A DNA stretch of 64,000 nucleotides from Synechococcus sp. PCC 7336 (GTDB lineage Bacteria; Cyanobacteriota; Cyanobacteriia; Thermostichales; PCC-7336), in the NCBI RefSeq assembly GCF_000332275.1, contig NZ_CM001776.1:1845268-1909267 (forward strand), given 5' to 3'. Below are positions 1 to 64,000 of this stretch, piece after piece. The position numbers and the translations under genes were made by a program. How positions within the stretch are numbered: position 1 is the first letter of the stretch; each line of letters starts with the position of its first letter. Below the pieces are notes generated by a model. That model had not been told where the DNA came from and searched no databases. It saw nothing but the letters and a program-made list of their open reading frames with translations.

Positions 1-1
1 C

Positions 2-208
2 GAAGGCCAACGCCTCTACACCGCCGCCCTCAACGCCCAACAATAACAGCAACGCCAATACGGCACCCAAATCGGCACCACCGCCACCCTCAACCAACAA
101 AGAGAAACAGCCTACACCGCCTACATCCGCCACCTCCGCATCGCCCGCATCGCCCTAGAAAGCGACCCCCAATTACTGGAAGCAATGGGGGTATTGGTCA
201 GGTCTTGA
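2..208 (+). pseudogene. 3' end of a decayed cyanobacterial protein gene
   Basis: The frame beginning at base 2 reads as protein-like sequence (EGQRLYTAALNAQQ), hits a TAA stop at 44-46, then continues in the same frame to TGA at 206-208. The second part (for example QRETAYTAYIRHLRIARIAL) has the regular Ala/Tyr/Arg helical pattern of an uncharacterised bacterial family that I recognise only loosely. Both sides of the stop look like one continuous protein, so I infer a gene end broken by a nonsense mutation. The 5' part lies outside the window, so readthrough or a sequencing error cannot be excluded. Function is unknown. Confidence 0.4.
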
Positions 209-271
209 GGCGATCGCCCAAAATCTAAACCTCATCCAGATTGAGATCTGGAGTTTTCAGACATTGCTCTC

Positions 272-423
272 GGCCCCCTAAATCCCCCACCAGTGGGGGA
301 CTTCCGAGAGGCTATTGGCTTCGTTCTACAACTCTAATTATCGCGATCTCCATCGCCTTCCCCGCCTCCCAACCCTCAACTGGAACTGTACTCAAGTCCC
401 CCAGAATGGGGGATGTAGGGGGC
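272..423. repeat. Palindromic repeat element with inverted arms
   Basis: An arm of about 32 bp at 272-303 (starting GGCCCCCTAAATCCCCCA, ending GGGGGACTT) recurs as an imperfect reverse complement at 394-423. Each arm is itself a small hairpin built on TCCCCC/GGGGGA. About 90 bp of unique sequence lies between the arms. C-rich repeats of this kind are dispersed in many cyanobacterial genomes, and no transposase is present. The remaining spacer between base 208 and 489 shows no gene. Confidence 0.55.
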
Positions 424-488
424 GAATGCAGCGATCGACAGCGCTAATGGGAGGAACTCAAAACTACAGATTTCAGACTAGCTTCGGT

Positions 489-899
489 TTAAGACTCAAT
501 TGCTTGAATTTTATTCAGACCGAGCTGCTCGGGAGAGATGGTGCTGTCGAAGCGGGTGTAGTCGTCATAATCCGCCGCTTTCAAGTTGGCCCCCTCCAAT
601 CGAGCCCCGCGCAAATCGGTCCCCATTAAATCGCACCCCCGCAGGTCAGCATTCGATAAGTCTGCCTCGCTGAGCAAACAACCACTCAAATCCGCCCCGC
701 GCAAATTAGCAGCGCGCAAATTGGCTTGACTCAGATCGGCCTCCATCAGATCGGCCCCCTTCAACACCGCTTGGCTGAGATCGATGCCGCTCAACATGGC
801 CGCACTCAAATCCGCTCCGCGCAAGTTTGCCCCAGCAAACTGCCGCGCCCCAGCAGCATAGCGATCGCATAATTCAGAAGCCGCGATTGAAGTGACCAT
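489..899 (-). CDS. Pentapeptide repeat protein
   Basis: This 136-residue protein is built almost entirely of tandem A(D/N)LXX pentapeptides, such as ANLRGADLSAAMLSGIDLSQ. These repeats fold as a right-handed quadrilateral beta-helix. An N-terminal stretch of about 20 residues precedes the repeats, and a short C-terminal tail (around PEQLGLNKIQAIES) follows. There is no signal peptide, so a cytoplasmic location is likely. Cyanobacteria encode many such proteins and few have a known role. Nothing in the neighbourhood points to a partner. The start is the ATG at 897-899. Confidence 0.85.
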   Translation of the reverse strand: MVTSIAASELCDRYAAGARQFAGANLRGADLSAAMLSGIDLSQAVLKGADLMEADLSQANLRAANLRGADLSGCLLSEADLSNADLRGCDLMGTDLRGARLEGANLKAADYDDYTRFDSTISPEQLGLNKIQAIES

Positions 900-984
900 A
901 GCCTATCCGCCCAACTCCACCGAGTAGTTTTACCAATATTGTCAGTATCTTCCGAGATGCGGAGTTCAGCTCTGCTGCAGAGCC

Positions 985-2562
985 CTAACTCCCAGCCTTA
1001 TACAAGCCAATCTCCATCACCTCGTTCGTACCCACTTCAAAAGCAAATCCAATCCCCAAGGCATCGTAATTGACAAAATACAAATTGTCGCGCCTGCCCA
1101 CGCGACTGCTGAGGGGATAGGGATTGATTTCGTTGTAGCCATTTTCGCCGGGAGGACCGTAGACTTCGATGACGCGGGCATAAGTGTCGCCAATGCCGAT
1201 CCCTTCAGCGGTATAGGCGTCTGGACTCGTCATGTAAATGCGATCGGCAAAGTAGCTGCGGAAGGTGTTTCGATTGCGATAGCCAAACAGAACGTAGTCT
1301 TGCAGGTAATACAGCTCGAGATCGCTATCGGGCCGGAAAACATTTTCGCCCGATCGGCGCGGGACTTCGTCAATAAAGCCCAAGCGGCTGGCACTGGGGT
1401 TGCCCAAATCGAGCCCTAAAGAAAACCGACCGATGTTGCCCTCTTCCAAAAAAATCGAAGGACTGGGACGACGGCGATCGGGTTCGGAGCGGGGTAACAA
1501 CGTGGGGGCAACAGCCAGCCAATCGCGATCGGAGTCTAAAAACTGGGCGGGGACGATGCCGCGTTCGGTGGGAATGCCGGAAACATCCCCCAATGGGGCC
1601 GTTTGCCATTTGGCGATCGCCAATTCCACCGCTGCCCCCGACGGCAAAATGTAGAACTGCGTCTGCAGACTCGTACCCTGAGTCGGTTCTCCAGCTAGCA
1701 CCGTACTGCTACTCGTCGCCAAGCTCGCCGCCAACAGCACTGCCCCCTGACGGGTTTGTCCGTCCACCAAGACCGCGAGGGGAATTCCAGCGGCGATCGG
1801 CTGCAGGCTGCTATCCCACTCGATTTGCTCGCCGAATCGATTTTCGCTGGTGAGGATGGGGGAGATGGCGCGGGGCAGAAATAGACGAGCCACATCGGCA
1901 ACCACTTGGGGATCGTAGCCAATCGACCCCCTCAGATCCAAGACGACGCCATTGCTATAGGTCTGGAAAAAGAGCGCCTGCTTTAACTGATTGGCAGTGG
2001 CGGGGGTCAACTCGGGCACGGCAACGTAAGCCACCCCCGGAGCAATTTCTCGGGCCTGCAGGTCGGGGCGAGGGCGGTTGAGTAATTGGTCGAATTCCAG
2101 CGGCGAGAGCAGGCGATCGCTGGGTTCGGCATAGCGGGCTAAGAGGTTGCGAATAAAGTCGTATTCCACCTGTACGGGAGGCTGTTGGGATTGGGCCTGT
2201 TGCCGCATCAATTCCTCTTGCAGAAAAGAGTAGTTGACCGCATCGGCTTGAATTCCAGCCCGCAACGACTCGTTGATAAACAGATTGACGACTTGCTTCA
2301 GATCGCCACTAGCAGCGGCTGTCTCGGCAGTCGATTCGAGGCCAGCCGGAGGGATCGGGTCGGGATTGCCCGGGATCGTGGTGGATTCGATGCCGGAGGG
2401 AGGAATTGTGGGTAAAGGTTCCGGGATATCGGCAGGAGTGGCGGGAATGGGGATCGGGGGCAGATCTGCCTGGGCGAGGCTGGGGGAAGTCCCCCCCATA
2501 CTGGTGCTGCTGGCGATCGCCAGCAGTAGGCCCAGGCTAGAAATTCGGATAGACTTTGCCAT
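985..2562 (-). CDS. S41 (C-terminal processing) peptidase-like protein, probably inactive
   Basis: This is a 525-residue protein. I chose the ATG at 2560-2562, which gives a clean signal peptide (MAKSIRISSLGLLLAIASS); an upstream alternative start adds ten residues. A proline-rich linker follows, then an S41/CtpA-like core with VVLDLRGSIGYDPQVV and VLVDGQTRQGAVLLAASL. In active CtpA enzymes the second block reads roughly GTASASE with the nucleophilic serine, and a lysine lies in a following GKG motif. Here these positions read GQTRQGA and TQGTSLQ, so neither serine nor lysine is obvious. A C-terminal domain of about 150 residues follows. I infer an exported pseudo-peptidase or scaffold. The family call rests on motif reading. 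Confidence 0.7.
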   Translation of the reverse strand: MAKSIRISSLGLLLAIASSTSMGGTSPSLAQADLPPIPIPATPADIPEPLPTIPPSGIESTTIPGNPDPIPPAGLESTAETAAASGDLKQVVNLFINESLRAGIQADAVNYSFLQEELMRQQAQSQQPPVQVEYDFIRNLLARYAEPSDRLLSPLEFDQLLNRPRPDLQAREIAPGVAYVAVPELTPATANQLKQALFFQTYSNGVVLDLRGSIGYDPQVVADVARLFLPRAISPILTSENRFGEQIEWDSSLQPIAAGIPLAVLVDGQTRQGAVLLAASLATSSSTVLAGEPTQGTSLQTQFYILPSGAAVELAIAKWQTAPLGDVSGIPTERGIVPAQFLDSDRDWLAVAPTLLPRSEPDRRRPSPSIFLEEGNIGRFSLGLDLGNPSASRLGFIDEVPRRSGENVFRPDSDLELYYLQDYVLFGYRNRNTFRSYFADRIYMTSPDAYTAEGIGIGDTYARVIEVYGPPGENGYNEINPYPLSSRVGRRDNLYFVNYDALGIGFAFEVGTNEVMEIGLYKAGS

Positions 2563-3031
2563 TGTTTGGGTCTCCAACACCACAGCAACCACAGGCGATC
2601 GGGAGTGGCGATCGCCACCTCTTCAAACTGGAGGAATGTTTGCGGTAGGGCCATCCAGCTTCATGACTATTGTTACTGACGTTTATCCAGCTTTCACGTT
2701 CCGAGCGCAATATCCGAGCAACTCCAGGTTTCAACATGGATGCGGTTTCGCTTGCCGATCGGAAAGTGGAGTACTCGCAGGGTCTGCAGGTCACGCCATG
2801 CAAACGCGAGGGACCGAACAGCGAGACTCGGCTGTTCGAGGAGTTCTGTCACTGACTGGTGGACTGGAGGCGGTGGTGCTTCTTTATCGTGTCGCAGGTG
2901 GGGTGTGCTTGTGGGACGATCGCCGCTGACGTGTCTTGCAACTGCGGGGGCGATCGCTCCAGAATGGGGGCAGCTCTACCTATCTTCCTCCGCTTGCGTA
3001 TGATATTCCGCGTTGTTTTGGGATGGGGTCA
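2563..3031. other. Spacer with relic of an efflux ATPase 5' end
   Basis: No intact gene is seen here. At 2786-2840 the sequence resembles the start of the efflux ATPase gene at 4012-4066. Both contain GCAGGTCAC, a C or A, then CCATGCAA, and both translate to M-Q-x-x-x-T-E-Q-x-D-S-A. After that the relic diverges and stops at 2929. It looks like a truncated duplicate of the leader and first codons. Confidence 0.5.
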
Positions 3032-3325
3032 ATGAAAACGTTGACGGAGATACGGGATTGGCTGATTCGGCATCGAGACGGCTTGCGGGATGAGTTTCAT
3101 GTCAGTCAATTGGGGGTGTTTGGCTCTTATGCGAGGGGGGAGCAAACGGAGGCGAGCGATTTGGATTTGTTGGTGGAGTTTTCTCGGACGCCGAGTTTGC
3201 TAACGTTTGTGCGGTTGGAGGATTATCTCAGCGATCGCTTGCAGGTGAAGGTGGATTTGGTCCATCGGGCGGGGTTGAAGCCTCGACTGAGGGAACGGAT
3301 TCAACAGGAAGCGATCGATCTATGA
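3032..3325 (+). CDS. MNT-type nucleotidyltransferase antitoxin
   Basis: This 97-residue protein carries the minimal nucleotidyltransferase signature [20 protein letters not shown] (GSx10DxD) with the second and third metal-binding carboxylates downstream (VKVDLV). In MNT/HepT pairs the antitoxin transfers AMP from ATP to a tyrosine of the HepT toxin and so inactivates it. The start ATG at 3032 is preceded by GGATGGGG; an in-frame ATG at 3023 is the alternative. The stop overlaps the HepT start by four bases (ATGA), so the two genes are translationally coupled. Confidence 0.88.
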
Positions 3326-3741
3326 GCGATCGCCGAGTTTCGAATTACGTGCAGGATATGGCGGACGCGCTTGAGGCGATCGAGGGATTTACGGAGGGGG
3401 TTAAGTTTGAGGAGTTTGCGGCCAATTTGGAAAAGCGCTTTGCTGTGGTGAGGGCGTTCGAGATTTGGGGGGAGGCGGCGAAGCGGGTGCCTCTATCTGT
3501 GCGAGAGCAATGGCCGGAGGTGCCGTGGCGGCAGATTGCGGGTATGCGAGATAAGTTGATTCACGATTATTTCGATACGGATGTGGCGGTGGTTTGGCAA
3601 ACGGTGATGGATGATGTGCCGGTCCTCAAGCCGTCGATTGTGGCGATTCTTGAGAGACTGTCGGAGTTGGAGGAATCGTATGGCACGGTCAAGTCGGTAC
3701 AGTCGTTGAAATCTTGGCTAATGGAACGGCGTTCGAAGTAG
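3322..3741 (+). CDS. HepT-like ribonuclease toxin (DUF86)
   Basis: This 139-residue helical protein contains RDKLIHDYF, matching the Rx4-6HxY motif of HEPN ribonucleases. The tyrosine of this motif is the residue AMPylated by the partner. It overlaps the upstream antitoxin by ATGA. The last 20 or so residues (from about [10 protein letters not shown] to the stop) do not look like HepT. They are an out-of-frame reading of a DUF4926 gene fragment that begins here, so the natural end of the toxin was probably replaced at a recombination junction. The catalytic motif lies upstream of the junction, so activity may be retained. Confidence 0.85.
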
Positions 3742-3860
3742 AGTTCAGCGATCGCAATGGTCGCACTTTCGACTCTCTAGGTTTGCGTCCAGAACAAATT
3801 ATGGTGTTACATTTCGATCCGGCATCTCCCGAATCAGCGTCTGAAATGGTCATAGCATAA
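3654..3860 (+). pseudogene. DUF4926 family gene fragment overlapping the HepT tail
   Basis: In the frame shifted relative to HepT, codons from about 3681 read [20 protein letters not shown] and continue [20 protein letters not shown] to a TAA at 3858-3860. This is the typical C-terminal two thirds of DUF4926 proteins, small domains often found beside toxin-antitoxin genes. The N-terminal beta strands and a start codon are missing, and the fragment overlaps the HepT coding end. I read this as a 5'-truncated pseudogene joined to HepT by deletion. Confidence 0.7.
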
Positions 3861-3956
3861 GCAGGTCTAGCAAGAACCACCGCACCTGATTAAGCCCCCG
3901 TTGCAATTCCAGCAGAGATCTCTCTGGCAATAGACAATTGAAACAGGTAGAACTCG

Positions 3957-3975
3957 TTCGCAGAATTCTTGCGAA
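3957..3975. promoter_or_regulatory. Inverted repeat upstream of the efflux operon
   Basis: TTCGCA and TGCGAA flank a 7-bp centre (GAATTCT), giving a compact dyad about 50 bp before the ATG of the efflux ATPase. Size and position fit an operator for a small dimeric repressor, but no regulator gene is adjacent, so this is an inference from symmetry alone. Confidence 0.3.
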
Positions 3976-4023
3976 TAAAGAGCGGAGATCGCCCTTGCAG
4001 CGTCACATCCAGCAGGTCACACC

Positions 4024-4776
<753 letters not shown>

Positions 4777-4779
4777 GTC

Positions 4780-7146
4780 GTGCATCCCCTCGATCGCAAA
4801 TTGCTGCGAGAACTGCTCCGCCTGCGGGGACAGGCGATCGCGATCGGCTTAGTGGTGGCCTGTGGAATCGCCTGTTTTGTCATGTTTTTTAGCGCGCTGG
4901 AATCGCTGGAACTGACTCAGGTGACCTATTACGATCGCTATCGCTTTGCCGACGCATTCGCCGAACTGAAACGAGCTCCCGAATCCCTCGCGACCCAAAT
5001 TCAGGCCATCCCCGGCGTAGCGCAGGTGCAGACGCGGGTAGTGCGAGATGTCACCCTAGACGTTCCTGGCTTGGAGGAACCGGCAACGGGTCGCTTGGTG
5101 TCGATTCCCGAGCGGCACGCCCCAGTGTTAAACGACGTGTTTTTGCGGCAGGGACGCTATATCGAACCCAATCGCAGTGATGAAGTCTTGGTGAGCGAAG
5201 CCTTTGCCGAGGCGAACCATTTGCAGTTAGAAGACCAAATTGGAGCCATTATCAACGGTCGCTGGGAGGAGTTGCACATTGTCGGCATCGCGCTCTCCCC
5301 CGAATATGTCTACGAAGTGCGGGGGGCGGGAACGATATTTCCCGAAAATAAGCTGTTTGGGGTGCTGTGGCTGGGGCGGGAAGCCTTGGGTAACGCCTTC
5401 GATATGGATGGAGCGTTCAATAGCGTGGCGCTGACCCTGTCTCGCGGGGCATCGCTGGACGAAACGATCGATCGCCTCGATGGTCTGCTCGATCGCTATG
5501 GCGGCGTTGGGGCTTACGGGCGCAAAGATCAGTTGTCCCACAATATTGTGGCGAACGAACTGGAGGAATTAGGCAATACGGGAACTGTGATGCCGACGAT
5601 TTTTCTGGCGATCGCCGCTTTCCTCATCAACATTGTCATGACCCGCCTAGTGGCGACACAGCGGGAGCAAATCGCCGTGTTAAAAGCCTTTGGCTACAGC
5701 AATCTGGATGTGAGCTGGCACTATCTCAAGCTGGTGTTGGCCTTAGTGTTGGCGGGCACCGCTTTAGGCTTGGGCGTGGGGCTGTGGCTGGGCCAAGGAC
5801 TGACAGAACTCTACACCACCTTCTTCAGCTTTCCCCTACTGCGGTATACCGCCAGTTCCAGCACAATTGTCTCCGCTGTGCTGGTGAGTACCGGAGCTGC
5901 CGTGTTGGGAGGCATTCTGGCAGTGCGGCGAGCGGTTGTCTTGCCCCCTGCCGAGGCAATGCGCCCGGAACCCCCCGCTGAATTTCGTGCCACGCTGGTG
6001 GAACGGCTGGGCCTACAGCGCTTCTTCAACCCTCCCACTCGCATTATTCTGCGCAATCTGGAACGCACTCCGGTGCGATCGCTCCTCTCCACCGTCGGCA
6101 TTGGGGTAGCAGTGGCCATCTTAATTGCAAGTGGCTTCTTTCAGGCTGCCCTCGATCGCCTGATTGAAGTGCAGTTCTACAACGTGCAACGGGATGATGT
6201 GGCGATCGCCTTTACCGAAGCTCGCCCCGCCCGCGTCCGCCACGAACTCGATCGCCTGCCGGGGGTACTCAGGGCCGAGCCCTACCGATTGGTGCCCGCC
6301 CGCTTGCGTTACGGGCATCGGGTACGCCGCAATGCCATTACCGGCATCGATCCGGCGGGAGAGTTGCGCAATCTGGTCGATCGCGATCTCAATTCCGTTT
6401 ACCTGCCGAATGAAGGGTTAGTACTCACCACCACATTGGCAGAACTGTTGGATGTAGAGGTGGGAGATGCGCTGACAGTCGAGGTCTTAGAGGGCAGCCG
6501 TCCGGTTAAATCGGTAATAGTGGCGGGGACCATCGACGAAATGTTGGGACTGTCTGCCTATATGAACATAGCCGCCCTCAACCGGCTGATGGAGGAGGAC
6601 CAAACAGTCTCGGGTGCCTATCTGGCTACAGACCCGCAGTTGTCGAGTCAACTGTACGATCGCCTCAAAGAAATTCCGGCAGTGACGGGAATCTCTTTTC
6701 GCGAGGCGGCACTACAAAGTTTTGAAGACATTAGCGCCAATAACCTGCGGGTGACGTCCGGCTTCTTAACGGTATTCGCCTGCATTATCAGCTTTAGCGT
6801 TATCTACAACTCGGCCCGCATTGCCCTGTCGGAGCGGGAGCGCGAGCTAGCCAGCTTGCGGATTATGGGATTTACGCGGGCAGAGATTGCCTACATTTTG
6901 CTGGGGGAACAGGCGGTGTTGGTGCTGGTGGCTATCCCAGTTGGGTTTGCCATTGGCTGGGGGTTGGTGCTGTTGATGTCAGCCGCGTTTCATACAGAAC
7001 TGATGCGCTTGCCCACGATTGTGACCCGCTCTGGGTACGCCTTCGCGGCGATCGTCATTCTGCTCTCGGCACTGGCGTCCGGTTGGATTGTGCGCCGTCG
7101 CCTCGATCGCCTCGATCTGATTGCCGTCTTGAAAACAAGGGAGTAA
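4780..7146 (+). CDS. ABC transporter permease with two FtsX domains
   Basis: This 788-residue membrane protein starts at a GTG three bases after the ATPase stop. An N-terminal membrane helix (about residues 18-40) precedes a large periplasmic domain. A first FtsX core follows at about 270-400 with three helices (TIFLAIAAFLINIVM, then VLALVLAGTALGLGVG). A fourth helix (LLSTVGIGVAVAILIASGFF) leads to a second periplasmic domain, and a second FtsX core fills the C-terminus (TVFACIISFSVIYNSARIAL onward). This is the long duplicated layout of the ABC3/FtsX superfamily rather than the single-domain MacB form, so one polypeptide could supply both halves of the pore. Confidence 0.92.
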   Translation: MHPLDRKLLRELLRLRGQAIAIGLVVACGIACFVMFFSALESLELTQVTYYDRYRFADAFAELKRAPESLATQIQAIPGVAQVQTRVVRDVTLDVPGLEEPATGRLVSIPERHAPVLNDVFLRQGRYIEPNRSDEVLVSEAFAEANHLQLEDQIGAIINGRWEELHIVGIALSPEYVYEVRGAGTIFPENKLFGVLWLGREALGNAFDMDGAFNSVALTLSRGASLDETIDRLDGLLDRYGGVGAYGRKDQLSHNIVANELEELGNTGTVMPTIFLAIAAFLINIVMTRLVATQREQIAVLKAFGYSNLDVSWHYLKLVLALVLAGTALGLGVGLWLGQGLTELYTTFFSFPLLRYTASSSTIVSAVLVSTGAAVLGGILAVRRAVVLPPAEAMRPEPPAEFRATLVERLGLQRFFNPPTRIILRNLERTPVRSLLSTVGIGVAVAILIASGFFQAALDRLIEVQFYNVQRDDVAIAFTEARPARVRHELDRLPGVLRAEPYRLVPARLRYGHRVRRNAITGIDPAGELRNLVDRDLNSVYLPNEGLVLTTTLAELLDVEVGDALTVEVLEGSRPVKSVIVAGTIDEMLGLSAYMNIAALNRLMEEDQTVSGAYLATDPQLSSQLYDRLKEIPAVTGISFREAALQSFEDISANNLRVTSGFLTVFACIISFSVIYNSARIALSERERELASLRIMGFTRAEIAYILLGEQAVLVLVAIPVGFAIGWGLVLLMSAAFHTELMRLPTIVTRSGYAFAAIVILLSALASGWIVRRRLDRLDLIAVLKTRE

Positions 7147-7151
7147 GGGGG

Positions 7152-8489
7152 ATGAAGCGGTTGAAAAACATTCCTCGACGATTCGCTTACCTGCTGGCAG
7201 GCACTGGGATCGCGGCAGGTTTGGTGTGGGCCTTTCGTCCGGCTCCGCTGCTGGTGGATATGGGACAGGTGGAGCGAGGGGAGTTGGTGGTGACAGTGGA
7301 TGCGGAGGGGCAGACGCGGGTGCGATCGCGCTTCGTTGTGGCTGCTCCCGTGGCAGGACGACTGCAGCGGATCGATTTAGATCCGGGAGATGCGGTAGCG
7401 CAGGGGGAGGGGGTGGCCCAGATCGATCCGCTACCGCTGACCTCTCAAGTGGAGGAAGCCCAAGCTCGCTTGCAGGAGTTTCGGGCCGAGCGGGAGGGGG
7501 TGGAGACGCAGCGGCACAAACCGGCAGAATTGTTGCAAGCAGAGGCTCAGATTCGGGCGGAGGTGGCGGAGCAGCAGGAGATGGCGGCTCGGGTGAGGGA
7601 GATGGAAGCGGCCTTGGCGCAGGCGCAACGCGATCGCGAGCGGTTTGAAAGGCTGGCCTCGGAAGGAGCGGTGTCGCAGCAGAGGCTTGAATCGGCGCAG
7701 TTGGAGGAGGAGACCGAGCGGCAGGCTTTGGCGGCTGCGCAGCAGGATGAGGCTAGGGCGATCGCCGAGGTGGAGGCCGCCCGCGAGACATTGCAGCGGT
7801 TACAGGCGGAGCAGAGCGATCCCGATTATCTGCTCGACGTGTTCGATGCCCGCATTGCCAGTGTGGAAGCGGAGTTGGCCAATTTGGTGGACGAGGCCAA
7901 TCGCACAGAAATTTACGCCCCTGCCGACGGTCAGGTTTTGCGGGTCATGCAGGAGAGCGAGCGATTTGTGGAAGCAGGGGAGCCGCTGCTGGAGGTGGGG
8001 GATTTAGCCCGAATGGAGATTGTGGTAGATATTCTCTCGACGGATGCCGTCAAGGTGCGTCCGGGAACCGATTTGTTGGTGGTGAATTGGGGTAGAGACG
8101 AGACCCTTTTGGCCCGAGTGCGCATGGTGGAGCCTTCTGCGTTTACAGAGGTTTCGGCGTTAGGGGTGGACGAGCAACGGGTGAATGTCATTGCCGATTT
8201 TGTGGACTCCTCCGAGGCGTTGGGGGATAACTATCGCATCGATGCCCGCATTGTGGTTTGGCAAGCGGATGATGTCTTGAAGATCCCTCTGAGCGCGTTA
8301 GATCCCTGTGATGGTGGGGGCTGGTGCGTGTTTGTCGTCGAGCAGGGCAAAGCGAGGCTGCAACAGGTGGAGATTGGGCCGCGCAGTCGGTTTGAGGTGG
8401 CGATCGCCGCTGGGCTGCAGGAAGGAGAGACGGTGATTTTGCATCCTTCGGAGAAGGTGGGGGATGGCGATCGGGTGGAGTTGCGATAG
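7152..8489 (+). CDS. HlyD-family periplasmic adaptor subunit
   Basis: This 445-residue protein has a single N-terminal membrane anchor (FAYLLAGTGIAAGLVWAF) and a biotinyl-lipoyl-like half (VVAAPVAGRLQRIDLDPGDA). A long Glu/Ala/Gln-rich alpha-helical hairpin covers about residues 100-250, then comes the second lipoyl half (IYAPADGQVLRVM) and a beta-barrel. This is the membrane fusion layout that links an inner-membrane exporter to an outer-membrane channel. I chose ATG 7152, which follows AAGGGGG by a few bases; an upstream frame extension reads back into the permease. It is the third gene of the efflux operon. No TolC homologue is in the window. Confidence 0.92.
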   Translation: MKRLKNIPRRFAYLLAGTGIAAGLVWAFRPAPLLVDMGQVERGELVVTVDAEGQTRVRSRFVVAAPVAGRLQRIDLDPGDAVAQGEGVAQIDPLPLTSQVEEAQARLQEFRAEREGVETQRHKPAELLQAEAQIRAEVAEQQEMAARVREMEAALAQAQRDRERFERLASEGAVSQQRLESAQLEEETERQALAAAQQDEARAIAEVEAARETLQRLQAEQSDPDYLLDVFDARIASVEAELANLVDEANRTEIYAPADGQVLRVMQESERFVEAGEPLLEVGDLARMEIVVDILSTDAVKVRPGTDLLVVNWGRDETLLARVRMVEPSAFTEVSALGVDEQRVNVIADFVDSSEALGDNYRIDARIVVWQADDVLKIPLSALDPCDGGGWCVFVVEQGKARLQQVEIGPRSRFEVAIAAGLQEGETVILHPSEKVGDGDRVELR

Positions 8490-8547
8490 CGACGTTCAGA
8501 CCAGAAGAGTCTTGCAATTGAATGCCTCTCTTTTTTTGACGATATTC

Positions 8548-9501
8548 TCAGAGGCTTTTCTGAAAATCTTCTAGGCTGGTTGCTTCCAAGGCAGCATCTA
8601 GAAGTTCCTCGAGTCGCTCTGGATTGGCGATCGCCTGGAGTGATGTCGAGACAGCTTGAGGAAGTGGTCCAAACTGATGTGACAAGAGCCGAGCGAGCAT
8701 CCGCTGCCCCTCTTCTACCTTCCCTCTAGCTTCGCCCCTAGCTTCGCCCCTAGCTTCGCCCCTAGCTTCGCCCCTAGCTTCGCCCCTAGCTTCGCCCCTA
8801 GCTTCGCCCCTAGCTTCGCCCCTAGCCTCAGCTTCGCTCAGCCAATCCTTCAATAGGGGGGACTCCATTAAATCCAACATTTTTCTACTCCTGAGGAATT
8901 CTTCGATCGCATCTCGCCCGCTTGGCTGGAGCGAACTCAACAATACTGCCACTGCCAGTAAATCCTGTTGCCTCGGCTTTAATTCTACTCGCTCGGAAAT
9001 TGTCGCTTCACAAGCCTCGAGACGCTCCTTCAAATCATTCGGCGGCCCCATCAGAGGTATCAACGGGAGAAGACCGGGGCGATCGCTGGCTAAAATCGCT
9101 GCTGGATCTTGCTCCCACAGCCGAACGATCCGAAATTGCACTCGCGTTCCCCCAGATTCGTAGAAATCCGGCATCTCCCGAGCTGCTTTGCTCTCCTCCA
9201 GCAGGATTAAGATCTGGATTGGCGCTTCACCATAGTCGAGCATGATAAACAGAGAATATTCAGCCATGCGCAGCGGCATCTCCGTTAGGGGCCGACGCTG
9301 AAATTCAATATGCGCAATGCCGCGCTTGCCATTGAGGGAGGAATAGCGCATGACAAAATCTGCCCGCCGCTCGCGAGACGCAAACACCGGATTGACAATC
9401 TCCTCCACCCGAGCTGTATCGCTCACCAACCATTCAAGAAAGTCCTGGCTGTAATCGCCAACCAGGCTGCGCAGGTTGATGTCGTACTCATTTCGACTCA
9501 T
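8548..9501 (-). CDS. Rpn-family PD-(D/E)XK nuclease / DUF4351 protein with EARG repeats
   Basis: This 317-residue protein starts SRNEYDINLRSLVGDYSQDF and contains a PD-(D/E)XK-like core (RRADFVMRYSS, then IAHIEFQRR), as in the recombination-promoting nuclease and putative-transposase family common in cyanobacteria. The C-terminal part (LARLLSHQFGPLPQ onward) matches the DUF4351 type. Between them eight perfect 12-bp units encode EARG repeats, a charged helical linker. A degenerate copy of the last about 40 codons lies at 15553-15690. These genes are usually multicopy and their cellular role is unclear. It converges on the efflux operon. Confidence 0.82.
   Translation of the reverse strand: MSRNEYDINLRSLVGDYSQDFLEWLVSDTARVEEIVNPVFASRERRADFVMRYSSLNGKRGIAHIEFQRRPLTEMPLRMAEYSLFIMLDYGEAPIQILILLEESKAAREMPDFYESGGTRVQFRIVRLWEQDPAAILASDRPGLLPLIPLMGPPNDLKERLEACEATISERVELKPRQQDLLAVAVLLSSLQPSGRDAIEEFLRSRKMLDLMESPLLKDWLSEAEARGEARGEARGEARGEARGEARGEARGEARGEARGKVEEGQRMLARLLSHQFGPLPQAVSTSLQAIANPERLEELLDAALEATSLEDFQKSL
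8729..8824. repeat. Eight perfect 12-bp tandem repeats inside the Rpn gene
   Basis: The unit GCTTCGCCCCTA is repeated eight times without change on the plus strand, which reads as (EARG)n on the coding minus strand. The length is a multiple of three, so changes in copy number stay in frame. Perfect identity suggests recent expansion by slippage or recombination. Confidence 0.95.
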
Positions 9502-9602
9502 TAGAATTAGAAACCATCAGCTTGCGATTCTTGTCCCCAACTGGCTGTTCAATGGCAAGACAAACTGGCGATCGCTCCGGGCGCACTCTCTATAAAGACC
9601 GC

Positions 9603-10235
9603 TTACGGACGCGCAAATAACTGCACGGCATAGGCCCGCCCGTTTGCCACCATAATTCCATAGCCAAAATGAGTGTAACGGGAGGATAAGACATTTGCTC
9701 GATGTCCCGAGCTCCGCATCCAACCCTGTTGAAAACCGCTCACCAACTCTCGGCTGGCACTGGCCCGCGATGACTGCCACGCATAAATATTCTCAGCCAC
9801 TGCAATGGGTCGATCGATCTCGTCCCAGACGCGTTCCCCCGGGCCGCGCCCGTCCAAAGACTGGTGACTGAAATATCCCTGCTGCCACATATCCTGCGCG
9901 TGTCGCTGCGCTACACGGGATAGCGCCGGATCGGCTGCGAGAGGAGGCAAGCCGTAGCGGGCACGATCGCGATTCACTAACCGCAGTGCGTAACGTTGCA
10001 AATCATACTCCGGCAGTGGCGCGGCTGTCTGGCGATTTCTAATCGCACCAATTCGCTGGCGGTTAGCCGATTCTTCCACAATCCCAATTGGCTGGCGGCG
10101 AGAAGATCCCAACGCTTGGCTTGCCGCAGGCTCTGCACAACCCGCTACCAGAACAGCTACAACGCCTGCTACAGTCCAGAAAGACCGTTTAAAACAGGTT
10201 TTTAGAGAGGTAGAGGGGAGCAACTGTAGCAGCAT
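9603..10235 (-). CDS. CAP (SCP/PR-1) domain lipoprotein
   Basis: This 210-residue protein has a basic N-terminus, a hydrophobic stretch and a lipobox (AVLVAGC), so it is probably an exported lipoprotein. The CAP domain follows a linker: LRLVNRDRARYGLPPLAADP, then RVAQRHAQDM, then GYFSHQS, AVAENI and SSGHRANVLSSRYTHFGYGI. The conserved histidines and glutamate of the CAP cavity are present. The bacterial family has no general enzymatic function assigned; some members bind lipids or wall components. It is transcribed away from the small membrane-protein gene at 10430. Confidence 0.88.
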   Translation of the reverse strand: MLLQLLPSTSLKTCFKRSFWTVAGVVAVLVAGCAEPAASQALGSSRRQPIGIVEESANRQRIGAIRNRQTAAPLPEYDLQRYALRLVNRDRARYGLPPLAADPALSRVAQRHAQDMWQQGYFSHQSLDGRGPGERVWDEIDRPIAVAENIYAWQSSRASASRELVSGFQQGWMRSSGHRANVLSSRYTHFGYGIMVANGRAYAVQLFARP

Positions 10236-10334
10236 CCGAATTTCGTCCTTGAGGCTGAAACAAGCTTAAATTGTTCCCCAAATCAACCGAGAGAGGTCCA
10301 CTCGCAGTCTCTTTGACTGATGCCCGCACAAAAA

Positions 10335-10369
10335 CTGCAGGCGATCGCAATGGCCGATCGCCTGTACAG
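10335..10369. repeat. Hairpin made of two inverted HIP1-like sites
   Basis: CAGGCGATCG at 10338-10347 and CGATCGCCTG at 10355-10364 are perfect inverted copies separated by 7 bp, with partial outer pairing (CTG/CAG). It sits in the divergent spacer between the CAP gene and the gene at 10430. Confidence 0.6.
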
Positions 10370-10392
10370 TCCTCCGAACCGACAGAATTCCG

Positions 10393-10398
10393 TATAAT
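10393..10398 (+). promoter_or_regulatory. Candidate -10 box upstream of the small membrane protein and glk
   Basis: A perfect TATAAT lies 32 bp before the ATG at 10430. No good -35 hexamer is seen at the usual spacing (17 bp upstream reads TCCTCC), so any promoter here would need an extended or activated form. Confidence 0.3.
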
Positions 10399-10429
10399 CG
10401 ACCTATTCACAAAACTTCATGCACTTCCC

Positions 10430-10807
10430 ATGGGCATCGACCTCCTTTCCGACCGCGCCATCAATACCGCCATTCCCATGACCCTCTTTTTTGCGATCGC
10501 CTGGGGGTTGATGTTCAAAGACATGCTCGAATACGAGGTGCAGCGTTGGGATGCCAATCGCGAGACTCAAGACCGGGTGGAATACAACCAACCCAGGATT
10601 TTCTTTACCTATGCGGTCACCTGTCTGCTGCTGCTGGCGTTCTCCATTTACTGTCTGCTGGCCATCGGTTTTCCCGCCAACATTGCCTCTGGCATCGCTG
10701 CCTCGATGGTGGGGTTCACCGGTATTTTGATTTGGGTGCAGTTGGGCGCACTGTTAAAAGAATTGGTCGAAGGGGGCTCCGAGGCATTGCAGATTGATGC
10801 AGATTGA
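10430..10807 (+). CDS. Small membrane protein of unknown function
   Basis: This 125-residue protein has three likely membrane helices: PMTLFFAIAWGLMF, FTYAVTCLLLLAFSIYCLLA and ASGIAASMVGFTGILIWVQL. The ATG at 10430 is preferred because it lies just after a TATAAT box; a longer upstream reading (from 10271) would run through that box. I do not recognise a named family. It is followed after about 50 bp by glucokinase on the same strand, which suggests co-transcription without indicating a shared job. Confidence 0.65.
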   Translation: MGIDLLSDRAINTAIPMTLFFAIAWGLMFKDMLEYEVQRWDANRETQDRVEYNQPRIFFTYAVTCLLLLAFSIYCLLAIGFPANIASGIAASMVGFTGILIWVQLGALLKELVEGGSEALQIDAD

Positions 10808-10859
10808 AGGGGAGCTGTGTGGAACAATTCACGTAGAGCAACCGGAAGGCCTTTGTACT

Positions 10860-11927
10860 ATGGCGATCGTTTTGTCTGGAGACATTGGCGGCACCAAAAC
10901 CATTCTGCGCCTCTCTCCTGCCGACTCCAATCCAGCCCTCCCCGGCACCAATCTCTACCGACAGCGTTTTCCCAGTGCCGACTATCCCGACTTAGTGCCG
11001 ATGGTGCAGCAGTTTTTTACTGAAGCGGCCCAGCATTTGCCAGAATCCGAAGTCGAACAGCTCGATCGCCTCTCTGCTGCTTGCTTTGCTATTGCTGGTC
11101 CCGTAGTTGATAACACCTCCCAACTGACCAACCTGAGTTGGCAACTCGACGGCGATCGCTTAGCACAAGAGTTAAACATCGCTCGGGTGGAATTACTGAA
11201 TGACTTTGCGGCGATCGGGTATGGCGTGACGGCTCTGCCCGACTCCGATTTAGCCCAATTGCAGGCTGGAACCCCCGCCAGCGAGGCACCCATTGGGGTT
11301 TTAGGGGCAGGGACGGGTTTGGGACAAACCTATCTAACCTGGCAAGGGGATGGCTATCGGGTACACCCGTCGGAGGGAGGACATGCCGGGTTTGCGCCCC
11401 GAACCGAGCGCCAGCAGGAGCTGTTGCGCTATCTCTGGGAGCGTCACGGCCGGGTGTCGGTGGAGCGGGTGGTGTCCGGCCAGGGGATTGTCTCGATTTA
11501 CCAGTTTTTACGCGATCGCCGCTCCACTCCCGCAGCCGAAACGGAGGCGGGAAAGGCGGTTGCTGAGGCTGTACGAGCTTGGGAGCGCGATCGCTCGGGA
11601 GATGCCGGGGCGGCGATCGGAGAGGCAGCCCTGGAGGGAAGCGACCCGCTATCGGTGGAGACGCTGCAGCTTTTTGTCAGTGCCTATGGCGCTGAAGCGG
11701 GGGATCTCGCCCTCAAGTTGTTGCCGGCTGGCGGGCTATATGTAGCGGGGGGGATTGCAACTAAGATTTTGCCGCTGCTGCAACAGGGTGAGTTTATGGA
11801 GGCGTTTCTGGATAAGGGACGACTGACGCCAGTCTTGAAAACGTTTCCCGTGAAAGTGGTGCTCAATCCCAAAGTAGGGTCGATTGGGGCTGCTTTGAGG
11901 GCCACTCAGCTAGCGCGCCGGGGATAG
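10860..11927 (+). CDS. glk: Glucokinase
   Basis: This 355-residue ROK-unrelated glucokinase of the bacterial Glk (pfam02685) type has the phosphate-binding loop GDIGGTKTILRL at its N-terminus. It also has FAIAGPVVDN, the sugar-binding and catalytic region LLNDFAAIGYG, GLGQTYL, PSEGGHAGFAP and a C-terminal GGLYVAGGIATK nucleotide-binding loop. It phosphorylates glucose with ATP to glucose 6-phosphate in the cytoplasm. ATG 10860 is chosen because the family begins just before the GDIGGTK loop; a longer reading adds 22 unmatched residues. The length fits the cyanobacterial enzymes. Confidence 0.93.
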   Translation: MAIVLSGDIGGTKTILRLSPADSNPALPGTNLYRQRFPSADYPDLVPMVQQFFTEAAQHLPESEVEQLDRLSAACFAIAGPVVDNTSQLTNLSWQLDGDRLAQELNIARVELLNDFAAIGYGVTALPDSDLAQLQAGTPASEAPIGVLGAGTGLGQTYLTWQGDGYRVHPSEGGHAGFAPRTERQQELLRYLWERHGRVSVERVVSGQGIVSIYQFLRDRRSTPAAETEAGKAVAEAVRAWERDRSGDAGAAIGEAALEGSDPLSVETLQLFVSAYGAEAGDLALKLLPAGGLYVAGGIATKILPLLQQGEFMEAFLDKGRLTPVLKTFPVKVVLNPKVGSIGAALRATQLARRG

Positions 11928-12031
11928 TTCGATGCCGGTCGGGGGTCGCGGATCGAGAAGCGGTTGGCAGAATAGCCGATAATCGGAAGACTTGCGTTCG
12001 ACGCATTGCTCCGTAAGATTGCGAGACCCCG

Positions 12032-12691
12032 ATGGATCGCGTTGTTTTATTTGACTTTGACGGTACTGTAGCCGATTCCATGGATGCGGTCGTGCGGGTG
12101 GCCAATCGACTGGCGGCTGAGTTGGGAACGCCGAGGGTAGCGCCAGAGGATATCGCTCGCCTGCGGCAGCAACAGTTGCGTCAGGTGTTGCGAGAGGCCC
12201 GTGTGCCCCTGTGGAAGTTGCCCTGGATGCTGCAGCGAGTGCGGCGGGAGTTGCGACAGGAGATTGCCACAATTCAACCGATCGCCGGAATGCCCGAAAC
12301 ATTGCGCCAACTGCAGCAGCAGGGCTTTCGGCTGGGAATTTTGACCTCGAACGCCCGCTCGAATGTGGCGGAGTTTTTGCACGAACGTGCCTTAACCGAT
12401 GTATTCGAGATTGCCTGCTCGGAAGCCTCAATTTTTGGCAAAGGACGTATGTTGCGCAGATGTCTGCGCCAGTACGATCTCGCCGCCGATCGCACGACCT
12501 ATGTGGGGGACGAAACTCGCGATATTGAGGCAGCCCGTCGCAATGGCGTCAGGGCGATCGCCGTTGAATGGGGCTTTAACACCCGCCAGCCATTGCTCGA
12601 CTGCAAGCCGGACGGCATCGCCCGCCATCCCGCTGAGTTGTTGAATCTGTTAGTCAGTCACTCTTCAGACTCGGTGAATTCAAATCGCTAA
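12032..12691 (+). CDS. HAD-superfamily hydrolase, phosphoglycolate phosphatase-like
   Basis: This 219-residue protein has HAD motif I (LFDFDGTVADSMDAVV), motif II (LGILTSNARSN), a lysine in the GKGRMLRR segment (motif III) and motif IV (YVGDETRDIEAAR). A helical cap domain lies between motifs I and II. The closest group by pattern is the Gph/PpaX type of small-phosphomonoester phosphatases; the real substrate cannot be deduced. Its 3' end overlaps the convergent rnhB gene by about 38 bp. Confidence 0.85.
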   Translation: MDRVVLFDFDGTVADSMDAVVRVANRLAAELGTPRVAPEDIARLRQQQLRQVLREARVPLWKLPWMLQRVRRELRQEIATIQPIAGMPETLRQLQQQGFRLGILTSNARSNVAEFLHERALTDVFEIACSEASIFGKGRMLRRCLRQYDLAADRTTYVGDETRDIEAARRNGVRAIAVEWGFNTRQPLLDCKPDGIARHPAELLNLLVSHSSDSVNSNR

Positions 12692-13298
12692 CCTCTGGCG
12701 GCAAAAGCTGCGGCTGGCAGGGGGCAAAAGACAACCGGTGCTCTGGGGTCGGCCCCAAAGCTTGTAGGGCCTTGCGATGGGCAGCACTGCCATAGCCCTT
12801 ATTCGAGGCCAGTGAGTAGCCGGGATAGCGCTGGGATAAAGCCACAATCCAGCGATCGCGATGCACTTTAGCCAGAATGCTGGCACTGGCGATCGCCACT
12901 GACCGACTGTCTCCCTTCACCAGCGCGGTTTGAGGGAGTTGGACTTGTGGAATGGTTTTGTTGCCGTCCACCAGACAGTGCTCGGGGGCAGGCACCAAGC
13001 GGGAGAGGGCGCGGTGCATAGCGACAAATGTGGCCTGAAGAATATTGAGGCGATCGATCTCGCGGGCATGTGCCCAGCCCAATCCCCAGGTCAAAGCGGT
13101 TTCCCGGATAGCAATTGCCAACTCTTCCCGACGCCGCTCCGAGAGGGCCTTGCTGTCTTTTACTCCCTCAGCCTTTAATGTCTGTGCCTGCTCGGGAGTC
13201 AGAATCACGGCTGCCGCGACTACAGGCCCGAAGAGAGCGCCCCGTCCCACTTCATCCACACCAGCGGTGAGGAGAGGGAGTCGATCGGAATCGCTCAC
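12654..13298 (-). CDS. rnhB: Ribonuclease HII
   Basis: This 214-residue enzyme has the RNase HII signature [20 protein letters not shown] with the first catalytic Asp-Glu pair. Further acidic residues lie at VKDSKALS and CLVDGNKT, and the basic loop [20 protein letters not shown] follows. It cleaves RNA-DNA hybrids at misincorporated ribonucleotides. The start is a GTG whose GTGA overlaps the stop of ispF upstream on the same strand, so the two are translationally coupled. Confidence 0.95.
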
Positions 13299-13771
13299 GA
13301 TGCGGGCATCAAGAGGGCAACGGCATAAGCAGCGATCGCCTCTCCCGCCCCCACGGGTCCCAATTTCTCGTTTGTGGTGGCTTTCACACTCACTTGGCTC
13401 GGCTCCAGCTCCATCGCCGCCGCCAAACTTTGCTGAATGTCAGCAATGTGCGGTTTGAGTTTGGGTCTTTCCGCCACGACCACAGAGTCAATGTTGCCGA
13501 TCGCCCAACCGCGATCGGCAATTAACTCCATCACCTTTTCGAGCAACACAATACTATCTGCCCCTTCCCACTGCGGATCGTCCGGCGGAAAGTAGAGGCC
13601 AATATCCCCCAAAGCCAGTGCCCCTAATAGTGCATCCATGATGGCGTGGGTCAGCACATCAGCATCGCTGTGACCCAGCAACCCCTTCTCGCAGTCAATT
13701 TGGACGCCTCCTAAAATCAGCCGACGCCCTTCCACCAAACGGTGAATGTCATATGCATTGCCAATTCGCAT
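13295..13771 (-). CDS. ispF: 2-C-methyl-D-erythritol 2,4-cyclodiphosphate synthase
   Basis: This 158-residue protein has the usual IspF length once the ATG at 13769-13771 is used ([12 protein letters not shown]). The zinc ligands D and H in [10 protein letters not shown], the [20 protein letters not shown] block and the [21 protein letters not shown]-terminus are all present. It makes the cyclic diphosphate intermediate of the MEP isoprenoid pathway, needed for carotenoids and the phytyl tail of chlorophyll. It overlaps rnhB by four bases. An in-frame extension upstream has no family match. Confidence 0.96.
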
Positions 13772-13838
13772 TGCAATCTCTCTTCGCCTGTTTCGAGTGT
13801 TACACCCCTGAAGGTCGGGGATTGAATCTTCCATTAAG

Positions 13839-14444
13839 TCACCAAACTTTAGCCATCTGCAAACTAAAACCCGGCAACTCCGGGTCGCCACTCACGCGCA
13901 CTGGGTTTTCAAGCACTTGAGGCTCCCGATTCGGACGATAAACATAGACCTGGCGATTTTTACGATCGATTAACCAGCCGAGCAATACCCCGTTGTCCAT
14001 ATATTCCTGCATCTTGTCTTGCAGCCCTTGCAACGTGTCGCTAGCCGAGCGCAGCTCGATAATAAAATCGGGGCTGATGGGGGCAAAAGAGGCTTGTTCG
14101 GCCTCGGTCAGAGCATTCCACCGTTCTGCCTCAATCCAAGAGGCATCAGGCGATCGCGTCGCCCCATTGGGTAAGGTAAATCCCGCGCTGGAATCGAAGC
14201 CCAGTCCCGTTCCATCCTGCTCGGCCCAGATACCGAGCTGCAAGGCAAGATTGAAGTTGCGGTTGCCCGTATCCGAAAAAGCGGGTGGCATGATGATGAC
14301 TTCTCCCGTAGCAGTTCGTTCGATGCGCAGGTCGCGATTGGCTTGGCAAAACGCATAGAACTCATCGCGAGTCATGGGCGCGATTGTGGGAAGCGAGACT
14401 GCGAACGGGGTCTTTTCAGTTTGGATGAGTAGAGTGGTAGCCAT
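13839..14444 (-). CDS. Uma2-family (DUF820) endonuclease-like protein
   Basis: This 201-residue protein begins with a region ending [20 protein letters not shown]. It contains the PD-(D/E)XK-type core with [38 protein letters not shown] and [20 protein letters not shown]. This family is hugely amplified in cyanobacteria, with no settled function. The ATG at 14442-14444 gives the usual N-terminus. It is followed 68 bp later by ispF on the same strand. Confidence 0.92.
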
Positions 14445-14540
14445 TGCGGTGTTCCCTCATGCCAGTCCTTCCCAGTCTAGTAGTTCGGCAGGCGGTCACT
14501 ATCGATCGACGCTGCTACTCCTCGATCCAATAGAGCAGAA

Positions 14541-15401
14541 TTACACGAGCCGAGTGAATGGAAATGGCCCTTGAGTTAGAGAGTTAGGAGTTCGAGATCG
14601 GCGCAAGCGGATGAGATGAAAGAGGTATTCAACAAATTGTCTCCAGGTAACTTTGCTATCCCCTTCCCGGCGCGATCGAAAGACATATCCAATTTCAGCA
14701 ATCCGATCGACCCGTCCGCGCCCCAACACCTCAATTAAGATTTTGTATCCAATTGGACGCAGTGTGACGTTTTCGATGGCACTTCGGCGAATCAGAAAAT
14801 AGCCACTCATGGGATCGGAAATTCGACCCACAACATGGGGTAGAATCGCGAGTCCGATACGCCGAGCGCCGCGAGACAGGAGGTATCTGACTCCATTCCA
14901 CTGACTGACGCCGCCCCCCTCAATATGGCGACTGGCAAGTGCTAAGTCGGCCCCTCGTTCAATGGCATCAATCAGGCGCGGCAACAGTTGGGGCGGATGT
15001 TGTAAGTCCGAATCCATCACTCCCAATATCTTTCCTTTGGAGACTTGCCAGCCTCGGGCGACGGCAGTTCCTAAGCCTCTATTCTGGCGACGGCGCAGCA
15101 CTTCAATCTGAGGAAAATGGCGCGCTAGATTGCGGGCAATTTGCCAGGTTCCATCCGGACTGTCATCATCGACAATAATGAGTTCGTAGTTATTGGGCAG
15201 CCTCTCATCCAAATGTTTTCTCAAAAGGTGGACGATCGCCTCTATATTTTGGCTTTCGTTATAGGTTGGCAGGACTAATGAAAGGAGTGGGGTTTGACCG
15301 GGACTGGGATTGGAAGATAAATGCAGGCGATCGAGCCCCATCACTTGGAGAGGACCTGCGGGTTCCTCAAGTAGAGTGCGAGCATCATTATCGTCGGTCA
15401 T
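14541..15401 (-). CDS. Family 2 glycosyltransferase, polyprenol-phosphate mannose synthase-like
   Basis: This 286-residue protein has a GT-A fold: LSLVLPTYNESQNIEAIVHL, the nucleotide-binding IIVDDDSPDGTWQIA, NRGLGTAVARGW and the metal-binding GVMDSDLQHPPQLLPRLIDA. A conserved ISDPMSGYFLIRR follows, and a basic region near the C-terminus (YVFRSRREGDSK) could contact lipid phosphate. This arrangement matches dolichyl/polyprenyl-phosphate mannosyltransferases. No separate membrane-anchor subunit is adjacent. The first about 35 residues are an unconserved extension. Confidence 0.88.
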   Translation of the reverse strand: MTDDNDARTLLEEPAGPLQVMGLDRLHLSSNPSPGQTPLLSLVLPTYNESQNIEAIVHLLRKHLDERLPNNYELIIVDDDSPDGTWQIARNLARHFPQIEVLRRRQNRGLGTAVARGWQVSKGKILGVMDSDLQHPPQLLPRLIDAIERGADLALASRHIEGGGVSQWNGVRYLLSRGARRIGLAILPHVVGRISDPMSGYFLIRRSAIENVTLRPIGYKILIEVLGRGRVDRIAEIGYVFRSRREGDSKVTWRQFVEYLFHLIRLRRSRTPNSLTQGPFPFTRLV

Positions 15402-15552
15402 GGTCTCTCAGCTAGAGTGTTGAAGTGCCAGACGAGGGTTCTGTCAGGTGGAGGTCGAATTGCGATCGCAACCTAGAATAGGATACCGAAGCTCTATCCC
15501 AACATTCGTTCGACAAGCGTCTGGTTCCCATCCCCCCTCTCGGGCACAGTAT

Positions 15553-15690
15553 TTTCAGAAAAGCTTCCGAAAAGCTTCTCAGCTGGCTGCTTCCAAAACA
15601 GCATTTAAATATTCCTCTAGTCGTTCTGGGTTGGCGATCGCCTGGAGCGATGTCGAGACGGCTTGGGAACGTTGCTGTCAGGTATTGGGG
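15553..15690 (-). pseudogene. Relic of the C-terminus of an Rpn/DUF4351 gene
   Basis: The minus strand from about 15674 downwards reads QAVSTSLQAIANPERLEEYL and ends in a TGA at 15581-15579, matching QAVSTSLQAIANPERLEELL of the intact gene at 8548-9501. The upstream junction carries a one-base loss, and codons after the stop (SLEDFQKSL in the intact gene) are also frameshifted. It directly abuts the truncated YacP gene. Only about 40 codons remain. Confidence 0.75.
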
Positions 15691-16187
15691 AGATCGCGAC
15701 TTCTAGGCCCACTGGCGCAAGTTGGGGGGCTGGGGAGAAGGTTTGCTGGTGGGCATCAAACACCACCATGCCCCGATAGCCCCGAAAGACGACAAAACAG
15801 GAGAGCTGCTCTAAAAGCTGATGGCGGGCAATGTGCAAGTCTGACTGAGTTGCCAGTCGCTGCAATTTTGACCAACCTGAGTTCGATGACTCTGCATGGC
15901 CCTCACCCCCGGCCCCTCTCCCAAGTTTGGGAGAGGGGAGAAACAGCCGAAAATCCTTACGGGGCCTTGTTCCCCTGCCCCCAAAGTTGGGGGTAGGGGT
16001 TAGGGGAAGGGGGCCACAGGCATCTAGACAAATGGCCAATGTTTCGGACTATGAATTTCGCCAGCAGCATCAGAATTGGGGGAAGGGGCTAGGGGATGGG
16101 ATGGGGGCCAGACACTTGTCGAACTGACGTTGACCACCTATGAATGGCATTGTACCCATCCACAATCAACATTGTGGCCCGAGACAT
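15691..16187 (-). pseudogene. YacP-like NYN-domain ribonuclease gene, split and truncated
   Basis: The 5' part (16187 downwards) reads MSRATMLIVDGYNAIHRW, the classic start of YacP/Rae1-like NYN-domain RNases with the catalytic Asp in VDGYN. The frame is lost at 16136. The protein resumes at 15867 as KLQRLATQSDLHIARHQLLE and FVVFRGYRGMVVFDAHQQ, ending near VGLEVAIS at 15691. A 262-bp insertion flanked by TTGACCA direct repeats separates the two. The last half of the protein is missing, replaced by an Rpn fragment. The gene is therefore broken twice and not functional as a YacP enzyme. Confidence 0.75.
15868..16136. mobile_element. MITE-like insertion with 7-bp target duplication
   Basis: TTGACCA occurs at 15868-15874 and again at 16130-16136, flanking 255 bp that interrupt a YacP gene. 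The inner ends form imperfect inverted repeats around a shared GTTCGA and a C-rich GGCCC block (left end CCTGAGTTCGATGACTCTG, right end reversed CGTCAGTTCGACAAGTGTCT). The interior holds further hairpins (for example 15913-15938, CCCCTCTCCC/GGGAGAGGGG) but no protein gene. This is a non-autonomous element; its transposase is not in the window. Confidence 0.6.
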
Positions 16188-16240
16188 AGCAAGACCGGCG
16201 AATACAATTGTCTTGATTATGACTGAAATCTTTATCTTTT

Positions 16241-17059
16241 TTAAAATCCTGCCAAGCGAGCATACCATTGCACGAGCTGGGGGCCGACAAACAGAGCTGC
16301 CACACTTCCCAAAACTAGATAGGGGCCAAATGGAATGGGTTTGCCCCATTTTTGCTGTCTCTGGATTGCTAGGGTGGCGATGCCTCCGACGGTGCCCGTC
16401 AGACAACTGACAAAGAGGACGACTAGCACTGCCTGCCAGCCCAGCCACATGCCAACAGCAGCGAGTAACTTGCCATCTCCCCCCCCCATCGCATCTTTAC
16501 CGAGCAGCACCAAGCCAATCCAGCCAACAATCTCTAAACTCAAAATGCCTAGAACGGCCCCGCCGATACCGGCGATCGCCGATGCTGCGATCTCGGACCA
16601 GCCGCTCCGACCTTCTAACAACGGCAACAAGAGGCGCAGGCCAAACCCAACTGCCAAGGCCGAGCGGGTCAGTTCTTCAGGCAAGAGAAAGGTTTCTAAA
16701 TCGATCAGCGCTAATGGCACCAGCCAGCTCAATAGCAGCGCCCCACTCACCGCTTGCCACGACAATCCCCAAACCGCAAAACAGAGTAAAAACAAACTCA
16801 TTGTGAGGGTTTCTACCGCCGGATAGCGAATCGGTACTGGAGTGCGGCAATGACGGCAGCGACCGCGCAACAGCAACCAGCCAAAAATAGGGATGTTTTC
16901 GGTAGGACCGAGGCGGGTTTTACAGTTGGGACAGTGGGAGGGAGGATACACGAGCGAAATCTGTCGCGGCACTCGATACACCACCACATTCAAAAAGCTG
17001 CCGATGGAGGCCCCGATCGTCGCCACCAACAGCCAGGCGGGCCACAATTCCCAACCCAT
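16241..17059 (-). CDS. pilD: Prepilin peptidase / N-methyltransferase
   Basis: This 272-residue membrane protein has the GSFLNVVVYRVPR segment and a cytoplasmic zinc-binding loop with two CxxC pairs (HCPNCKTR and RCRHCRTP). Catalytic aspartates lie in PLALIDLETFLLP and in the GKDAMGGGDGKLLAAVGMW box. It removes the leader of type IV prepilins and methylates the new N-terminus, so it serves pilus assembly, twitching and DNA uptake. A small conserved gene ends 30 bp upstream on the same strand. The 3' side borders the broken YacP gene. Confidence 0.95.
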   Translation of the reverse strand: MGWELWPAWLLVATIGASIGSFLNVVVYRVPRQISLVYPPSHCPNCKTRLGPTENIPIFGWLLLRGRCRHCRTPVPIRYPAVETLTMSLFLLCFAVWGLSWQAVSGALLLSWLVPLALIDLETFLLPEELTRSALAVGFGLRLLLPLLEGRSGWSEIAASAIAGIGGAVLGILSLEIVGWIGLVLLGKDAMGGGDGKLLAAVGMWLGWQAVLVVLFVSCLTGTVGGIATLAIQRQQKWGKPIPFGPYLVLGSVAALFVGPQLVQWYARLAGF

Positions 17060-17089
17060 TCAACTAACCCCTCGGCATCATCTACCTGC

Positions 17090-17305
17090 TTAGGATGCCG
17101 CCCGCACCTGTAATTGATGCAAGGGAATAAATTTTTCGTAGGGCAACAGCACGGGAACCTCAGCAAACAGCAGATCTCCTCGCAGGGTATTGATATCCAC
17201 CACTACACCACTGGGGGAGCGATCGCCAAGGGTCTGCAGCCTCGCACTGTGTTTGTTATAAACCTGCTGAGCGGCTCGCAGGACTTCAGAATTTACGGTC
17301 AACAT
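17090..17305 (-). CDS. Small hypothetical protein upstream of pilD
   Basis: This 71-residue protein (MLTVNSEVLRAAQQVYNKHS, then RSPSGVVVDINTLRGDLLFA) has no signal peptide or membrane segment. Start at the ATG at 17303-17305; a GTG two codons upstream is possible. It lies 30 bp before pilD on the same strand, so the two may be co-transcribed. I do not recognise the family; regular codon use and the pilD linkage argue it is real. Confidence 0.65.
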   Translation of the reverse strand: MLTVNSEVLRAAQQVYNKHSARLQTLGDRSPSGVVVDINTLRGDLLFAEVPVLLPYEKFIPLHQLQVRAAS

Positions 17306-17872
17306 CAACACTCAACCCACACATGTTGTAAAACGCGAGTTCGATAACTAGCTGGCCCCATCCCCTAGCCTCGTCCCCGTCACCGAATTCACGTTTTAAG
17401 AATAGCTGCGATTCTCAGCGACGCCAGCTTGCCCTGGCGATACTCTGTCTGCACTGACGTTCGAGTCCGCTGGCACTGTTGGGATCGCCCGCTAGCACTA
17501 GGTATATAAAACTAACGGGGTTGCCGAAAGCCTGCCTCGTACGAGAGGGAACGATGGCGGACATTGCTGCCAAGCCCTTAGAGCGAGAGCGATCCCCACG
17601 ATCTCGATAAATGATTGGGCGCGGTGCCATTCCGAGGTATCATTGTGAAGATTTGTGAATCACCCTGCACGCTCACTGGCATTGTGAAGGTTTGAACGAG
17701 GCAGCGGAATTAGGTGTCGGCGCTCGGTCGGCTCGGTCTGATGAGTGATGTAGCCTCGCAAACCAGCAACCTTGCCTAGCCCCACCCACTCTGTTGGCAG
17801 CCCTTGCCGAGTCTGACTTTCAGCTTTAAGTGCGCTCAATGCAGGTCCAGCTGAAAGTTACGTGGAAATCCT
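17306..17872. other. Spacer between divergent pilD group and desB
   Basis: No gene is supported over about 570 bp. It contains a 14-bp near-repeat (ATTGTGAAGATTTG near 17643 and ATTGTGAAGGTTTG near 17682) and a strong inverted repeat just before desB (17816-17858). An open frame on the minus strand at 17415-17630 has no recognisable content. Confidence 0.5.
17816..17858 (+). promoter_or_regulatory. Leader hairpin before desB
   Basis: ACTTTCAGCT (17816-17825) and AGCTGAAAGT (17849-17858) are perfect inverted repeats with a 23-base loop. The hairpin ends 14 bp before the GTG start of desB, close enough to influence ribosome access. No T-run follows, so it is not a terminator. A regulatory role, for example in temperature response, is inference. 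Confidence 0.4.
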
Positions 17873-18967
17873 GTGCAAGCATCCCCCCTCTTCGATCCCC
17901 CTATTATTCAGGTAGTCACTCAATCTAAAGAGAATCGGCGCAGAACGGAGCTGCCATTTACACTACAAGACCTCAGAACAGCTATTCCTGCCCATTGCTT
18001 TCAGCCCTCGGTCTGGCGATCGCTCAGTTATTTCTGTTTGGACATCGGCATTGTGGCGGCCCTCTATGCGATCGCCTATCGTCTCGACTCCTGGTTGTTC
18101 TTTCCCTTCTTCTGGCTGGCCCAAGGCACAATGTTTTGGGCCTTGTTTGTGGTCGGCCACGACTGCGGTCACGGCTCGTTTTCCCGCTCGAAGTGGCTCA
18201 ATAACGCGATCGGCCATCTCAGTCACATCCCCATCCTGGTGCCCTACCACGGCTGGCGCATCAGCCATCGCACCCACCATGCCAATACTGGCAATATCGA
18301 CACGGATGAAAGCTGGTACCCCGTCACCGAGTCGAAATACAACCGCATGCCTTTCTCTGAAAAGCTGTTCCGATTTTATCTGCCGCTACTGGCCTACCCT
18401 CTCTATCTATTTCGGCGATCGCCCAACAAGCAGGGCTCCCATTTCCTGCCGAATAGCCCGCTGTTTAAACCCTCTGAAAAATGGGACATCCTGACTAGCT
18501 CGGTTTTATGGATGGCGATGGTGGGATTTTTGGGCTATCTGACCTACCAGTTTGGTTGGGTTTTTCTACTCAAGTACTACGCAGTTCCTTATATCATCTT
18601 TGTGATTTGGCTAGACCTAGTCACCTTCATGCACCATACCGAGTCCGATATTCCCTGGTATCGCGGTAAAGATTGGTACTTTCTCAAAGGGGCTCTGTCT
18701 ACGATCGATCGCAACTATGGCTGGATTGCCCCAATTCACCACAACATCGGTACCCATGTCGCCCACCACATCTTTTTGGGCATTCCTCACTACCACCTCA
18801 AAACGGCCACTGAGGCCATTAAGCCAGTGTTAGGAGAGTATTACCGCTATTCTCCCGAGCCAATTTGGCGCAGTTTCATCCGCTCTTATCTCAGTTGCCA
18901 TTTTGTCTCCGATCGCGGCGGTCGAGTTTACTATCGTCGGCCTCAGTCCCGCAGGCCAGAAGCTTGA
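17873..18967 (+). CDS. desB: Acyl-lipid desaturase, omega-3 (DesB) type
   Basis: This 364-residue membrane di-iron desaturase shows the three histidine boxes HDCGH, HRTHH (in GWRISHRTHHANTGNIDTDE) and HVAHH, plus a further histidine-rich HHTES. The opening PFTLQDLRTAIPAHCFQPSV and the ESWYPVTESKYN segment match the omega-3 (delta-15) group of cyanobacterial desaturases better than DesA. It introduces a double bond into glycerolipid acyl chains using ferredoxin electrons in thylakoid and plasma membranes, typically induced in the cold. The start is a GTG at 17873. A strong terminator follows the stop. Confidence 0.88.
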   Translation: MQASPLFDPPIIQVVTQSKENRRRTELPFTLQDLRTAIPAHCFQPSVWRSLSYFCLDIGIVAALYAIAYRLDSWLFFPFFWLAQGTMFWALFVVGHDCGHGSFSRSKWLNNAIGHLSHIPILVPYHGWRISHRTHHANTGNIDTDESWYPVTESKYNRMPFSEKLFRFYLPLLAYPLYLFRRSPNKQGSHFLPNSPLFKPSEKWDILTSSVLWMAMVGFLGYLTYQFGWVFLLKYYAVPYIIFVIWLDLVTFMHHTESDIPWYRGKDWYFLKGALSTIDRNYGWIAPIHHNIGTHVAHHIFLGIPHYHLKTATEAIKPVLGEYYRYSPEPIWRSFIRSYLSCHFVSDRGGRVYYRRPQSRRPEA

Positions 18968-18984
18968 GACTGCAACAAACTAGT

Positions 18985-19020
18985 AAAGACGGCAGAGCCT
19001 CAAGTGTGCCTGCCGTCTTT
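18985..19020 (+). terminator. Intrinsic terminator of desB
   Basis: AAAGACGGCAG and CTGCCGTCTTT form a perfect 11-bp stem with a 14-base loop, ending in TTT, 17 bp after the desB stop. Confidence 0.85.
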
Positions 19021-19031
19021 GTCGTACAGAA

Positions 19032-19079
19032 GCGAGCTAATACTGGAGCGAGCTAATACTGGAGCGATCGAATACTGGG
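19032..19079. repeat. Three 16-bp tandem repeats downstream of desB
   Basis: GCGAGCTAATACTGGA occurs twice perfectly and a third time as GCGATCGAATACTGGG. The third copy carries a HIP1-like core. No coding content is seen here. Confidence 0.85.
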
Positions 19080-19116
19080 GAGAGATCGCCAGATCGCCTA
19101 TTAGGCCAACTCTGCT

Positions 19117-19275
19117 CTATTTGGCAGACTTTGCTTGCTTCTCTAACTTGGCGATCGCCATCTCCAAAGACTTGAGCACGGGATCGGCATGAGGGTTTTG
19201 ACTTTGCTTCAGCAGATCTCGATAGCGCGCTTTTGCAATTGCTATTTTGTCTTGAAGTTCGGAAGTGGTGACCAT
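19117..19275 (-). CDS. Small hypothetical protein (52 aa)
   Basis: Starting at the ATG at 19273-19275, the product is MVTTSELQDKIAIAKARYRD and so on to KLEKQAKSAK. It is a short, highly charged, probably helical or coiled-coil protein with no cysteine and no membrane segment. It ends 40 bp before the terminator-repeat block and lies downstream of the DUF760 gene on the same strand (about 70 bp gap). I do not recognise a family; the amphipathic heptad-like pattern supports a real protein. Confidence 0.55.
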   Translation of the reverse strand: MVTTSELQDKIAIAKARYRDLLKQSQNPHADPVLKSLEMAIAKLEKQAKSAK

Positions 19276-19344
19276 CGCACAGTACCTCAATCTAGAAAAA
19301 ACTTTACCCAAATTTAGGTCGAATAGATCTGGATTCGGTCGATT

Positions 19345-19707
19345 TTAACTTGATTTGCGCTCGTCCGATGAAGTGCGATCGCCATGAGAGTGCTCCAGCA
19401 TTTGCTCTAGCTGTAGTTTCTGCTCTTGGCTGCGCAGGTAATAGCCAGTCATCACAGCACCGGATAGCAGTTGAGCTAAGTTTTCTCGATTGGTCACAAT
19501 CTGAACGTCGAACTGTTCGGGCGGTAGGGTGCCGAGCAGCGTGCGAAGGTGGTGAGACAAAACCTCTAATGCATCTTTAGAAACTTGTTCGGCCAAATCT
19601 TGAGGGGTTTGGGGGCCTCGAGCCTGTAGATATTGCCACAGAGCATTCTCGGTACCGGGAGGGCTGAGCCTGCGGCTATCTGGTTGGGAGTGACTGGAAT
19701 TTGGCAT
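19345..19707 (-). CDS. DUF760 family protein
   Basis: This 120-residue protein contains ENALWQYLQARGPQTPQDLA, then LRTLLGTLPPEQFDVQIVTN and RENLAQLLSGAVMTGYYLRS. These are the hallmarks of DUF760, a family shared by cyanobacteria and plastids with no firmly assigned role. The ATG at 19705-19707 gives the usual length; a GTG four codons upstream is an alternative. Its upstream spacer carries the 18-bp repeat array. Confidence 0.85.
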   Translation of the reverse strand: MPNSSHSQPDSRRLSPPGTENALWQYLQARGPQTPQDLAEQVSKDALEVLSHHLRTLLGTLPPEQFDVQIVTNRENLAQLLSGAVMTGYYLRSQEQKLQLEQMLEHSHGDRTSSDERKSS

Positions 19708-19805
19708 AACGCTCGACACAACTCTGTATTGCTAAGGTAACTACCCTCAATCTGGATTTGGGTGGGCGATCCCGCACTGCAACAGTGCTTATTGCCGAAC
19801 CTATA

Positions 19806-19895
19806 GTATTCATAGCCGAATTGGTATTCATAGCCGAATTAGTATTCATAGCCGAATTAGTATTCATAGCCGAATTAGTATTCATAGCCGAACCT
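19806..19895. repeat. Five 18-bp tandem repeats
   Basis: The unit GTATTCATAGCCGAATTA is repeated five times with period 18; the first ends TTG and the last ends CCT. It lies in the spacer between the divergent DUF760 and aldolase-like genes. Because 18 is a multiple of three, it also reads as an SAMNTN repeat on the minus strand, but no gene there is convincing. Confidence 0.95.
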
Positions 19896-20070
19896 ATTCG
19901 GAGGGAGGAGCCAGAGAACCCCACAAGTTAGCCTGTGTGTCTCCTGTCTCGCGATCGAGCGGCGATCCCATGTCGACGAACTGTGGAAATTGCCTATACA
20001 GCAGGCGATCGAGCGCATAGCTTGCCGTGGCAATCTATAGTTAGCTGACGAGTGTAATAGTTGCCCCGCC

Positions 20071-20829
20071 ATGATGCCGGATCTACCCCAGCCCCCCACC
20101 TTCGATCGCCTGGAAGACGAGCGCTTGCACCGCAAGCAACGGCTTGCAGCAGCTCTGCGCCTATTTGCCCAGCTTGGCTTTGACGAAGGGGTAGCTGGTC
20201 ATATCACTGCCCGCGATCCCGAGCGAGAAGACCATTTTTGGGTCAATCCCTTTGGCATGTATTTCGGCCATATTTGCGTCTCCGATTTGCTCTTGGTGAA
20301 TCATCGCGGGGAGGTGGTCCGGGGCGATCGCCCCGTTAACGCAGCCGCCTTTACCATCCATTCTCAAATTCATCAGGCTCGTCCAGACATCGTTGCGGCG
20401 GCCCACGCCCATTCCCCCTACGGTAAAACCTGGTCGGCCCTCGGTCGCTTACTCGATCCACTCACCCAAGATGCTTGTGCCTTTTACGACGATCACGTTC
20501 TCTTCGATGACTATACCGGCGTGGTTTTGGAAACCCCTGAAGGGAAACGGATTGCTGCAACGTTGGGCGATCGCAAAGCGATCGTTTTGCGCAATCACGG
20601 TTTGCTAACGGTAGGCCATACAGTCGATGAAGCGGCTTGGTGGTTTATTGCGATGGAGCGCTGCTGTCACAGTCAGCTCGTGGCAGAAGCCGCTGGCCTG
20701 ACTGTGCCGATCGACCCTAAAACTGCAAGCTTGACCCACAGTCAGATTGGCACCCCCTATATGGGCTGGTTCAACTTTCAGTCGATGTACGACGCGATCG
20801 TGACTCGACAACCCGAGCTCTTGGAGTAA
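20071..20829 (+). CDS. Class II aldolase/adducin family protein
   Basis: This 252-residue protein has an N-terminal helix (RKQRLAAALRLFAQLGFDEG), then GHITARDPE, the zinc ligand pair in AAAHAHSPYGKTWSALG, and the third histidine in VLRNHGLLTVGHTVDEA. This is the fold of fuculose- and ribulose-phosphate aldolases and epimerases. The acidic Ala/Phe region FYDDHVLFDDYTGVVLETPE is typical of the family. The substrate is unclear because the group includes aldolases, decarboxylases and structural proteins. The start is the ATG at 20071, with a second ATG one codon later. Confidence 0.88.
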   Translation: MMPDLPQPPTFDRLEDERLHRKQRLAAALRLFAQLGFDEGVAGHITARDPEREDHFWVNPFGMYFGHICVSDLLLVNHRGEVVRGDRPVNAAAFTIHSQIHQARPDIVAAAHAHSPYGKTWSALGRLLDPLTQDACAFYDDHVLFDDYTGVVLETPEGKRIAATLGDRKAIVLRNHGLLTVGHTVDEAAWWFIAMERCCHSQLVAEAAGLTVPIDPKTASLTHSQIGTPYMGWFNFQSMYDAIVTRQPELLE

Positions 20830-20929
20830 TTCTGCGGTCTATGTCAGCTCGGTTCCACGACCTGTTTGAACTTAGTCTTGCCAAACTCAATTTGCTGTAT
20901 TGTAGAGTGTCGAATTGGAGAAGATCGGC

Positions 20930-21280
20930 ATGGCAAATCATCATTGTCAGGGAGTAAAGGCTAGAGGCTGGGGCGATCTGGTTTGCTTGGGTATTGGTAT
21001 CTCGAGTGTCAGTTGGTTATTGGGCTGGGCCGGGCCGACCGTCGCCCAAACCGATCCCGATTCAACTCCAACTGAGGAAGAGATTTTACAAGCCTGTGCC
21101 TCCGGACAGGCGGAAAGCTTGCCCAATCCCTATATCGATCTCGATCCTGCCGATTGGTATTACGACGCAGTGATTGTTCTCTATTACTGTGGCGCTTATC
21201 GAGGGGCCATTCCACCAGAAGTTTTGCGAGAGGCCCGCCCATCGCAGCAGGACGCCCAATCACTGTCTGTTAACCTCTAG
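20930..21280 (+). CDS. Small exported protein with SLH-like segment
   Basis: This 116-residue protein starts at ATG 20930 with GGAGAAG about 8 bp upstream; a TTG five codons earlier is less likely. A hydrophobic stretch (LVCLGIGISSVSWLLGWAGP) ends in an AQT cleavage-like site, so it is probably secreted to the periplasm. The mature part has NPYIDLDPADWYYDAVIVLY, resembling an S-layer-homology motif. There are four cysteines. No family is recognised. Confidence 0.6.
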   Translation: MANHHCQGVKARGWGDLVCLGIGISSVSWLLGWAGPTVAQTDPDSTPTEEEILQACASGQAESLPNPYIDLDPADWYYDAVIVLYYCGAYRGAIPPEVLREARPSQQDAQSLSVNL

Positions 21281-21335
21281 GCAAACGAGCGCAATTGTTG
21301 GTTTATGCAATTGTTATTTTACTCGGTTGTTGCCT

Positions 21336-22067
21336 TTAACGGACATTGCGATACCAGTGAGCCAGGGTTTGGGGGGAGATTCCCAATTGATAGCCCGCGC
21401 GAATGCCCTGCATTAGGGCTACGGTTTTCCAGGGACCGTGCTTCTGCCAGCGACGGCTGGAGGTAATAGCGCGTTCTTGCAAAAACACCGTACGCCCGAT
21501 GCGGCCCATGCGTCGAGACAGTTCCAAATCCTCTAATAGAGGTTGAGATGGATATCCTCCCAATTGCTCGAAAGTCTTGCGCCGAATAAAAATCCCCATA
21601 TCGCCCGTAAACAAACCAGTGAGGCGGCTGCGTAGGTTAATGCCCCAGGCGATCGCCGCATAGGGCCAATCGTGGCGATCGAGACAGATAGTGAAACGCC
21701 CGCCCACGATGTCACTCTTCTGCAGGGCGTGGCGAATGCGGTCTAGACCTCGAGGGGGCAAAAACGAATCCGCATGTAGAAACAGAAGGATATCGGCCGC
21801 AGTGGTGCCAGCCGCCCAGTTCATTTGAGCTGCTCGACCTTGCTGGGGACATTCGATAATTTTGAGGGGGTAGGAACTGGTTTGACTGAAGCGATGGACG
21901 CTAGCGAGCGTGTCGTCCGTAGACCCGCCATCCGCTACGATCGTCTCGAAGGGGGACGACTGATACTGTAAGTGAGTCAAACAGGCGGCAATAGTATTGG
22001 CTTCTTGGTAAGTCGGCACAATAATAGCGATGGACAAAGCCTGCGCGGAATCGCAATTGGGCGACAT
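21336..22067 (-). CDS. TIGR04283-type family 2 glycosyltransferase
   Basis: This 243-residue protein shows IAIIVPTYQEANTIAACLTH, ETIVADGGSTDDT, QGRAAQMNWAAGTTAADILL with FLHADSFLPP, then GGRFTICLD and GYPSQPLLEDLELSRRMGRI. The pattern fits glycosyltransferases of the selenodomain/rSAM-associated group. The acceptor is unknown. I chose the ATG at 22065-22067; an upstream cysteine-rich extension in the same frame does not look like protein. It diverges from the small membrane gene at 22127. Confidence 0.85.
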   Translation of the reverse strand: MSPNCDSAQALSIAIIVPTYQEANTIAACLTHLQYQSSPFETIVADGGSTDDTLASVHRFSQTSSYPLKIIECPQQGRAAQMNWAAGTTAADILLFLHADSFLPPRGLDRIRHALQKSDIVGGRFTICLDRHDWPYAAIAWGINLRSRLTGLFTGDMGIFIRRKTFEQLGGYPSQPLLEDLELSRRMGRIGRTVFLQERAITSSRRWQKHGPWKTVALMQGIRAGYQLGISPQTLAHWYRNVR

Positions 22068-22126
22068 TGAGCCCCAGTACGAACAACAACACCAGACAGT
22101 ATGGAACAAGTGGGGGCAAGAGAAAA

Positions 22127-22447
22127 ATGACCGCACCACCGCCAATTGATTGGGCAGCGATCGGAGTCGCGAGCTTTAACGTGTTCCTATTCGCCATCTT
22201 GCTAAAGATCTTGGGGATAGTCAGACGCTTGCCCCAGAAGCTGCGGGGGGCAACACAGTTTTTCCAGCGCCAATACGAAGCATTAGCGACTGGTTCGCTC
22301 GCTCGCTCGCCTGCCAAGCTCGATCGCCTCAATCAGTCTCTCTATAACAGCCGCTTTGGCTGGGAGCGGTTGACCGGACGAGTATCGGCATTGGCCAGCC
22401 TGCGACGACTGGGCTTGTGGCTGCGCCGTTGCAGTCGGCGGCGATAG
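22127..22447 (+). CDS. Small single-pass membrane protein
   Basis: This 106-residue protein begins MTAPPPIDWAAIGVASFNVF with one N-terminal helix (FNVFLFAILLKILGIV), followed by a strongly basic tail (for example RRLGLWLRRCSRRR). The ATG at 22127 follows GGGGGCAAGAGAAAA; a longer reading from 22067 is less convincing. I do not recognise the family. The divergent arrangement with the glycosyltransferase and the even codon use support a real gene. Confidence 0.5.
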   Translation: MTAPPPIDWAAIGVASFNVFLFAILLKILGIVRRLPQKLRGATQFFQRQYEALATGSLARSPAKLDRLNQSLYNSRFGWERLTGRVSALASLRRLGLWLRRCSRRR

Positions 22448-23318
22448 CGAACAGGGGTCTCCTCCTTTTGGGTTCGGTTGCAAACATGACGAAATTACGG
22501 AGTTTCTATACTCGCCTTAACCTGCTTATAAACAATTTATTAAGAAAAATTTATTTCGTTTATGACTGGTCTTTGAATGCAGAAGAGAGGCTATAGTTGA
22601 GCTAGTTCGAGTTCTGCCAAAGGAGGCAACCATCTCGGTTTATTTTACTTCTGTCGAAGCATATAGTTCTAGCTCATCTCCCATACAATTATCTCTATCG
22701 AGCGAGTGCAAATGTTACGACACGTCGATTGTAAATATTGACTCTCTTACAACCTGCTCTCCCCTATGCTGCACGAGAGAAAAGTAGCCTGATAGTTGTA
22801 GGCGCTCCGAATATGCAATTAGTAGGTACTCGTCTCTAAATAGTCTTAATCAACAGAGAGAGTTTCGGACTTGTCGAGAGTTATATTGCGAGCCTAAAGT
22901 AGTTTTTTAGACATCCTCAAGGGCTTTCCGTCAGGAGGTTAACTGTTTTTAACTCTATCGTTTCAGAGCTGTAGCAGCGATTCTCCAGATGTCAACCCAA
23001 TATCAGAATAGCAGCTTCAGCAAGTGTCTAGGTATCTCAATCCAACTGTTTAGCTTATCAATCGTGATGGGTCGCTCTGTTGAGGCATTTTCCTCTTTGA
23101 GTCGCCAGAAAAGTTATTTTGATTGGTTAGCTTTGCAGAAAGGGTTGAGTACCTAGTTCGCGTTTGAGCATTGATGTCCAATTTTTTGCCATTTTTGAGA
23201 TCTTGATATTGTGAATCGTAGAAGTGAATTGAGGTGGCTTTCAGAAACTGCTATAGCCGCTCGTTACTGTGTATTCCTCTGAAAAATTTCGATCGCCTGA
23301 GACTTAGGAGGTTGGGTT
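22448..23318. other. Long AT-richer spacer
   Basis: No conserved gene is seen over about 870 bp. Two Shine-Dalgarno-like AGGAGG tracts occur (near 22621 and 22935) without a following start codon. One 55-codon frame runs from ATG 22989 to TAG 23156, but it lacks a ribosome-binding site and resembles no family. The lower GC content differs from flanking genes. Confidence 0.4.
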
Positions 23319-23480
23319 ATGTTGAAGCTAATAGGACAAGTGGGGCGAGCAATTTCAAAAGTCTTTTCTCCTATGCAAAAGACGACGGTTAAGGTCGGAT
23401 TTCAATCCATTACTGCCGATGTTTGCCACAAATCTGACGGTACGGCCTGTCACGCCGACGATTTTCCCCATAATTCTTGA
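23319..23480 (+). CDS. Small cysteine-containing peptide gene (53 aa)
   Basis: A strong ribosome-binding site (TTAGGAGGTT) lies about 7 bp before ATG 23319. The product is MLKLIGQVGRAISKVFSPMQ, then KTTVKVGFQS, and a C-terminus with two cysteines and several histidines (VCHKSDGTACHADDFPHNS). The first half is basic and amphipathic; the second half is acidic with a CHx(6)CH spacing. An intrinsic terminator follows 50 bp after the stop. I know no family for it. It could be a small regulatory, metal-binding or precursor peptide. Signals on both sides argue it is expressed. Confidence 0.55.
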   Translation: MLKLIGQVGRAISKVFSPMQKTTVKVGFQSITADVCHKSDGTACHADDFPHNS

Positions 23481-23529
23481 AATATTGGATTTGATGGTGA
23501 AATTTTAAAGCTGCACAACTCAGTCAGAG

Positions 23530-23558
23530 AATGCCTTGCTTTCGAGTGAGGCATTTTT
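23530..23558 (+). terminator. Intrinsic terminator after the small peptide gene
   Basis: AATGCCT and AGGCATT form a 7-bp stem with a 12-base loop, followed by TTTT. It ends the 23319-23480 transcription unit and also lies between it and the convergent symporter gene. Confidence 0.75.
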
Positions 23559-23600
23559 TAGTATTTCTCTGCATCCCTACCGAGAACTCGGCCTAACTGT

Positions 23601-25361
23601 TCAAGGCAGCATTTTGGCACCACCCAACCGCCACAGCCAATACCGCCCGATCGCCGCAACCCCTAACATCACAAATCCCAGCACCGAGTCGAGCAGCAAA
23701 AATTCGCCCACCGCAAACATCAATCCAAAGAGAAGGAGTAAAGCAGCCATCGCCCGCTGCAAATCTTTACCTAAATCCTGCGCGGGCATCACCCCCGTGC
23801 GCTGCTGCTGTCGCCGCCACCCCGGCCCCCCCGGGCGTACCTTGACATAAAACGCATCCAGCGTCCCATCCGACTCCGGCTTCGTCAACACCATCACCCC
23901 CAACCAAATCGCCGCCGTAATCGCTGCCGTCGCCATTAATCGCCAGCCAAAGTCCTCAATCCTCAGCACAGGTACGAGTGTTGTCCCCAACCCGATCGCA
24001 AATCCAACCACCATCGCCGCCAACTCCGCCGCCGCATTAATCCGCCACCAAAACCAGCGCAGGATCAAGACGAGACCCGGTCCCGTCCCGATCGCAATCA
24101 CGAGGCGAAAAACAGAACGCACATCTGTCGCATAAAACGCCGCGATCGCACTGAGTGCCGTCACCGCCAGTGACGACAACCGCCCCGCCCAAACCAATTC
24201 TGATTGGGATGCCTCGGGCCGCCAGAAACGGGCGTAGAGATCGTTGGTCAAATAGGATGCCCCCCAATTAATTAGGGTCGAGACCGTACTCATAAACGCC
24301 GCTAATAGTGAGGCCACCACCAGTCCCAAGGCTGCAGGAGGCAAGAAATCCAGCATTAGCTTGGGATAGCCTAGTTCGCGCTCGGCCAGATCGGGATACA
24401 GGACCAAGGCCGCTAAGGCCACCACAATCCAAGGCCAAGTGCGAATCACGTAATGCGTGACATTAAACAGCCAAGCCGCTTGCTCTGCCCGATCTTCATC
24501 CCGCGTTGCCGCCAGCCGCTGAATAAACTCACCCCCGCCATCGCTGCGCCGAAATGCCCACCACTGCACGAACGCATAAGCTGTGAACGTACTGGCCGTA
24601 ATCCCCGCCTGCTGGCTCCACTGCAGCCATCCGCCTGAAAACGAGAATGGCACAAAGGCCAAGACATCGCGATCGGGCAAGGCCTGCACCTGCTCCACTA
24701 AACTGCCCATGCCGCCCACCTGGTTCACTGCAGCGATCGCCACGGCGATCGCGCCCCCCAATGCCAGAAAGAACTGAAAAAAGTCCGTCGCCACCACCCC
24801 CCACAAGCCCGAAACCCCTGCATAGATCTGAACGAGCGCACTAATCCCAATCGCACTCCACAACTTGAGCTGGTCGCTTGGCTCAATTCCCGCGCTCTGC
24901 CATAACTGCAACCCGTCAATCACCTCGATCGCCGCCAACATCGCATAGCCAATCCCAATACAGTTGATGGGTACCGCAAATAAAAATGCCTTCGTCGCCC
25001 GCAAAATAGCTGCCATGCGTCCGCCGTAGCGCAACTCAGTCAGCTCCGCATCCGTGACAATCTCTGCCCGCCGCCACAGTCGGGCAAACACGTAAATCAT
25101 CACCGCATGGGTCACGCCAAAACTCCACCACTCCCAATTGCCCGCAATCCCCCGGCTTCCGACGACACCAGCAATATAAAGGGGGGTATCGATCGAAAAC
25201 GTTGTCGCTGCCATGCTGATGCCTGCCAACCACCATCCCAGCGATCGCCCCGACACAAAATAGTCGGCTAAAGATTTCGAGGCTCGCCGCGACAGCGCCA
25301 ACCCCAGCCCCATCGTTCCGACTAAATAGAGGGCGACAATGAGCCAATCAATGGGTTGCAT
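23601..25361 (-). CDS. Sodium:solute symporter (SSS) family transporter
   Basis: This 586-residue, multi-spanning protein begins MQPIDWLIVALYLVGTMGLG and contains the SSS-type opening FVSGRSLGWWLAGISMAATT with FSIDTPLYIAGV. About 13 hydrophobic segments follow, including the LAAFMSTVSTLINWGASYL sodium-site region. Such carriers import solutes with Na+. The substrate (sugar, amino acid, acetate or other) is not evident. I chose the ATG at 25359-25361, which begins just before the first helix; a longer frame adds 33 residues. Confidence 0.88.
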   Translation of the reverse strand: MQPIDWLIVALYLVGTMGLGLALSRRASKSLADYFVSGRSLGWWLAGISMAATTFSIDTPLYIAGVVGSRGIAGNWEWWSFGVTHAVMIYVFARLWRRAEIVTDAELTELRYGGRMAAILRATKAFLFAVPINCIGIGYAMLAAIEVIDGLQLWQSAGIEPSDQLKLWSAIGISALVQIYAGVSGLWGVVATDFFQFFLALGGAIAVAIAAVNQVGGMGSLVEQVQALPDRDVLAFVPFSFSGGWLQWSQQAGITASTFTAYAFVQWWAFRRSDGGGEFIQRLAATRDEDRAEQAAWLFNVTHYVIRTWPWIVVALAALVLYPDLAERELGYPKLMLDFLPPAALGLVVASLLAAFMSTVSTLINWGASYLTNDLYARFWRPEASQSELVWAGRLSSLAVTALSAIAAFYATDVRSVFRLVIAIGTGPGLVLILRWFWWRINAAAELAAMVVGFAIGLGTTLVPVLRIEDFGWRLMATAAITAAIWLGVMVLTKPESDGTLDAFYVKVRPGGPGWRRQQQRTGVMPAQDLGKDLQRAMAALLLLFGLMFAVGEFLLLDSVLGFVMLGVAAIGRYWLWRLGGAKMLP

Positions 25362-25694
25362 AAGGATATATCGAGAATGAATGGAATCGATCGAAGCTAC
25401 CCTCGACTTTTCTTTGTGCTCGATCGCAAACAGGGATAACTCGTTGATTGCGAGAGACAAACCAGCAGCAAGCGTTCGAGAGAATACACTTTACAAATCG
25501 TAATCATACGAGCTGTAAATTTTAAGGTTGATGCTCGAACACTATTGATAGCGGGTAACATTTACCTTGAGAACATCATCCACCATCGCTGATGGTTTGG
25601 CTGTCTCTGTTAAAGATTGCAGGCTATTGATGTGAAGGCAACTTCATTATTCTTTAGCTAATCTGGCTAACAAAAGCTTTGGGAATGCATCGCC

Positions 25695-26213
25695 ATGAGT
25701 CGTAAATTGAGTTGGCTGGCGGGGAGTGTGAGTCTGCTGGCGATCGTTGCAGGAATCAGTTGGTCGGAAGCAGTCGCACAAACCCCGTCAGGATCGTCGT
25801 CACTGCTAGAGAGCACTCGCGCCGCCTCAGACCTGATTCCCCCTTTGGACGTGGAGATAGAAACCGATCGCGCCCTCAGCTCGGCGGGTCGAGAAGATCC
25901 TTTTGTCCCCCTCAATACCCCCTCGACTTCAACGTCCGACCTTCCCTTCGAATTACCCCCCCTACCTCCCATTGACGATGTAGCCGCCGAGCCCGCCGAT
26001 CCGGCTGCATTTTCTAGGGGAATTCGAGTTAAGGGCTTGATTCAAATTGGTAACGATACCTTTGCTGTATTAGAAGCAGATGGCGTCGTGTCAGAGGTGG
26101 TGCGAGCTGGCGATCGGTTCGAATCCGCGCGCGTCGCCAGTATCTCAGTTAATTCTCGCCAAGTGGTGTTTGAAGAGGGCGGCGAAACAATCGTGGCATC
26201 CGTTGTACAATAA
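25695..26213 (+). CDS. Exported PilP-like protein
   Basis: This 172-residue protein has a signal peptide (LAGSVSLLAIVAGISWSEAV, cleavage near AVAQT) and a low-complexity proline/serine region. It carries a GREDPFVPL motif and a small beta domain (IRVKGLIQIGNDTFAVLEAD to the C-terminus). The R-x-D-P-F followed by a small beta domain is seen in PilP pilus-assembly lipoproteins and similar periplasmic proteins. There is no lipobox cysteine here. A role in type IV pilus or envelope assembly is inferred. It ends 67 bp before the rhodanese gene. Confidence 0.6.
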   Translation: MSRKLSWLAGSVSLLAIVAGISWSEAVAQTPSGSSSLLESTRAASDLIPPLDVEIETDRALSSAGREDPFVPLNTPSTSTSDLPFELPPLPPIDDVAAEPADPAAFSRGIRVKGLIQIGNDTFAVLEADGVVSEVVRAGDRFESARVASISVNSRQVVFEEGGETIVASVVQ

Positions 26214-26279
26214 TTCGCCGATACTGGCCATTGCAATGTTCTCGCTCCCATTGCGGCATCAAACGCTCGGCAACAGCTC

Positions 26280-26660
26280 GTGTCTAAGCAACATTCCCCT
26301 GGTTTTTTAGCGCTCGTTCGGGCTGCAAAAGCCCAAGTTCGCGAGTATACCGTTGACGATGTTCGCGATCGCCAACTCAATCGCAACTCGTTTGTCTTGC
26401 TAGACGTGCGGGAAGAATCGGAGTGGCATCGGGGGCATATCGCTGGAGCGGTGCATTTGAGTAAAGGAATTCTAGAGCGGGATATTGAAACGCTCTATCC
26501 CGAGAAAGACACCGACTTGGTGCTCTATTGTGGCGGAGGCTTCCGCTCCGCTCTAGCGGCAGAGGCACTGCAAAAAATGGGATATACCAACGTCAGTTCT
26601 ATGGATGGTGGCTGGCGAGGATGGACTGCCGCAGGCTTCCCTACCGAAGTTCCAGATTGA
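26280..26660 (+). CDS. Rhodanese-like domain protein
   Basis: This 126-residue single-domain rhodanese has FVLLDVREESEWHRGHIAGA, then an active-site loop LYCGGGFRSALAAEAL containing the catalytic cysteine, and ends SSMDGGWRGWTAAGFP. Such proteins carry sulfane sulfur as a cysteine persulfide in the cytoplasm. The start is a GTG at 26280. The partner is unknown. Confidence 0.92.
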   Translation: MSKQHSPGFLALVRAAKAQVREYTVDDVRDRQLNRNSFVLLDVREESEWHRGHIAGAVHLSKGILERDIETLYPEKDTDLVLYCGGGFRSALAAEALQKMGYTNVSSMDGGWRGWTAAGFPTEVPD

Positions 26661-26856
26661 CGAGCTGACTTGCACTCCCGCGTACCGAACGATTGCGTCT
26701 AGATCGATCGGTACAGACCGACAGGGATCGACCTCGCCATGGGGCGTTCTCGCGATTGGCATTCCTAGTAATTTTATCGGTCAATGGCTTGAGTCGGAGT
26801 AGACTGAGGAGGTATTTGGCCACTTTGGCCATCGTTTCCCCACGTTCCATACAGTA

Positions 26857-27417
26857 ATGACCCAAGCTTCCGATCTTCCCCAAACCCTCCGCTACGAAGT
26901 CACGGGCGCCCGCAGGACCAATACACTGCTGGTGGCGATCGCCTGCACCATTGGCGGGGTTGGCTTCACCCTCGCGGGGCTGTCCAGCTATACGAATTCG
27001 AATCTGCTGCCCCTGTCTAACGCCACTCAGATAGCGTTTCTGCCCCAGGGAGCAGCAATGTTATTTTATGGGGTCGTCGGGAGTGCGATCGCCCTCTACC
27101 AGTGGTTGAGCCTGTCTTGGAACCTCGGCGGCGGCTACAACGAGTTCGATCGCAAGACGGGTAAAGCGACGATTCAGCGCAATGGTTTTCCGGGCAAAAA
27201 CCGGAATATTGAATTTCAATACGCTCTCGACGCCATCCAGAGCGTTCGAGTGGCAATTAAGGAGGGCATTAATCCCAAACGAGCTGTATACATCAAGGTG
27301 CGAGGCAAAGGGGAAATTCCTCTGACTCGCGTCGGTCAGCCAATGGCGCTCTCAGCAGTAGAAGATATGGCCTCCGAACTGGCTCGCTTTCTCAGCGTCC
27401 CCTTAGAAGGGATTTAG
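26857..27417 (+). CDS. ycf4: Photosystem I assembly protein Ycf4
   Basis: This 186-residue protein has two membrane helices near the N-terminus (TLLVAIACTIGGVGFTLAGL, then LPQGAAMLFYGVVGSAIALY). The conserved GGGYNEFDRKTGKATIQRNG region, IQSVRVAIKEGINPKRAVYI and GEIPLTRVGQP follow. These match Ycf4, a thylakoid membrane factor that assists photosystem I assembly. The length matches the family. A hairpin downstream probably terminates transcription against the convergent rpsN gene. Confidence 0.96.
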   Translation: MTQASDLPQTLRYEVTGARRTNTLLVAIACTIGGVGFTLAGLSSYTNSNLLPLSNATQIAFLPQGAAMLFYGVVGSAIALYQWLSLSWNLGGGYNEFDRKTGKATIQRNGFPGKNRNIEFQYALDAIQSVRVAIKEGINPKRAVYIKVRGKGEIPLTRVGQPMALSAVEDMASELARFLSVPLEGI

Positions 27418-27452
27418 TCGAGCGATAGATTGAGCCAAGTGATAATTACTTG

Positions 27453-27486
27453 CAAGCTCGGACAGTTGTACGCCGGTCCGAGCTTG
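27453..27486. terminator. Hairpin between convergent ycf4 and rpsN
   Basis: CAAGCTCGGAC and GTCCGAGCTTG form a perfect 11-bp stem with a 12-base loop. No T-run follows on either strand, so it could act as a bidirectional terminator or as an mRNA 3'-end stabiliser. Confidence 0.6.
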
Positions 27487-27529
27487 AAAGGATGATGTGG
27501 ATTGTAGATGATTGTGCAATCTGGAAAAC

Positions 27530-27835
27530 TTACCAGCTAGACTTGACCACACCGGGCAACAGTCCTTCGTGGGCCATTTCCCGCAAGCAATGGCGAGACA
27601 AGCCAAAATCGCGGAACACGCCGCGAGGACGACCCGTCACCCAGCAGCGGTTGCGCAAGCGGCTGGGGGCACTGTTACGGGGCAATTTCTGCAACTGAGC
27701 GTGCAGGTCCATCCGCTCTCCCGGATCGAGGCTGAGGTCGGCCAGAGCTTCCTTGAGGGCCGCTCGCTTAGCGGCGTACTTCTCAACCAAACGTTTGCGC
27801 TTTGCGTCCCGCGCAATCATGCTTTTTTTAGCCAC
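27530..27835 (-). CDS. rpsN: 30S ribosomal protein S14
   Basis: This 101-residue S14 begins [20 protein letters not shown], with [20 protein letters not shown] and [20 protein letters not shown]. It lacks the CxxC pairs of the zinc-containing short form, so it is the zinc-independent long form. The start is a GTG at 27833-27835. It sits alone rather than in the large ribosomal operon, as in many cyanobacteria. Confidence 0.97.
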
Positions 27836-27910
27836 GACTCACTCAATAGGATTTGAACTTTACACAGGCTTTTAATTCTAACCCACCGTACGACAGCACA
27901 CAAGACCGCG

Positions 27911-29644
27911 TTAGCGAGGAACCCGCTCTGCAAAGGTAGGCACATCTACCACCTGAGGTTGAGCTTGAGGGCGAGGCACCCGTTCTCCAACGGTGGGCGG
28001 CTCCTCCGATTGGGGGGCAATGCGATCGCCCGACTGCGATCGCCCTTGGCCGTGTAGTGGCACCGTAAACGTTACGGTCGATCCCTGTCCTTCTCCAGCA
28101 CTGAAAAACTCGATGGTACCCGACATCGCTTCGAGAAATTTTTGGCTAATGGCCAACCCCAAGCCAGTCCCTCCATATTGGCGGGTGCTGGAGCCATCCA
28201 CTTGCGTGAACGGCTGAAAGAGTTGTTGTTGTTTGGAACGCGGTACGCCAATCCCCGTATCTCGCACCGACAATACTACATCGGTATCGCGGATCTCGGC
28301 CGTCACGGTAATGCCGCCCTCGTGGGTAAATTTGATTGCATTGCCCAGTAAATTTAACATCACCTGCAGGAGGCGCTGGTGGTTGCCGTACACGAAGATG
28401 GGGCCTTCGGTCGATGGTAGGTTGAAGGTGAGGGTCAATCCCTTTTGCACCGCTTGCAAGCGAGTCTTGATTTCCACATCGTCAAACAGCGCTCTCAAAT
28501 CGTGAGGAGCCAGTTCCATCTTCATCTTGCCAGCTTCGATCTTGGCGATATCGAGCACGTCGTTAATCAGATCGAGCAGGTGGAGGGCAGACCGATGGGC
28601 TTCGCCGAGGAACTCAGCTCGCTCTTCGGGGGTCTCGGCCATGTCGTCCCGCAGGAGCTGAAGGAAGCCGATGATGGCATTGAGTGGGGTGCGCAGCTCG
28701 TGGGAGGTATTGGCCAAAAATTGGCTCTTGAGCTGGTTGGCCGATTCGGCTTGCTCGCGGGCCTGCTGCAATTCGTTATTTTTTTGCTGCAGAGTATGGT
28801 TTGTGAGTTGCAGCCGGGTGCTGATTTGGCGACTTTGGTCGAGTAGCTGGGCGTGGGCGAGTGCCGTGCCTAGATGCACCCCCACTAGTTCTAATTCAGA
28901 CAGGCGATCGACGGGGCGGATGGGGCTATTCGGGTCGAACTCCAGACACAATACGCCATTGGCATGGCCCTGATAAAAGGTGGCTAAAACCAGTTGAGTG
29001 TCGGTAATTGCGGGTTGTTGGCGCTTGAGCGCCTGCATGGCTAACGGGGCATCTGCCAAATTGACCCTGCGATCGACGCTAGCCGACCGATCTTGTGCTT
29101 GACGATATTCTGCTTTAACGCACAAAAAGGGCTGGCCAGCTTCGTACAGCGACATTTCGCAGTAGGTACAGCCGAGACTGGGACCGAGCAGACTGGCTGC
29201 TTCCTCCAAAATGCGATCGACATCGAGAGTGTGTCGCAGACTGTGAATTAGAGCTTCCGCCAGCCGCAGACTGGTCTGCTCCGGCACTAATGGGTTGACT
29301 CCCCCCGGAGCTTGCTTGACGCGTAACACGCTACCCACTGCTGTCACCGCGATCGCCTCTCCGTCCAGCTGTACCAAAGGACTGAACAAAAGGTCTAGTT
29401 GCAGAATATAGCCATGGGTCAGAACGTAGCAGTTGGCCCGTTGCGGGCGTCCCGAAGCCGCCACCTCTTGAAGTTGACTGGCATACCGTTCGGCATTAGA
29501 TGGCTCCCAACTCGCTCGACCACTAACCAAATAATCGGGTCGAATGCCATATTCCGATGCCTTCGGCCACCGAAAAGACCAGAACTGCCCCTCCAGATCT
29601 TGCACGAAAAATACGGTATTGAGTGGGTCAGCCGCCATTGGCAT
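27911..29644 (-). CDS. Sensor histidine kinase with PAS-like and GAF-like input
   Basis: This is a 577-residue hybrid-less kinase. An N-terminal PAS-like region ([20 protein letters not shown]) is followed by a GAF-like region around 130-260 and a coiled coil ([20 protein letters not shown]). The HisKA box [20 protein letters not shown], the N box ([13 protein letters not shown]), DTGIGVP and [10 protein letters not shown] complete the ATPase module. The C-terminus has a proline-rich tail with two copies of ERVPR. No transmembrane helix is visible, so a soluble kinase is likely. The response regulator is not adjacent. The ATG at 29642-29644 or 29636-29638 could be the start. Confidence 0.9.
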
Positions 29645-29817
29645 CCATAAAAACAACTTGTGTCATTCGGGCTTTGCGGGACATCGCTACCACGGGTTCG
29701 GATGGAGTTGAACTGTTGGAGTTGCCACTGTTAGCGCCAACGGACAAAACCGCAATTCCGTAGAGCATTGCGGTTCTAGTCTACCCAGCGGGATCGACGG
29801 GCTTTCGAGAGGTAACA

Positions 29818-30510
29818 CTAGCAGTAGTCCGAGACATCCTCACCGCAATCATCGGCTAGATAGGAGAGCGATCGAAAGCGCAAGCCTACCAATTGATCGT
29901 AAAGGGGGTTGAGTTTGCACATGGGGGGAATGTGAATCACCTTTTTGCCAAATAGCGTTACATCCCGCTCGAAGGGACATTGGGCGGGAACCATTTTGCA
30001 AATGAATCGGGCTACCCGAGGATCGTGTACTTCCATCCCGTCCAACCAAGTTTTGACTGGCTGTAGGGGGGATAGCTTGGGAATAGCGGCAGGAGCCAGT
30101 CCGGGAGCAGCAGTCGTCGCCTCTACCTCGGGAGAGGCGTCAGGATCGTAGAGGGTATGTTCGAGAGATTTTAAAATCTCTCGATCGAGCCCTAAGGCAA
30201 CCTGAAACTGGCGCAGCTTTTCCGCTTCAATGGTGGAATAAACACCATCGGCCACCGCCACAATTACGGCAGTGCGCATAAAATTTTCTGCCGCCAGAGG
30301 ATGGGAGCCGAGTTCGCTAGCCAACTCCTCGGGGGCAATCGGATCGAGCTTGGGGAAATCGAGCGTGGGTGCCAGCTCGTTCCGCGTCAGTTGTTCGATC
30401 GCTTCCCGTTCTTCGGGATCGTAATGTCCGTCAGCCCAAGCGATCGCGAGCAACCCCCGCAGCCACGCAGCAATTTGGCGATCGGTATAGGGAACTGTTG
30501 CACTAGTCAT
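29818..30510 (-). CDS. TerB-like plus Mo-dependent nitrogenase C-terminal domain protein
   Basis: This 230-residue protein has an N-terminal TerB-like helical domain (AAWLRGLLAIAWADGHYDPE, then VIVAVADGVYSTIEAEKL). A linker leads to a C-terminal Mo-nitro_C domain (VKTWLDGMEVHDPRVARFIC, KMVPAQCPFERDV, PPMCKLNPLYDQLVGLRFRS, ending ADDCGEDVSDYC). The second domain is named from nitrogenase-linked proteins but occurs widely in non-fixing cyanobacteria. Several cysteines are conserved in spacing, which suggests metal or redox function. No nitrogenase genes are in the window. The start is the ATG at 30508-30510. Confidence 0.85.
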   Translation of the reverse strand: MTSATVPYTDRQIAAWLRGLLAIAWADGHYDPEEREAIEQLTRNELAPTLDFPKLDPIAPEELASELGSHPLAAENFMRTAVIVAVADGVYSTIEAEKLRQFQVALGLDREILKSLEHTLYDPDASPEVEATTAAPGLAPAAIPKLSPLQPVKTWLDGMEVHDPRVARFICKMVPAQCPFERDVTLFGKKVIHIPPMCKLNPLYDQLVGLRFRSLSYLADDCGEDVSDYC

Positions 30511-30709
30511 AGAGTGCCCTCTCCTCAACCCTTCTTCTGCTATCGTATCCTTCCTGTCCTCTTAAGAACTGCACCATATCGCAAATGGTATTGTTTGCTT
30601 GAGTGGAGTATGAAAACGTGCGATCGTGCTTACAAACAGATAGCGGATTCTTCCCCCGAACCTGCTGCAGACTCCCGCTACCCTCTCGCATCAGCCTGGA
30701 ATTTCAGCC

Positions 30710-30973
30710 ATGCCTTGGTTTGTCAAAATAGAGCACGGCATTGTCCCCAAAACAGAATTCGATCGCCACGTTCCCGACCATCTTGCCTACGTCCGGGAGT
30801 TGGCAGCAAAGGGCCATCGAGCCCAAACAGGCTACTGGCGCGGCGCGGCAGGGGGCATGTTGGTGTTTGAAGCGGAATCGCGATCGCAAGCTCAGCAAAT
30901 TGTCGATCGCGATCCGCTGGTTCGCGCTGGCTGCGTGGAATACGAGCTTCACGAGTGGGTCAAGGCCCACTGA
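30710..30973 (+). CDS. YCII-related (YciI-like) protein
   Basis: This 87-residue single-domain protein (MPWFVKIEHGIVPKTEFDRH, GGMLVFEAESRSQAQQIVDR, DPLVRAGCVEYELHEWVK) has the ferredoxin-like YCII fold. Its conserved histidine and aspartate pair sits in DHLAYV and VDRDPL. Family members include dehydrochlorinase-like enzymes and proteins of unknown activity. The start is the ATG at 30710, and the gene is monocistronic. Confidence 0.85.
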   Translation: MPWFVKIEHGIVPKTEFDRHVPDHLAYVRELAAKGHRAQTGYWRGAAGGMLVFEAESRSQAQQIVDRDPLVRAGCVEYELHEWVKAH

Positions 30974-31481
30974 CGGTTTTGCTTGCACCTCAGCAAACCC
31001 CAGACGAGTTCTGTTGAGCCTATAGGATGTTTCCATTCACACAGTAGCAATCTAACAAGCCCCAAATCCGCTATCTGTCTGCGATCGCGCCAGAGTCCAG
31101 AGGTATGGGCAATGGTCGATCGCAAGCCTACTTTATCAAAAATTTACATCCATAGAGATTTTTTACAAAAAACTTATATGATTTATTTGCGTTTTATGTT
31201 ACTCTCCTTACGTAGATTTAGGCTTGTACATCAGGCTTAATTACTGCTATACCATTCTTATCTAAACTTAGACTGAATCTTCTAAGGCTTGCACTGCTTA
31301 GCTTGTTGCCACAAGCTTTCAGGCGATCTAAGCATGAAGTATTTAGAGCAAACTTATATCAGATTGGTGTCAGCAGCTAGTGAACCTTAACTGGGGGAGC
31401 AAAATCTTTGTATCAATAATATTAATTGAGCTCGACCCATTTCAGATTCTCGCTTGGCATCAGATTTGAACTTGTCCAATC
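30974..31481. other. AT-rich upstream region of the FHA kinase
   Basis: No gene is seen. The sequence is clearly more AT-rich than the surrounding genes, with poly-T and poly-A tracts near 31150-31170. It likely holds the promoter of the kinase at 31482, but no clear -35/-10 pair stands out. Confidence 0.35.
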
Positions 31482-33290
31482 ATGTCAAAAGTTGGCAATA
31501 CAGATAATCATAACTCTCAAACTTGTTTTGAAGAACAAGAGAAAAAGCTGTCTGCCAACCCAAAGCCAGAAGAGAATACTACTCACTTTCCAGAGTTCAA
31601 ATTAGAATTTGAAGATGAGACAGGATATTCAACATATATTTTAACTGAGGAAGCATATGTAGTCGGTCGTGCTCCGAGCTGTTCGATCGGCATTCCCGAT
31701 CCCTTTGTTTCATCTCAACATGCAATTCTCACGCGAGTGTGTAGCCAGTCTTCTCAATCTGGCTTTACCTATCGCCTACAGGATGGAAGTTCTGTAGGCA
31801 AAAGCAGTACTAATGGTGTTTATGTTAATGGCAAAAAGATCCAGGCTTGCGATCTTAAAGAGGGAGACATAGTTGCATTCGGGCCAAGTGCAAAAGCTTG
31901 TTTTTCGGAAGTCTTAAATATTTTCGAATGTCCACAGATGGACCAACTGGTCGGTCGACTCGATCGACAATTAAAAAAACGCACGTATCTGCTGAAAGCA
32001 GCATTTAGTTTTGAGAAAAAACTCAAAAAGATTGTCGGGAAAGTTCGCGATAGTCTCGATGAAAATCAAATTTTGAAGACGGCTGTCGATGAGTTGGCGA
32101 TCGGATTGGGAATCAAGTGCTGCAATGCCTCTCTATTTGACTTTGAGAAGAGAACTTCTACCATTTTCTATGAGTATTCTACCCTCGAGATGGCAACTCG
32201 ACGAATTGCTTGGATGGAGGATTTCCCAGAACTCTATCAACATTTAATTCGGGGGCAGCATTTCCAGTTTTGTTCTCTCTTGCCCCACCCCATTCGGGGA
32301 CGGGTGGCCATGTTAGCTTGCCCGATTATCGACGAGCAAGGGGTCTTGGGCGATCTGTGGCTAGTCAACCATCCAAACTACACCTTTACAGATAGGGATA
32401 TCAGTCTGGTCAGACAAGTGGCTTATCAGTGTGCCACCGCTGTTCGACAAGCTCGCCTGTTTCGAGAAGTGCAAACCAAACTCGAACAATTGGAAGAACT
32501 CAATCGATTGAAAGATGATTTCCTCAGTACTGTTTCTCACGAGCTGCGCAGTCCCATCACCAATCTACGGATGGCTCTGACAATGTTGGCAACTAGCCTC
32601 GATCTAGAAGAGGTAGTCTCAAAATCCTACGATCCCCAATCAGTTTCAGAAAACTCTACAGCGCGCTATCTGCGGATCTCGTATGAGGAATGTCAAAGGG
32701 AACGCAAGCTGATTGAAGACTTGCTCGAATTACAGCAGTTCGAATTCAGCGCTCGCCCTCTCCAAACAGAACTGATTTCATTGCAAGATTGGCTGCCTCG
32801 ACTTACCGTGCCTTTTCAAATGCGAGCTCGCAAGCGGCAGCAAAACTTTCACCTCGATATTGCCTCGAACTTGCCTGCGATCGCTTCTGAGGCATCGAGC
32901 CTAGAGCGTATTTTGACTGAATTGCTCAACAACGCTTGCAAGTACACTCCACCCCATGGAGATATTACTTTGGCTGCCAGCTCTACGCTTGGTGACGAGA
33001 TTCTATTAAGTGCGATTAATTCAGGAGCTGAGATTCCTGCAGAGGCAATACCCAAGCTTTTTGATAAATTTTATCGAGTCCCAGATACCGATCGCTGGAA
33101 ACAGGGTGGCACGGGGTTGGGCTTGGCACTCGTCAAACGACTGGCAGAGCATTTAGGTGGAACCATCCAGGTTATGAGTCTCGATGGGGAAACCCGTTTC
33201 ACATTAAGGTTGCCGAGTCGGCTCAGAAAAAATATGCTCACTCAACCTCAGACCAACGATCTTCTCACTCAGGAATTGAGAGTGATATAG
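31482..33290 (+). CDS. FHA-GAF sensor histidine kinase
   Basis: This 602-residue kinase starts with a variable segment and an FHA domain (TEEAYVVGRAPSCSIGIPDP, SSQHAIL, STNGVYVNGKKI), which binds phosphothreonine peptides. A GAF-like domain follows (about 200-320), then HisKA (FLSTVSHELRSPITNLRMAL) and the ATPase module (LLNNACKYTPPHGD, GTGLGLALVKRLAEHLGG). FHA at the N-terminus of a histidine kinase suggests cross-talk with Ser/Thr kinases. Its coding sequence is more AT-rich than the neighbours. No response regulator is adjacent. Confidence 0.9.
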   Translation: MSKVGNTDNHNSQTCFEEQEKKLSANPKPEENTTHFPEFKLEFEDETGYSTYILTEEAYVVGRAPSCSIGIPDPFVSSQHAILTRVCSQSSQSGFTYRLQDGSSVGKSSTNGVYVNGKKIQACDLKEGDIVAFGPSAKACFSEVLNIFECPQMDQLVGRLDRQLKKRTYLLKAAFSFEKKLKKIVGKVRDSLDENQILKTAVDELAIGLGIKCCNASLFDFEKRTSTIFYEYSTLEMATRRIAWMEDFPELYQHLIRGQHFQFCSLLPHPIRGRVAMLACPIIDEQGVLGDLWLVNHPNYTFTDRDISLVRQVAYQCATAVRQARLFREVQTKLEQLEELNRLKDDFLSTVSHELRSPITNLRMALTMLATSLDLEEVVSKSYDPQSVSENSTARYLRISYEECQRERKLIEDLLELQQFEFSARPLQTELISLQDWLPRLTVPFQMRARKRQQNFHLDIASNLPAIASEASSLERILTELLNNACKYTPPHGDITLAASSTLGDEILLSAINSGAEIPAEAIPKLFDKFYRVPDTDRWKQGGTGLGLALVKRLAEHLGGTIQVMSLDGETRFTLRLPSRLRKNMLTQPQTNDLLTQELRVI

Positions 33291-33605
33291 GGTTTCCTGA
33301 CTCGGTGTTCTGAATGGCTGGAAATACCTACTCGAATAGTATCGAATACTGTCGCGATCGCGCCAAGTTCCACATCACTTCCCCCAGTCGATATCCTGTC
33401 ACCTCAAAGCTCGATCGCGCGGATAGGCCATTGAACCCTCGGATGGTAAAAGAAGCATCGCCACCCAAGGCTAGGCTGCTTGCACGACCCGTAATTTAAG
33501 ACAGCATCGAGAGCTCGCCGAGCCAACTAGCCCGCCGTTTATCGCTGCTTGACGAGAATTTATTTGTCATCACCATGAAGGATGGAGCGTCTCTGCAATA
33601 AGACT
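33291..33605. other. Spacer before the chromate transporter
   Basis: No gene or clear signal is seen over about 315 bp. A short open frame (33314-33499) lacks protein features. Confidence 0.4.
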
Positions 33606-34841
33606 ATGGCCCCTCAACCCTCTGAGCCCAAAACCTCTACGATTAATCCTCTGGGGGAACTGGCTCGCCTCTTTCTCAAACTCGGCACTATTGGCTTTGG
33701 CGGCCCCCAAGCCCACATCGCCATGATGAATGACGAAGCAGTAGTCAGACGCCAATGGCTGAGCCCAGAGGAGTTTGCAGAAGGGCTGGCGGTATGCGAG
33801 ATGTTGCCTGGGCCAGCCTCGACTCAAATGGGCATCTACACGGGCTACGTGCGGGCAGGACAGTTGGGGGCGATGGTCGCCGGAATCAGTTTTATCGGTC
33901 CTGCATTTGCAATTGTGGTGGCGCTGTCGTGGGGATATTTCCAATTTCAAGAGCTGCCGCAGGTAGATGCGATCTTTTTGGGAGTTTCTCCTGTCGTAAC
34001 TGCAATCGTGCTGGCGTTTTGTTGGAAGTTGGGCAAGAAAGCAATTCGCACCTGGATGGCGATGGCCATCGCCATCGCCGTCTTCTTCACCACAGTTTTG
34101 ACATCCACAAACGTCCTGATTCAATTCGTCGCTGGCGGTCTCGTGGGCCTCTGGTACTTTCGCCCCCAAGCTCCGACGGGGAATAACCCGACATCCCTCA
34201 AAAGCTGGCTCGTACCTCCCCTGCCTCTCTTGCTCGGCAATCTCCCAACTGAAACCCTGACCCTCTCTAGCTTTTGGGGGCTAGAACGCATTGGCGAGTT
34301 TTTCTTACCCCTCACCCTCTTTTTTCTCAAAACTGGCAGCTTTATTTTTGGCGGTGGCTTAGTGATTATTCCGCTGCTGGAATTCGAGGTGGTGGAACAA
34401 CTCCATTGGCTGACCCCCACCGAATTTATTAATGGCGTTGCGATCGGACAACTCTCCCCCGGTCCCGTAGTCCTCACAGCTGCGTTTGTGGGCTACAAGG
34501 TGGCAGGCGCGATCGGAGCGCTGGTGGCCGCGATCGCTATTTTTACCCCCTCCTTCGCCTTCATCATGCTGGCAGCCCCCCTACTGGTCCGCCTGCGCCG
34601 CAATCTGTGGATTCGAGCCTTCTTGCAAGGGGTAACCCCCGCTGTATTAGGGGCGATCGCCGCTGCTGCCATTCCGATCGCCCGCACGGCACTCGTTCGA
34701 GAGAGCACTCTCTTATCGGCGATCGCCGCCGGTATCGGACTCGTGGCGATCGTTGCCTCGATTCGCTTCAAGCTGCCGACCTGGCAGTTGGTGCCTGCAG
34801 GTGCGAGCTTGGGCCTTTTGGCTAGCGCAGTTGTCCCCTGA
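33606..34841 (+). CDS. chrA: Chromate transporter ChrA
   Basis: This 411-residue protein is the long two-domain CHR form. The N-terminal half has LFLKLGTIGFGGPQAHIAMM and AEGLAVCEMLPGPASTQMGI; the C-terminal half repeats this as FFLKTGSFIFGGGLVIIPLL and FINGVAIGQLSPGPVVLTAA. The G-F-G-G-P and P-G-P motifs mark the family. It exports chromate, probably by proton antiport. Start ATG 33606; an extension with no match lies upstream. Confidence 0.95.
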   Translation: MAPQPSEPKTSTINPLGELARLFLKLGTIGFGGPQAHIAMMNDEAVVRRQWLSPEEFAEGLAVCEMLPGPASTQMGIYTGYVRAGQLGAMVAGISFIGPAFAIVVALSWGYFQFQELPQVDAIFLGVSPVVTAIVLAFCWKLGKKAIRTWMAMAIAIAVFFTTVLTSTNVLIQFVAGGLVGLWYFRPQAPTGNNPTSLKSWLVPPLPLLLGNLPTETLTLSSFWGLERIGEFFLPLTLFFLKTGSFIFGGGLVIIPLLEFEVVEQLHWLTPTEFINGVAIGQLSPGPVVLTAAFVGYKVAGAIGALVAAIAIFTPSFAFIMLAAPLLVRLRRNLWIRAFLQGVTPAVLGAIAAAAIPIARTALVRESTLLSAIAAGIGLVAIVASIRFKLPTWQLVPAGASLGLLASAVVP

Positions 34842-35054
34842 CAGTCGCCATTCAGCACAAAGTGTTTTACAATTCTTAATGTGTCTAATTTTGCCGATAG
34901 CGCAGCAGGGTAACCTGCGATCGCAGACATTCAGCGGTGTGATTGAATTCACGGCACTGTTGCTTCCTCGCCATCTCTAGCCGCAACTCTCTAGCATTTG
35001 AACTCTCTGGCATTCGCATTTTCTCGCAACTCAAACTAACCGGAGCTGTCAACC

Positions 35055-35204
35055 ATGACGAAAGCAGAACTGACCGCAAAACTGATTGAACTGGCTAGCC
35101 AGTACGACGATCCGTGGGAGCCCGTTCAAATCTTGGCGGAAATTGCCTACGAAGCCCGACGCACTGAGGACTTCGCAGAGGATCGCTGGCCAGTCGAGGT
35201 GTAA
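35055..35204 (+). CDS. Small acidic protein (49 aa) with its own terminator
   Basis: ATG 35055 is preceded by CCGGAG about 10 bp upstream. The product is MTKAELTAKLIELASQYDDP, WEPVQILAEIAYEARRTEDF, AEDRWPVEV: short, acidic, largely helical, without cysteine or signal peptide. A perfect 13-bp hairpin terminator lies 76 bp after the stop. I do not recognise a family, but the ribosome-binding site, amino-acid use and terminator together indicate a real monocistronic gene. Confidence 0.7.
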   Translation: MTKAELTAKLIELASQYDDPWEPVQILAEIAYEARRTEDFAEDRWPVEV

Positions 35205-35279
35205 GCTAATTGCCCGAATGGGTCTTTGAGGCGAGCTGCCCCTCGGCCCGAGCCTCAGCCCTGTTTGCGAATTCTCGCG

Positions 35280-35312
35280 GTCTCCCCCGATGCTACATCG
35301 GGGGAGACTTTT
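35280..35312 (+). terminator. Strong intrinsic terminator of the 49-aa gene
   Basis: GTCTCCCCCGATG and CATCGGGGGAGAC pair over 13 bp around a 3-base loop (CTA), followed by TTTT. It lies between this gene and the convergent por gene. Confidence 0.92.
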
Positions 35313-35351
35313 GCTCTTAGCTATCTCAGCATTGCCCCGGCCTCCAGATCG

Positions 35352-36326
<975 letters not shown>

Positions 36327-36442
36327 TTAAAACTTTATTCATCGTTAATGCTCTTCAGGATCGCATAACTATTGGCGAGAACGCTGCTACGACATAAACC
36401 TTAAGCAGCCCTTTCCAAGACGGTTGCCGTCAATCGATCGCA

Positions 36443-37681
36443 CTAGCTTTGGGGCGACGAATTATCTCTGGAGATCGCTCCAGCCGCGAGGATGCGGCGG
36501 GGCAAGCGGGCTGATAAGCCACAAAGAACTTCGTAGGGGATCGTTCCCAGTGCCTCAGCCCATCGCCGAGCGTCCCACTCCCCACCCAATAAATCCACCA
36601 CGTCTCCCACTCGCACGTCGGCCTCAGACGGAATGACCCACATGGTTTGATCCATTGTGACATTGCCCACCTGCTGCAACCGCTGTCCCCGCACAACCCC
36701 TCGCAACTGACCGGACAAACGGCGAGGGACGCCATCGGCATAGCCAATCGCCACCGTCGCAATGCGAGTTGGCTGTTCCGTCACATATCGGTGCCCGTAA
36801 CTCACCCCCGTCCCCGCTGGCACCTGCTTGAGATGCACCACCCGCGCCTTCAAACTCAAAACGGGACGGAGTTGAACGCGATCGTCCACAAACTCCGCTG
36901 GAGAGACACCATACAAGGCCAGCCCCACCCTCACCCGCTGGTAGTGCCAGTCAGGATTGGCCAAGGTGGCCGCCGAGTTGGCCATGTGCAGGGGCGGAAT
37001 CGGCAATTTGCGGGCTCTTAACCCCTGAATCACCTGCTCGAAGCGCCGATGCTGCAGGTCGGCGGTCGGGCAATCGGGCTCGTCTGCAGTAGCGAAATGG
37101 GAATAGAGGCTGCGAGGAATCAGTAAAGGAGCCTGCACGAGCGATCGCCAATGGTCGGCAGCTTCGCGATAGGCAACCCCCAACCGCGACATGCCCGTAT
37201 CCACCTTGAGATGCACGGGCACACTGCAGCCCCTTTCAGCAGCCACCCGCTGACACAGCTCAATTTGCTCTGGATCGGTAATCGTCAGCTCTAACTGAGC
37301 CTCCATCGCCCCCCGCAGTTCAGCCGCTGTCCGCAATGCCCCCAGCAGTAAGACTGGAGCTGAAATGCCCGCCTGCCGCAGTTCCAACCCCTCGTGCAGC
37401 GTGGCTGCACATAACCCCGCCGCCCCCGCCGCGATCGCCGCTTGGGCCACCGGTATGGCCCCATGTCCGTAGGCATTTGCCTTCACCACCGCCCACAACT
37501 CAGTCTCTGGCTGCAAAATACCCATCAAGGCTCGAATATTGTGGCGCAGCGCCCCCAAATCGATTTCGACCCAAGCCCGCTGCATAGCAATGGCATCGTC
37601 AATCTCAGCTCCTGCCGACACCCAAGTCGGTGGATGGGGTAGGACCGCTAGGGGGCGTATGGAGGGAGACGGCTGCACCAT
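36443..37681 (-). CDS. alr: Alanine racemase
   Basis: This 412-residue fold-III PLP enzyme has the cofactor lysine in AVVKANAYGHGAIPVAQAAI and the Arg/His segment SRLGVAYREA. The second catalytic tyrosine lies in GTGVSYGHRY, and YADGVPRRLSGQ and GNVTMDQTMW complete the C-terminal domain. It makes D-alanine for peptidoglycan. Its ATG overlaps the stop of trmB (TAATG), so the two are coupled. About 30 extra residues precede the family start. Confidence 0.96.
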   Translation of the reverse strand: MVQPSPSIRPLAVLPHPPTWVSAGAEIDDAIAMQRAWVEIDLGALRHNIRALMGILQPETELWAVVKANAYGHGAIPVAQAAIAAGAAGLCAATLHEGLELRQAGISAPVLLLGALRTAAELRGAMEAQLELTITDPEQIELCQRVAAERGCSVPVHLKVDTGMSRLGVAYREAADHWRSLVQAPLLIPRSLYSHFATADEPDCPTADLQHRRFEQVIQGLRARKLPIPPLHMANSAATLANPDWHYQRVRVGLALYGVSPAEFVDDRVQLRPVLSLKARVVHLKQVPAGTGVSYGHRYVTEQPTRIATVAIGYADGVPRRLSGQLRGVVRGQRLQQVGNVTMDQTMWVIPSEADVRVGDVVDLLGGEWDARRWAEALGTIPYEVLCGLSARLPRRILAAGAISRDNSSPQS

Positions 37682-38412
37682 TAGCGCCTGCGCTCCAACT
37701 CGTAACGATAGATCGGTAACCCTTTAGCCAGACAGGATTGCTCGCGGAAGCTGGAAATTCCCCAAGGGTTGCAATCGAGGCAGACATGAGGCCCGTGGGT
37801 ATTTTCGAAGGCAGGATGGTCGGCGAAGCGGGCTTCCATTTCCACAGCTACGGCTTCAATGTCCGATTGCAAAAACACAGTCCCTCCAGGCTGGAGCAGG
37901 CAAGCCAATTGGTTCACCAATTGTGGTTGTACGACACGACGCTTGTGGTGGCGACTCTTAAACCACGGGTCGGGAAACTGAATGCTGACGCGCGCCAGAT
38001 CCTCGGGGGCAAACAGGTGGGGCAGGGTGACGTTGATATTGCAGGCGAGAAAGTGAAGGTTATCTAAGCCCAAATCTTGCACCCAGGCATTGGCTCGTTC
38101 CACTAGCGGACGACGAATTTCCACCCCCAGGAAATTCCAATCGGGGTTATATCGAGCTGCAGTCAAAAGAAATCGACCGCTGCCGGTGCCGATATCGAGG
38201 TGAAAGGGGCGATCGAGTCTGGCGTAGTCCCGTTCCCAATGGGGCGGTGCGGCGGGGGTTTGGTATTGAATGTTGAGGGGATTGACATGGTTGCGTACCC
38301 GCAGGGGCGCGGAGCCTTTGAGGGGCCAGTCGATCGCCGCTGGCCGGTTCGAGCCCAGTGCGGCACTATTGGATGGAGGCGCGATCGCCGATCGCCCCAA
38401 GCTTTCAGACAT
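37681..38412 (-). CDS. trmB: tRNA (guanine-N7-)-methyltransferase
   Basis: This 243-residue class I methyltransferase shows FHLDIGTGSGRFLLTAARYN (SAM site) and FLGVEIRRPLVERANAWVQD. The tRNA-binding block VSIQFPDPWFKSRHHKRRVV and C-terminal SSFREQSCLAKGLPIYRYEL follow. It methylates G46 in the variable loop of tRNAs. I chose the ATG at 38410-38412; GTG starts at 38424 and 38436 are also possible and GGAG precedes the former. It overlaps alr by one base. Confidence 0.95.
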   Translation of the reverse strand: MSESLGRSAIAPPSNSAALGSNRPAAIDWPLKGSAPLRVRNHVNPLNIQYQTPAAPPHWERDYARLDRPFHLDIGTGSGRFLLTAARYNPDWNFLGVEIRRPLVERANAWVQDLGLDNLHFLACNINVTLPHLFAPEDLARVSIQFPDPWFKSRHHKRRVVQPQLVNQLACLLQPGGTVFLQSDIEAVAVEMEARFADHPAFENTHGPHVCLDCNPWGISSFREQSCLAKGLPIYRYELERRR

Positions 38413-38542
38413 TCCCAAACTCACTCTTTCTCCCACAGTACCCGTCCAGCATAGAAAATGCCGTTCACTTTCTGTATGGTATTTTGAGCGACGTTCCCTC
38501 TTTCTGCCTTTGATTCAGCACGTTGTTTCCTGCCATCAACCG

Positions 38543-39193
38543 GTGAGGCAATCGCTCCTTCCCAATCCCTATGAATTGCTTTGGACAGCCCTCGGACTGC
38601 TGCTGACGGTGGCAGGTACTTTGCTGCAGGTGTCGCTGCCGAGGGATTGGGCGATCGGGATCGGGCCGTTTCAACTGGCGGGCTATACGTTTTCGTTCCA
38701 GGTGGCAGGTTTTTTGCTGACGGCATTTTTAGGAGGACCGCGGGCAGCTCTGCTCTCTCAATTGGCTTATGTCAGTCTCGGTTTACTCGGTTACAACGTG
38801 TTTTCGGGGGGAGGGGGCGCAGCTTACGTGCAAGAACCCGCCTTTGGTTATTTACTCGGCTTCGTGCCGGGGGCTTGGGTGTGTGGCAGTTTGCTGGACT
38901 GCGATCGCCATCAATCGCACGGAGGCGATCGCGTCACCCACTTACACGGCAGTCTCTCGGGCCCAAGCAAGCCGGGTCCGCCCAAAACCGGCCTGAGGGA
39001 GTTATTCGTGGCCGGTCTTATGGGGCTCGTGGCCGTCCACATCACAGGGATTTCCTATCTGATCGTGCAGTCCACCGATAGACTGGGAGCCATGCTCGTG
39101 CAATATTCCGGCTATATGTGGGTCGGTCAGCTTTTGGTGCTAGTCGCGGTGGCGATCGCGGCTACGACCTTGAGACTAGTGATGTTTCTTTGA
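38543..39193 (+). CDS. bioY: Biotin transporter substrate component BioY
   Basis: This 216-residue membrane S-component has LPRDWAIGIGPFQLAGYTFS, VAGFLLTAFLGGPRAALLSQ, LAYVSLGLLGYNVFSGGGGA and FGYLLGFVPGAWVCGSL, all typical of BioY. It imports biotin together with ECF ATPase/T units, or alone at low rate. The gene has no in-frame ATG near the family start; GTG 38543 is the best choice. A loop of about 25 residues containing two HIP1 sites interrupts the middle, and the last helices follow (VAGLMGLVAVHITGISYLIV onward). Confidence 0.85.
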   Translation: MRQSLLPNPYELLWTALGLLLTVAGTLLQVSLPRDWAIGIGPFQLAGYTFSFQVAGFLLTAFLGGPRAALLSQLAYVSLGLLGYNVFSGGGGAAYVQEPAFGYLLGFVPGAWVCGSLLDCDRHQSHGGDRVTHLHGSLSGPSKPGPPKTGLRELFVAGLMGLVAVHITGISYLIVQSTDRLGAMLVQYSGYMWVGQLLVLVAVAIAATTLRLVMFL

Positions 39194-39224
39194 TGAATTC
39201 TCGACTTCGCTGTACCCGTCCCAT

Positions 39225-40193
39225 CTATTGTGCGGCTGTGCGGCGGGGAATTTCGTAGGTGAGGCGATCGCGAGCCATGACCGTTTTAGGAAAAATCGCC
39301 TGTGCTTCCGCCTGCAAGTCTTCCAGCGAGATCGGCCCCTCCGCACCGTATCGAGGGCTAAAGTGAGTCAGCATTAACGTATCCACCTTGGCTTCCAATG
39401 CCACCTGGGCTGCCATTGCTGCTGTGGAATGCTTGGCTCGCTTGGCTAAATGCAAATCTGCCTCGGCAAAGGTGGCCTCGTGAATCAGTAAATCGGCAGC
39501 TCTGGCCAAATCGATCGCATTGTGGCAAAAAATTGTGTCCGTACAGTAAGTCAACTTGCGTCCCGGCTGTGGCGCACCCACATAGTTTTTGCCTTCGATC
39601 GTCCGACCGTCAGGTAACTTCACCGTTTCCCCTGCCTTCAGGCGGGCATAGACGGGACCGGGCGGAATATCGTCCGCTCTTGCTTTGGCAACGTTAAACG
39701 TCCCGAGGCGATCGCGCTCCACAATCCGATAGCCAAACGCCTGCACCCGATGGTCCAAGGGAGCACAATACACTAAATACTCCTGTTCCTCCAAAATCAA
39801 GCCCGTCTCCACCGCGTGGACGGTGAAGGGATAGTTAATTCGACTCTCACTCCAGCGCAGCACTCCATCGAGATAAGACTGCAGACCGGGGGGGCCGTAG
39901 ATATCAACCCGATCGGGCATGTTGCTCATACCCAAGGTGGACAAGAGCCCCGGCAATCCATAGATGTGGTCGCCATGCATGTGGGTGATAAAAATCCGGC
40001 GGATCTGATTGAAATTTAGGTCTGGATGGCGCAAGATTTGATGTTGCGTTGCCTCGCCGCAGTCCAACAGCCACATCTGCGATCGCTGCGGTAACTGCAG
40101 GGCAATTCCAGATACATTGCGAATCCGAGTGGGCACTCCCGAACTGGTTCCCAAAAACGTAACCCGCAAAGCTGTTGCATCGCGATCGCCCAT
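39225..40193 (-). CDS. rnz: Ribonuclease Z
   Basis: This 322-residue metallo-beta-lactamase enzyme has LRVTFLGTSSGVPTRIRNVS, the zinc motif THMHGDHIYGLPGLLSTLGM, DLLIHEATFAEADLHLAKR, and the second histidine in LMLTHFSPRYG. It processes the 3' ends of tRNA precursors. ATG 40193 follows GGCAGG; a TTG start at 40223 is an alternative. It converges with bioY. Confidence 0.96.
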   Translation of the reverse strand: MGDRDATALRVTFLGTSSGVPTRIRNVSGIALQLPQRSQMWLLDCGEATQHQILRHPDLNFNQIRRIFITHMHGDHIYGLPGLLSTLGMSNMPDRVDIYGPPGLQSYLDGVLRWSESRINYPFTVHAVETGLILEEQEYLVYCAPLDHRVQAFGYRIVERDRLGTFNVAKARADDIPPGPVYARLKAGETVKLPDGRTIEGKNYVGAPQPGRKLTYCTDTIFCHNAIDLARAADLLIHEATFAEADLHLAKRAKHSTAAMAAQVALEAKVDTLMLTHFSPRYGAEGPISLEDLQAEAQAIFPKTVMARDRLTYEIPRRTAAQ

Positions 40194-40289
40194 CCTGCCG
40201 CAACTCTCAAAACTGTCTTTCAATCCTAGTCGAGTCGCAGCGGCTTCCTGCCAGTATTTTTTGCGGGAGCGAGGGGGACGTGGATTCGG

Positions 40290-40790
40290 CTAAAGCCGCT
40301 TCCACAAAATGAGTGCATCCTCTGTCGGATTGTCGTAATATCGCTTGCGCCGACCCACTTGCTCGAAATCGAGGCTGTCGTAAAGGTCGAGAGCAGCTCG
40401 ATTCGACTCGCGTACCTCCAATGTGGCCCATTCCAATCCCAGCGCGATCGCCTGCTGCAGTAGTGTCTCAATTAACTGACGTCCAACGCCCTGGCGGCGA
40501 TAATCGGGATGCACTCCTAGGCTGATAATATGAGCTTCGGACCCCATTGCCCACAAGGCCGCAAACCCAATCGGACGGCATTCCTTCTCTGTTGTCCACG
40601 CTCCCAATACGAGCGAGCTGGGGCGATCGGGGCGATCGGGATCGCGAGGGGGTCGGGCTAATTCTGCTGCAAAACCCGCTCGCGTCCATTGGCCGCCAAA
40701 ACACAGGCGATCGAGCTGTACTAAATCGTCGAGATGTTCGAGTGTCGCGGCTGCCAAACAATAAGAGTCAGTATAAGTCTTATCCGCCAT
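40290..40790 (-). CDS. rimI: RimI-type ribosomal protein N-acetyltransferase
   Basis: This 166-residue GNAT enzyme starts MADKTYTDSY. It has the acetyl-CoA site ISLGVHPDYRRQGVGRQLIE and the C-terminal LEVRESNRAALDLYDSLDFE with QVGRRKRYYDNPTEDALILW. This is the pattern of RimI, which acetylates the N-terminus of ribosomal protein S18. A long upstream extension in the same frame lacks a match and is left out. It faces the exosortase gene across a shared spacer. Confidence 0.92.
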   Translation of the reverse strand: MADKTYTDSYCLAAATLEHLDDLVQLDRLCFGGQWTRAGFAAELARPPRDPDRPDRPSSLVLGAWTTEKECRPIGFAALWAMGSEAHIISLGVHPDYRRQGVGRQLIETLLQQAIALGLEWATLEVRESNRAALDLYDSLDFEQVGRRKRYYDNPTEDALILWKRL

Positions 40791-40961
40791 TGAAATTGCT
40801 ATAGTCTCCCAATCTAGAGTAAAAGAGCCCGACGCCCTCCTGCAGCACTGCAGCCCCATAAGCTCAATGGATTTACCGGAAATTACCTGTAGCTTTAAAG
40901 ACTTAGCCCTTAAAAGGCATGTTAAATTACAAAAAAAGAGCACTTTCAGGAGCGCCACGCC

Positions 40962-41846
40962 GTGCAAGACACGACTTTTGATTTCAGACAGCGCTTGCAA
41001 CAACCCTTCACTTGGTTGGCGATCGTCGGTCTATTGCTTGCGGCAATTCATCTGGCTTTGGGGTGGCAGGCAGATAGCCCCAGCTTGCTTGGAACTAGTC
41101 TGCTCTCTTGGGTCGCAGTGGCCGTGCTACTGCGAGATCGAGCCCAGCTACCCCCCCTCCAAAGTGGACCGCTGGCGAGTTTTATGGGCGCGAGCATGCT
41201 TACCTTTACCGTATTTGTTGGCATGTCAGTGGGAAGCCACAGCGTTCTCCTGCTCGCACCGCTAGGACTGGGACTGGGATTCGCCCTGTTAGCCTGCAAC
41301 TTTCGCGGCTTGTGGCAATTCTGGCCGGAATTATCGGTATTGGCAGCAATTGGGGTTCCTCAAATTGCGATCCCCGCTGTGGTCGATATGCGCATTCATA
41401 CCGCTCAGTTTACCCATTTCGTGCTCTATCACCTTGGCTTTGAAGTCGTTCGCGAAGGCATTTATCTCAACCTTCCCAGAGGAGTTGTGGAAGTCAATCT
41501 GGCTTGCTCGGGATTGGACATCATGGCTCAACTGTTTGGCCTTTCACTCATCTATGCTTTTATGTTCGGCCTCAATCGCCAGCAGGGAATTCTCACTTCG
41601 ATTGTGGCAGTGGCCATTGCATTTGTTGTCAATGGCATCCGGGCGGTGCTCATGAGTGTTTTGTTCAACTCCGGCAACATAGCTGCATTTGATTATTGGC
41701 ACACAGGAGACGGCTCTCTCGTCTTTTCGGCCATCGGAGTAGCCTGTTTTGGTTGCTACTGCTACTTTTATCAATCTCCCGACACCGCAGAGGAACTTGT
41801 CTTCGAAGCCGAGGCGGACATTGAATTCAATGAGGATGAAAATTAA
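40962..41846 (+). CDS. Cyanoexosortase
   Basis: This 294-residue protein has about eight membrane helices. The exosortase triad is visible: the cysteine in VVEVNLACSGLDIMAQLFGL, the arginine in VVNGIRAVLM and the histidine in DYWHTGDGSLVFS. Exosortases recognise C-terminal PEP-CTERM signals on secreted proteins and move them to surface or polysaccharide partners. The GTG start at 40962 follows CAGGAGCG. The next gene starts one base inside its stop. No PEP-CTERM substrate is in the window. A or B subtype is not resolved here. Confidence 0.88.
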   Translation: MQDTTFDFRQRLQQPFTWLAIVGLLLAAIHLALGWQADSPSLLGTSLLSWVAVAVLLRDRAQLPPLQSGPLASFMGASMLTFTVFVGMSVGSHSVLLLAPLGLGLGFALLACNFRGLWQFWPELSVLAAIGVPQIAIPAVVDMRIHTAQFTHFVLYHLGFEVVREGIYLNLPRGVVEVNLACSGLDIMAQLFGLSLIYAFMFGLNRQQGILTSIVAVAIAFVVNGIRAVLMSVLFNSGNIAAFDYWHTGDGSLVFSAIGVACFGCYCYFYQSPDTAEELVFEAEADIEFNEDEN

Positions 41847-42556
41847 TGTCCCGCTGGCAAACGGTCCGCATTGCTTTTCTGGCAACCCTCAGCAGCGGTC
41901 TACTGCTCGCCTTAGGGAAGGTTGCATTCTACCCCTCGGAACGCCTGCAATCGGGCAACCGAGGTCACGAATCTCCAACGTTCGAAATTCCTGCTGAGGT
42001 GTCCCTTAACAGTTGGACCGCAATCGATACGACAGAAGTTACTGGCGAAGGGCAAATATCTTTCGGCGGCATTCTGGCGGGGCGTAACTACACTTATAGT
42101 CAGGGCGAGACGACTCTCTCGATTGAGACCCTCCACCTCGTTGCCTTGGATGCCGATGTACGGGCTATGGTCTGGGGAAATCTTCCCGTTCCCGACTATG
42201 CGGTTCGCCACCGCTCGGGGATCGGCTACTATGGCCTCCTCGCTTATCGCCAGCAAGCTTACTTGAGCGCTTGTATTAATCCCTATGGCGGCACAACGTT
42301 TACTGGCCAGCAATTCCGGCGCAACCGCTACCTATTCGACATTCGTCCGCGACGTATCCTAGCCTGGATACAAGATGATGCTCCGCTACAGGATCACCGT
42401 TGCTTACTGGTTCACTTCGAACTCCCCCTGAGTGACCTTTCGCGAGCAGAAGCGTTTGAACTGCTCGAATCCACCTGGTTTGAGTGGCACGAATGGTGGG
42501 AGCCGCGCTTTCAAAATTCTCAATCGGAACAATTTGCCAGCAAAACGGATATTTAG
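41846..42556 (+). CDS. Cyanoexosortase system-associated protein
   Basis: This 236-residue protein has an N-terminal membrane helix (IAFLATLSSGLLLALGKVAF) and an extracytoplasmic domain that ends in a Trp-rich helix (STWFEWHEWWEPRF). Its start overlaps the exosortase stop (TAATG), so the two are translated together. This linked gene is the hallmark of the cyanoexosortase system. Its biochemical task is not known, and a chaperone or adaptor role is inferred from the fixed linkage. Confidence 0.8.
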   Translation: MSRWQTVRIAFLATLSSGLLLALGKVAFYPSERLQSGNRGHESPTFEIPAEVSLNSWTAIDTTEVTGEGQISFGGILAGRNYTYSQGETTLSIETLHLVALDADVRAMVWGNLPVPDYAVRHRSGIGYYGLLAYRQQAYLSACINPYGGTTFTGQQFRRNRYLFDIRPRRILAWIQDDAPLQDHRCLLVHFELPLSDLSRAEAFELLESTWFEWHEWWEPRFQNSQSEQFASKTDI

Positions 42557-42679
42557 TGACATCAATCCCTATAATTCAGATGGGATAAATACCTAAATCG
42601 TTAACTTTTCCACCTCGTTAAGTGTAAACTTATAGACTAGACACTCTTAGATCGGATAGACCCATTAACAACGAATGAC

Positions 42680-43447
42680 ATGATGACCGCTTCAGATCGC
42701 AATCCCCTTTCTCCCTCAATGTATTTCCTACGACTTGTAGGATACGGCCTGCTCATCCTCTCGGCTGTCGATTTTGCGGTGGCTGTGTTCCCTCCTCGAC
42801 TGACCAATCCGACTTGGGAACTGCAGACCATTCAGTTTATTGTGGACTGGGTCGTAGTGCCTCTCTTGGGCGTCGGTCTCGTGTGTGTGGGCGAGTTGAG
42901 TTCCCGGCGCAAGTTCGAACCCTTGCTCTTGCGGATCCTCTCCTGGAGTCTGGTTGTTGTCGGCGCGCTCTTCTTTTTGTCCGTTCCGTTGAGTGTCAGC
43001 AACGCCTGGAAACTCAACAACCAAGGTCGCAACCAAATCACTGGCGAGCTCGATCGCGGTATTACCCGCATCGAACAGGTCCGCGAGCAAGTTGAAGGAG
43101 CCTCTTCGGAAGATTTGCTGAACTTAATCCAGCAAGCTCAACAGCGTGGGGGCCAAGTCCAAACCGACGATCCGCAAGAGTTAAGAGACTTGTTGTTGAA
43201 CAACATCGATCGGGCAGAAACCAATATTCGGACCCAAGTGGACTCCACTCGGGCTCAACAGGTTCGAACTCTGCTGGAAAGTTCCGCTCAGGTGAATGTC
43301 AGTGCTTTCATTGCTGGCGTTTTATTTATCTATGGCTGGCGTCTCACCCGCTGGGCTAGGGTGAAGCAACCCCGTCCGCCGCAGCAGCGAAAAGCTAAAG
43401 CTGCGAGAGGAAAATCTCCCCAACGCGCGAAAAGAGGTGACAGTTAG
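42680..43447 (+). CDS. hpsJ: HpsJ-family membrane protein
   Basis: This 255-residue protein has N-terminal helices (YFLRLVGYGLLILSAVDFAV), two further helices (WVVVPLLGVGLVCVGEL, LSWSLVVVGALFFLSVPLSV), a long acidic/helical middle (ELDRGITRIEQVREQVEGAS) and a final helix (VNVSAFIAGVLFIYGWRLTR) before a basic tail. The layout matches HpsJ proteins, which act with polysaccharide export for surface motility in filamentous cyanobacteria and are commonly near exosortase genes. It follows the exosortase pair by 123 bp. The start is an ATGATG at 42680. Confidence 0.82.
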   Translation: MMTASDRNPLSPSMYFLRLVGYGLLILSAVDFAVAVFPPRLTNPTWELQTIQFIVDWVVVPLLGVGLVCVGELSSRRKFEPLLLRILSWSLVVVGALFFLSVPLSVSNAWKLNNQGRNQITGELDRGITRIEQVREQVEGASSEDLLNLIQQAQQRGGQVQTDDPQELRDLLLNNIDRAETNIRTQVDSTRAQQVRTLLESSAQVNVSAFIAGVLFIYGWRLTRWARVKQPRPPQQRKAKAARGKSPQRAKRGDS

Positions 43448-43497
43448 AGCCAGATAAGTTCTGCCCAGAGTGGAGACAACCGCGATCGCCCTACTGC

Positions 43498-44412
43498 CTA
43501 GACCGAGACGCTTGTAGCAGTCCGATCTAACCCCTCAATCCACTGCAATAAATACTCGTTCACCTCCTGAGAGGCTTCATCCATCGGACAGTGTCCGGCC
43601 CGCGCAATCGTCTTAAATTCCCGCACGCAGGGAAAGTCTGCTAGCGATCGCCCCTTCTCCAGCGGTTCCCACGGATCGTCCTCGCCCCAAACGATCGCCA
43701 CCGGGCAGTGAATTTGGGGCAGCAGCTCTTCTGCGAGCGGACCGCTAGAATAGTTCACAAACGCAATAAATACGTCGGCTGCCCCCGGATCGCGCGCTGG
43801 GGCCAACAGCAGATCCAAGAGTTCGTCGGTGACGGCTTCGGGGCGGGCATAGGCTCGGCGCAAAATATTGCGCAGCGATCGCCGCTGGGCAATCTGGCGG
43901 AAAAAGAAATGACCGATGGGTTTGTAGCGCAATAACGTTTGCACAATCGGCGTACCCATCTGTTGCACTAGCGATAATTGAGAGCGCTTGCGATCGTGCA
44001 GCAATCGTAACGAGCAATTGATTAATACAACACTGCGGGCAATCGTCGGCTCCTCAGCCGCTGTCTGCGAAACCACAATGGCTCCCACCGAGTTCCCCAC
44101 CAACGTAGCCGTTCGCTGCACCACCTGTTGGCAAAAATCCGCCAGTTGTTGCCCCCAGAGCTCGAAGCTGTAGTCGAGGTCGGGTTTGGGTGCAGCTCCA
44201 AACCCCAATAAATCGATCGCGTACACCCGATATTGACTGGCTAACTGAGCAATATTATTGCGCCAGTGGCCAATACACCCACCGAAGCCATGCACCAAGA
44301 CCACCGCTTCAGCCTGCGGATCTCCCGCCGCCAAGTACGGCAACTGGAAGCTGCGCCACTGCCAGACGCGATTGGCAGCAATGTAAACAGCCGGCTTGAG
44401 AGGATCGGTCAT
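43498..44412 (-). CDS. Alpha/beta hydrolase
   Basis: This 304-residue protein has the oxyanion segment VVLVHGFGGCIGHWRNNIAQ, the nucleophile elbow LVGNSVGAIVV (serine in GNSVG), the acid in WGEDDPWEPLEKG and the histidine in ARAGHCPMDEASQ. The pattern fits the large esterase/haloalkane dehalogenase-like group widespread in cyanobacteria. The natural substrate is unknown. Start ATG 44410-44412; an upstream TTG adds eight residues. Confidence 0.9.
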   Translation of the reverse strand: MTDPLKPAVYIAANRVWQWRSFQLPYLAAGDPQAEAVVLVHGFGGCIGHWRNNIAQLASQYRVYAIDLLGFGAAPKPDLDYSFELWGQQLADFCQQVVQRTATLVGNSVGAIVVSQTAAEEPTIARSVVLINCSLRLLHDRKRSQLSLVQQMGTPIVQTLLRYKPIGHFFFRQIAQRRSLRNILRRAYARPEAVTDELLDLLLAPARDPGAADVFIAFVNYSSGPLAEELLPQIHCPVAIVWGEDDPWEPLEKGRSLADFPCVREFKTIARAGHCPMDEASQEVNEYLLQWIEGLDRTATSVSV

Positions 44413-44590
44413 AGATGGCTTCCAATTCTCTAGCAATGGGGGAACGGAGGGACTGCGAGATTGCCAGCCCCAGTAGGGGTTCAGCTTCTCAGCCTCCTTA
44501 TGTTAACTTAAGTTACATTCACAGCTTTTCGAGCTTTGCCGTCTTTTGTCATCCTCCTTCTTATTCTCGGCGTGCCCCATTTCATCAATC

Positions 44591-45280
44591 GTGCGCCTGC
44601 CTTGGGCGCGCACCAGCACGCGCATGTTCCTGAGCGCGGGGGCCTTAGTATCGCTGCCCGTGTTTGCACAGGCCCCCCTCGTCCGCTATGCCCCTTGGGT
44701 GAGCTTGGTGTTAACCCTGGGCTGGTTAGGGGTCAGCCTGCATTTAATATCGCTTCGCCCTTATCGCAACTGGGGTAGCTTGCTGTACGGATTTACCTTG
44801 ACTTGGCTGGCGGGGTCTCTGTATTGGGGTTGGCTGCGGGCCGAACCACTCTGGCATATGCCGATTGAGGCGATCGCCTTGCCATTCGTGCTGTGGGGCC
44901 TCGCTCGCGGCTTTGCTCGCATTGGCAATTATTTCTTTTTGGGCTCTTTGTTCGGTACGGCCATCACCGACCTGTACATTCATACGATGAAGTTGCTGCC
45001 CTTTTGGCGGCAGGCACTCCAGCCAGGTGTATCGGAAAGGGAGGCGCTGCTTTTGCTGGAGGGGGCTTTAGAGCAAATGCAGACCGGGGTGGGGATTGCC
45101 GCTGCGATTGTGTTGAGTGCGATTTTATGGACGGTTGGCAATATGGGGCTTCGGTTTGCTGGCGATCGCCGCGAAGACGCACAACTGCACTGGTGGGCAT
45201 TTAGCGGTGCCGTACTGTTTACCTTGCTGGTAGATGGACTCTTTGCAATTGGAGTCTGCTTGGGGTCGAGCCGGGTTTAG
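44591..45280 (+). CDS. DUF3120 membrane protein
   Basis: This protein of about 229 residues has six or so membrane helices (SLPVFAQAPLVRYAPWVSLV, LYGFTLTWLAGSLYWGWLRA, AIALPFVLWGLARGF, YFFLGSLFGTAITDLYIHTM). The LYWGWLRAEPLWHMPIEA block and the LFGTAITDLY block are characteristic of DUF3120, a family confined to cyanobacteria and plastids with no assigned function. The start is unclear: GTG 44591, ATG 44624 and TTG 44546 are all in frame. I chose 44591 because the family seems to extend upstream of 44624. Confidence 0.82.
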   Translation: MRLPWARTSTRMFLSAGALVSLPVFAQAPLVRYAPWVSLVLTLGWLGVSLHLISLRPYRNWGSLLYGFTLTWLAGSLYWGWLRAEPLWHMPIEAIALPFVLWGLARGFARIGNYFFLGSLFGTAITDLYIHTMKLLPFWRQALQPGVSEREALLLLEGALEQMQTGVGIAAAIVLSAILWTVGNMGLRFAGDRREDAQLHWWAFSGAVLFTLLVDGLFAIGVCLGSSRV

Positions 45281-45356
45281 CTAGGTCGAGCAAGTTTAGC
45301 TAAACTGGTCGGGCTACGCCCCAATCTGGGCGTTGACAAGCGATGAGTGAGTCTGC

Positions 45357-45566
45357 CGAATCGCCATCATGACCTCCGGGGTACTCCCGCCAGAACGCAG
45401 AGCGTTTGGCGGTGAGGGGGATAGGATAGTTAAACGCAGGGCGGTTGGACTACCGCTCTCTGGCTGTGGAGGCTTATCCGCTGGGATGCCTGTGAAACAG
45501 CAACTCTCACTCGTGAGTCTGAGAAGCTCCCGCTAGACCCGTAGGGTTAGCGGTGAGAGTAGTCAC
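45357..45566 (+). pseudogene. TnpB C-terminus and right-end hairpin of an IS200/IS605-type element
   Basis: The frame from 45357 to TAG 45536 reads like a cyanobacterial TnpB C-terminal tail (AVGLPLSGCGGLSAGMPVKQ, then QLSLVSLRSSR). Immediately after comes a hairpin (CTCCCGCT with AGCGGTGAG) ending AGAGTAGTCAC, the shape of an IS605-family right end and of the 3' end of an omega RNA. No nuclease domain survives upstream. I infer the decayed end of a TnpB-encoding element. Confidence 0.55.
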
Positions 45567-45623
45567 AAAACGCGGTAGAGTGCTTAAGCAATCTGACGTG
45601 ACTTAGGTAAATCGAAGTCTGCT

Positions 45624-46178
45624 ATGAGGATTCCTCCGGTTGAAGCGGCTGACGCTGACAAACAAGTTCAAAAAGTTTACGACACCCTAGAGAAAGCCTA
45701 CGGAACCGCGCTCAACCCCTTGCGGACAATGGCCTACAAGCCCCAGATGATGCGGGCAGTCATGACCCTATACGGTGCAATTCACGCCCCCAATCCCAAT
45801 CTCTCCGAAGAGCTGAAAGAGTTGGTCAGTATTCGGGTGTCGCAAATCAATGGCTGCCGCCACTACTGCGTGCCCTACCACACCCTCCAGGCCAAAAAGC
45901 ACGGTGCCACCGACGCGAAGATTGCTGCTGTGGCCCAAGCGCGCAACAGCACGGTGCTCTCCGATTTAGAGAAGCTGGCGATCGAATATGCCGAACGCAT
46001 CACCGTTCCCTCGATGGTAGTTACAGATGAGTTTTTCGATCGCCTGAGGGAATTCCTCGACGATGCAGATATTGTGGAACTAACCGCTGTAATTAGCTTT
46101 ATGAATTTCTGGAGCAAAACCATCGATGCTCTGGATATTCCGCTCGACGAGGTGTTTGCCGAAGTAGCGCCCCACTAG
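45624..46178 (+). CDS. Carboxymuconolactone decarboxylase / AhpD-like protein
   Basis: This 184-residue protein is all-helical. Its core reads LKELVSIRVSQINGCRHYCV with PYHTLQAKKHG, the redox-site region of the CMD/AhpD superfamily. Usual members have CxxC-x3-H; here the spacing is C-RHY-C, one residue longer. Such proteins reduce peroxides or partner with thiol systems. The ATG at 45624 begins MRIPPVEAADADKQVQKVYD. It stands alone between the TnpB remnant and the rplU-rpmA terminator. Confidence 0.85.
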   Translation: MRIPPVEAADADKQVQKVYDTLEKAYGTALNPLRTMAYKPQMMRAVMTLYGAIHAPNPNLSEELKELVSIRVSQINGCRHYCVPYHTLQAKKHGATDAKIAAVAQARNSTVLSDLEKLAIEYAERITVPSMVVTDEFFDRLREFLDDADIVELTAVISFMNFWSKTIDALDIPLDEVFAEVAPH

Positions 46179-46206
46179 TGCTGCAATTGTCACAGTCGCA
46201 TTCCGA

Positions 46207-46236
46207 TAAAAAAGGCTTGCTCTTGCGGGCAAGCCC
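46207..46236 (-). terminator. Intrinsic terminator of rplU-rpmA
   Basis: GGCTTGC and GCAAGCC pair across an 8-base loop. On the minus strand the hairpin is followed by TTTTTT, 30 bp after the rpmA stop. Confidence 0.9.
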
Positions 46237-46265
46237 ATCGCCTATGGAGCAGGGGGCAGCACGAA

Positions 46266-46541
46266 CTATTCAGCCGCAGCCACCACTTCAGCGGGACGTA
46301 CGCTAATACGCTGGCGCTTTTTGCCGTAGCGCTCGAAGCAAACAATGCCGTCGGCGATCGCAAATAGAGTGTCGTCGCGACCCTTTTTCACATTCACACC
46401 CGGGTGAAACTTGGTTCCCCGCTGGCGCACTATGATGTTGCCCGCAATGACTTTTTCGCCGCCATAGCGCTTGACACCCAAGCGCTGGGCATTAGAATCG
46501 CGACCGTTGCGAGTACTGCCCGTTCCTTTTTTATGTGCCAC
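46266..46541 (-). CDS. rpmA: 50S ribosomal protein L27
   Basis: This 91-residue L27 begins [20 protein letters not shown], with [20 protein letters not shown] and [10 protein letters not shown]. The N-terminus that reaches the peptidyl transferase centre is intact and no leader needs removal. The start is a GTG at 46539-46541. It follows rplU by 44 bp on the same strand, the usual gene order. Confidence 0.98.
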
Positions 46542-46585
46542 AGTTCGATCCTCAACTACAGGGTTGGAAAAAATAGGAAAGTGTT

Positions 46586-47014
46586 TTATTCGTCTATCTC
46601 GGCAACAGTGGCTGCAGGAGCATCATTCTCTTCTACCACTATCTCAGCAGCAGTGGCCGCAGCGACACCCTCACTCTCTGCCGCGCCGAGTGCCCGACCG
46701 CCCACCTCAATCGACTCAATCAGCAGGCGAGTTAAGCTCTGGCGGTGACCGTTCTTTTTGCGAGTTTTCTTTTTCGGTTTCATCTTGTAGACGATGACCT
46801 TGGGACCGCGACGGTGGTTTAACACGCGCGCTTTCACCACAGCCTGCTCGATATAGGGTTGACCGACAGTCACATCCCCTCGATCGTTTACTAACAGAAC
46901 GTTGGTGAGCTCTACTAGAGCGTCAGGTTCGTCCTGCAGCAGCTCGACATCGTAAAAGCGACCGGGTTCAGCCCACAGTTGCTTGCCGCCAGTCTCTACA
47001 ATTGCGTAAGTCAT
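46586..47014 (-). CDS. rplU: 50S ribosomal protein L21
   Basis: This 142-residue L21 begins [20 protein letters not shown] and has [20 protein letters not shown] with [14 protein letters not shown]. The family core ends near residue 110; the rest is an Ala/Glu-rich acidic tail ([17 protein letters not shown]) typical of cyanobacterial L21 proteins in kind but of variable length. Start ATG 47012-47014. It is the first gene of the rplU-rpmA operon. Confidence 0.98.
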
Positions 47015-47114
47015 TAATTCTCCTCCGCCGTACAGGTGCCAGAGCCGCAGGGCGGATGTCTTTAACCCGGTCCGAACAGATTATTGGTCACGATTTATTG
47101 GTCACAGTTCACCA

Positions 47115-47501
47115 TCATAGGCGACCGGGGCGATCGCTGTCATCCACCGCATTGGGCTGAGGACGTTGCCACATAGGGTTGGGAGCTTTGGAGGGGGGTT
47201 GGGAGGCGTTGCGATCGCGCCAAGCCCCCAGTTGTAGCAGGCGATCGCCTGCAGGGAATGTCCGCTTCGGGGAATTGGCCCCGACACGACTGCGTTGCTG
47301 GAGTGAGTCCTGGCATTCCACTCCAGCCTGAGCCCGTTGAGTCTCTGCAAACGACTGGGCGTGGATGCAGCGTAGAATGCGAACTGGCGGACAGGTGCGA
47401 ATTTTGCGGGCCGCTTCGGTGAAGAAGCGAATAGCGCGATCGTATTGTCGGGTGGAAATGAGTGCCATGGCGAGCAGCAGACAACGTAACTCTCGCTCCA
47501 T
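47115..47501 (-). CDS. Hypothetical protein with TPR-like start
   Basis: This 128-residue protein begins MERELRCLLLAMALISTRQY and RFFTEAARKIRTCPPVRILR, a short helical segment resembling one tetratricopeptide repeat. It is followed by a low-complexity, Pro/Gln-rich and basic tail. Start at ATG 47499-47501. The N-terminal 60 residues look like a real protein; the tail is less convincing and could be a frameshifted or unconserved extension. It lies upstream of rplU on the same strand, separated by 100 bp. Confidence 0.5.
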   Translation of the reverse strand: MERELRCLLLAMALISTRQYDRAIRFFTEAARKIRTCPPVRILRCIHAQSFAETQRAQAGVECQDSLQQRSRVGANSPKRTFPAGDRLLQLGAWRDRNASQPPSKAPNPMWQRPQPNAVDDSDRPGRL

Positions 47502-47789
47502 TAGACTCTAATATTGGCCAGTGCGCGATCCACACAATCTATGCAAGATGGCGAGAAAAGAAAGATGGCGAGAAAAGCTGGAAAATTGCAAAGAATTTGC
47601 CATTGCAGAGTGTCTGTAAAATTCCTTAACATTGACTGCAGCCTCAGCCCTAACTGACCTCAGCGCAGGCTTAACCGGCTGCATTCCGCACATAGCTGCG
47701 TCAAAGGGCGATCGCAGTCGACACCGAGTCAGATGTCTGACCGATAATACCCGTAAGCAAAAACGGCTCCCAACGAGGACTCTGCCCGT

Positions 47790-48722
47790 ATGACTCAAAT
47801 CGAAGTTGTCGTCCCTGCCACCACAGCCAATATTGGGCCGGGGTTTGACTGTCTGGGAGCAGCACTGGCTCTATACAACCACTTTTGGTTTAGCCTCAAC
47901 GACTCTGACGAGGTAAACATTGCCGTGCGGGGCAAAGAAGATGTCTCGTTTGGCAAAGACAATTTGGCCTACCGCGCCTTTGCTCGAGCGTTCGAGTTGG
48001 TCAATCGCAAGGTACCGGGAGTCAATATCGAGATCGAGCTCAACGTGCCCATGTCTCGCGGATTGGGCAGTTCGGCCACCGCCATTGTGGGCGGACTGTT
48101 AGGGGCCAATGCCCTCGGCCAGTTGAATTTAGCCCCCGAAACCCTCCTGCCGCTGGCGATCGCCGTCGAGGGACATCCCGATAATGTCGTACCTGCTCTG
48201 AAAGGGGGCTGTCAATTGTCGGTGGTAGGAGGCCAAGGTCGCTGGACGTTCTGTCCTGTAGAGTGGCACGAGGAGATTCAAGTGGTGGCGATCGTCCCGA
48301 ACTTTAAGCTCTCCACCGAAAGGGCGCGGGACATTTTGCCTGAGTCCGTCAGCTTGAAGGATGCGGTGTTCACCCAGGCCCACTTGGGATTACTGCTGCG
48401 GGCGCTAGAAACCGGGAATGGGGATTGGCTGAAAACAGCCCTCGACGATCGCCTGCATCAGCCCTATCGAGCCGAACTGATTGCAGGATTTAAAACCGTT
48501 CAGACAGCCGCTACCGCTGCAGGTGCTTGCGGGGTGGTCATTAGTGGAGCGGGGCCGACGCTATTAGCACTGTGCCGGGGCGATCTGCGCGAGACCGTAG
48601 GGGAAGCGGCGATCGATGCTTGGGAGCAGTTGGATGTGAAGGCAAAAGCGCTCTATCTCAGCCTCGATCGCCGAGGGGGGCACGTGTTAGAAAACGGTCA
48701 ACCTCGATCTCAAAACAGCTAA
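47790..48722 (+). CDS. thrB: Homoserine kinase
   Basis: This 310-residue GHMP kinase starts MTQIEVVVPATTANIGPGFD. It has the phosphate-binding loop PMSRGLGSSATAIVGGLLGA, EGHPDNVVPALKGG and the C-terminal GACGVVISGAGPTLLALC. It phosphorylates homoserine on the way to threonine in the cytoplasm. No other threonine-pathway gene is adjacent. Confidence 0.96.
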   Translation: MTQIEVVVPATTANIGPGFDCLGAALALYNHFWFSLNDSDEVNIAVRGKEDVSFGKDNLAYRAFARAFELVNRKVPGVNIEIELNVPMSRGLGSSATAIVGGLLGANALGQLNLAPETLLPLAIAVEGHPDNVVPALKGGCQLSVVGGQGRWTFCPVEWHEEIQVVAIVPNFKLSTERARDILPESVSLKDAVFTQAHLGLLLRALETGNGDWLKTALDDRLHQPYRAELIAGFKTVQTAATAAGACGVVISGAGPTLLALCRGDLRETVGEAAIDAWEQLDVKAKALYLSLDRRGGHVLENGQPRSQNS

Positions 48723-48869
48723 ACCTTCCGTTCCGTAAGGCTCTCCATTCCCTGCTAGGATGGCTGCAGCTCTTGGGTCGAGCTGCCTAACTCCCCGCTC
48801 GCGACGAGACTCCTGACGATCTCCTTGCTGTTTTAAACCCCATCGGCAATCGTTGGATCCCATGCACTA

Positions 48870-49541
48870 ATGACTGAAAAAGCAATTGTTCGCGACTATT
48901 TCAACACGCTCGGCTTCGATCGCTGGCGTCGGATTTATGGCGATGGCGAGGTCAATCGCGTACAACAGGACATTCGCAAGGGGCACGCCCGCACCATCGA
49001 GACGGTGCTGGACTGGTTAGAAGATGTCAAAGACCAGACGGTATGCGATGCTGGTTGCGGTGTCGGCAGCCTCAGTATTCCACTGGCGCAGCGGGGGGCA
49101 CAGGTGTTTGGCAGCGATCTTTCCGAGAAGATGGTGCAAGAGGCCCGCGATCGCCAGCAAGCAGAGCTAGGCCAAACGGAAAATCCGCAATTTAGCACCT
49201 CCGATTTAGAAGCAATTCAGGGTTCCTACGACACGGTGGTTTGCTTGGATGTGATGATTCACTATCCCGAAGCCGATGCGCTCGAGATGATCGAGCACCT
49301 CACCACCCTCAGCACCGACCGCGTCATCTTCAGCTTTGCCCCCAAAACCCCTCTGCTGACTATCCTGAAAAAAATCGGCGAGTTTTTCCCCGGTCCGAGC
49401 AAAGCCACGCGCGCTTACCAGCATCGGGAAACAGCGATCGTAGAGCGCTTACAACAACTGGGATGGACTGTTAAACGTCGCGAAACGATTAAGTCTCAGT
49501 TCTATTTCGCTTGGATTTTAGAAGTCCAGCCAGCCAGATAG
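48870..49541 (+). CDS. chlM: Magnesium-protoporphyrin O-methyltransferase
   Basis: This 223-residue SAM methyltransferase has [20 protein letters not shown] at its start and the SAM loop [60 protein letters not shown] and [15 protein letters not shown] follow. These are diagnostic of BchM/ChlM. It methylates the ring C propionate of Mg-protoporphyrin IX, an early step of chlorophyll synthesis at the thylakoid membrane. Confidence 0.97.
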
Positions 49542-49683
49542 CTGCATCTGTCAGGCAAAACGTTTTTCAGGGGCCCGCGAATTCAACTGCAGCAGAGTAA
49601 GGGCTATTTCGTACAGACCTCCGACTCGCACTCAGACGGCCTCGCGATCGCCTCTAGGTAGATATTCTCAAACACGGAATGAC

Positions 49684-49712
49684 TTCACATTTCGCCAAAG
49701 TTCTCCTATACT
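49684..49712 (+). promoter_or_regulatory. Sigma-70-like promoter of the NTRC gene
   Basis: TTCACA (49684-49689) and TATACT (49707-49712) are separated by 17 bp, close to consensus in both boxes and spacing. Transcription would start near 49719, after the first in-frame ATG (49714). This supports translation from the ATG at 49747. Confidence 0.6.
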
Positions 49713-49746
49713 AATGTGTAGTCGTTATGAGTTCGATCGGATTGCT

Positions 49747-51117
49747 ATGGTGGAAAACGTCGTCGTTATCGGTTCGGGTCCTGCAGGCTACACGGCTGCG
49801 ATCTACGCCGCTCGGGCCAACCTCAAACCTTTTGTCTTCGCCGGATTTCAGGTAGGCGGCTTACCCGGCGGTCAACTCATGACCACCACAGATGTGGAAA
49901 ACTTTCCCGGCTTTCCCGGCGGCATCCAAGGTCCCCAGCTGATGGAGATGATGCAAGCTCAAGCAGAACGCTGGGGAGCTGAGATTTATACTGAAGATGT
50001 CACCGAGGTGGATTTCAGTCAGCGTCCGTTTACGATCCGATCCGACGAGCGCGAAGTCAAAGCCCACAGTGTCATCATTGCTACTGGAGCCACAGCCAAG
50101 CGGTTGGGGTTGCCTAGCGAAAAAACCTACTGGAATCGCGGCATCTCGGCCTGCGCCATCTGCGATGGCGCCACCCCCATTTTCCGAGACGCCGAACTGG
50201 CCGCGATCGGCGGCGGCGACAGTGCGGCAGAAGAAGCAGTCTTCCTGGCGAAATACGGCTCCCACGTCCACCTATTGGTGCGTGGCGACAAGATGCGAGC
50301 CAGCAAAGCGATGCAAGATCGAGTGCTGTCACACCCCAAAGTGACGGTGCATTGGAACACTGAAGCTGTAGATGCGTTCGGTAACGGCGAAGCCATGCAG
50401 GGGGTGCGGGTAAGCGATCGCCAGACGGGCGAAGAGAGGGATCTGGCTGTGGCGGGTTTATTTTACGCCATCGGTCACAAGCCCAATACTCAGCTATTTG
50501 AAGGCCAAATCGATCTCGATGAGGTTGGTTATGTCTCGGTCAAGCCCTACTCTGTGGCCACTAATGTGGAGGGGGTCTTTGCGGCTGGAGACGTACAGGA
50601 TCGCGAATACCGTCAGGCGGTCACCGCAGCAGGAACTGGCTGTCAAGCGGCACTGCTGGCCGAGCGTTACCTGTCGGAGCACGGTTTAATTCAAGAGTTT
50701 CATCAGGAGGCTGGAGCTGAAAAATATGACGAGCCCGCATCCGAACCTGGAGATGAAACAGCGGACGATTTCGATCTGGCGGCAACCTGCCATCGCGGAG
50801 AATTTGCTCTGCGCCGCCTCTATCACGAGAGCGATCGCCTCTTAATTGTTAAATACGCTTCCCCCCACTGCGGCCCCTGTCACACCCTCAAGCCCGTTTT
50901 AGACAAAGTAGTGGACGAATTTTCAGGGAAGGTCCATTACGTCGAAATCGATATTGAGGCTCACCCGGCGATCGCCGAGGCAGCAGGAGTAACGGGAACT
51001 CCAACCGTGCAATTCTTCAAAGATAAAGCCAAGGTATACGAGTTTCGAGGGGTGAAACTGAAAAAGGCTCTACAGGAATCGATTGAAGAGCATCTCGGGT
51101 TGGCCACTGCCGCCTAA
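49747..51117 (+). CDS. ntrC: NADPH-dependent thioredoxin reductase-thioredoxin fusion (NTRC)
   Basis: This 456-residue fusion begins [20 protein letters not shown] (FAD site) and has the reductase dithiol CAIC at about residues 136-139 and an NADPH site ([18 protein letters not shown]). An acidic linker leads to a C-terminal thioredoxin domain with CGPC in [20 protein letters not shown] and a cis-proline segment GTPTVQF. NTRC supplies electrons from NADPH to 2-Cys peroxiredoxins and tunes redox-regulated photosynthesis. ATG 49747 is preferred over 49714 because the likely promoter places the RNA start at about 49719. NTRC is not the nitrogen regulator of the same name. Confidence 0.95.
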
Positions 51118-51159
51118 ATCGCTCAAACTCCTCTCCTGCAAGAAATTGAGGCAAACATC

Positions 51160-51195
51160 ATGTATCTCCAGATTTGCTACTGGAGATACATTTTT
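51160..51195 (+). terminator. Intrinsic terminator of the NTRC gene
   Basis: ATGTATCTCCAG and CTGGAGATACAT pair over 12 bp around an 8-base loop and are followed by TTTT, 43 bp after the stop. Confidence 0.92.
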
Positions 51196-51524
51196 CAGAG
51201 AAATGAATCATTGATGAGAATAGATTGAGCAGTTTCTCAAACTTAACTTGGGAAAAATTCAGTTGGCCGACAAAAGAGTTTAAAGTGATAAATATTACGG
51301 TGTTTTTGGTCGTTCTCACCTTTTTTTCGGGTAGAGCGAGCGAGGTCGACAGTTTAATACAAATTAAGCTATCTCCAGGGGCTAGCACTAGAGATTTTCC
51401 TGCGAGTACCCGTCGCGCCCGATGAGCAATTCCTGAGACTTGAATTAAGTCTTTCTTTGGCGAGGTTTATGCTGCCATCGGATGAGAACCATTGCAGGTT
51501 CAGCTCGAAGAGATTTAGTATATT

Positions 51525-51632
51525 TAGGTAGGGATGGTCCTAGCACTTTTCTGACGATAAGCCGCAAAGAACGTCCCAACATTTGACTCCAAATCAGATA
51601 AATCTCCAGGGTGATAGCTGGGGATTTTTTTT
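51525..51632 (+). ncRNA. Candidate small RNA ending in a strong terminator
   Basis: In a 700-bp gene-free spacer, a terminator-like hairpin (AAATCTCCAG with CTGGGGATTT, then a T-run) ends at about 51632. No open reading frame on the plus strand precedes it. A TATATT box at 51519-51524 could start a transcript of about 105 bases near 51530, although no good -35 is at the right distance. An internal GGGATGGTCC/GTCCC pairing is possible. The RNA and its extent are inferences from the terminator. Confidence 0.4.
51599..51632 (+). terminator. Intrinsic terminator in the NTRC-ycf46 spacer
   Basis: AAATCTCCAG and CTGGGGATTT form a 10-bp stem with one G-U pair and an 8-base loop, followed by six or more T. 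No annotated gene lies just upstream on the plus strand. Confidence 0.75.
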
Positions 51633-51903
51633 GCCCGCAATTTGGCCAGAGCTCGACCTCGCGATCGAAACTGGCTGGCGTATTGTTCGAACCGACTGCT
51701 GTTACAACACTGAGCGAGATTGAGAATCAAGTTTGACTCTTGTTGCAATGCACTTTCTTGATGAGAATTGTCTAAACGCCATCTGAATTATCTCTCCATT
51801 AAGACTCATTCAAACGCCCCTCTCGATCTAGACTGCTCTCATCTACACATCATTTACTGAGGCGGTATGCAGATGGTTCTCATTCCTTCGGGGGGAGACA
51901 ATT

Positions 51904-52131
51904 ATGACTCTGAGCAACAATTTTCTTGCGACGGTTGCCCTGATTGTGGGGGTTGCAGCTGTTTTAGCATCTGCGTCTACTAAAGCTTCAATTGACATGC
52001 GCGATCGCACTAAAGCATTCAGCTTGCCAGATGCAGGTAAATCTCCCGATCGTCACGAATTTCTCATCACCCCTAAGACGAGTCATCAGGACGGTAAACT
52101 CAGCGTTGTTGACGGCAGGCCAACTTGTTAA
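51904..52131 (+). CDS. Small exported or membrane-anchored protein (75 aa)
   Basis: ATG 51904 follows GGGGGGAGACA, a good ribosome-binding site. The product begins MTLSNNFLATVALIVGVAAV with a hydrophobic helix that ends in ASASTKAS, signal-peptide-like, then a polar, basic C-terminal half (RDRTKAFSLPDAGKSPDRHE). I do not recognise a family. It could be a small periplasmic protein. It ends 150 bp before ycf46, and co-transcription is possible. Confidence 0.5.
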   Translation: MTLSNNFLATVALIVGVAAVLASASTKASIDMRDRTKAFSLPDAGKSPDRHEFLITPKTSHQDGKLSVVDGRPTC

Positions 52132-52281
52132 TCTACGCTGCGAGGAGTGCTGTTGTTGCTTGAGGTGCGCCCCTCTGGCAGCATCGATCGAGCAAGCCGA
52201 GCTGCAGGTATGGGCAAGCTTAGGTCATTCAGACAGTAGTGCTTTGGCAAGCTGTCTGAGGTTCGTCCTGCGGCCCAGTTC

Positions 52282-53772
52282 ATGAGTCTAACCAACAGCA
52301 TTCACGATCTCAAAACCCTCGTCCGCTCATTTCATCCCATTGTAACGATCGCCACTTCAGAAGAAGAGCGAGTGCGATCGCTGCTGAGCTCGGTGGCTTC
52401 CGATCTGCACATCCAGATGTTTGAGTGGTCGGTCACGCGGGGATTAACCCGTCCCCCCCGCGAAGTGGGGGTCAACGGCACCGAAGAACCCTTGAAGTTG
52501 CTGGCTCACCTCGAAACTCTGCCGCACGAAGGGGTCTATCTCCTCAAGGACTTTGCCCAGTCTCTGACCGACCCCGTCATTGTGCGTCTATTCCGGGAGA
52601 TCGCCCAGCAGTTTTCCCACAATCGCTCCACGTTAGTGCTCACTGCTAACGAGCTCAATTTGCCCTGCGCTCTGGAGAGCTTGGCGATGCATTGGGAATT
52701 GCCATTGCCCGACTATCACGAGCTGCGGGGAGTGCTGCGATCGGTGGTGGGTGCTCTCAAAACCAGCGATCGCATTGAAGTGGAGTTAACTCCCCGACAA
52801 ATTGAAGAACTGGTTCGCGCCCTGAACGGTATGACCCTCGATTGTGCCCGTCGGGCTGTCACCTATGCCATCTTGGCGGATGGCAAGCTATCTAACCATG
52901 ACATTCAATCGATTCAGCAGCACAAGGTGGAGCTGGTACGGCGGGGCGGACTGTTGGAATATCTGCCCCACGAGCATAATTCCTCGCAACTGGGGGGATT
53001 TAGTAACCTCAAACAGTGGCTGAGTCGCGCCAGGGTGGGGTTTACCAAAACGGCAAAAGCACTGAATTTAAGTCCGCCACGAGGCATTTGTATCGTGGGG
53101 GTGCAGGGTTGCGGTAAGTCGCTGGCAGTCAAGGCGATCGCCCGCGAGTGGCAATTGCCCTTACTCAAACTCGACGCCGGACGGATCTACGACAAATACA
53201 TTGGCGAATCGGAAAAGAATTTCCGCAAGGCGATCGCAATGGCAGAAAGCATGTCTCCGGCAGTATTGTGGATTGACGAAATCGAAAAGGCCATCAGTAC
53301 TGGTGGAGGTGGTGGGGAAGAGTCGGGCTTGAGCAAGCGCTTGCTCGGCAACTTTTTAACTTGGCTGCAGGAGAAAAAAGAAGCGGTATTTGTGGTGGCT
53401 ACTGCCAATAATCTATCGGTATTGCCCCCCGAACTGTTGCGTAAAGGTCGCTTCGATGAAATTTTCTTTGTGGATCTCCCCACAGAGGAAGAAAGAGCTG
53501 AGATTCTTCGCATTCACCTAACGCTGCGCAAGCAATCCGTGGCAGAGTTTGACTTGCCCCAACTGGTGGAGGCAACCGCCGGGTTTAGCGGTGCCGAAAT
53601 CGAACAGGCGATCGTGTCTGGCCTGTATGAGTCACTGTACGTTAGCAAACCCTTCACCACCGACCTCCTGCTACGCGAGATTTGGCAAACGGTTCCTCTC
53701 TCGATCTCGCGTAAAGAAGATGTGGAGCAATTACAGCGCACGGCCCGAGGGCGATTTGTCAGTGTGAGGTAA
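52282..53772 (+). CDS. ycf46: AAA+ ATPase Ycf46
   Basis: This 496-residue protein has an N-terminal region of about 230 residues without enzymatic motifs and then an AAA+ module: Walker [21 protein letters not shown], Walker [15 protein letters not shown], sensor [21 protein letters not shown] with the arginine finger, and a C-terminal helical lid ([13 protein letters not shown]). This arrangement is that of Ycf46, conserved in cyanobacteria and red algal plastids. It has been linked to control of photosynthesis and CO2 use, but its substrate is not known. Confidence 0.93.
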
Positions 53773-53855
53773 TTGGCTCGATCTCGACCATCAGATACGC
53801 TAAATTCACTAACCTCTGCAGGCAGGGGAAAGGCACGAAGATGCTTTAGCCGAGG

Positions 53856-54740
53856 TTAATTGGCCGAAACCGCTACCCCCAATAATTCAGGTAAGGTTGC
53901 GGGCGGCACCGTCGATAACCGCATCAGACCCACAGGGCGATCGGGAGAGACAAAAATACTGAGGCGATCGGGGGTTTGGATAAACTCCTGCAACTCGGCA
54001 GACACCTGCCTCGCGATCGGACTGTCGGGCAAGAATTGCGTCGCCAATGGAATCCCTGCAGTCAACTGCTGCTTGAACGCATCTGCGCTCATTCCCTGCT
54101 GCTCGGCAAAATAATCAACCAGGCGGGGCAGCAGAGAATCATCGTCATAGGTCAGGCTGGCCTCGACCAACTCAGCTCCAGTATTCTCCGCCAGCCACAC
54201 CGTCCCATCAACTTCCCCTGCCTCTGGCAACACAACATTACTCAGTTGAAGGCGTCCCGAAAAACTGCCCATTTTCGGAATTCTGTGGTCGATCGAAACA
54301 TTAAACGTTTTCTGCTCTGGATCGGCCTCGTAAGAGAGCGTCACATCGGCCGCCAAATCGTCATATCCTAATTGCTGTAAGGTCTGAGTCACGATGGGAT
54401 TGGGGGTCTCCTCCAGTTCCATCCGCATGCCTCGAGCCTCAACAGTCGCAAACTGCGGCGGATCGTTTTGGCGATCGAAGTCCCGCATCTGCAAGAGATC
54501 GACCGAAACAACTTCTCCTGCATCCCCCACAATTTCTAGATCGCGAAACTCTACCGACTGCTGAATCAAATTCGATTTCACAGAACCGTAGGTCACCACA
54601 TCCTGCAGTTCCTCTTCCTCTAGGAAGTCTTGCACCTCTCGATCGATCTTGTTATTCGCAACCGATGTCACGCCAACGTATCCGCCGACAGCGATCGCTC
54701 CGACCGCCACCGCTACGCCCCCAAAAACTTTTGCTGACAT
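53856..54740 (-). CDS. Hypothetical membrane-anchored protein
   Basis: This 294-residue protein starts at ATG 54738-54740, preceded by AGGAGGATCG. One N-terminal helix (GGVAVAVGAIAVGGYVGVTS) anchors a large extracytoplasmic domain rich in acidic and beta-type segments (YGSVKSNLIQQSVEFRDLEI; VVLPEAGEVDGTVWLAENTG). The pattern is similar to AsmA-like or DUF945-type substrate-binding folds, but I cannot assign a family. It diverges from the gene at 54919. Confidence 0.7.
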   Translation of the reverse strand: MSAKVFGGVAVAVGAIAVGGYVGVTSVANNKIDREVQDFLEEEELQDVVTYGSVKSNLIQQSVEFRDLEIVGDAGEVVSVDLLQMRDFDRQNDPPQFATVEARGMRMELEETPNPIVTQTLQQLGYDDLAADVTLSYEADPEQKTFNVSIDHRIPKMGSFSGRLQLSNVVLPEAGEVDGTVWLAENTGAELVEASLTYDDDSLLPRLVDYFAEQQGMSADAFKQQLTAGIPLATQFLPDSPIARQVSAELQEFIQTPDRLSIFVSPDRPVGLMRLSTVPPATLPELLGVAVSAN

Positions 54741-54918
54741 CGATCCTCCTAGTGGCTCGGGCCCCATTCTATGTCTCACTGTTCCCTATTCTGCTGAATC
54801 TGTCGACACTCGAGGGACAGCAGTGGGTATAACGGCAGTGAGACAATCGCTTTCAAGCGGCGATCGTCCCCCCATTCAACCACTACACTCAGAAATAGCG
54901 GCTTCCAACAACACCGAT

Positions 54919-55689
54919 ATGACCCAGCCCCGAACCCAACTCATCCACCAACTGGGCCACGTCATCGCCGCATATTCCCCTCACCCCGAGCGTCTCCAAC
55001 TGCGCCATACCCGAGCGCTCCGTCTTATTCTCATCGGCATCTTCCTCGTCGCCGCGTCCCTCGCCTTCCAATTTAGGAGCCCCTCCCCCGCTCTAACTCT
55101 GATGTTCGCCTGTATCTCGATCGCCGGAGCGATCGCCCTTTGCCTCGGCCTCACTACCTTCTTGAAGGTCCGCCGCGATCGCCATCTCCGCATCAGCCTC
55201 TACGAACACGGCCTCGTCTACGATCGTGCCAAAACCTTCGTCCTGATCGTCTGGAGCGACCTCGTCACCCTCCACACCATTGCCACACCCTCCCGCAACA
55301 ACAGCTATACTGCCTACACCTGCCGCATGCTGTGCCAAAATGGCACCCAACTCGCCTTCACCCACACCAGCCGCGATCTCCCCGGCCTCGCCGAATTGTG
55401 CGATCGCATTCAAGTCGAGCTCGTCAGCCGCCAGCTCCCCGCCACCCTAGAACGCTACCGAGACGGCGAAACCATCAGCTTCGGTCCCGTCGCCGTCAGT
55501 CCTATCGGCATCAGCCACCGTCAAGAGCTCGTCCCCTGGTCCAAAATCCAGCGGGTTAGTCTGCAGGAGGGCGCGATCGCCGTGCGACAAGCGGGCCGCG
55601 ATCGCCGTTGGCGGGATGCAAACCCGCAATCGGTCCCGAACCTATTTGTTTTTCTCTCGCTTGTCGAACATATCCTTGCCAGCAGGTAA
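54919..55689 (+). CDS. DUF6585-like protein with two membrane helices
   Basis: This 256-residue protein has a short cytoplasmic start (MTQPRTQLIHQLGHVIAAYS), two consecutive helices (LILIGIFLVAASLAFQF, LMFACISIAGAIALCLGL) and a PH-like beta domain (LYEHGLVYDRAKTFVLIVWS; LVPWSKIQRVSLQEGAIAVR). The GLVY-x-W layout resembles the DUF6585/PH-like membrane family. No function is known. Start ATG 54919 is chosen because the family begins there; the open frame upstream is divergent promoter sequence. Confidence 0.7.
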   Translation: MTQPRTQLIHQLGHVIAAYSPHPERLQLRHTRALRLILIGIFLVAASLAFQFRSPSPALTLMFACISIAGAIALCLGLTTFLKVRRDRHLRISLYEHGLVYDRAKTFVLIVWSDLVTLHTIATPSRNNSYTAYTCRMLCQNGTQLAFTHTSRDLPGLAELCDRIQVELVSRQLPATLERYRDGETISFGPVAVSPIGISHRQELVPWSKIQRVSLQEGAIAVRQAGRDRRWRDANPQSVPNLFVFLSLVEHILASR

Positions 55690-55747
55690 GGCTGACGATC
55701 GTTCAGTTTGGAGGATGCTTGAAAAGCTGAGGAGTCGATCGGCCCAG

Positions 55748-58351
55748 CTAGCGACTCGACGACACCGATTGCAAACTTGGCAATCGCCGCTCTCCGTACC
55801 GCAGCAGTGTGTCCAGTGCAATAATGCGATTTTCCCAGGTCTCCACCCGATAGGGACGCTCCAGCGCCTCAAACCGGAACCAGTCCTCCAATCCTTCCCG
55901 CAGCGTCGCAATCTCCGCACGTGCTTGCAGCAAGGTGGTTTCACTCGGCGACTGTTCCAACGCCTGCAATGCCGCTGCCGCCTGCTCCACCTGTGCCTGC
56001 CAATCTCCCAAAAAGCGCTCGGGAATCCACATTTGCTCGTTGGCCAACAGCGTCTCCCACTCCTGCCTCAGTGCTGCAAACCGAAATGCCGACGCGCTAA
56101 ACGGGGCACGATAGGGAATTTGCGATGACGGAATCCGAGACTGATGGAGAATGTCCTGGAACGTGTCGTTCAAATGCTCGGCGGCAAACAGCGAATATCC
56201 CCCTGTCGGTAAATCTCGCACTGCTTGCATCTTGTCCAAAAACTCCACCTCCGGCAGGCCAATCAAATTTAAGCTGGGCAATAACAACACTGGCGACTCA
56301 TTGGTCAAAGCTAGTGTCGGACGCACTAACTGCTCCAAACTGCGGGTGTTATCCACATAGGTGAGCGGCACCAGTAAATCGATATCCCCCCGCCCAATCC
56401 AGGTCTCCCACTCCTGTTGCAGTCGCTGTCTGCGCTCGTTAGGGGGAAACGCATAAACAGCCGCCGACATCACCACCTGCGAATCGAGGGCACGAACGCT
56501 AGCAGCAGCTTCCGCCACAAAGTTGCTCACCTGCTCGGCCCGAAAATCCGTCCACAATGTCCACAAAGAGCGATCGCGATTGGGATCGAGCCCCATTGGG
56601 TCCACGCCGGTTAACTGCTGAAATTGCTGGCGGGCCGCTCGCCCATACCCAAACGTCGCTCTACTGCCGGGATTTTGGAAGGGATAGCGAATGTAATCGA
56701 GGTGAATGCCATCCACTCCATAATCCGTCACCATCTCCCGCATTAAGGAGATTAGATAGTTGCGCACCTGTGGGTTGGCAGGATCGAGCCAGGTTTCTGG
56801 CTGCCCTGAAGGGAACTGACGACCGCGCCAGTCGAAATTCGACCAGTCTGGGTGGGCGGACAGCACCGGTCCCACATAATTGTGGGGCAAGTTAATGCGG
56901 GGCAAATCGTTGTGGCGGGTATTCCCTACCGCAAACGTCCACATCCAAGCGTGCAGTTCGATATCTCGGTCGCGAGCCAACTGCACTGCTGCCGCGAGAG
57001 GATCCCAATGGCGCGTTAGTGGATTTTGAGCGGGGGCAATCCGGCTGGGATAGACAGTAAATCCAGCGTTAATGGTTTCGAAAAAGACAGTGTTGATGCC
57101 AGCGTCTGCCAATCGGTTGAAAACTTGCGCCAATCCCTCAGGCGAAGCAGCTTTGACGATGGTGCCGCGATCGAGCCAAATGGCCCGCACTTCCGGCAGA
57201 GCCGTCAGGCGATCGCGCGGATAGTTGGTCCACAGAGTATCTATTGCCTGTCGAAATTCTCGCCGCGCTCGTTGATGCTGACCGCTACTGACCCAATCGG
57301 GCAATTCCTCATACACCTGTCGGGCTTGTCCGATGACTGCTTGGTATTGAGGGGGCAATCCATTCCCATCGAGACTATTGGCATCCGTCGTCAAAATGGC
57401 ACTTTCTACCCGTCCCAGCAGACTGCCCAGTTCCTGCCGCATCGACAGCATTTCTAAAGTATTGATGGGTAGAGGAGAGACATAAGACTCCGGTTCAGCT
57501 AGGGCAGCGGGATCTGGAGCAGAAGTGCTCGGTGGAATAGGTTCGGGTAAAAGGTTGAGTCTAGAAGGGCTGGCGGGGGGGGCAACCAGAACGGTTGCAG
57601 CCCGATTGGGCCCAGAGCTCGGTGTTGCCGGTGGGGTGGAATTGTTGCGCAGAGCTGTCAAATTCGAGCTGGGATCGAACCGATCTAGCGCGGCAATCAA
57701 CCATTGAAGATCTGTCTCGGCAGCATCGGCTTGCGAGCCCCACTCCCATCCGAGATACACACTCTGCAATGTCGAGAGCACAGCGACTGGGCTCCCCACG
57801 TCTCCTGTCCAAGTGGCCGTCAAACGACTGAAGATACCGCTGGGAATTAAACTCCCCCCTTGGAGGGGCGTGCGATCTCGAATGCTATCCGTCCAATCGT
57901 TGCCGGGATAGCTGGTGGCAACTACGGGAGCAGAAACTGCGCGATCGTCCGCCCAATATCCCCCCAAAAGTTGCTGCAAGCGACGGCGATTCTCTGGCGA
58001 CAAGCCTGCCATCGGACCGCTCGCGATCGCCCGCCCGCCATCGGCTCGCATCCAGGTTTCCAATGCCTGTAACTGTGCATCACTCAAGTCTGACAAGTTA
58101 GGCAGAAACAGCACGTCTACTTGCCGTAGGACTTCGAGTGTGAGTTGCTCCTCTGCTAAAATGCGGTACTCTATGCTCGATTGCTCTAGCAGGTTCTCAA
58201 TCGAACTCCAGTCTCGCTCGTCATTGATTTCATGCACTACAGTGACGATCGGTCGGGCAAACGCCGATGTTGCTGCCACGGACAGCAAGCAGGCTGCTCC
58301 CAATATCCCCTTTAAGAAGGAACGCGCACGAGATTCAATTAGTGAGGACAT
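55748..58351 (-). CDS. GHL10 family glycoside-hydrolase-like protein
   Basis: This 867-residue exported protein has a signal peptide (GILGAACLLSVAATSAFARP). An N-terminal Rossmann-like domain follows (VDVLFLPNLSDLSDAQLQAL; LGGYWADDRAV), then a Pro/Ser-rich linker (about 260-320). The GHL10 (DUF187) barrel starts at about 390 (EVRAIWLDRGTIVKAASPEG) with FFETINAGFTVYPSRIAPAQ, the catalytic-looking YGVDGIHLDYIRYPFQNPGS and a helical C-terminal part. Members are thought to act on envelope or extracellular polysaccharides. ATG 58349-58351 fits the signal peptide. Confidence 0.87.
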   Translation of the reverse strand: MSSLIESRARSFLKGILGAACLLSVAATSAFARPIVTVVHEINDERDWSSIENLLEQSSIEYRILAEEQLTLEVLRQVDVLFLPNLSDLSDAQLQALETWMRADGGRAIASGPMAGLSPENRRRLQQLLGGYWADDRAVSAPVVATSYPGNDWTDSIRDRTPLQGGSLIPSGIFSRLTATWTGDVGSPVAVLSTLQSVYLGWEWGSQADAAETDLQWLIAALDRFDPSSNLTALRNNSTPPATPSSGPNRAATVLVAPPASPSRLNLLPEPIPPSTSAPDPAALAEPESYVSPLPINTLEMLSMRQELGSLLGRVESAILTTDANSLDGNGLPPQYQAVIGQARQVYEELPDWVSSGQHQRARREFRQAIDTLWTNYPRDRLTALPEVRAIWLDRGTIVKAASPEGLAQVFNRLADAGINTVFFETINAGFTVYPSRIAPAQNPLTRHWDPLAAAVQLARDRDIELHAWMWTFAVGNTRHNDLPRINLPHNYVGPVLSAHPDWSNFDWRGRQFPSGQPETWLDPANPQVRNYLISLMREMVTDYGVDGIHLDYIRYPFQNPGSRATFGYGRAARQQFQQLTGVDPMGLDPNRDRSLWTLWTDFRAEQVSNFVAEAAASVRALDSQVVMSAAVYAFPPNERRQRLQQEWETWIGRGDIDLLVPLTYVDNTRSLEQLVRPTLALTNESPVLLLPSLNLIGLPEVEFLDKMQAVRDLPTGGYSLFAAEHLNDTFQDILHQSRIPSSQIPYRAPFSASAFRFAALRQEWETLLANEQMWIPERFLGDWQAQVEQAAAALQALEQSPSETTLLQARAEIATLREGLEDWFRFEALERPYRVETWENRIIALDTLLRYGERRLPSLQSVSSSR

Positions 58352-58601
58352 CGAAAAACCAGTTTGAAATTGCGATCGCATATCACCTGCCAAACGAACT
58401 TGGCTTAGTGGAAAGTAGTAGCAGAATTATGATTGTGCCCCAATGTTGGGCTCCCCCCCAATCCAATCGCCAACATGCCGCTTAAACCCAGAACGAACTC
58501 TATTCGATTCAATTGCGGCCACCCATATAAATCTATTGTTCCCCAAACTCAAGCAAGTCTGCTAATTCGTAGCATCTTTTGTTGTGGAGGTCTCTCAATC
58601 A

Positions 58602-59696
58602 ATGTCCAATCTGCAGTCCCTCAATCCACCCCACCCTCCAGTTCTGGCTGAAGTCCAAGCAGCGGCTGGGGCGATCGTCGGCGAAGTTGCCGGCCAACAG
58701 GTGGCGATCGGTTTCGGGAACGATCTAGCAGCACTCCAAGCCGCGCGAGAGGGAACTGCTCTACTCGACTACTCCCACTGGACTCTGCTAGAGATGACCG
58801 GCCCCGATCGCCTCGACTATCTCCACAACCAAACCACCTACAACATCAAAGCCCTGCAACCGGGTAGCGGCTGCGAAACCTGCATTGTCACTCCCACAGC
58901 TCGCCTCATCGATCTCGTCACAGCTTACATAACCCCCGAGTCAGTACTGCTATGCGCTTCCCCCCGTCAAGATCCCGCAGTCTTCAACTGCCTGAATCGA
59001 CTCCTTCCTTTCAGCAATGCTCGATTGGTAGATGTGGGCGATCGCTACACCCCTCTGGTTCTCATCGGTCCCCACAGTTCAACCGTTCTCGAATCCCTCG
59101 GGCTCGCGCCTCCAACCGATACCTCTCAACATAGCCACCATCTCATCCCGTTCGGCGAGACAGACATCCGTATCGCAGTGGGATGCGGTCTAGCTCTCCC
59201 CGGCCATACTCTTTTAGTCCCCACGCATTCCGCCCCCGAGCTCTGGCAATCCCTAGCCCAAGCTGGAGCGATCCCCATGGGAAGCCACACCTGGGAACGG
59301 TTGCGCATCGAGCAAGGACGCCCCCTGCCCGACCGCGAACTCACAGAAGATTACAACCCCCTAGAAGCAGGTCTGTGGCATGCTGTCAGCTTCGATAAAG
59401 GCTGCTACATCGGTCAAGAAACCATTGCTCGGCTAGATACCTACAATGGCGTCAAACAACAACTGTGGGGAATTGAATTGGGCGATCGCGTCGAGCCTGG
59501 AACCACAATTACTTATAGGGGGGATAGAGCTGGAAAACTAACCAGCATTACCCCCACAGACACTGGATATCGCGGCTTAGCTTACCTTCGCACTAAAGTT
59601 GGCGGTGTCGACCTCGAGGTCAATCTGGACATCGTCAAAGCAAAAACAATCGCAATTCCCTACCCTACCCGGAACCGTCAAACGGCCACGCAATAG
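58602..59696 (+). CDS. ygfZ: YgfZ/GcvT-like folate-binding protein
   Basis: This 364-residue protein has the aminomethyltransferase-like fold with ALLDYSHWTLLEMTGPDRLD and YLHNQTTYNIKALQPGSGCE near the N-terminus. The signature KGCYIGQETIARLDTYNG (the KGCYxGQE motif of YgfZ) lies around residue 270. YgfZ/IBA57 proteins help iron-sulfur cluster assembly in a folate-dependent way. The start ATG 58602 has GTGGAGG at 8-14 bp upstream. It converges with aroH. Confidence 0.9.
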   Translation: MSNLQSLNPPHPPVLAEVQAAAGAIVGEVAGQQVAIGFGNDLAALQAAREGTALLDYSHWTLLEMTGPDRLDYLHNQTTYNIKALQPGSGCETCIVTPTARLIDLVTAYITPESVLLCASPRQDPAVFNCLNRLLPFSNARLVDVGDRYTPLVLIGPHSSTVLESLGLAPPTDTSQHSHHLIPFGETDIRIAVGCGLALPGHTLLVPTHSAPELWQSLAQAGAIPMGSHTWERLRIEQGRPLPDRELTEDYNPLEAGLWHAVSFDKGCYIGQETIARLDTYNGVKQQLWGIELGDRVEPGTTITYRGDRAGKLTSITPTDTGYRGLAYLRTKVGGVDLEVNLDIVKAKTIAIPYPTRNRQTATQ

Positions 59697-59708
59697 CGGC
59701 AAGCCCCT

Positions 59709-60104
59709 TTACTGGGGTCGTGTCCCAACAGTGCTCAAACTCCACTCCGGACGCAAAAAACGTGCTCCCCGCAAATAAATGTGCTGAATTTCAGCTTGGG
59801 TTAGCGGTGTGTTGAACTGGATCAGTACGCGAATACAGTGGTTTAGGCTTCCCGGCACCACCATTTGCTGAACGTCCAAAAGGGGGACTAAATCCCAACC
59901 CAAACGTTGGCGGGCGATCGCAGCCGGAAAGATGGCATCAATATCGGGCGTTGCCGTAAATACAACGTAAACAATCTCAGTTGGATCGAGCTCGTTTGCA
60001 GTAGATAGTTCGTCTAGCAATTCAGTCACAACCTGTCGGATCGCTGATTCCGTATTGGAATCAGCGGTTGTTGCCCCTCGAATTGCTCTGACTCGCCACC
60101 CCAA
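59709..60104 (-). CDS. aroH: Monofunctional chorismate mutase, AroH class
   Basis: This 131-residue enzyme starts MGWRVRAIRGATTADSNTES, matching the family N-terminus with the active-site arginine of VRAIRG. It has VFTATPDIDAIFPAAIARQR, PLLDVQQMVVPGSLNHCIRV and the C-terminal LRGARFLRPEW. It converts chorismate to prephenate for Phe and Tyr synthesis. The start codon is TTG (60104-60102), supported by both the family alignment and a GAGGAA ribosome-binding site. It lies about 100 bp downstream of the rRNA operon terminator on the same strand. Confidence 0.94.
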   Translation of the reverse strand: MGWRVRAIRGATTADSNTESAIRQVVTELLDELSTANELDPTEIVYVVFTATPDIDAIFPAAIARQRLGWDLVPLLDVQQMVVPGSLNHCIRVLIQFNTPLTQAEIQHIYLRGARFLRPEWSLSTVGTRPQ

Positions 60105-60203
60105 GCGCTGTTCCTCATTGACTCGTACTAATTATACAGATCTGGCGATTGATAATCTGCCTCAGCTAAATGTCCAGCAAGCAGCATCAAGAATGAAGTC
60201 AGG

Positions 60204-60234
60204 AAAAAGCCCCTCCTCGTGCTGAGGAGGGGGG
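60204..60234 (-). terminator. rRNA operon terminator
   Basis: On the minus strand CCCCTCCTC and GAGGAGGGG pair over 9 bp with a 5-base loop, followed by CTTTTT. It lies 8 bp beyond the 5S rRNA end. Confidence 0.92.
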
Positions 60235-60241
60235 AAAGAAG

Positions 60242-60359
60242 AGTCTGGCACCGAGCTATGTTCCCATGGGGCTACCCCCAAAGTATTGTCGCCGCGACAG
60301 CGTTTCACAACCGAGTTCGGGATGGGTCGGAGTGGTTCCACCGTGCCATAGGCACCAGA
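60242..60359 (-). rRNA. rrf: 5S ribosomal RNA
   Basis: The minus strand reads TCTGGTGCCTATGGCACGGT at the 5' end, then CCACTCCGACCCATCCCGAA and a terminal stem closed by CCAGACT. Length is about 118 nt. Confidence 0.95.
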
Positions 60360-60445
60360 CAAACCATCGAGGTCTGCTCATTTGAACGACAAGACCCTCA
60401 AAGCTGCACAGTCATCAAGCCAAGAATCAAATGAAAGGTTGAGGT

Positions 60446-63343
<2,898 letters not shown>

Positions 63344-63559
63344 CTTGCTCTCATTGGTGATTCTTACCTGCTCACTTTCGTTCGCAACTACGTTTGGATT
63401 TCTCCTCTCGCAATCGCTCACTAGAGTTTGCTGATGATGACTATGCAGTTTTCAAGGTCCTGGCTGGATTAACATCCAGCAGATGATTGATTGATTGAAT
63501 CCTCAATCTCATCAGTGCTACATGCTCTTCCAATCATTTGATAGTTTAGGGCTTGTTGG

Positions 63560-63632
63560 TGGAGGTAAGCGGACTCGAACCGCTGACCCCCTGCGTGCAA
63601 AGCAGGTGCTCTACCAGCTGAGCTATACCCCC
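63560..63632 (-). tRNA. trnA: tRNA-Ala (anticodon TGC)
   Basis: The minus strand reads GGGGGTATAGCTCAGCTGGT at the 5' end. The anticodon TGC is in CTTTGCACG, then a GGTTCGAGTCC T-loop and a 73-nt total with a TCCA end. It lies in the 16S-23S spacer, with tRNA-Ile upstream. Confidence 0.97.
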
Positions 63633-63672
63633 GAGCCACTCTCTTTCGAGAGCGAGTGTCTTTGATAAATGG

Positions 63673-63746
<74 letters not shown>

Positions 63747-63905
63747 GTTCCCTTGCCTGCCGTAATCACGACAGATAACTTCAAAAGACTCCGGTTCTTC
63801 CCCGACCGACCTAGGATGACCCTCTACAACTCTCATTTTGGATTCGCTCACTTTTCGCTTAACGCAAACAGCTCGCTCTCGAGTTCGTAGATGGGTAGGT
63901 CTCCC

Positions 63906-64000
<95 letters not shown>

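Follow-up and report, generated by a model that had tools for sequence, protein, structure and literature searches.

Norf1, also called AtpΘ (gene atpT), of Synechocystis sp. PCC 6803 is reportedly treated in Song et al. (Curr Biol 2022). Norf1 is a dark-induced protein of 48 amino acids, confined to cyanobacteria and present in 138 of 202 genomes (PMC5126843). In the same 2016 report, it was described as missing from the Gloeobacteria, from Synechococcus JA-2-3B'a and JA-3-3Ab, and from the marine picocyanobacteria. The gene norf1 is identical to atpT, its product inhibits the ATPase, and its function as an inhibitor of FoF1 ATP hydrolysis is known from Synechocystis 6803 (PMC9241938). AtpΘ is a cyanobacterial means of stopping the ATP synthase from burning ATP in the dark. 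Because a later paper than PMC5126843 gives likely homologues in all cyanobacteria, a homologue in the order considered here may already be implied in the literature.

The gene and its surroundings

The window, i.e., the whole stretch of DNA analysed here, comprises 64,000 nucleotides (positions 1845268-1909267) of the 5.07-Mb single-contig genome of Synechococcus sp. PCC 7336. An open reading frame on its plus strand runs from the ATG at 23319 to the TGA at 23480 (23319-23480) and translates into MLKLIGQVGRAISKVFSPMQKTTVKVGFQSITADVCHKSDGTACHADDFPHNS. We annotate it as the coding sequence of a divergent AtpΘ (Norf1)-like small protein of 53 amino acids, on the basis of orthologues in eight of eight genomes, purifying selection among these, a profile-profile match, and the norf1 primers.

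A Shine-Dalgarno site, AGGAGG (23306-23311, plus strand), lies 7 nt 5' of the ATG, and the stop codon is followed by an intrinsic terminator on the same strand (23526-23559) that consists of a 15-pair stem and a U run. The minimum free energy of the stem is −17.2 kcal/mol (z −4.65), and none of 200 shuffled sequences was equally stable. The gene stands alone as a monocistronic unit. Its right-hand neighbour is a convergent sodium:solute symporter gene, and to the left about 870 bp hold no convincing gene before a hypothetical frame of 126 amino acids. The intergenic region 5' of the gene (22450-23300, about 850 bp) is likewise devoid of a convincing gene. An Rfam match to tsr26 near the gene was rejected as sub-threshold (E 0.037, 28.8 bits versus a cut-off of 141). 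The original prediction had described a compact unit with an AGGAGG site, a 53-codon frame, and an intrinsic terminator, and all three are present as described. It had further spoken of complete expression signals; because no sigma-70 promoter is recognisable upstream of the frame, only the Shine-Dalgarno site and terminator bear this out. An HLR1-like promoter element was also sought upstream, and no site was found within three mismatches.

Orthologues, selection, and the Cys-His pairs

A search of 59 relatives recovered a homologue, at E 1e-5 to 1e-8 per genome, from each of the eight other members of this cyanobacterial order, whereas only weak matches were obtained outside the order. The eight orthologues, two of which are identical as proteins, are all short frames with 33-40% identity to the window protein, and in seven a GGAGGT-type site immediately precedes the start codon. 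In the DNA alignment of six of them, AGGAGGTT ahead of the start is invariant amid a leader that drifts over much of its length. Used alone as a query against genome contigs, the window protein gave no match; the productive searches were those made within the order or with a profile. The window copy and its order-mates differ in their flanks, except for a small exported protein that is encoded near both the window copy and the family gene at locus L016, which is too weak a coincidence to be taken as synteny.

In the small-genome genus (L016, L017, L020, and L021), the leader 5' of the family gene contains the conserved blocks TTCAGGTGCCCTCAACCTGCA and GCTGCGGGCTTTAGCAAT. No Rfam entry matched these blocks at the three loci searched. 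The stability of atpT mRNA is known to be controlled, and this leader is a candidate element for such control.

Selection was estimated on the six close orthologues, with the window copy left out because it is too distant from its nearest relatives. Of the 14 pairs with non-identical proteins, 11 have a dN/dS ratio of 0.08-0.20, and the remaining three pairs (0.40-0.50) are those with the lowest dS. The protein family is under selection, and the window frame is a real gene, beyond chance. The absence of homologues and a dN/dS near one had been named as observations that would speak against the gene; for the family, neither applies, with orthologues in eight of eight genomes and a dN/dS mostly around 0.1. 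Within its clade, the window copy has diverged furthest (end branch 0.91), as might be seen in a spurious frame or a decayed gene that carries a Shine-Dalgarno site and a terminator by accident. However, its start, open frame, Shine-Dalgarno site, and terminator are all intact, and the orthologues, in a set that does not include the window copy itself, are conserved with a dN/dS around 0.1. We regard this explanation as very improbable.

The C-terminal segment CHKSDGTACH (codons 36-45, 23424-23453, plus strand) contains the CHx6CH arrangement that had suggested a metal-binding peptide. The motif is present in the window protein as claimed; in the alignment of the order members (A1), however, the two Cys-His pairs are not jointly conserved. 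The first pair is replaced by YR in all eight orthologues, so that CH at this position is unique to the window genome. The second pair is CH in four orthologues, CY in two, CR in one, and RY in one; its Cys is thus kept in seven of the eight and its His in four. The ten invariant positions of A1 (M1, F16, P18, V26, G27, Q29, I31, T32, D34, and G41) include no Cys and no His, and conserved Cys or His ligands are not found in this alignment. The idea of a metal-binding or redox peptide that uses two Cys-His pairs could draw on the motif of the window's one sequence and on the second Cys of the orthologues. Against it stand the uniform YR, the half-retained second His, and the absence of Cys from most members of the wider, canonical family described below. 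The metal-binding proposal finds no support here, and we judge such a peptide highly improbable.

Relation to the Norf1/AtpΘ family

No entry in Pfam or NCBIfam matched the window frame, and PDB sequence searches with the family gave nothing meaningful. A weak PHROG match (phrog_2582, E 0.0028), which has no description, was set aside, and the family was not found in the phages and viral contigs searched. When the profile of the order members (A1) was run over 390 cyanobacterial genomes, we observed weak matches to short frames such as MAISQMLASIAQYVSEAVMRIFSPTDDAYPVIGVQPFTGEIYKQRTADSW, and the matches from many cyanobacterial families align over the same positions, 3-39. A profile widened with these frames detects members in 301 of the 390 genomes at a membership cut-off of E <= 0.01. 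The family consists of proteins of about 50 amino acids with an amphipathic helix followed by RIF(S/G)P-x-DD-x-YP-xx-GVQPFxG. A search of named genomes returned 300 stretches, and the best 80 of the 300 are cyanobacterial except for one contig. This contig, labelled Gracilibacteria, is probably a mis-binned cyanobacterial contig. Because neither Pfam nor NCBIfam has a model, family members easily remain unannotated or "hypothetical".

The canonical family can be linked to Norf1/AtpΘ through its member in Synechocystis salina, which has 48 amino acids, the same length as Norf1. The published primer Pnorf1_rev (PMC5126843), compared as its reverse complement, matches the ribosome-binding region of the S. 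salina gene at 18 of 21 positions (score 30, shuffled maximum 22), and the distance of the site from the start codon is close to the published one. Probe_norf1_rev, from the same paper, matches in frame at 17 of 21 positions (EMLQDLM versus QMLQDLV), although this second match, taken alone, only equals the shuffled maximum. Judged by these primer sequences, the length, and the taxonomic distribution, the canonical family is Norf1/AtpΘ (atpT). The Synechocystis locus tag ssl2162, tried as a guess, gave no identification.

An hhalign comparison of A1 with the alignment of canonical members (A3) gave a probability of 96.2% (P 2.3e-9). With profiles built from canonical members only, five window-type proteins of the order score 16-21 bits, and a second family member of the window genome, at locus L093, scores 30 bits. 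The window frame ranks first among the 1321 frames of the window with these profiles, but at 7-10 bits (E 0.05-0.3). Because the canonical profiles alone are weak, the case for homology of the window copy depends on its orthologues and L093. In a tree built on 53 columns, to which the usual caution applies, the window-type clade has support of 99/95, and support is 95/87 with L093 as its sister. The gene is homologous to the family that contains Norf1/AtpΘ, and on sequence grounds it is a strongly diverged AtpΘ-like paralogue. The original prediction had called the peptide novel and of unknown family, a view that the profiles and the hhalign match overturn.

The second AtpΘ-like gene lies at 378.8 kb of the same genome (G000:C1:378842-379015; L093:5343-5519) and encodes a protein of 58 amino acids, MKALRNIATQILTFFQNTWKGIGRVFGPPHYDDEAPEVGVHPLKDDIYKEKKRGRHNR. 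The L093 protein, which contains GRVFGPPHYDDEAPEVGVHPLKDDIYK, bridges the forms GVQPFTGEIYK and GYQPITDDIYR. The two copies belong to the same family, but L093 is nearer to the canonical members (30 bits versus 9.6 for the window copy) and keeps GPxxxDDEAPEVGVHP. Because the same genome holds this more canonical copy, the function of the window copy may have shifted. It could be a diverged AtpΘ paralogue that uses its helix and tail to bind a thylakoid complex other than the ATP synthase, with the canonical task left to the copy at 378.8 kb. The two copies, the loss of DDxYP and the changed charge in the window copy, and the several copies in other lineages, including one within a hydrogenase operon, would agree with this. 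In the order's other family, however, no clear member besides the window-type protein was found (one genome there has a weak second match), and the window-type protein is under purifying selection. A sole clear member under such selection fits a retained core role, and we consider a different target unlikely. A related idea is that early-branching cyanobacteria possess a distinct second branch of AtpΘ, in which the window gene, with its altered core and GxACH-type tail, is the most diverged and which controls another complex or responds to redox through its common Cys. We hold this to be a long shot; if true, braking of the ATP synthase would be a two-component or redox-sensitive system in the window lineage.

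A Nif11 domain is present in some of the more distant members of the family. These proteins (L038, L040, L044, L045, L046, L047, and L051) have 94-97 amino acids, with Nif11 placed before the AtpΘ-like helix and tail, and their neighbours, judged by eye, resemble ccmK-type genes, ndhN, and a phosphoketolase gene. NCBIfam calls the two fusions tested RiPP precursors, although they have no GG site and no recognised maturase genes nearby. In the window frame itself, Pfam and NCBIfam gave no match to the Nif11 leader (TIGR03798/PF07862). The original prediction had also suggested a precursor peptide. The small size of the product and the occurrence on some relatives of Nif11, a RiPP leader according to NCBIfam, would suit the precursor of a modified or secreted, RiPP-like peptide. 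However, the would-be core is the conserved part, which forms the body of the protein, the Nif11 fusions lack a GG cleavage site, and we noticed no maturase, protease, or exporter genes beside the window frame. A precursor role is disfavoured to the point of being barely credible.

The family gene often has characteristic neighbours elsewhere. In 60 of the best 80 named loci (L161-L240), mostly from Nostoc and relatives, it adjoins the pncB-nadD-nrtR-nadE cluster of NAD biosynthesis, and the same adjacency occurs in several other cyanobacterial families (L089, L092, L246, L252, and L258). The gene and the cluster are usually divergent (head to head) and about 400-560 bp apart. The two may be regulated together, by energy or pyridine-nucleotide status. 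On the Acaryochloris plasmid pMB02 (L160:4965-5156), an AtpΘ-like gene annotated as a hypothetical protein is located between hoxF and hoxU in the bidirectional hydrogenase operon, and at L037 one lies shortly before a hoxU-like gene.

Proposed function and comparison with known inhibitors

The best explanation, to which we assign a probability of roughly 0.66, is that the window gene encodes a diverged Norf1/AtpΘ, the helix of which would face the membrane or the Fo sector and the tail of which would face the complex, and that this protein would act as a brake on the ATP synthase. AtpΘ itself targets the FoF1 ATP synthase of the thylakoid and keeps it from hydrolysing ATP under a weak proton gradient, as in darkness. 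The N-terminal amphipathic helix may touch the membrane or the Fo sector, and the conserved F[ST]P...VG[FY]Q tail may touch the complex. By homology, the window protein would be located at the thylakoid membrane, where it would act as a brake on FoF1 ATP hydrolysis at low proton-motive force. We infer that the window copy would inhibit the ATP synthase, would be induced at low energy, and may share this work with the second copy. The suggestion of a regulatory peptide is probably right, by way of membership in the Norf1/AtpΘ family.

The thermophilic Synechococcus JA strains, which are early-branching cyanobacteria, are presumably members of the window gene's order. A conserved, diverged AtpΘ throughout the order and two copies in one genome suggest that the brake is older than the 2016 report implied. 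The versions found in the order are natural variants with which important residues could be mapped.

The window copy and the canonical members share a layout in which a helix leads into an extended tail, and both are encoded by a lone gene with a terminator. In the window protein, the N-terminal amphipathic helix and the [IV]F[STA]P turn into which it runs occupy codons 3-20 (23325-23378, plus strand), and the hydrophobic moment of this part is 0.61 (p 0.001 versus shuffles). AlphaFold predicts a helix at residues 4-15, at a low confidence (pLDDT 58) that makes it a hint only; in the S. salina member, a helix is predicted at residues 2-22 with moderate confidence and is followed by an extended tail. 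The segment VGFQSITADV (codons 26-35, 23394-23423, plus strand) is the counterpart of the (T/V)GVQP(F/Y)xGD core in alignments A1, A2, and A4. From the core, the window copy keeps F-S-P, V-G, and Q and has lost DDxYP, the P of QP, and the final G; QP is retained in its orthologues.

The window protein resembles Norf1/AtpΘ of Synechocystis 6803 in its approximate length, its N-terminal amphipathic helix, its F-x-P turn, and its G-[VYF]-Q core. The genes are also alike in standing alone, in having an intrinsic terminator no more than about 100 nt past the stop codon, and in being restricted to cyanobacteria. In contrast to Norf1/AtpΘ, the window copy has neither DDxYP nor PF, carries a C-terminal GxACH-type segment that is shared only within its order, and has no HLR1-like element within three mismatches upstream. 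It is also basic (pI 8.8), whereas the three canonical members compared are acidic (about 4.2). As small proteins that stop ATP hydrolysis by FoF1, the mitochondrial IF1 and the alphaproteobacterial zeta subunit are comparable (PMC9317440), a likeness in the mode of working with no sequence relation claimed. IF1 and zeta block hydrolysis completely, whereas AtpΘ is an only partial, Fo-directed inhibitor (PMC9317440).
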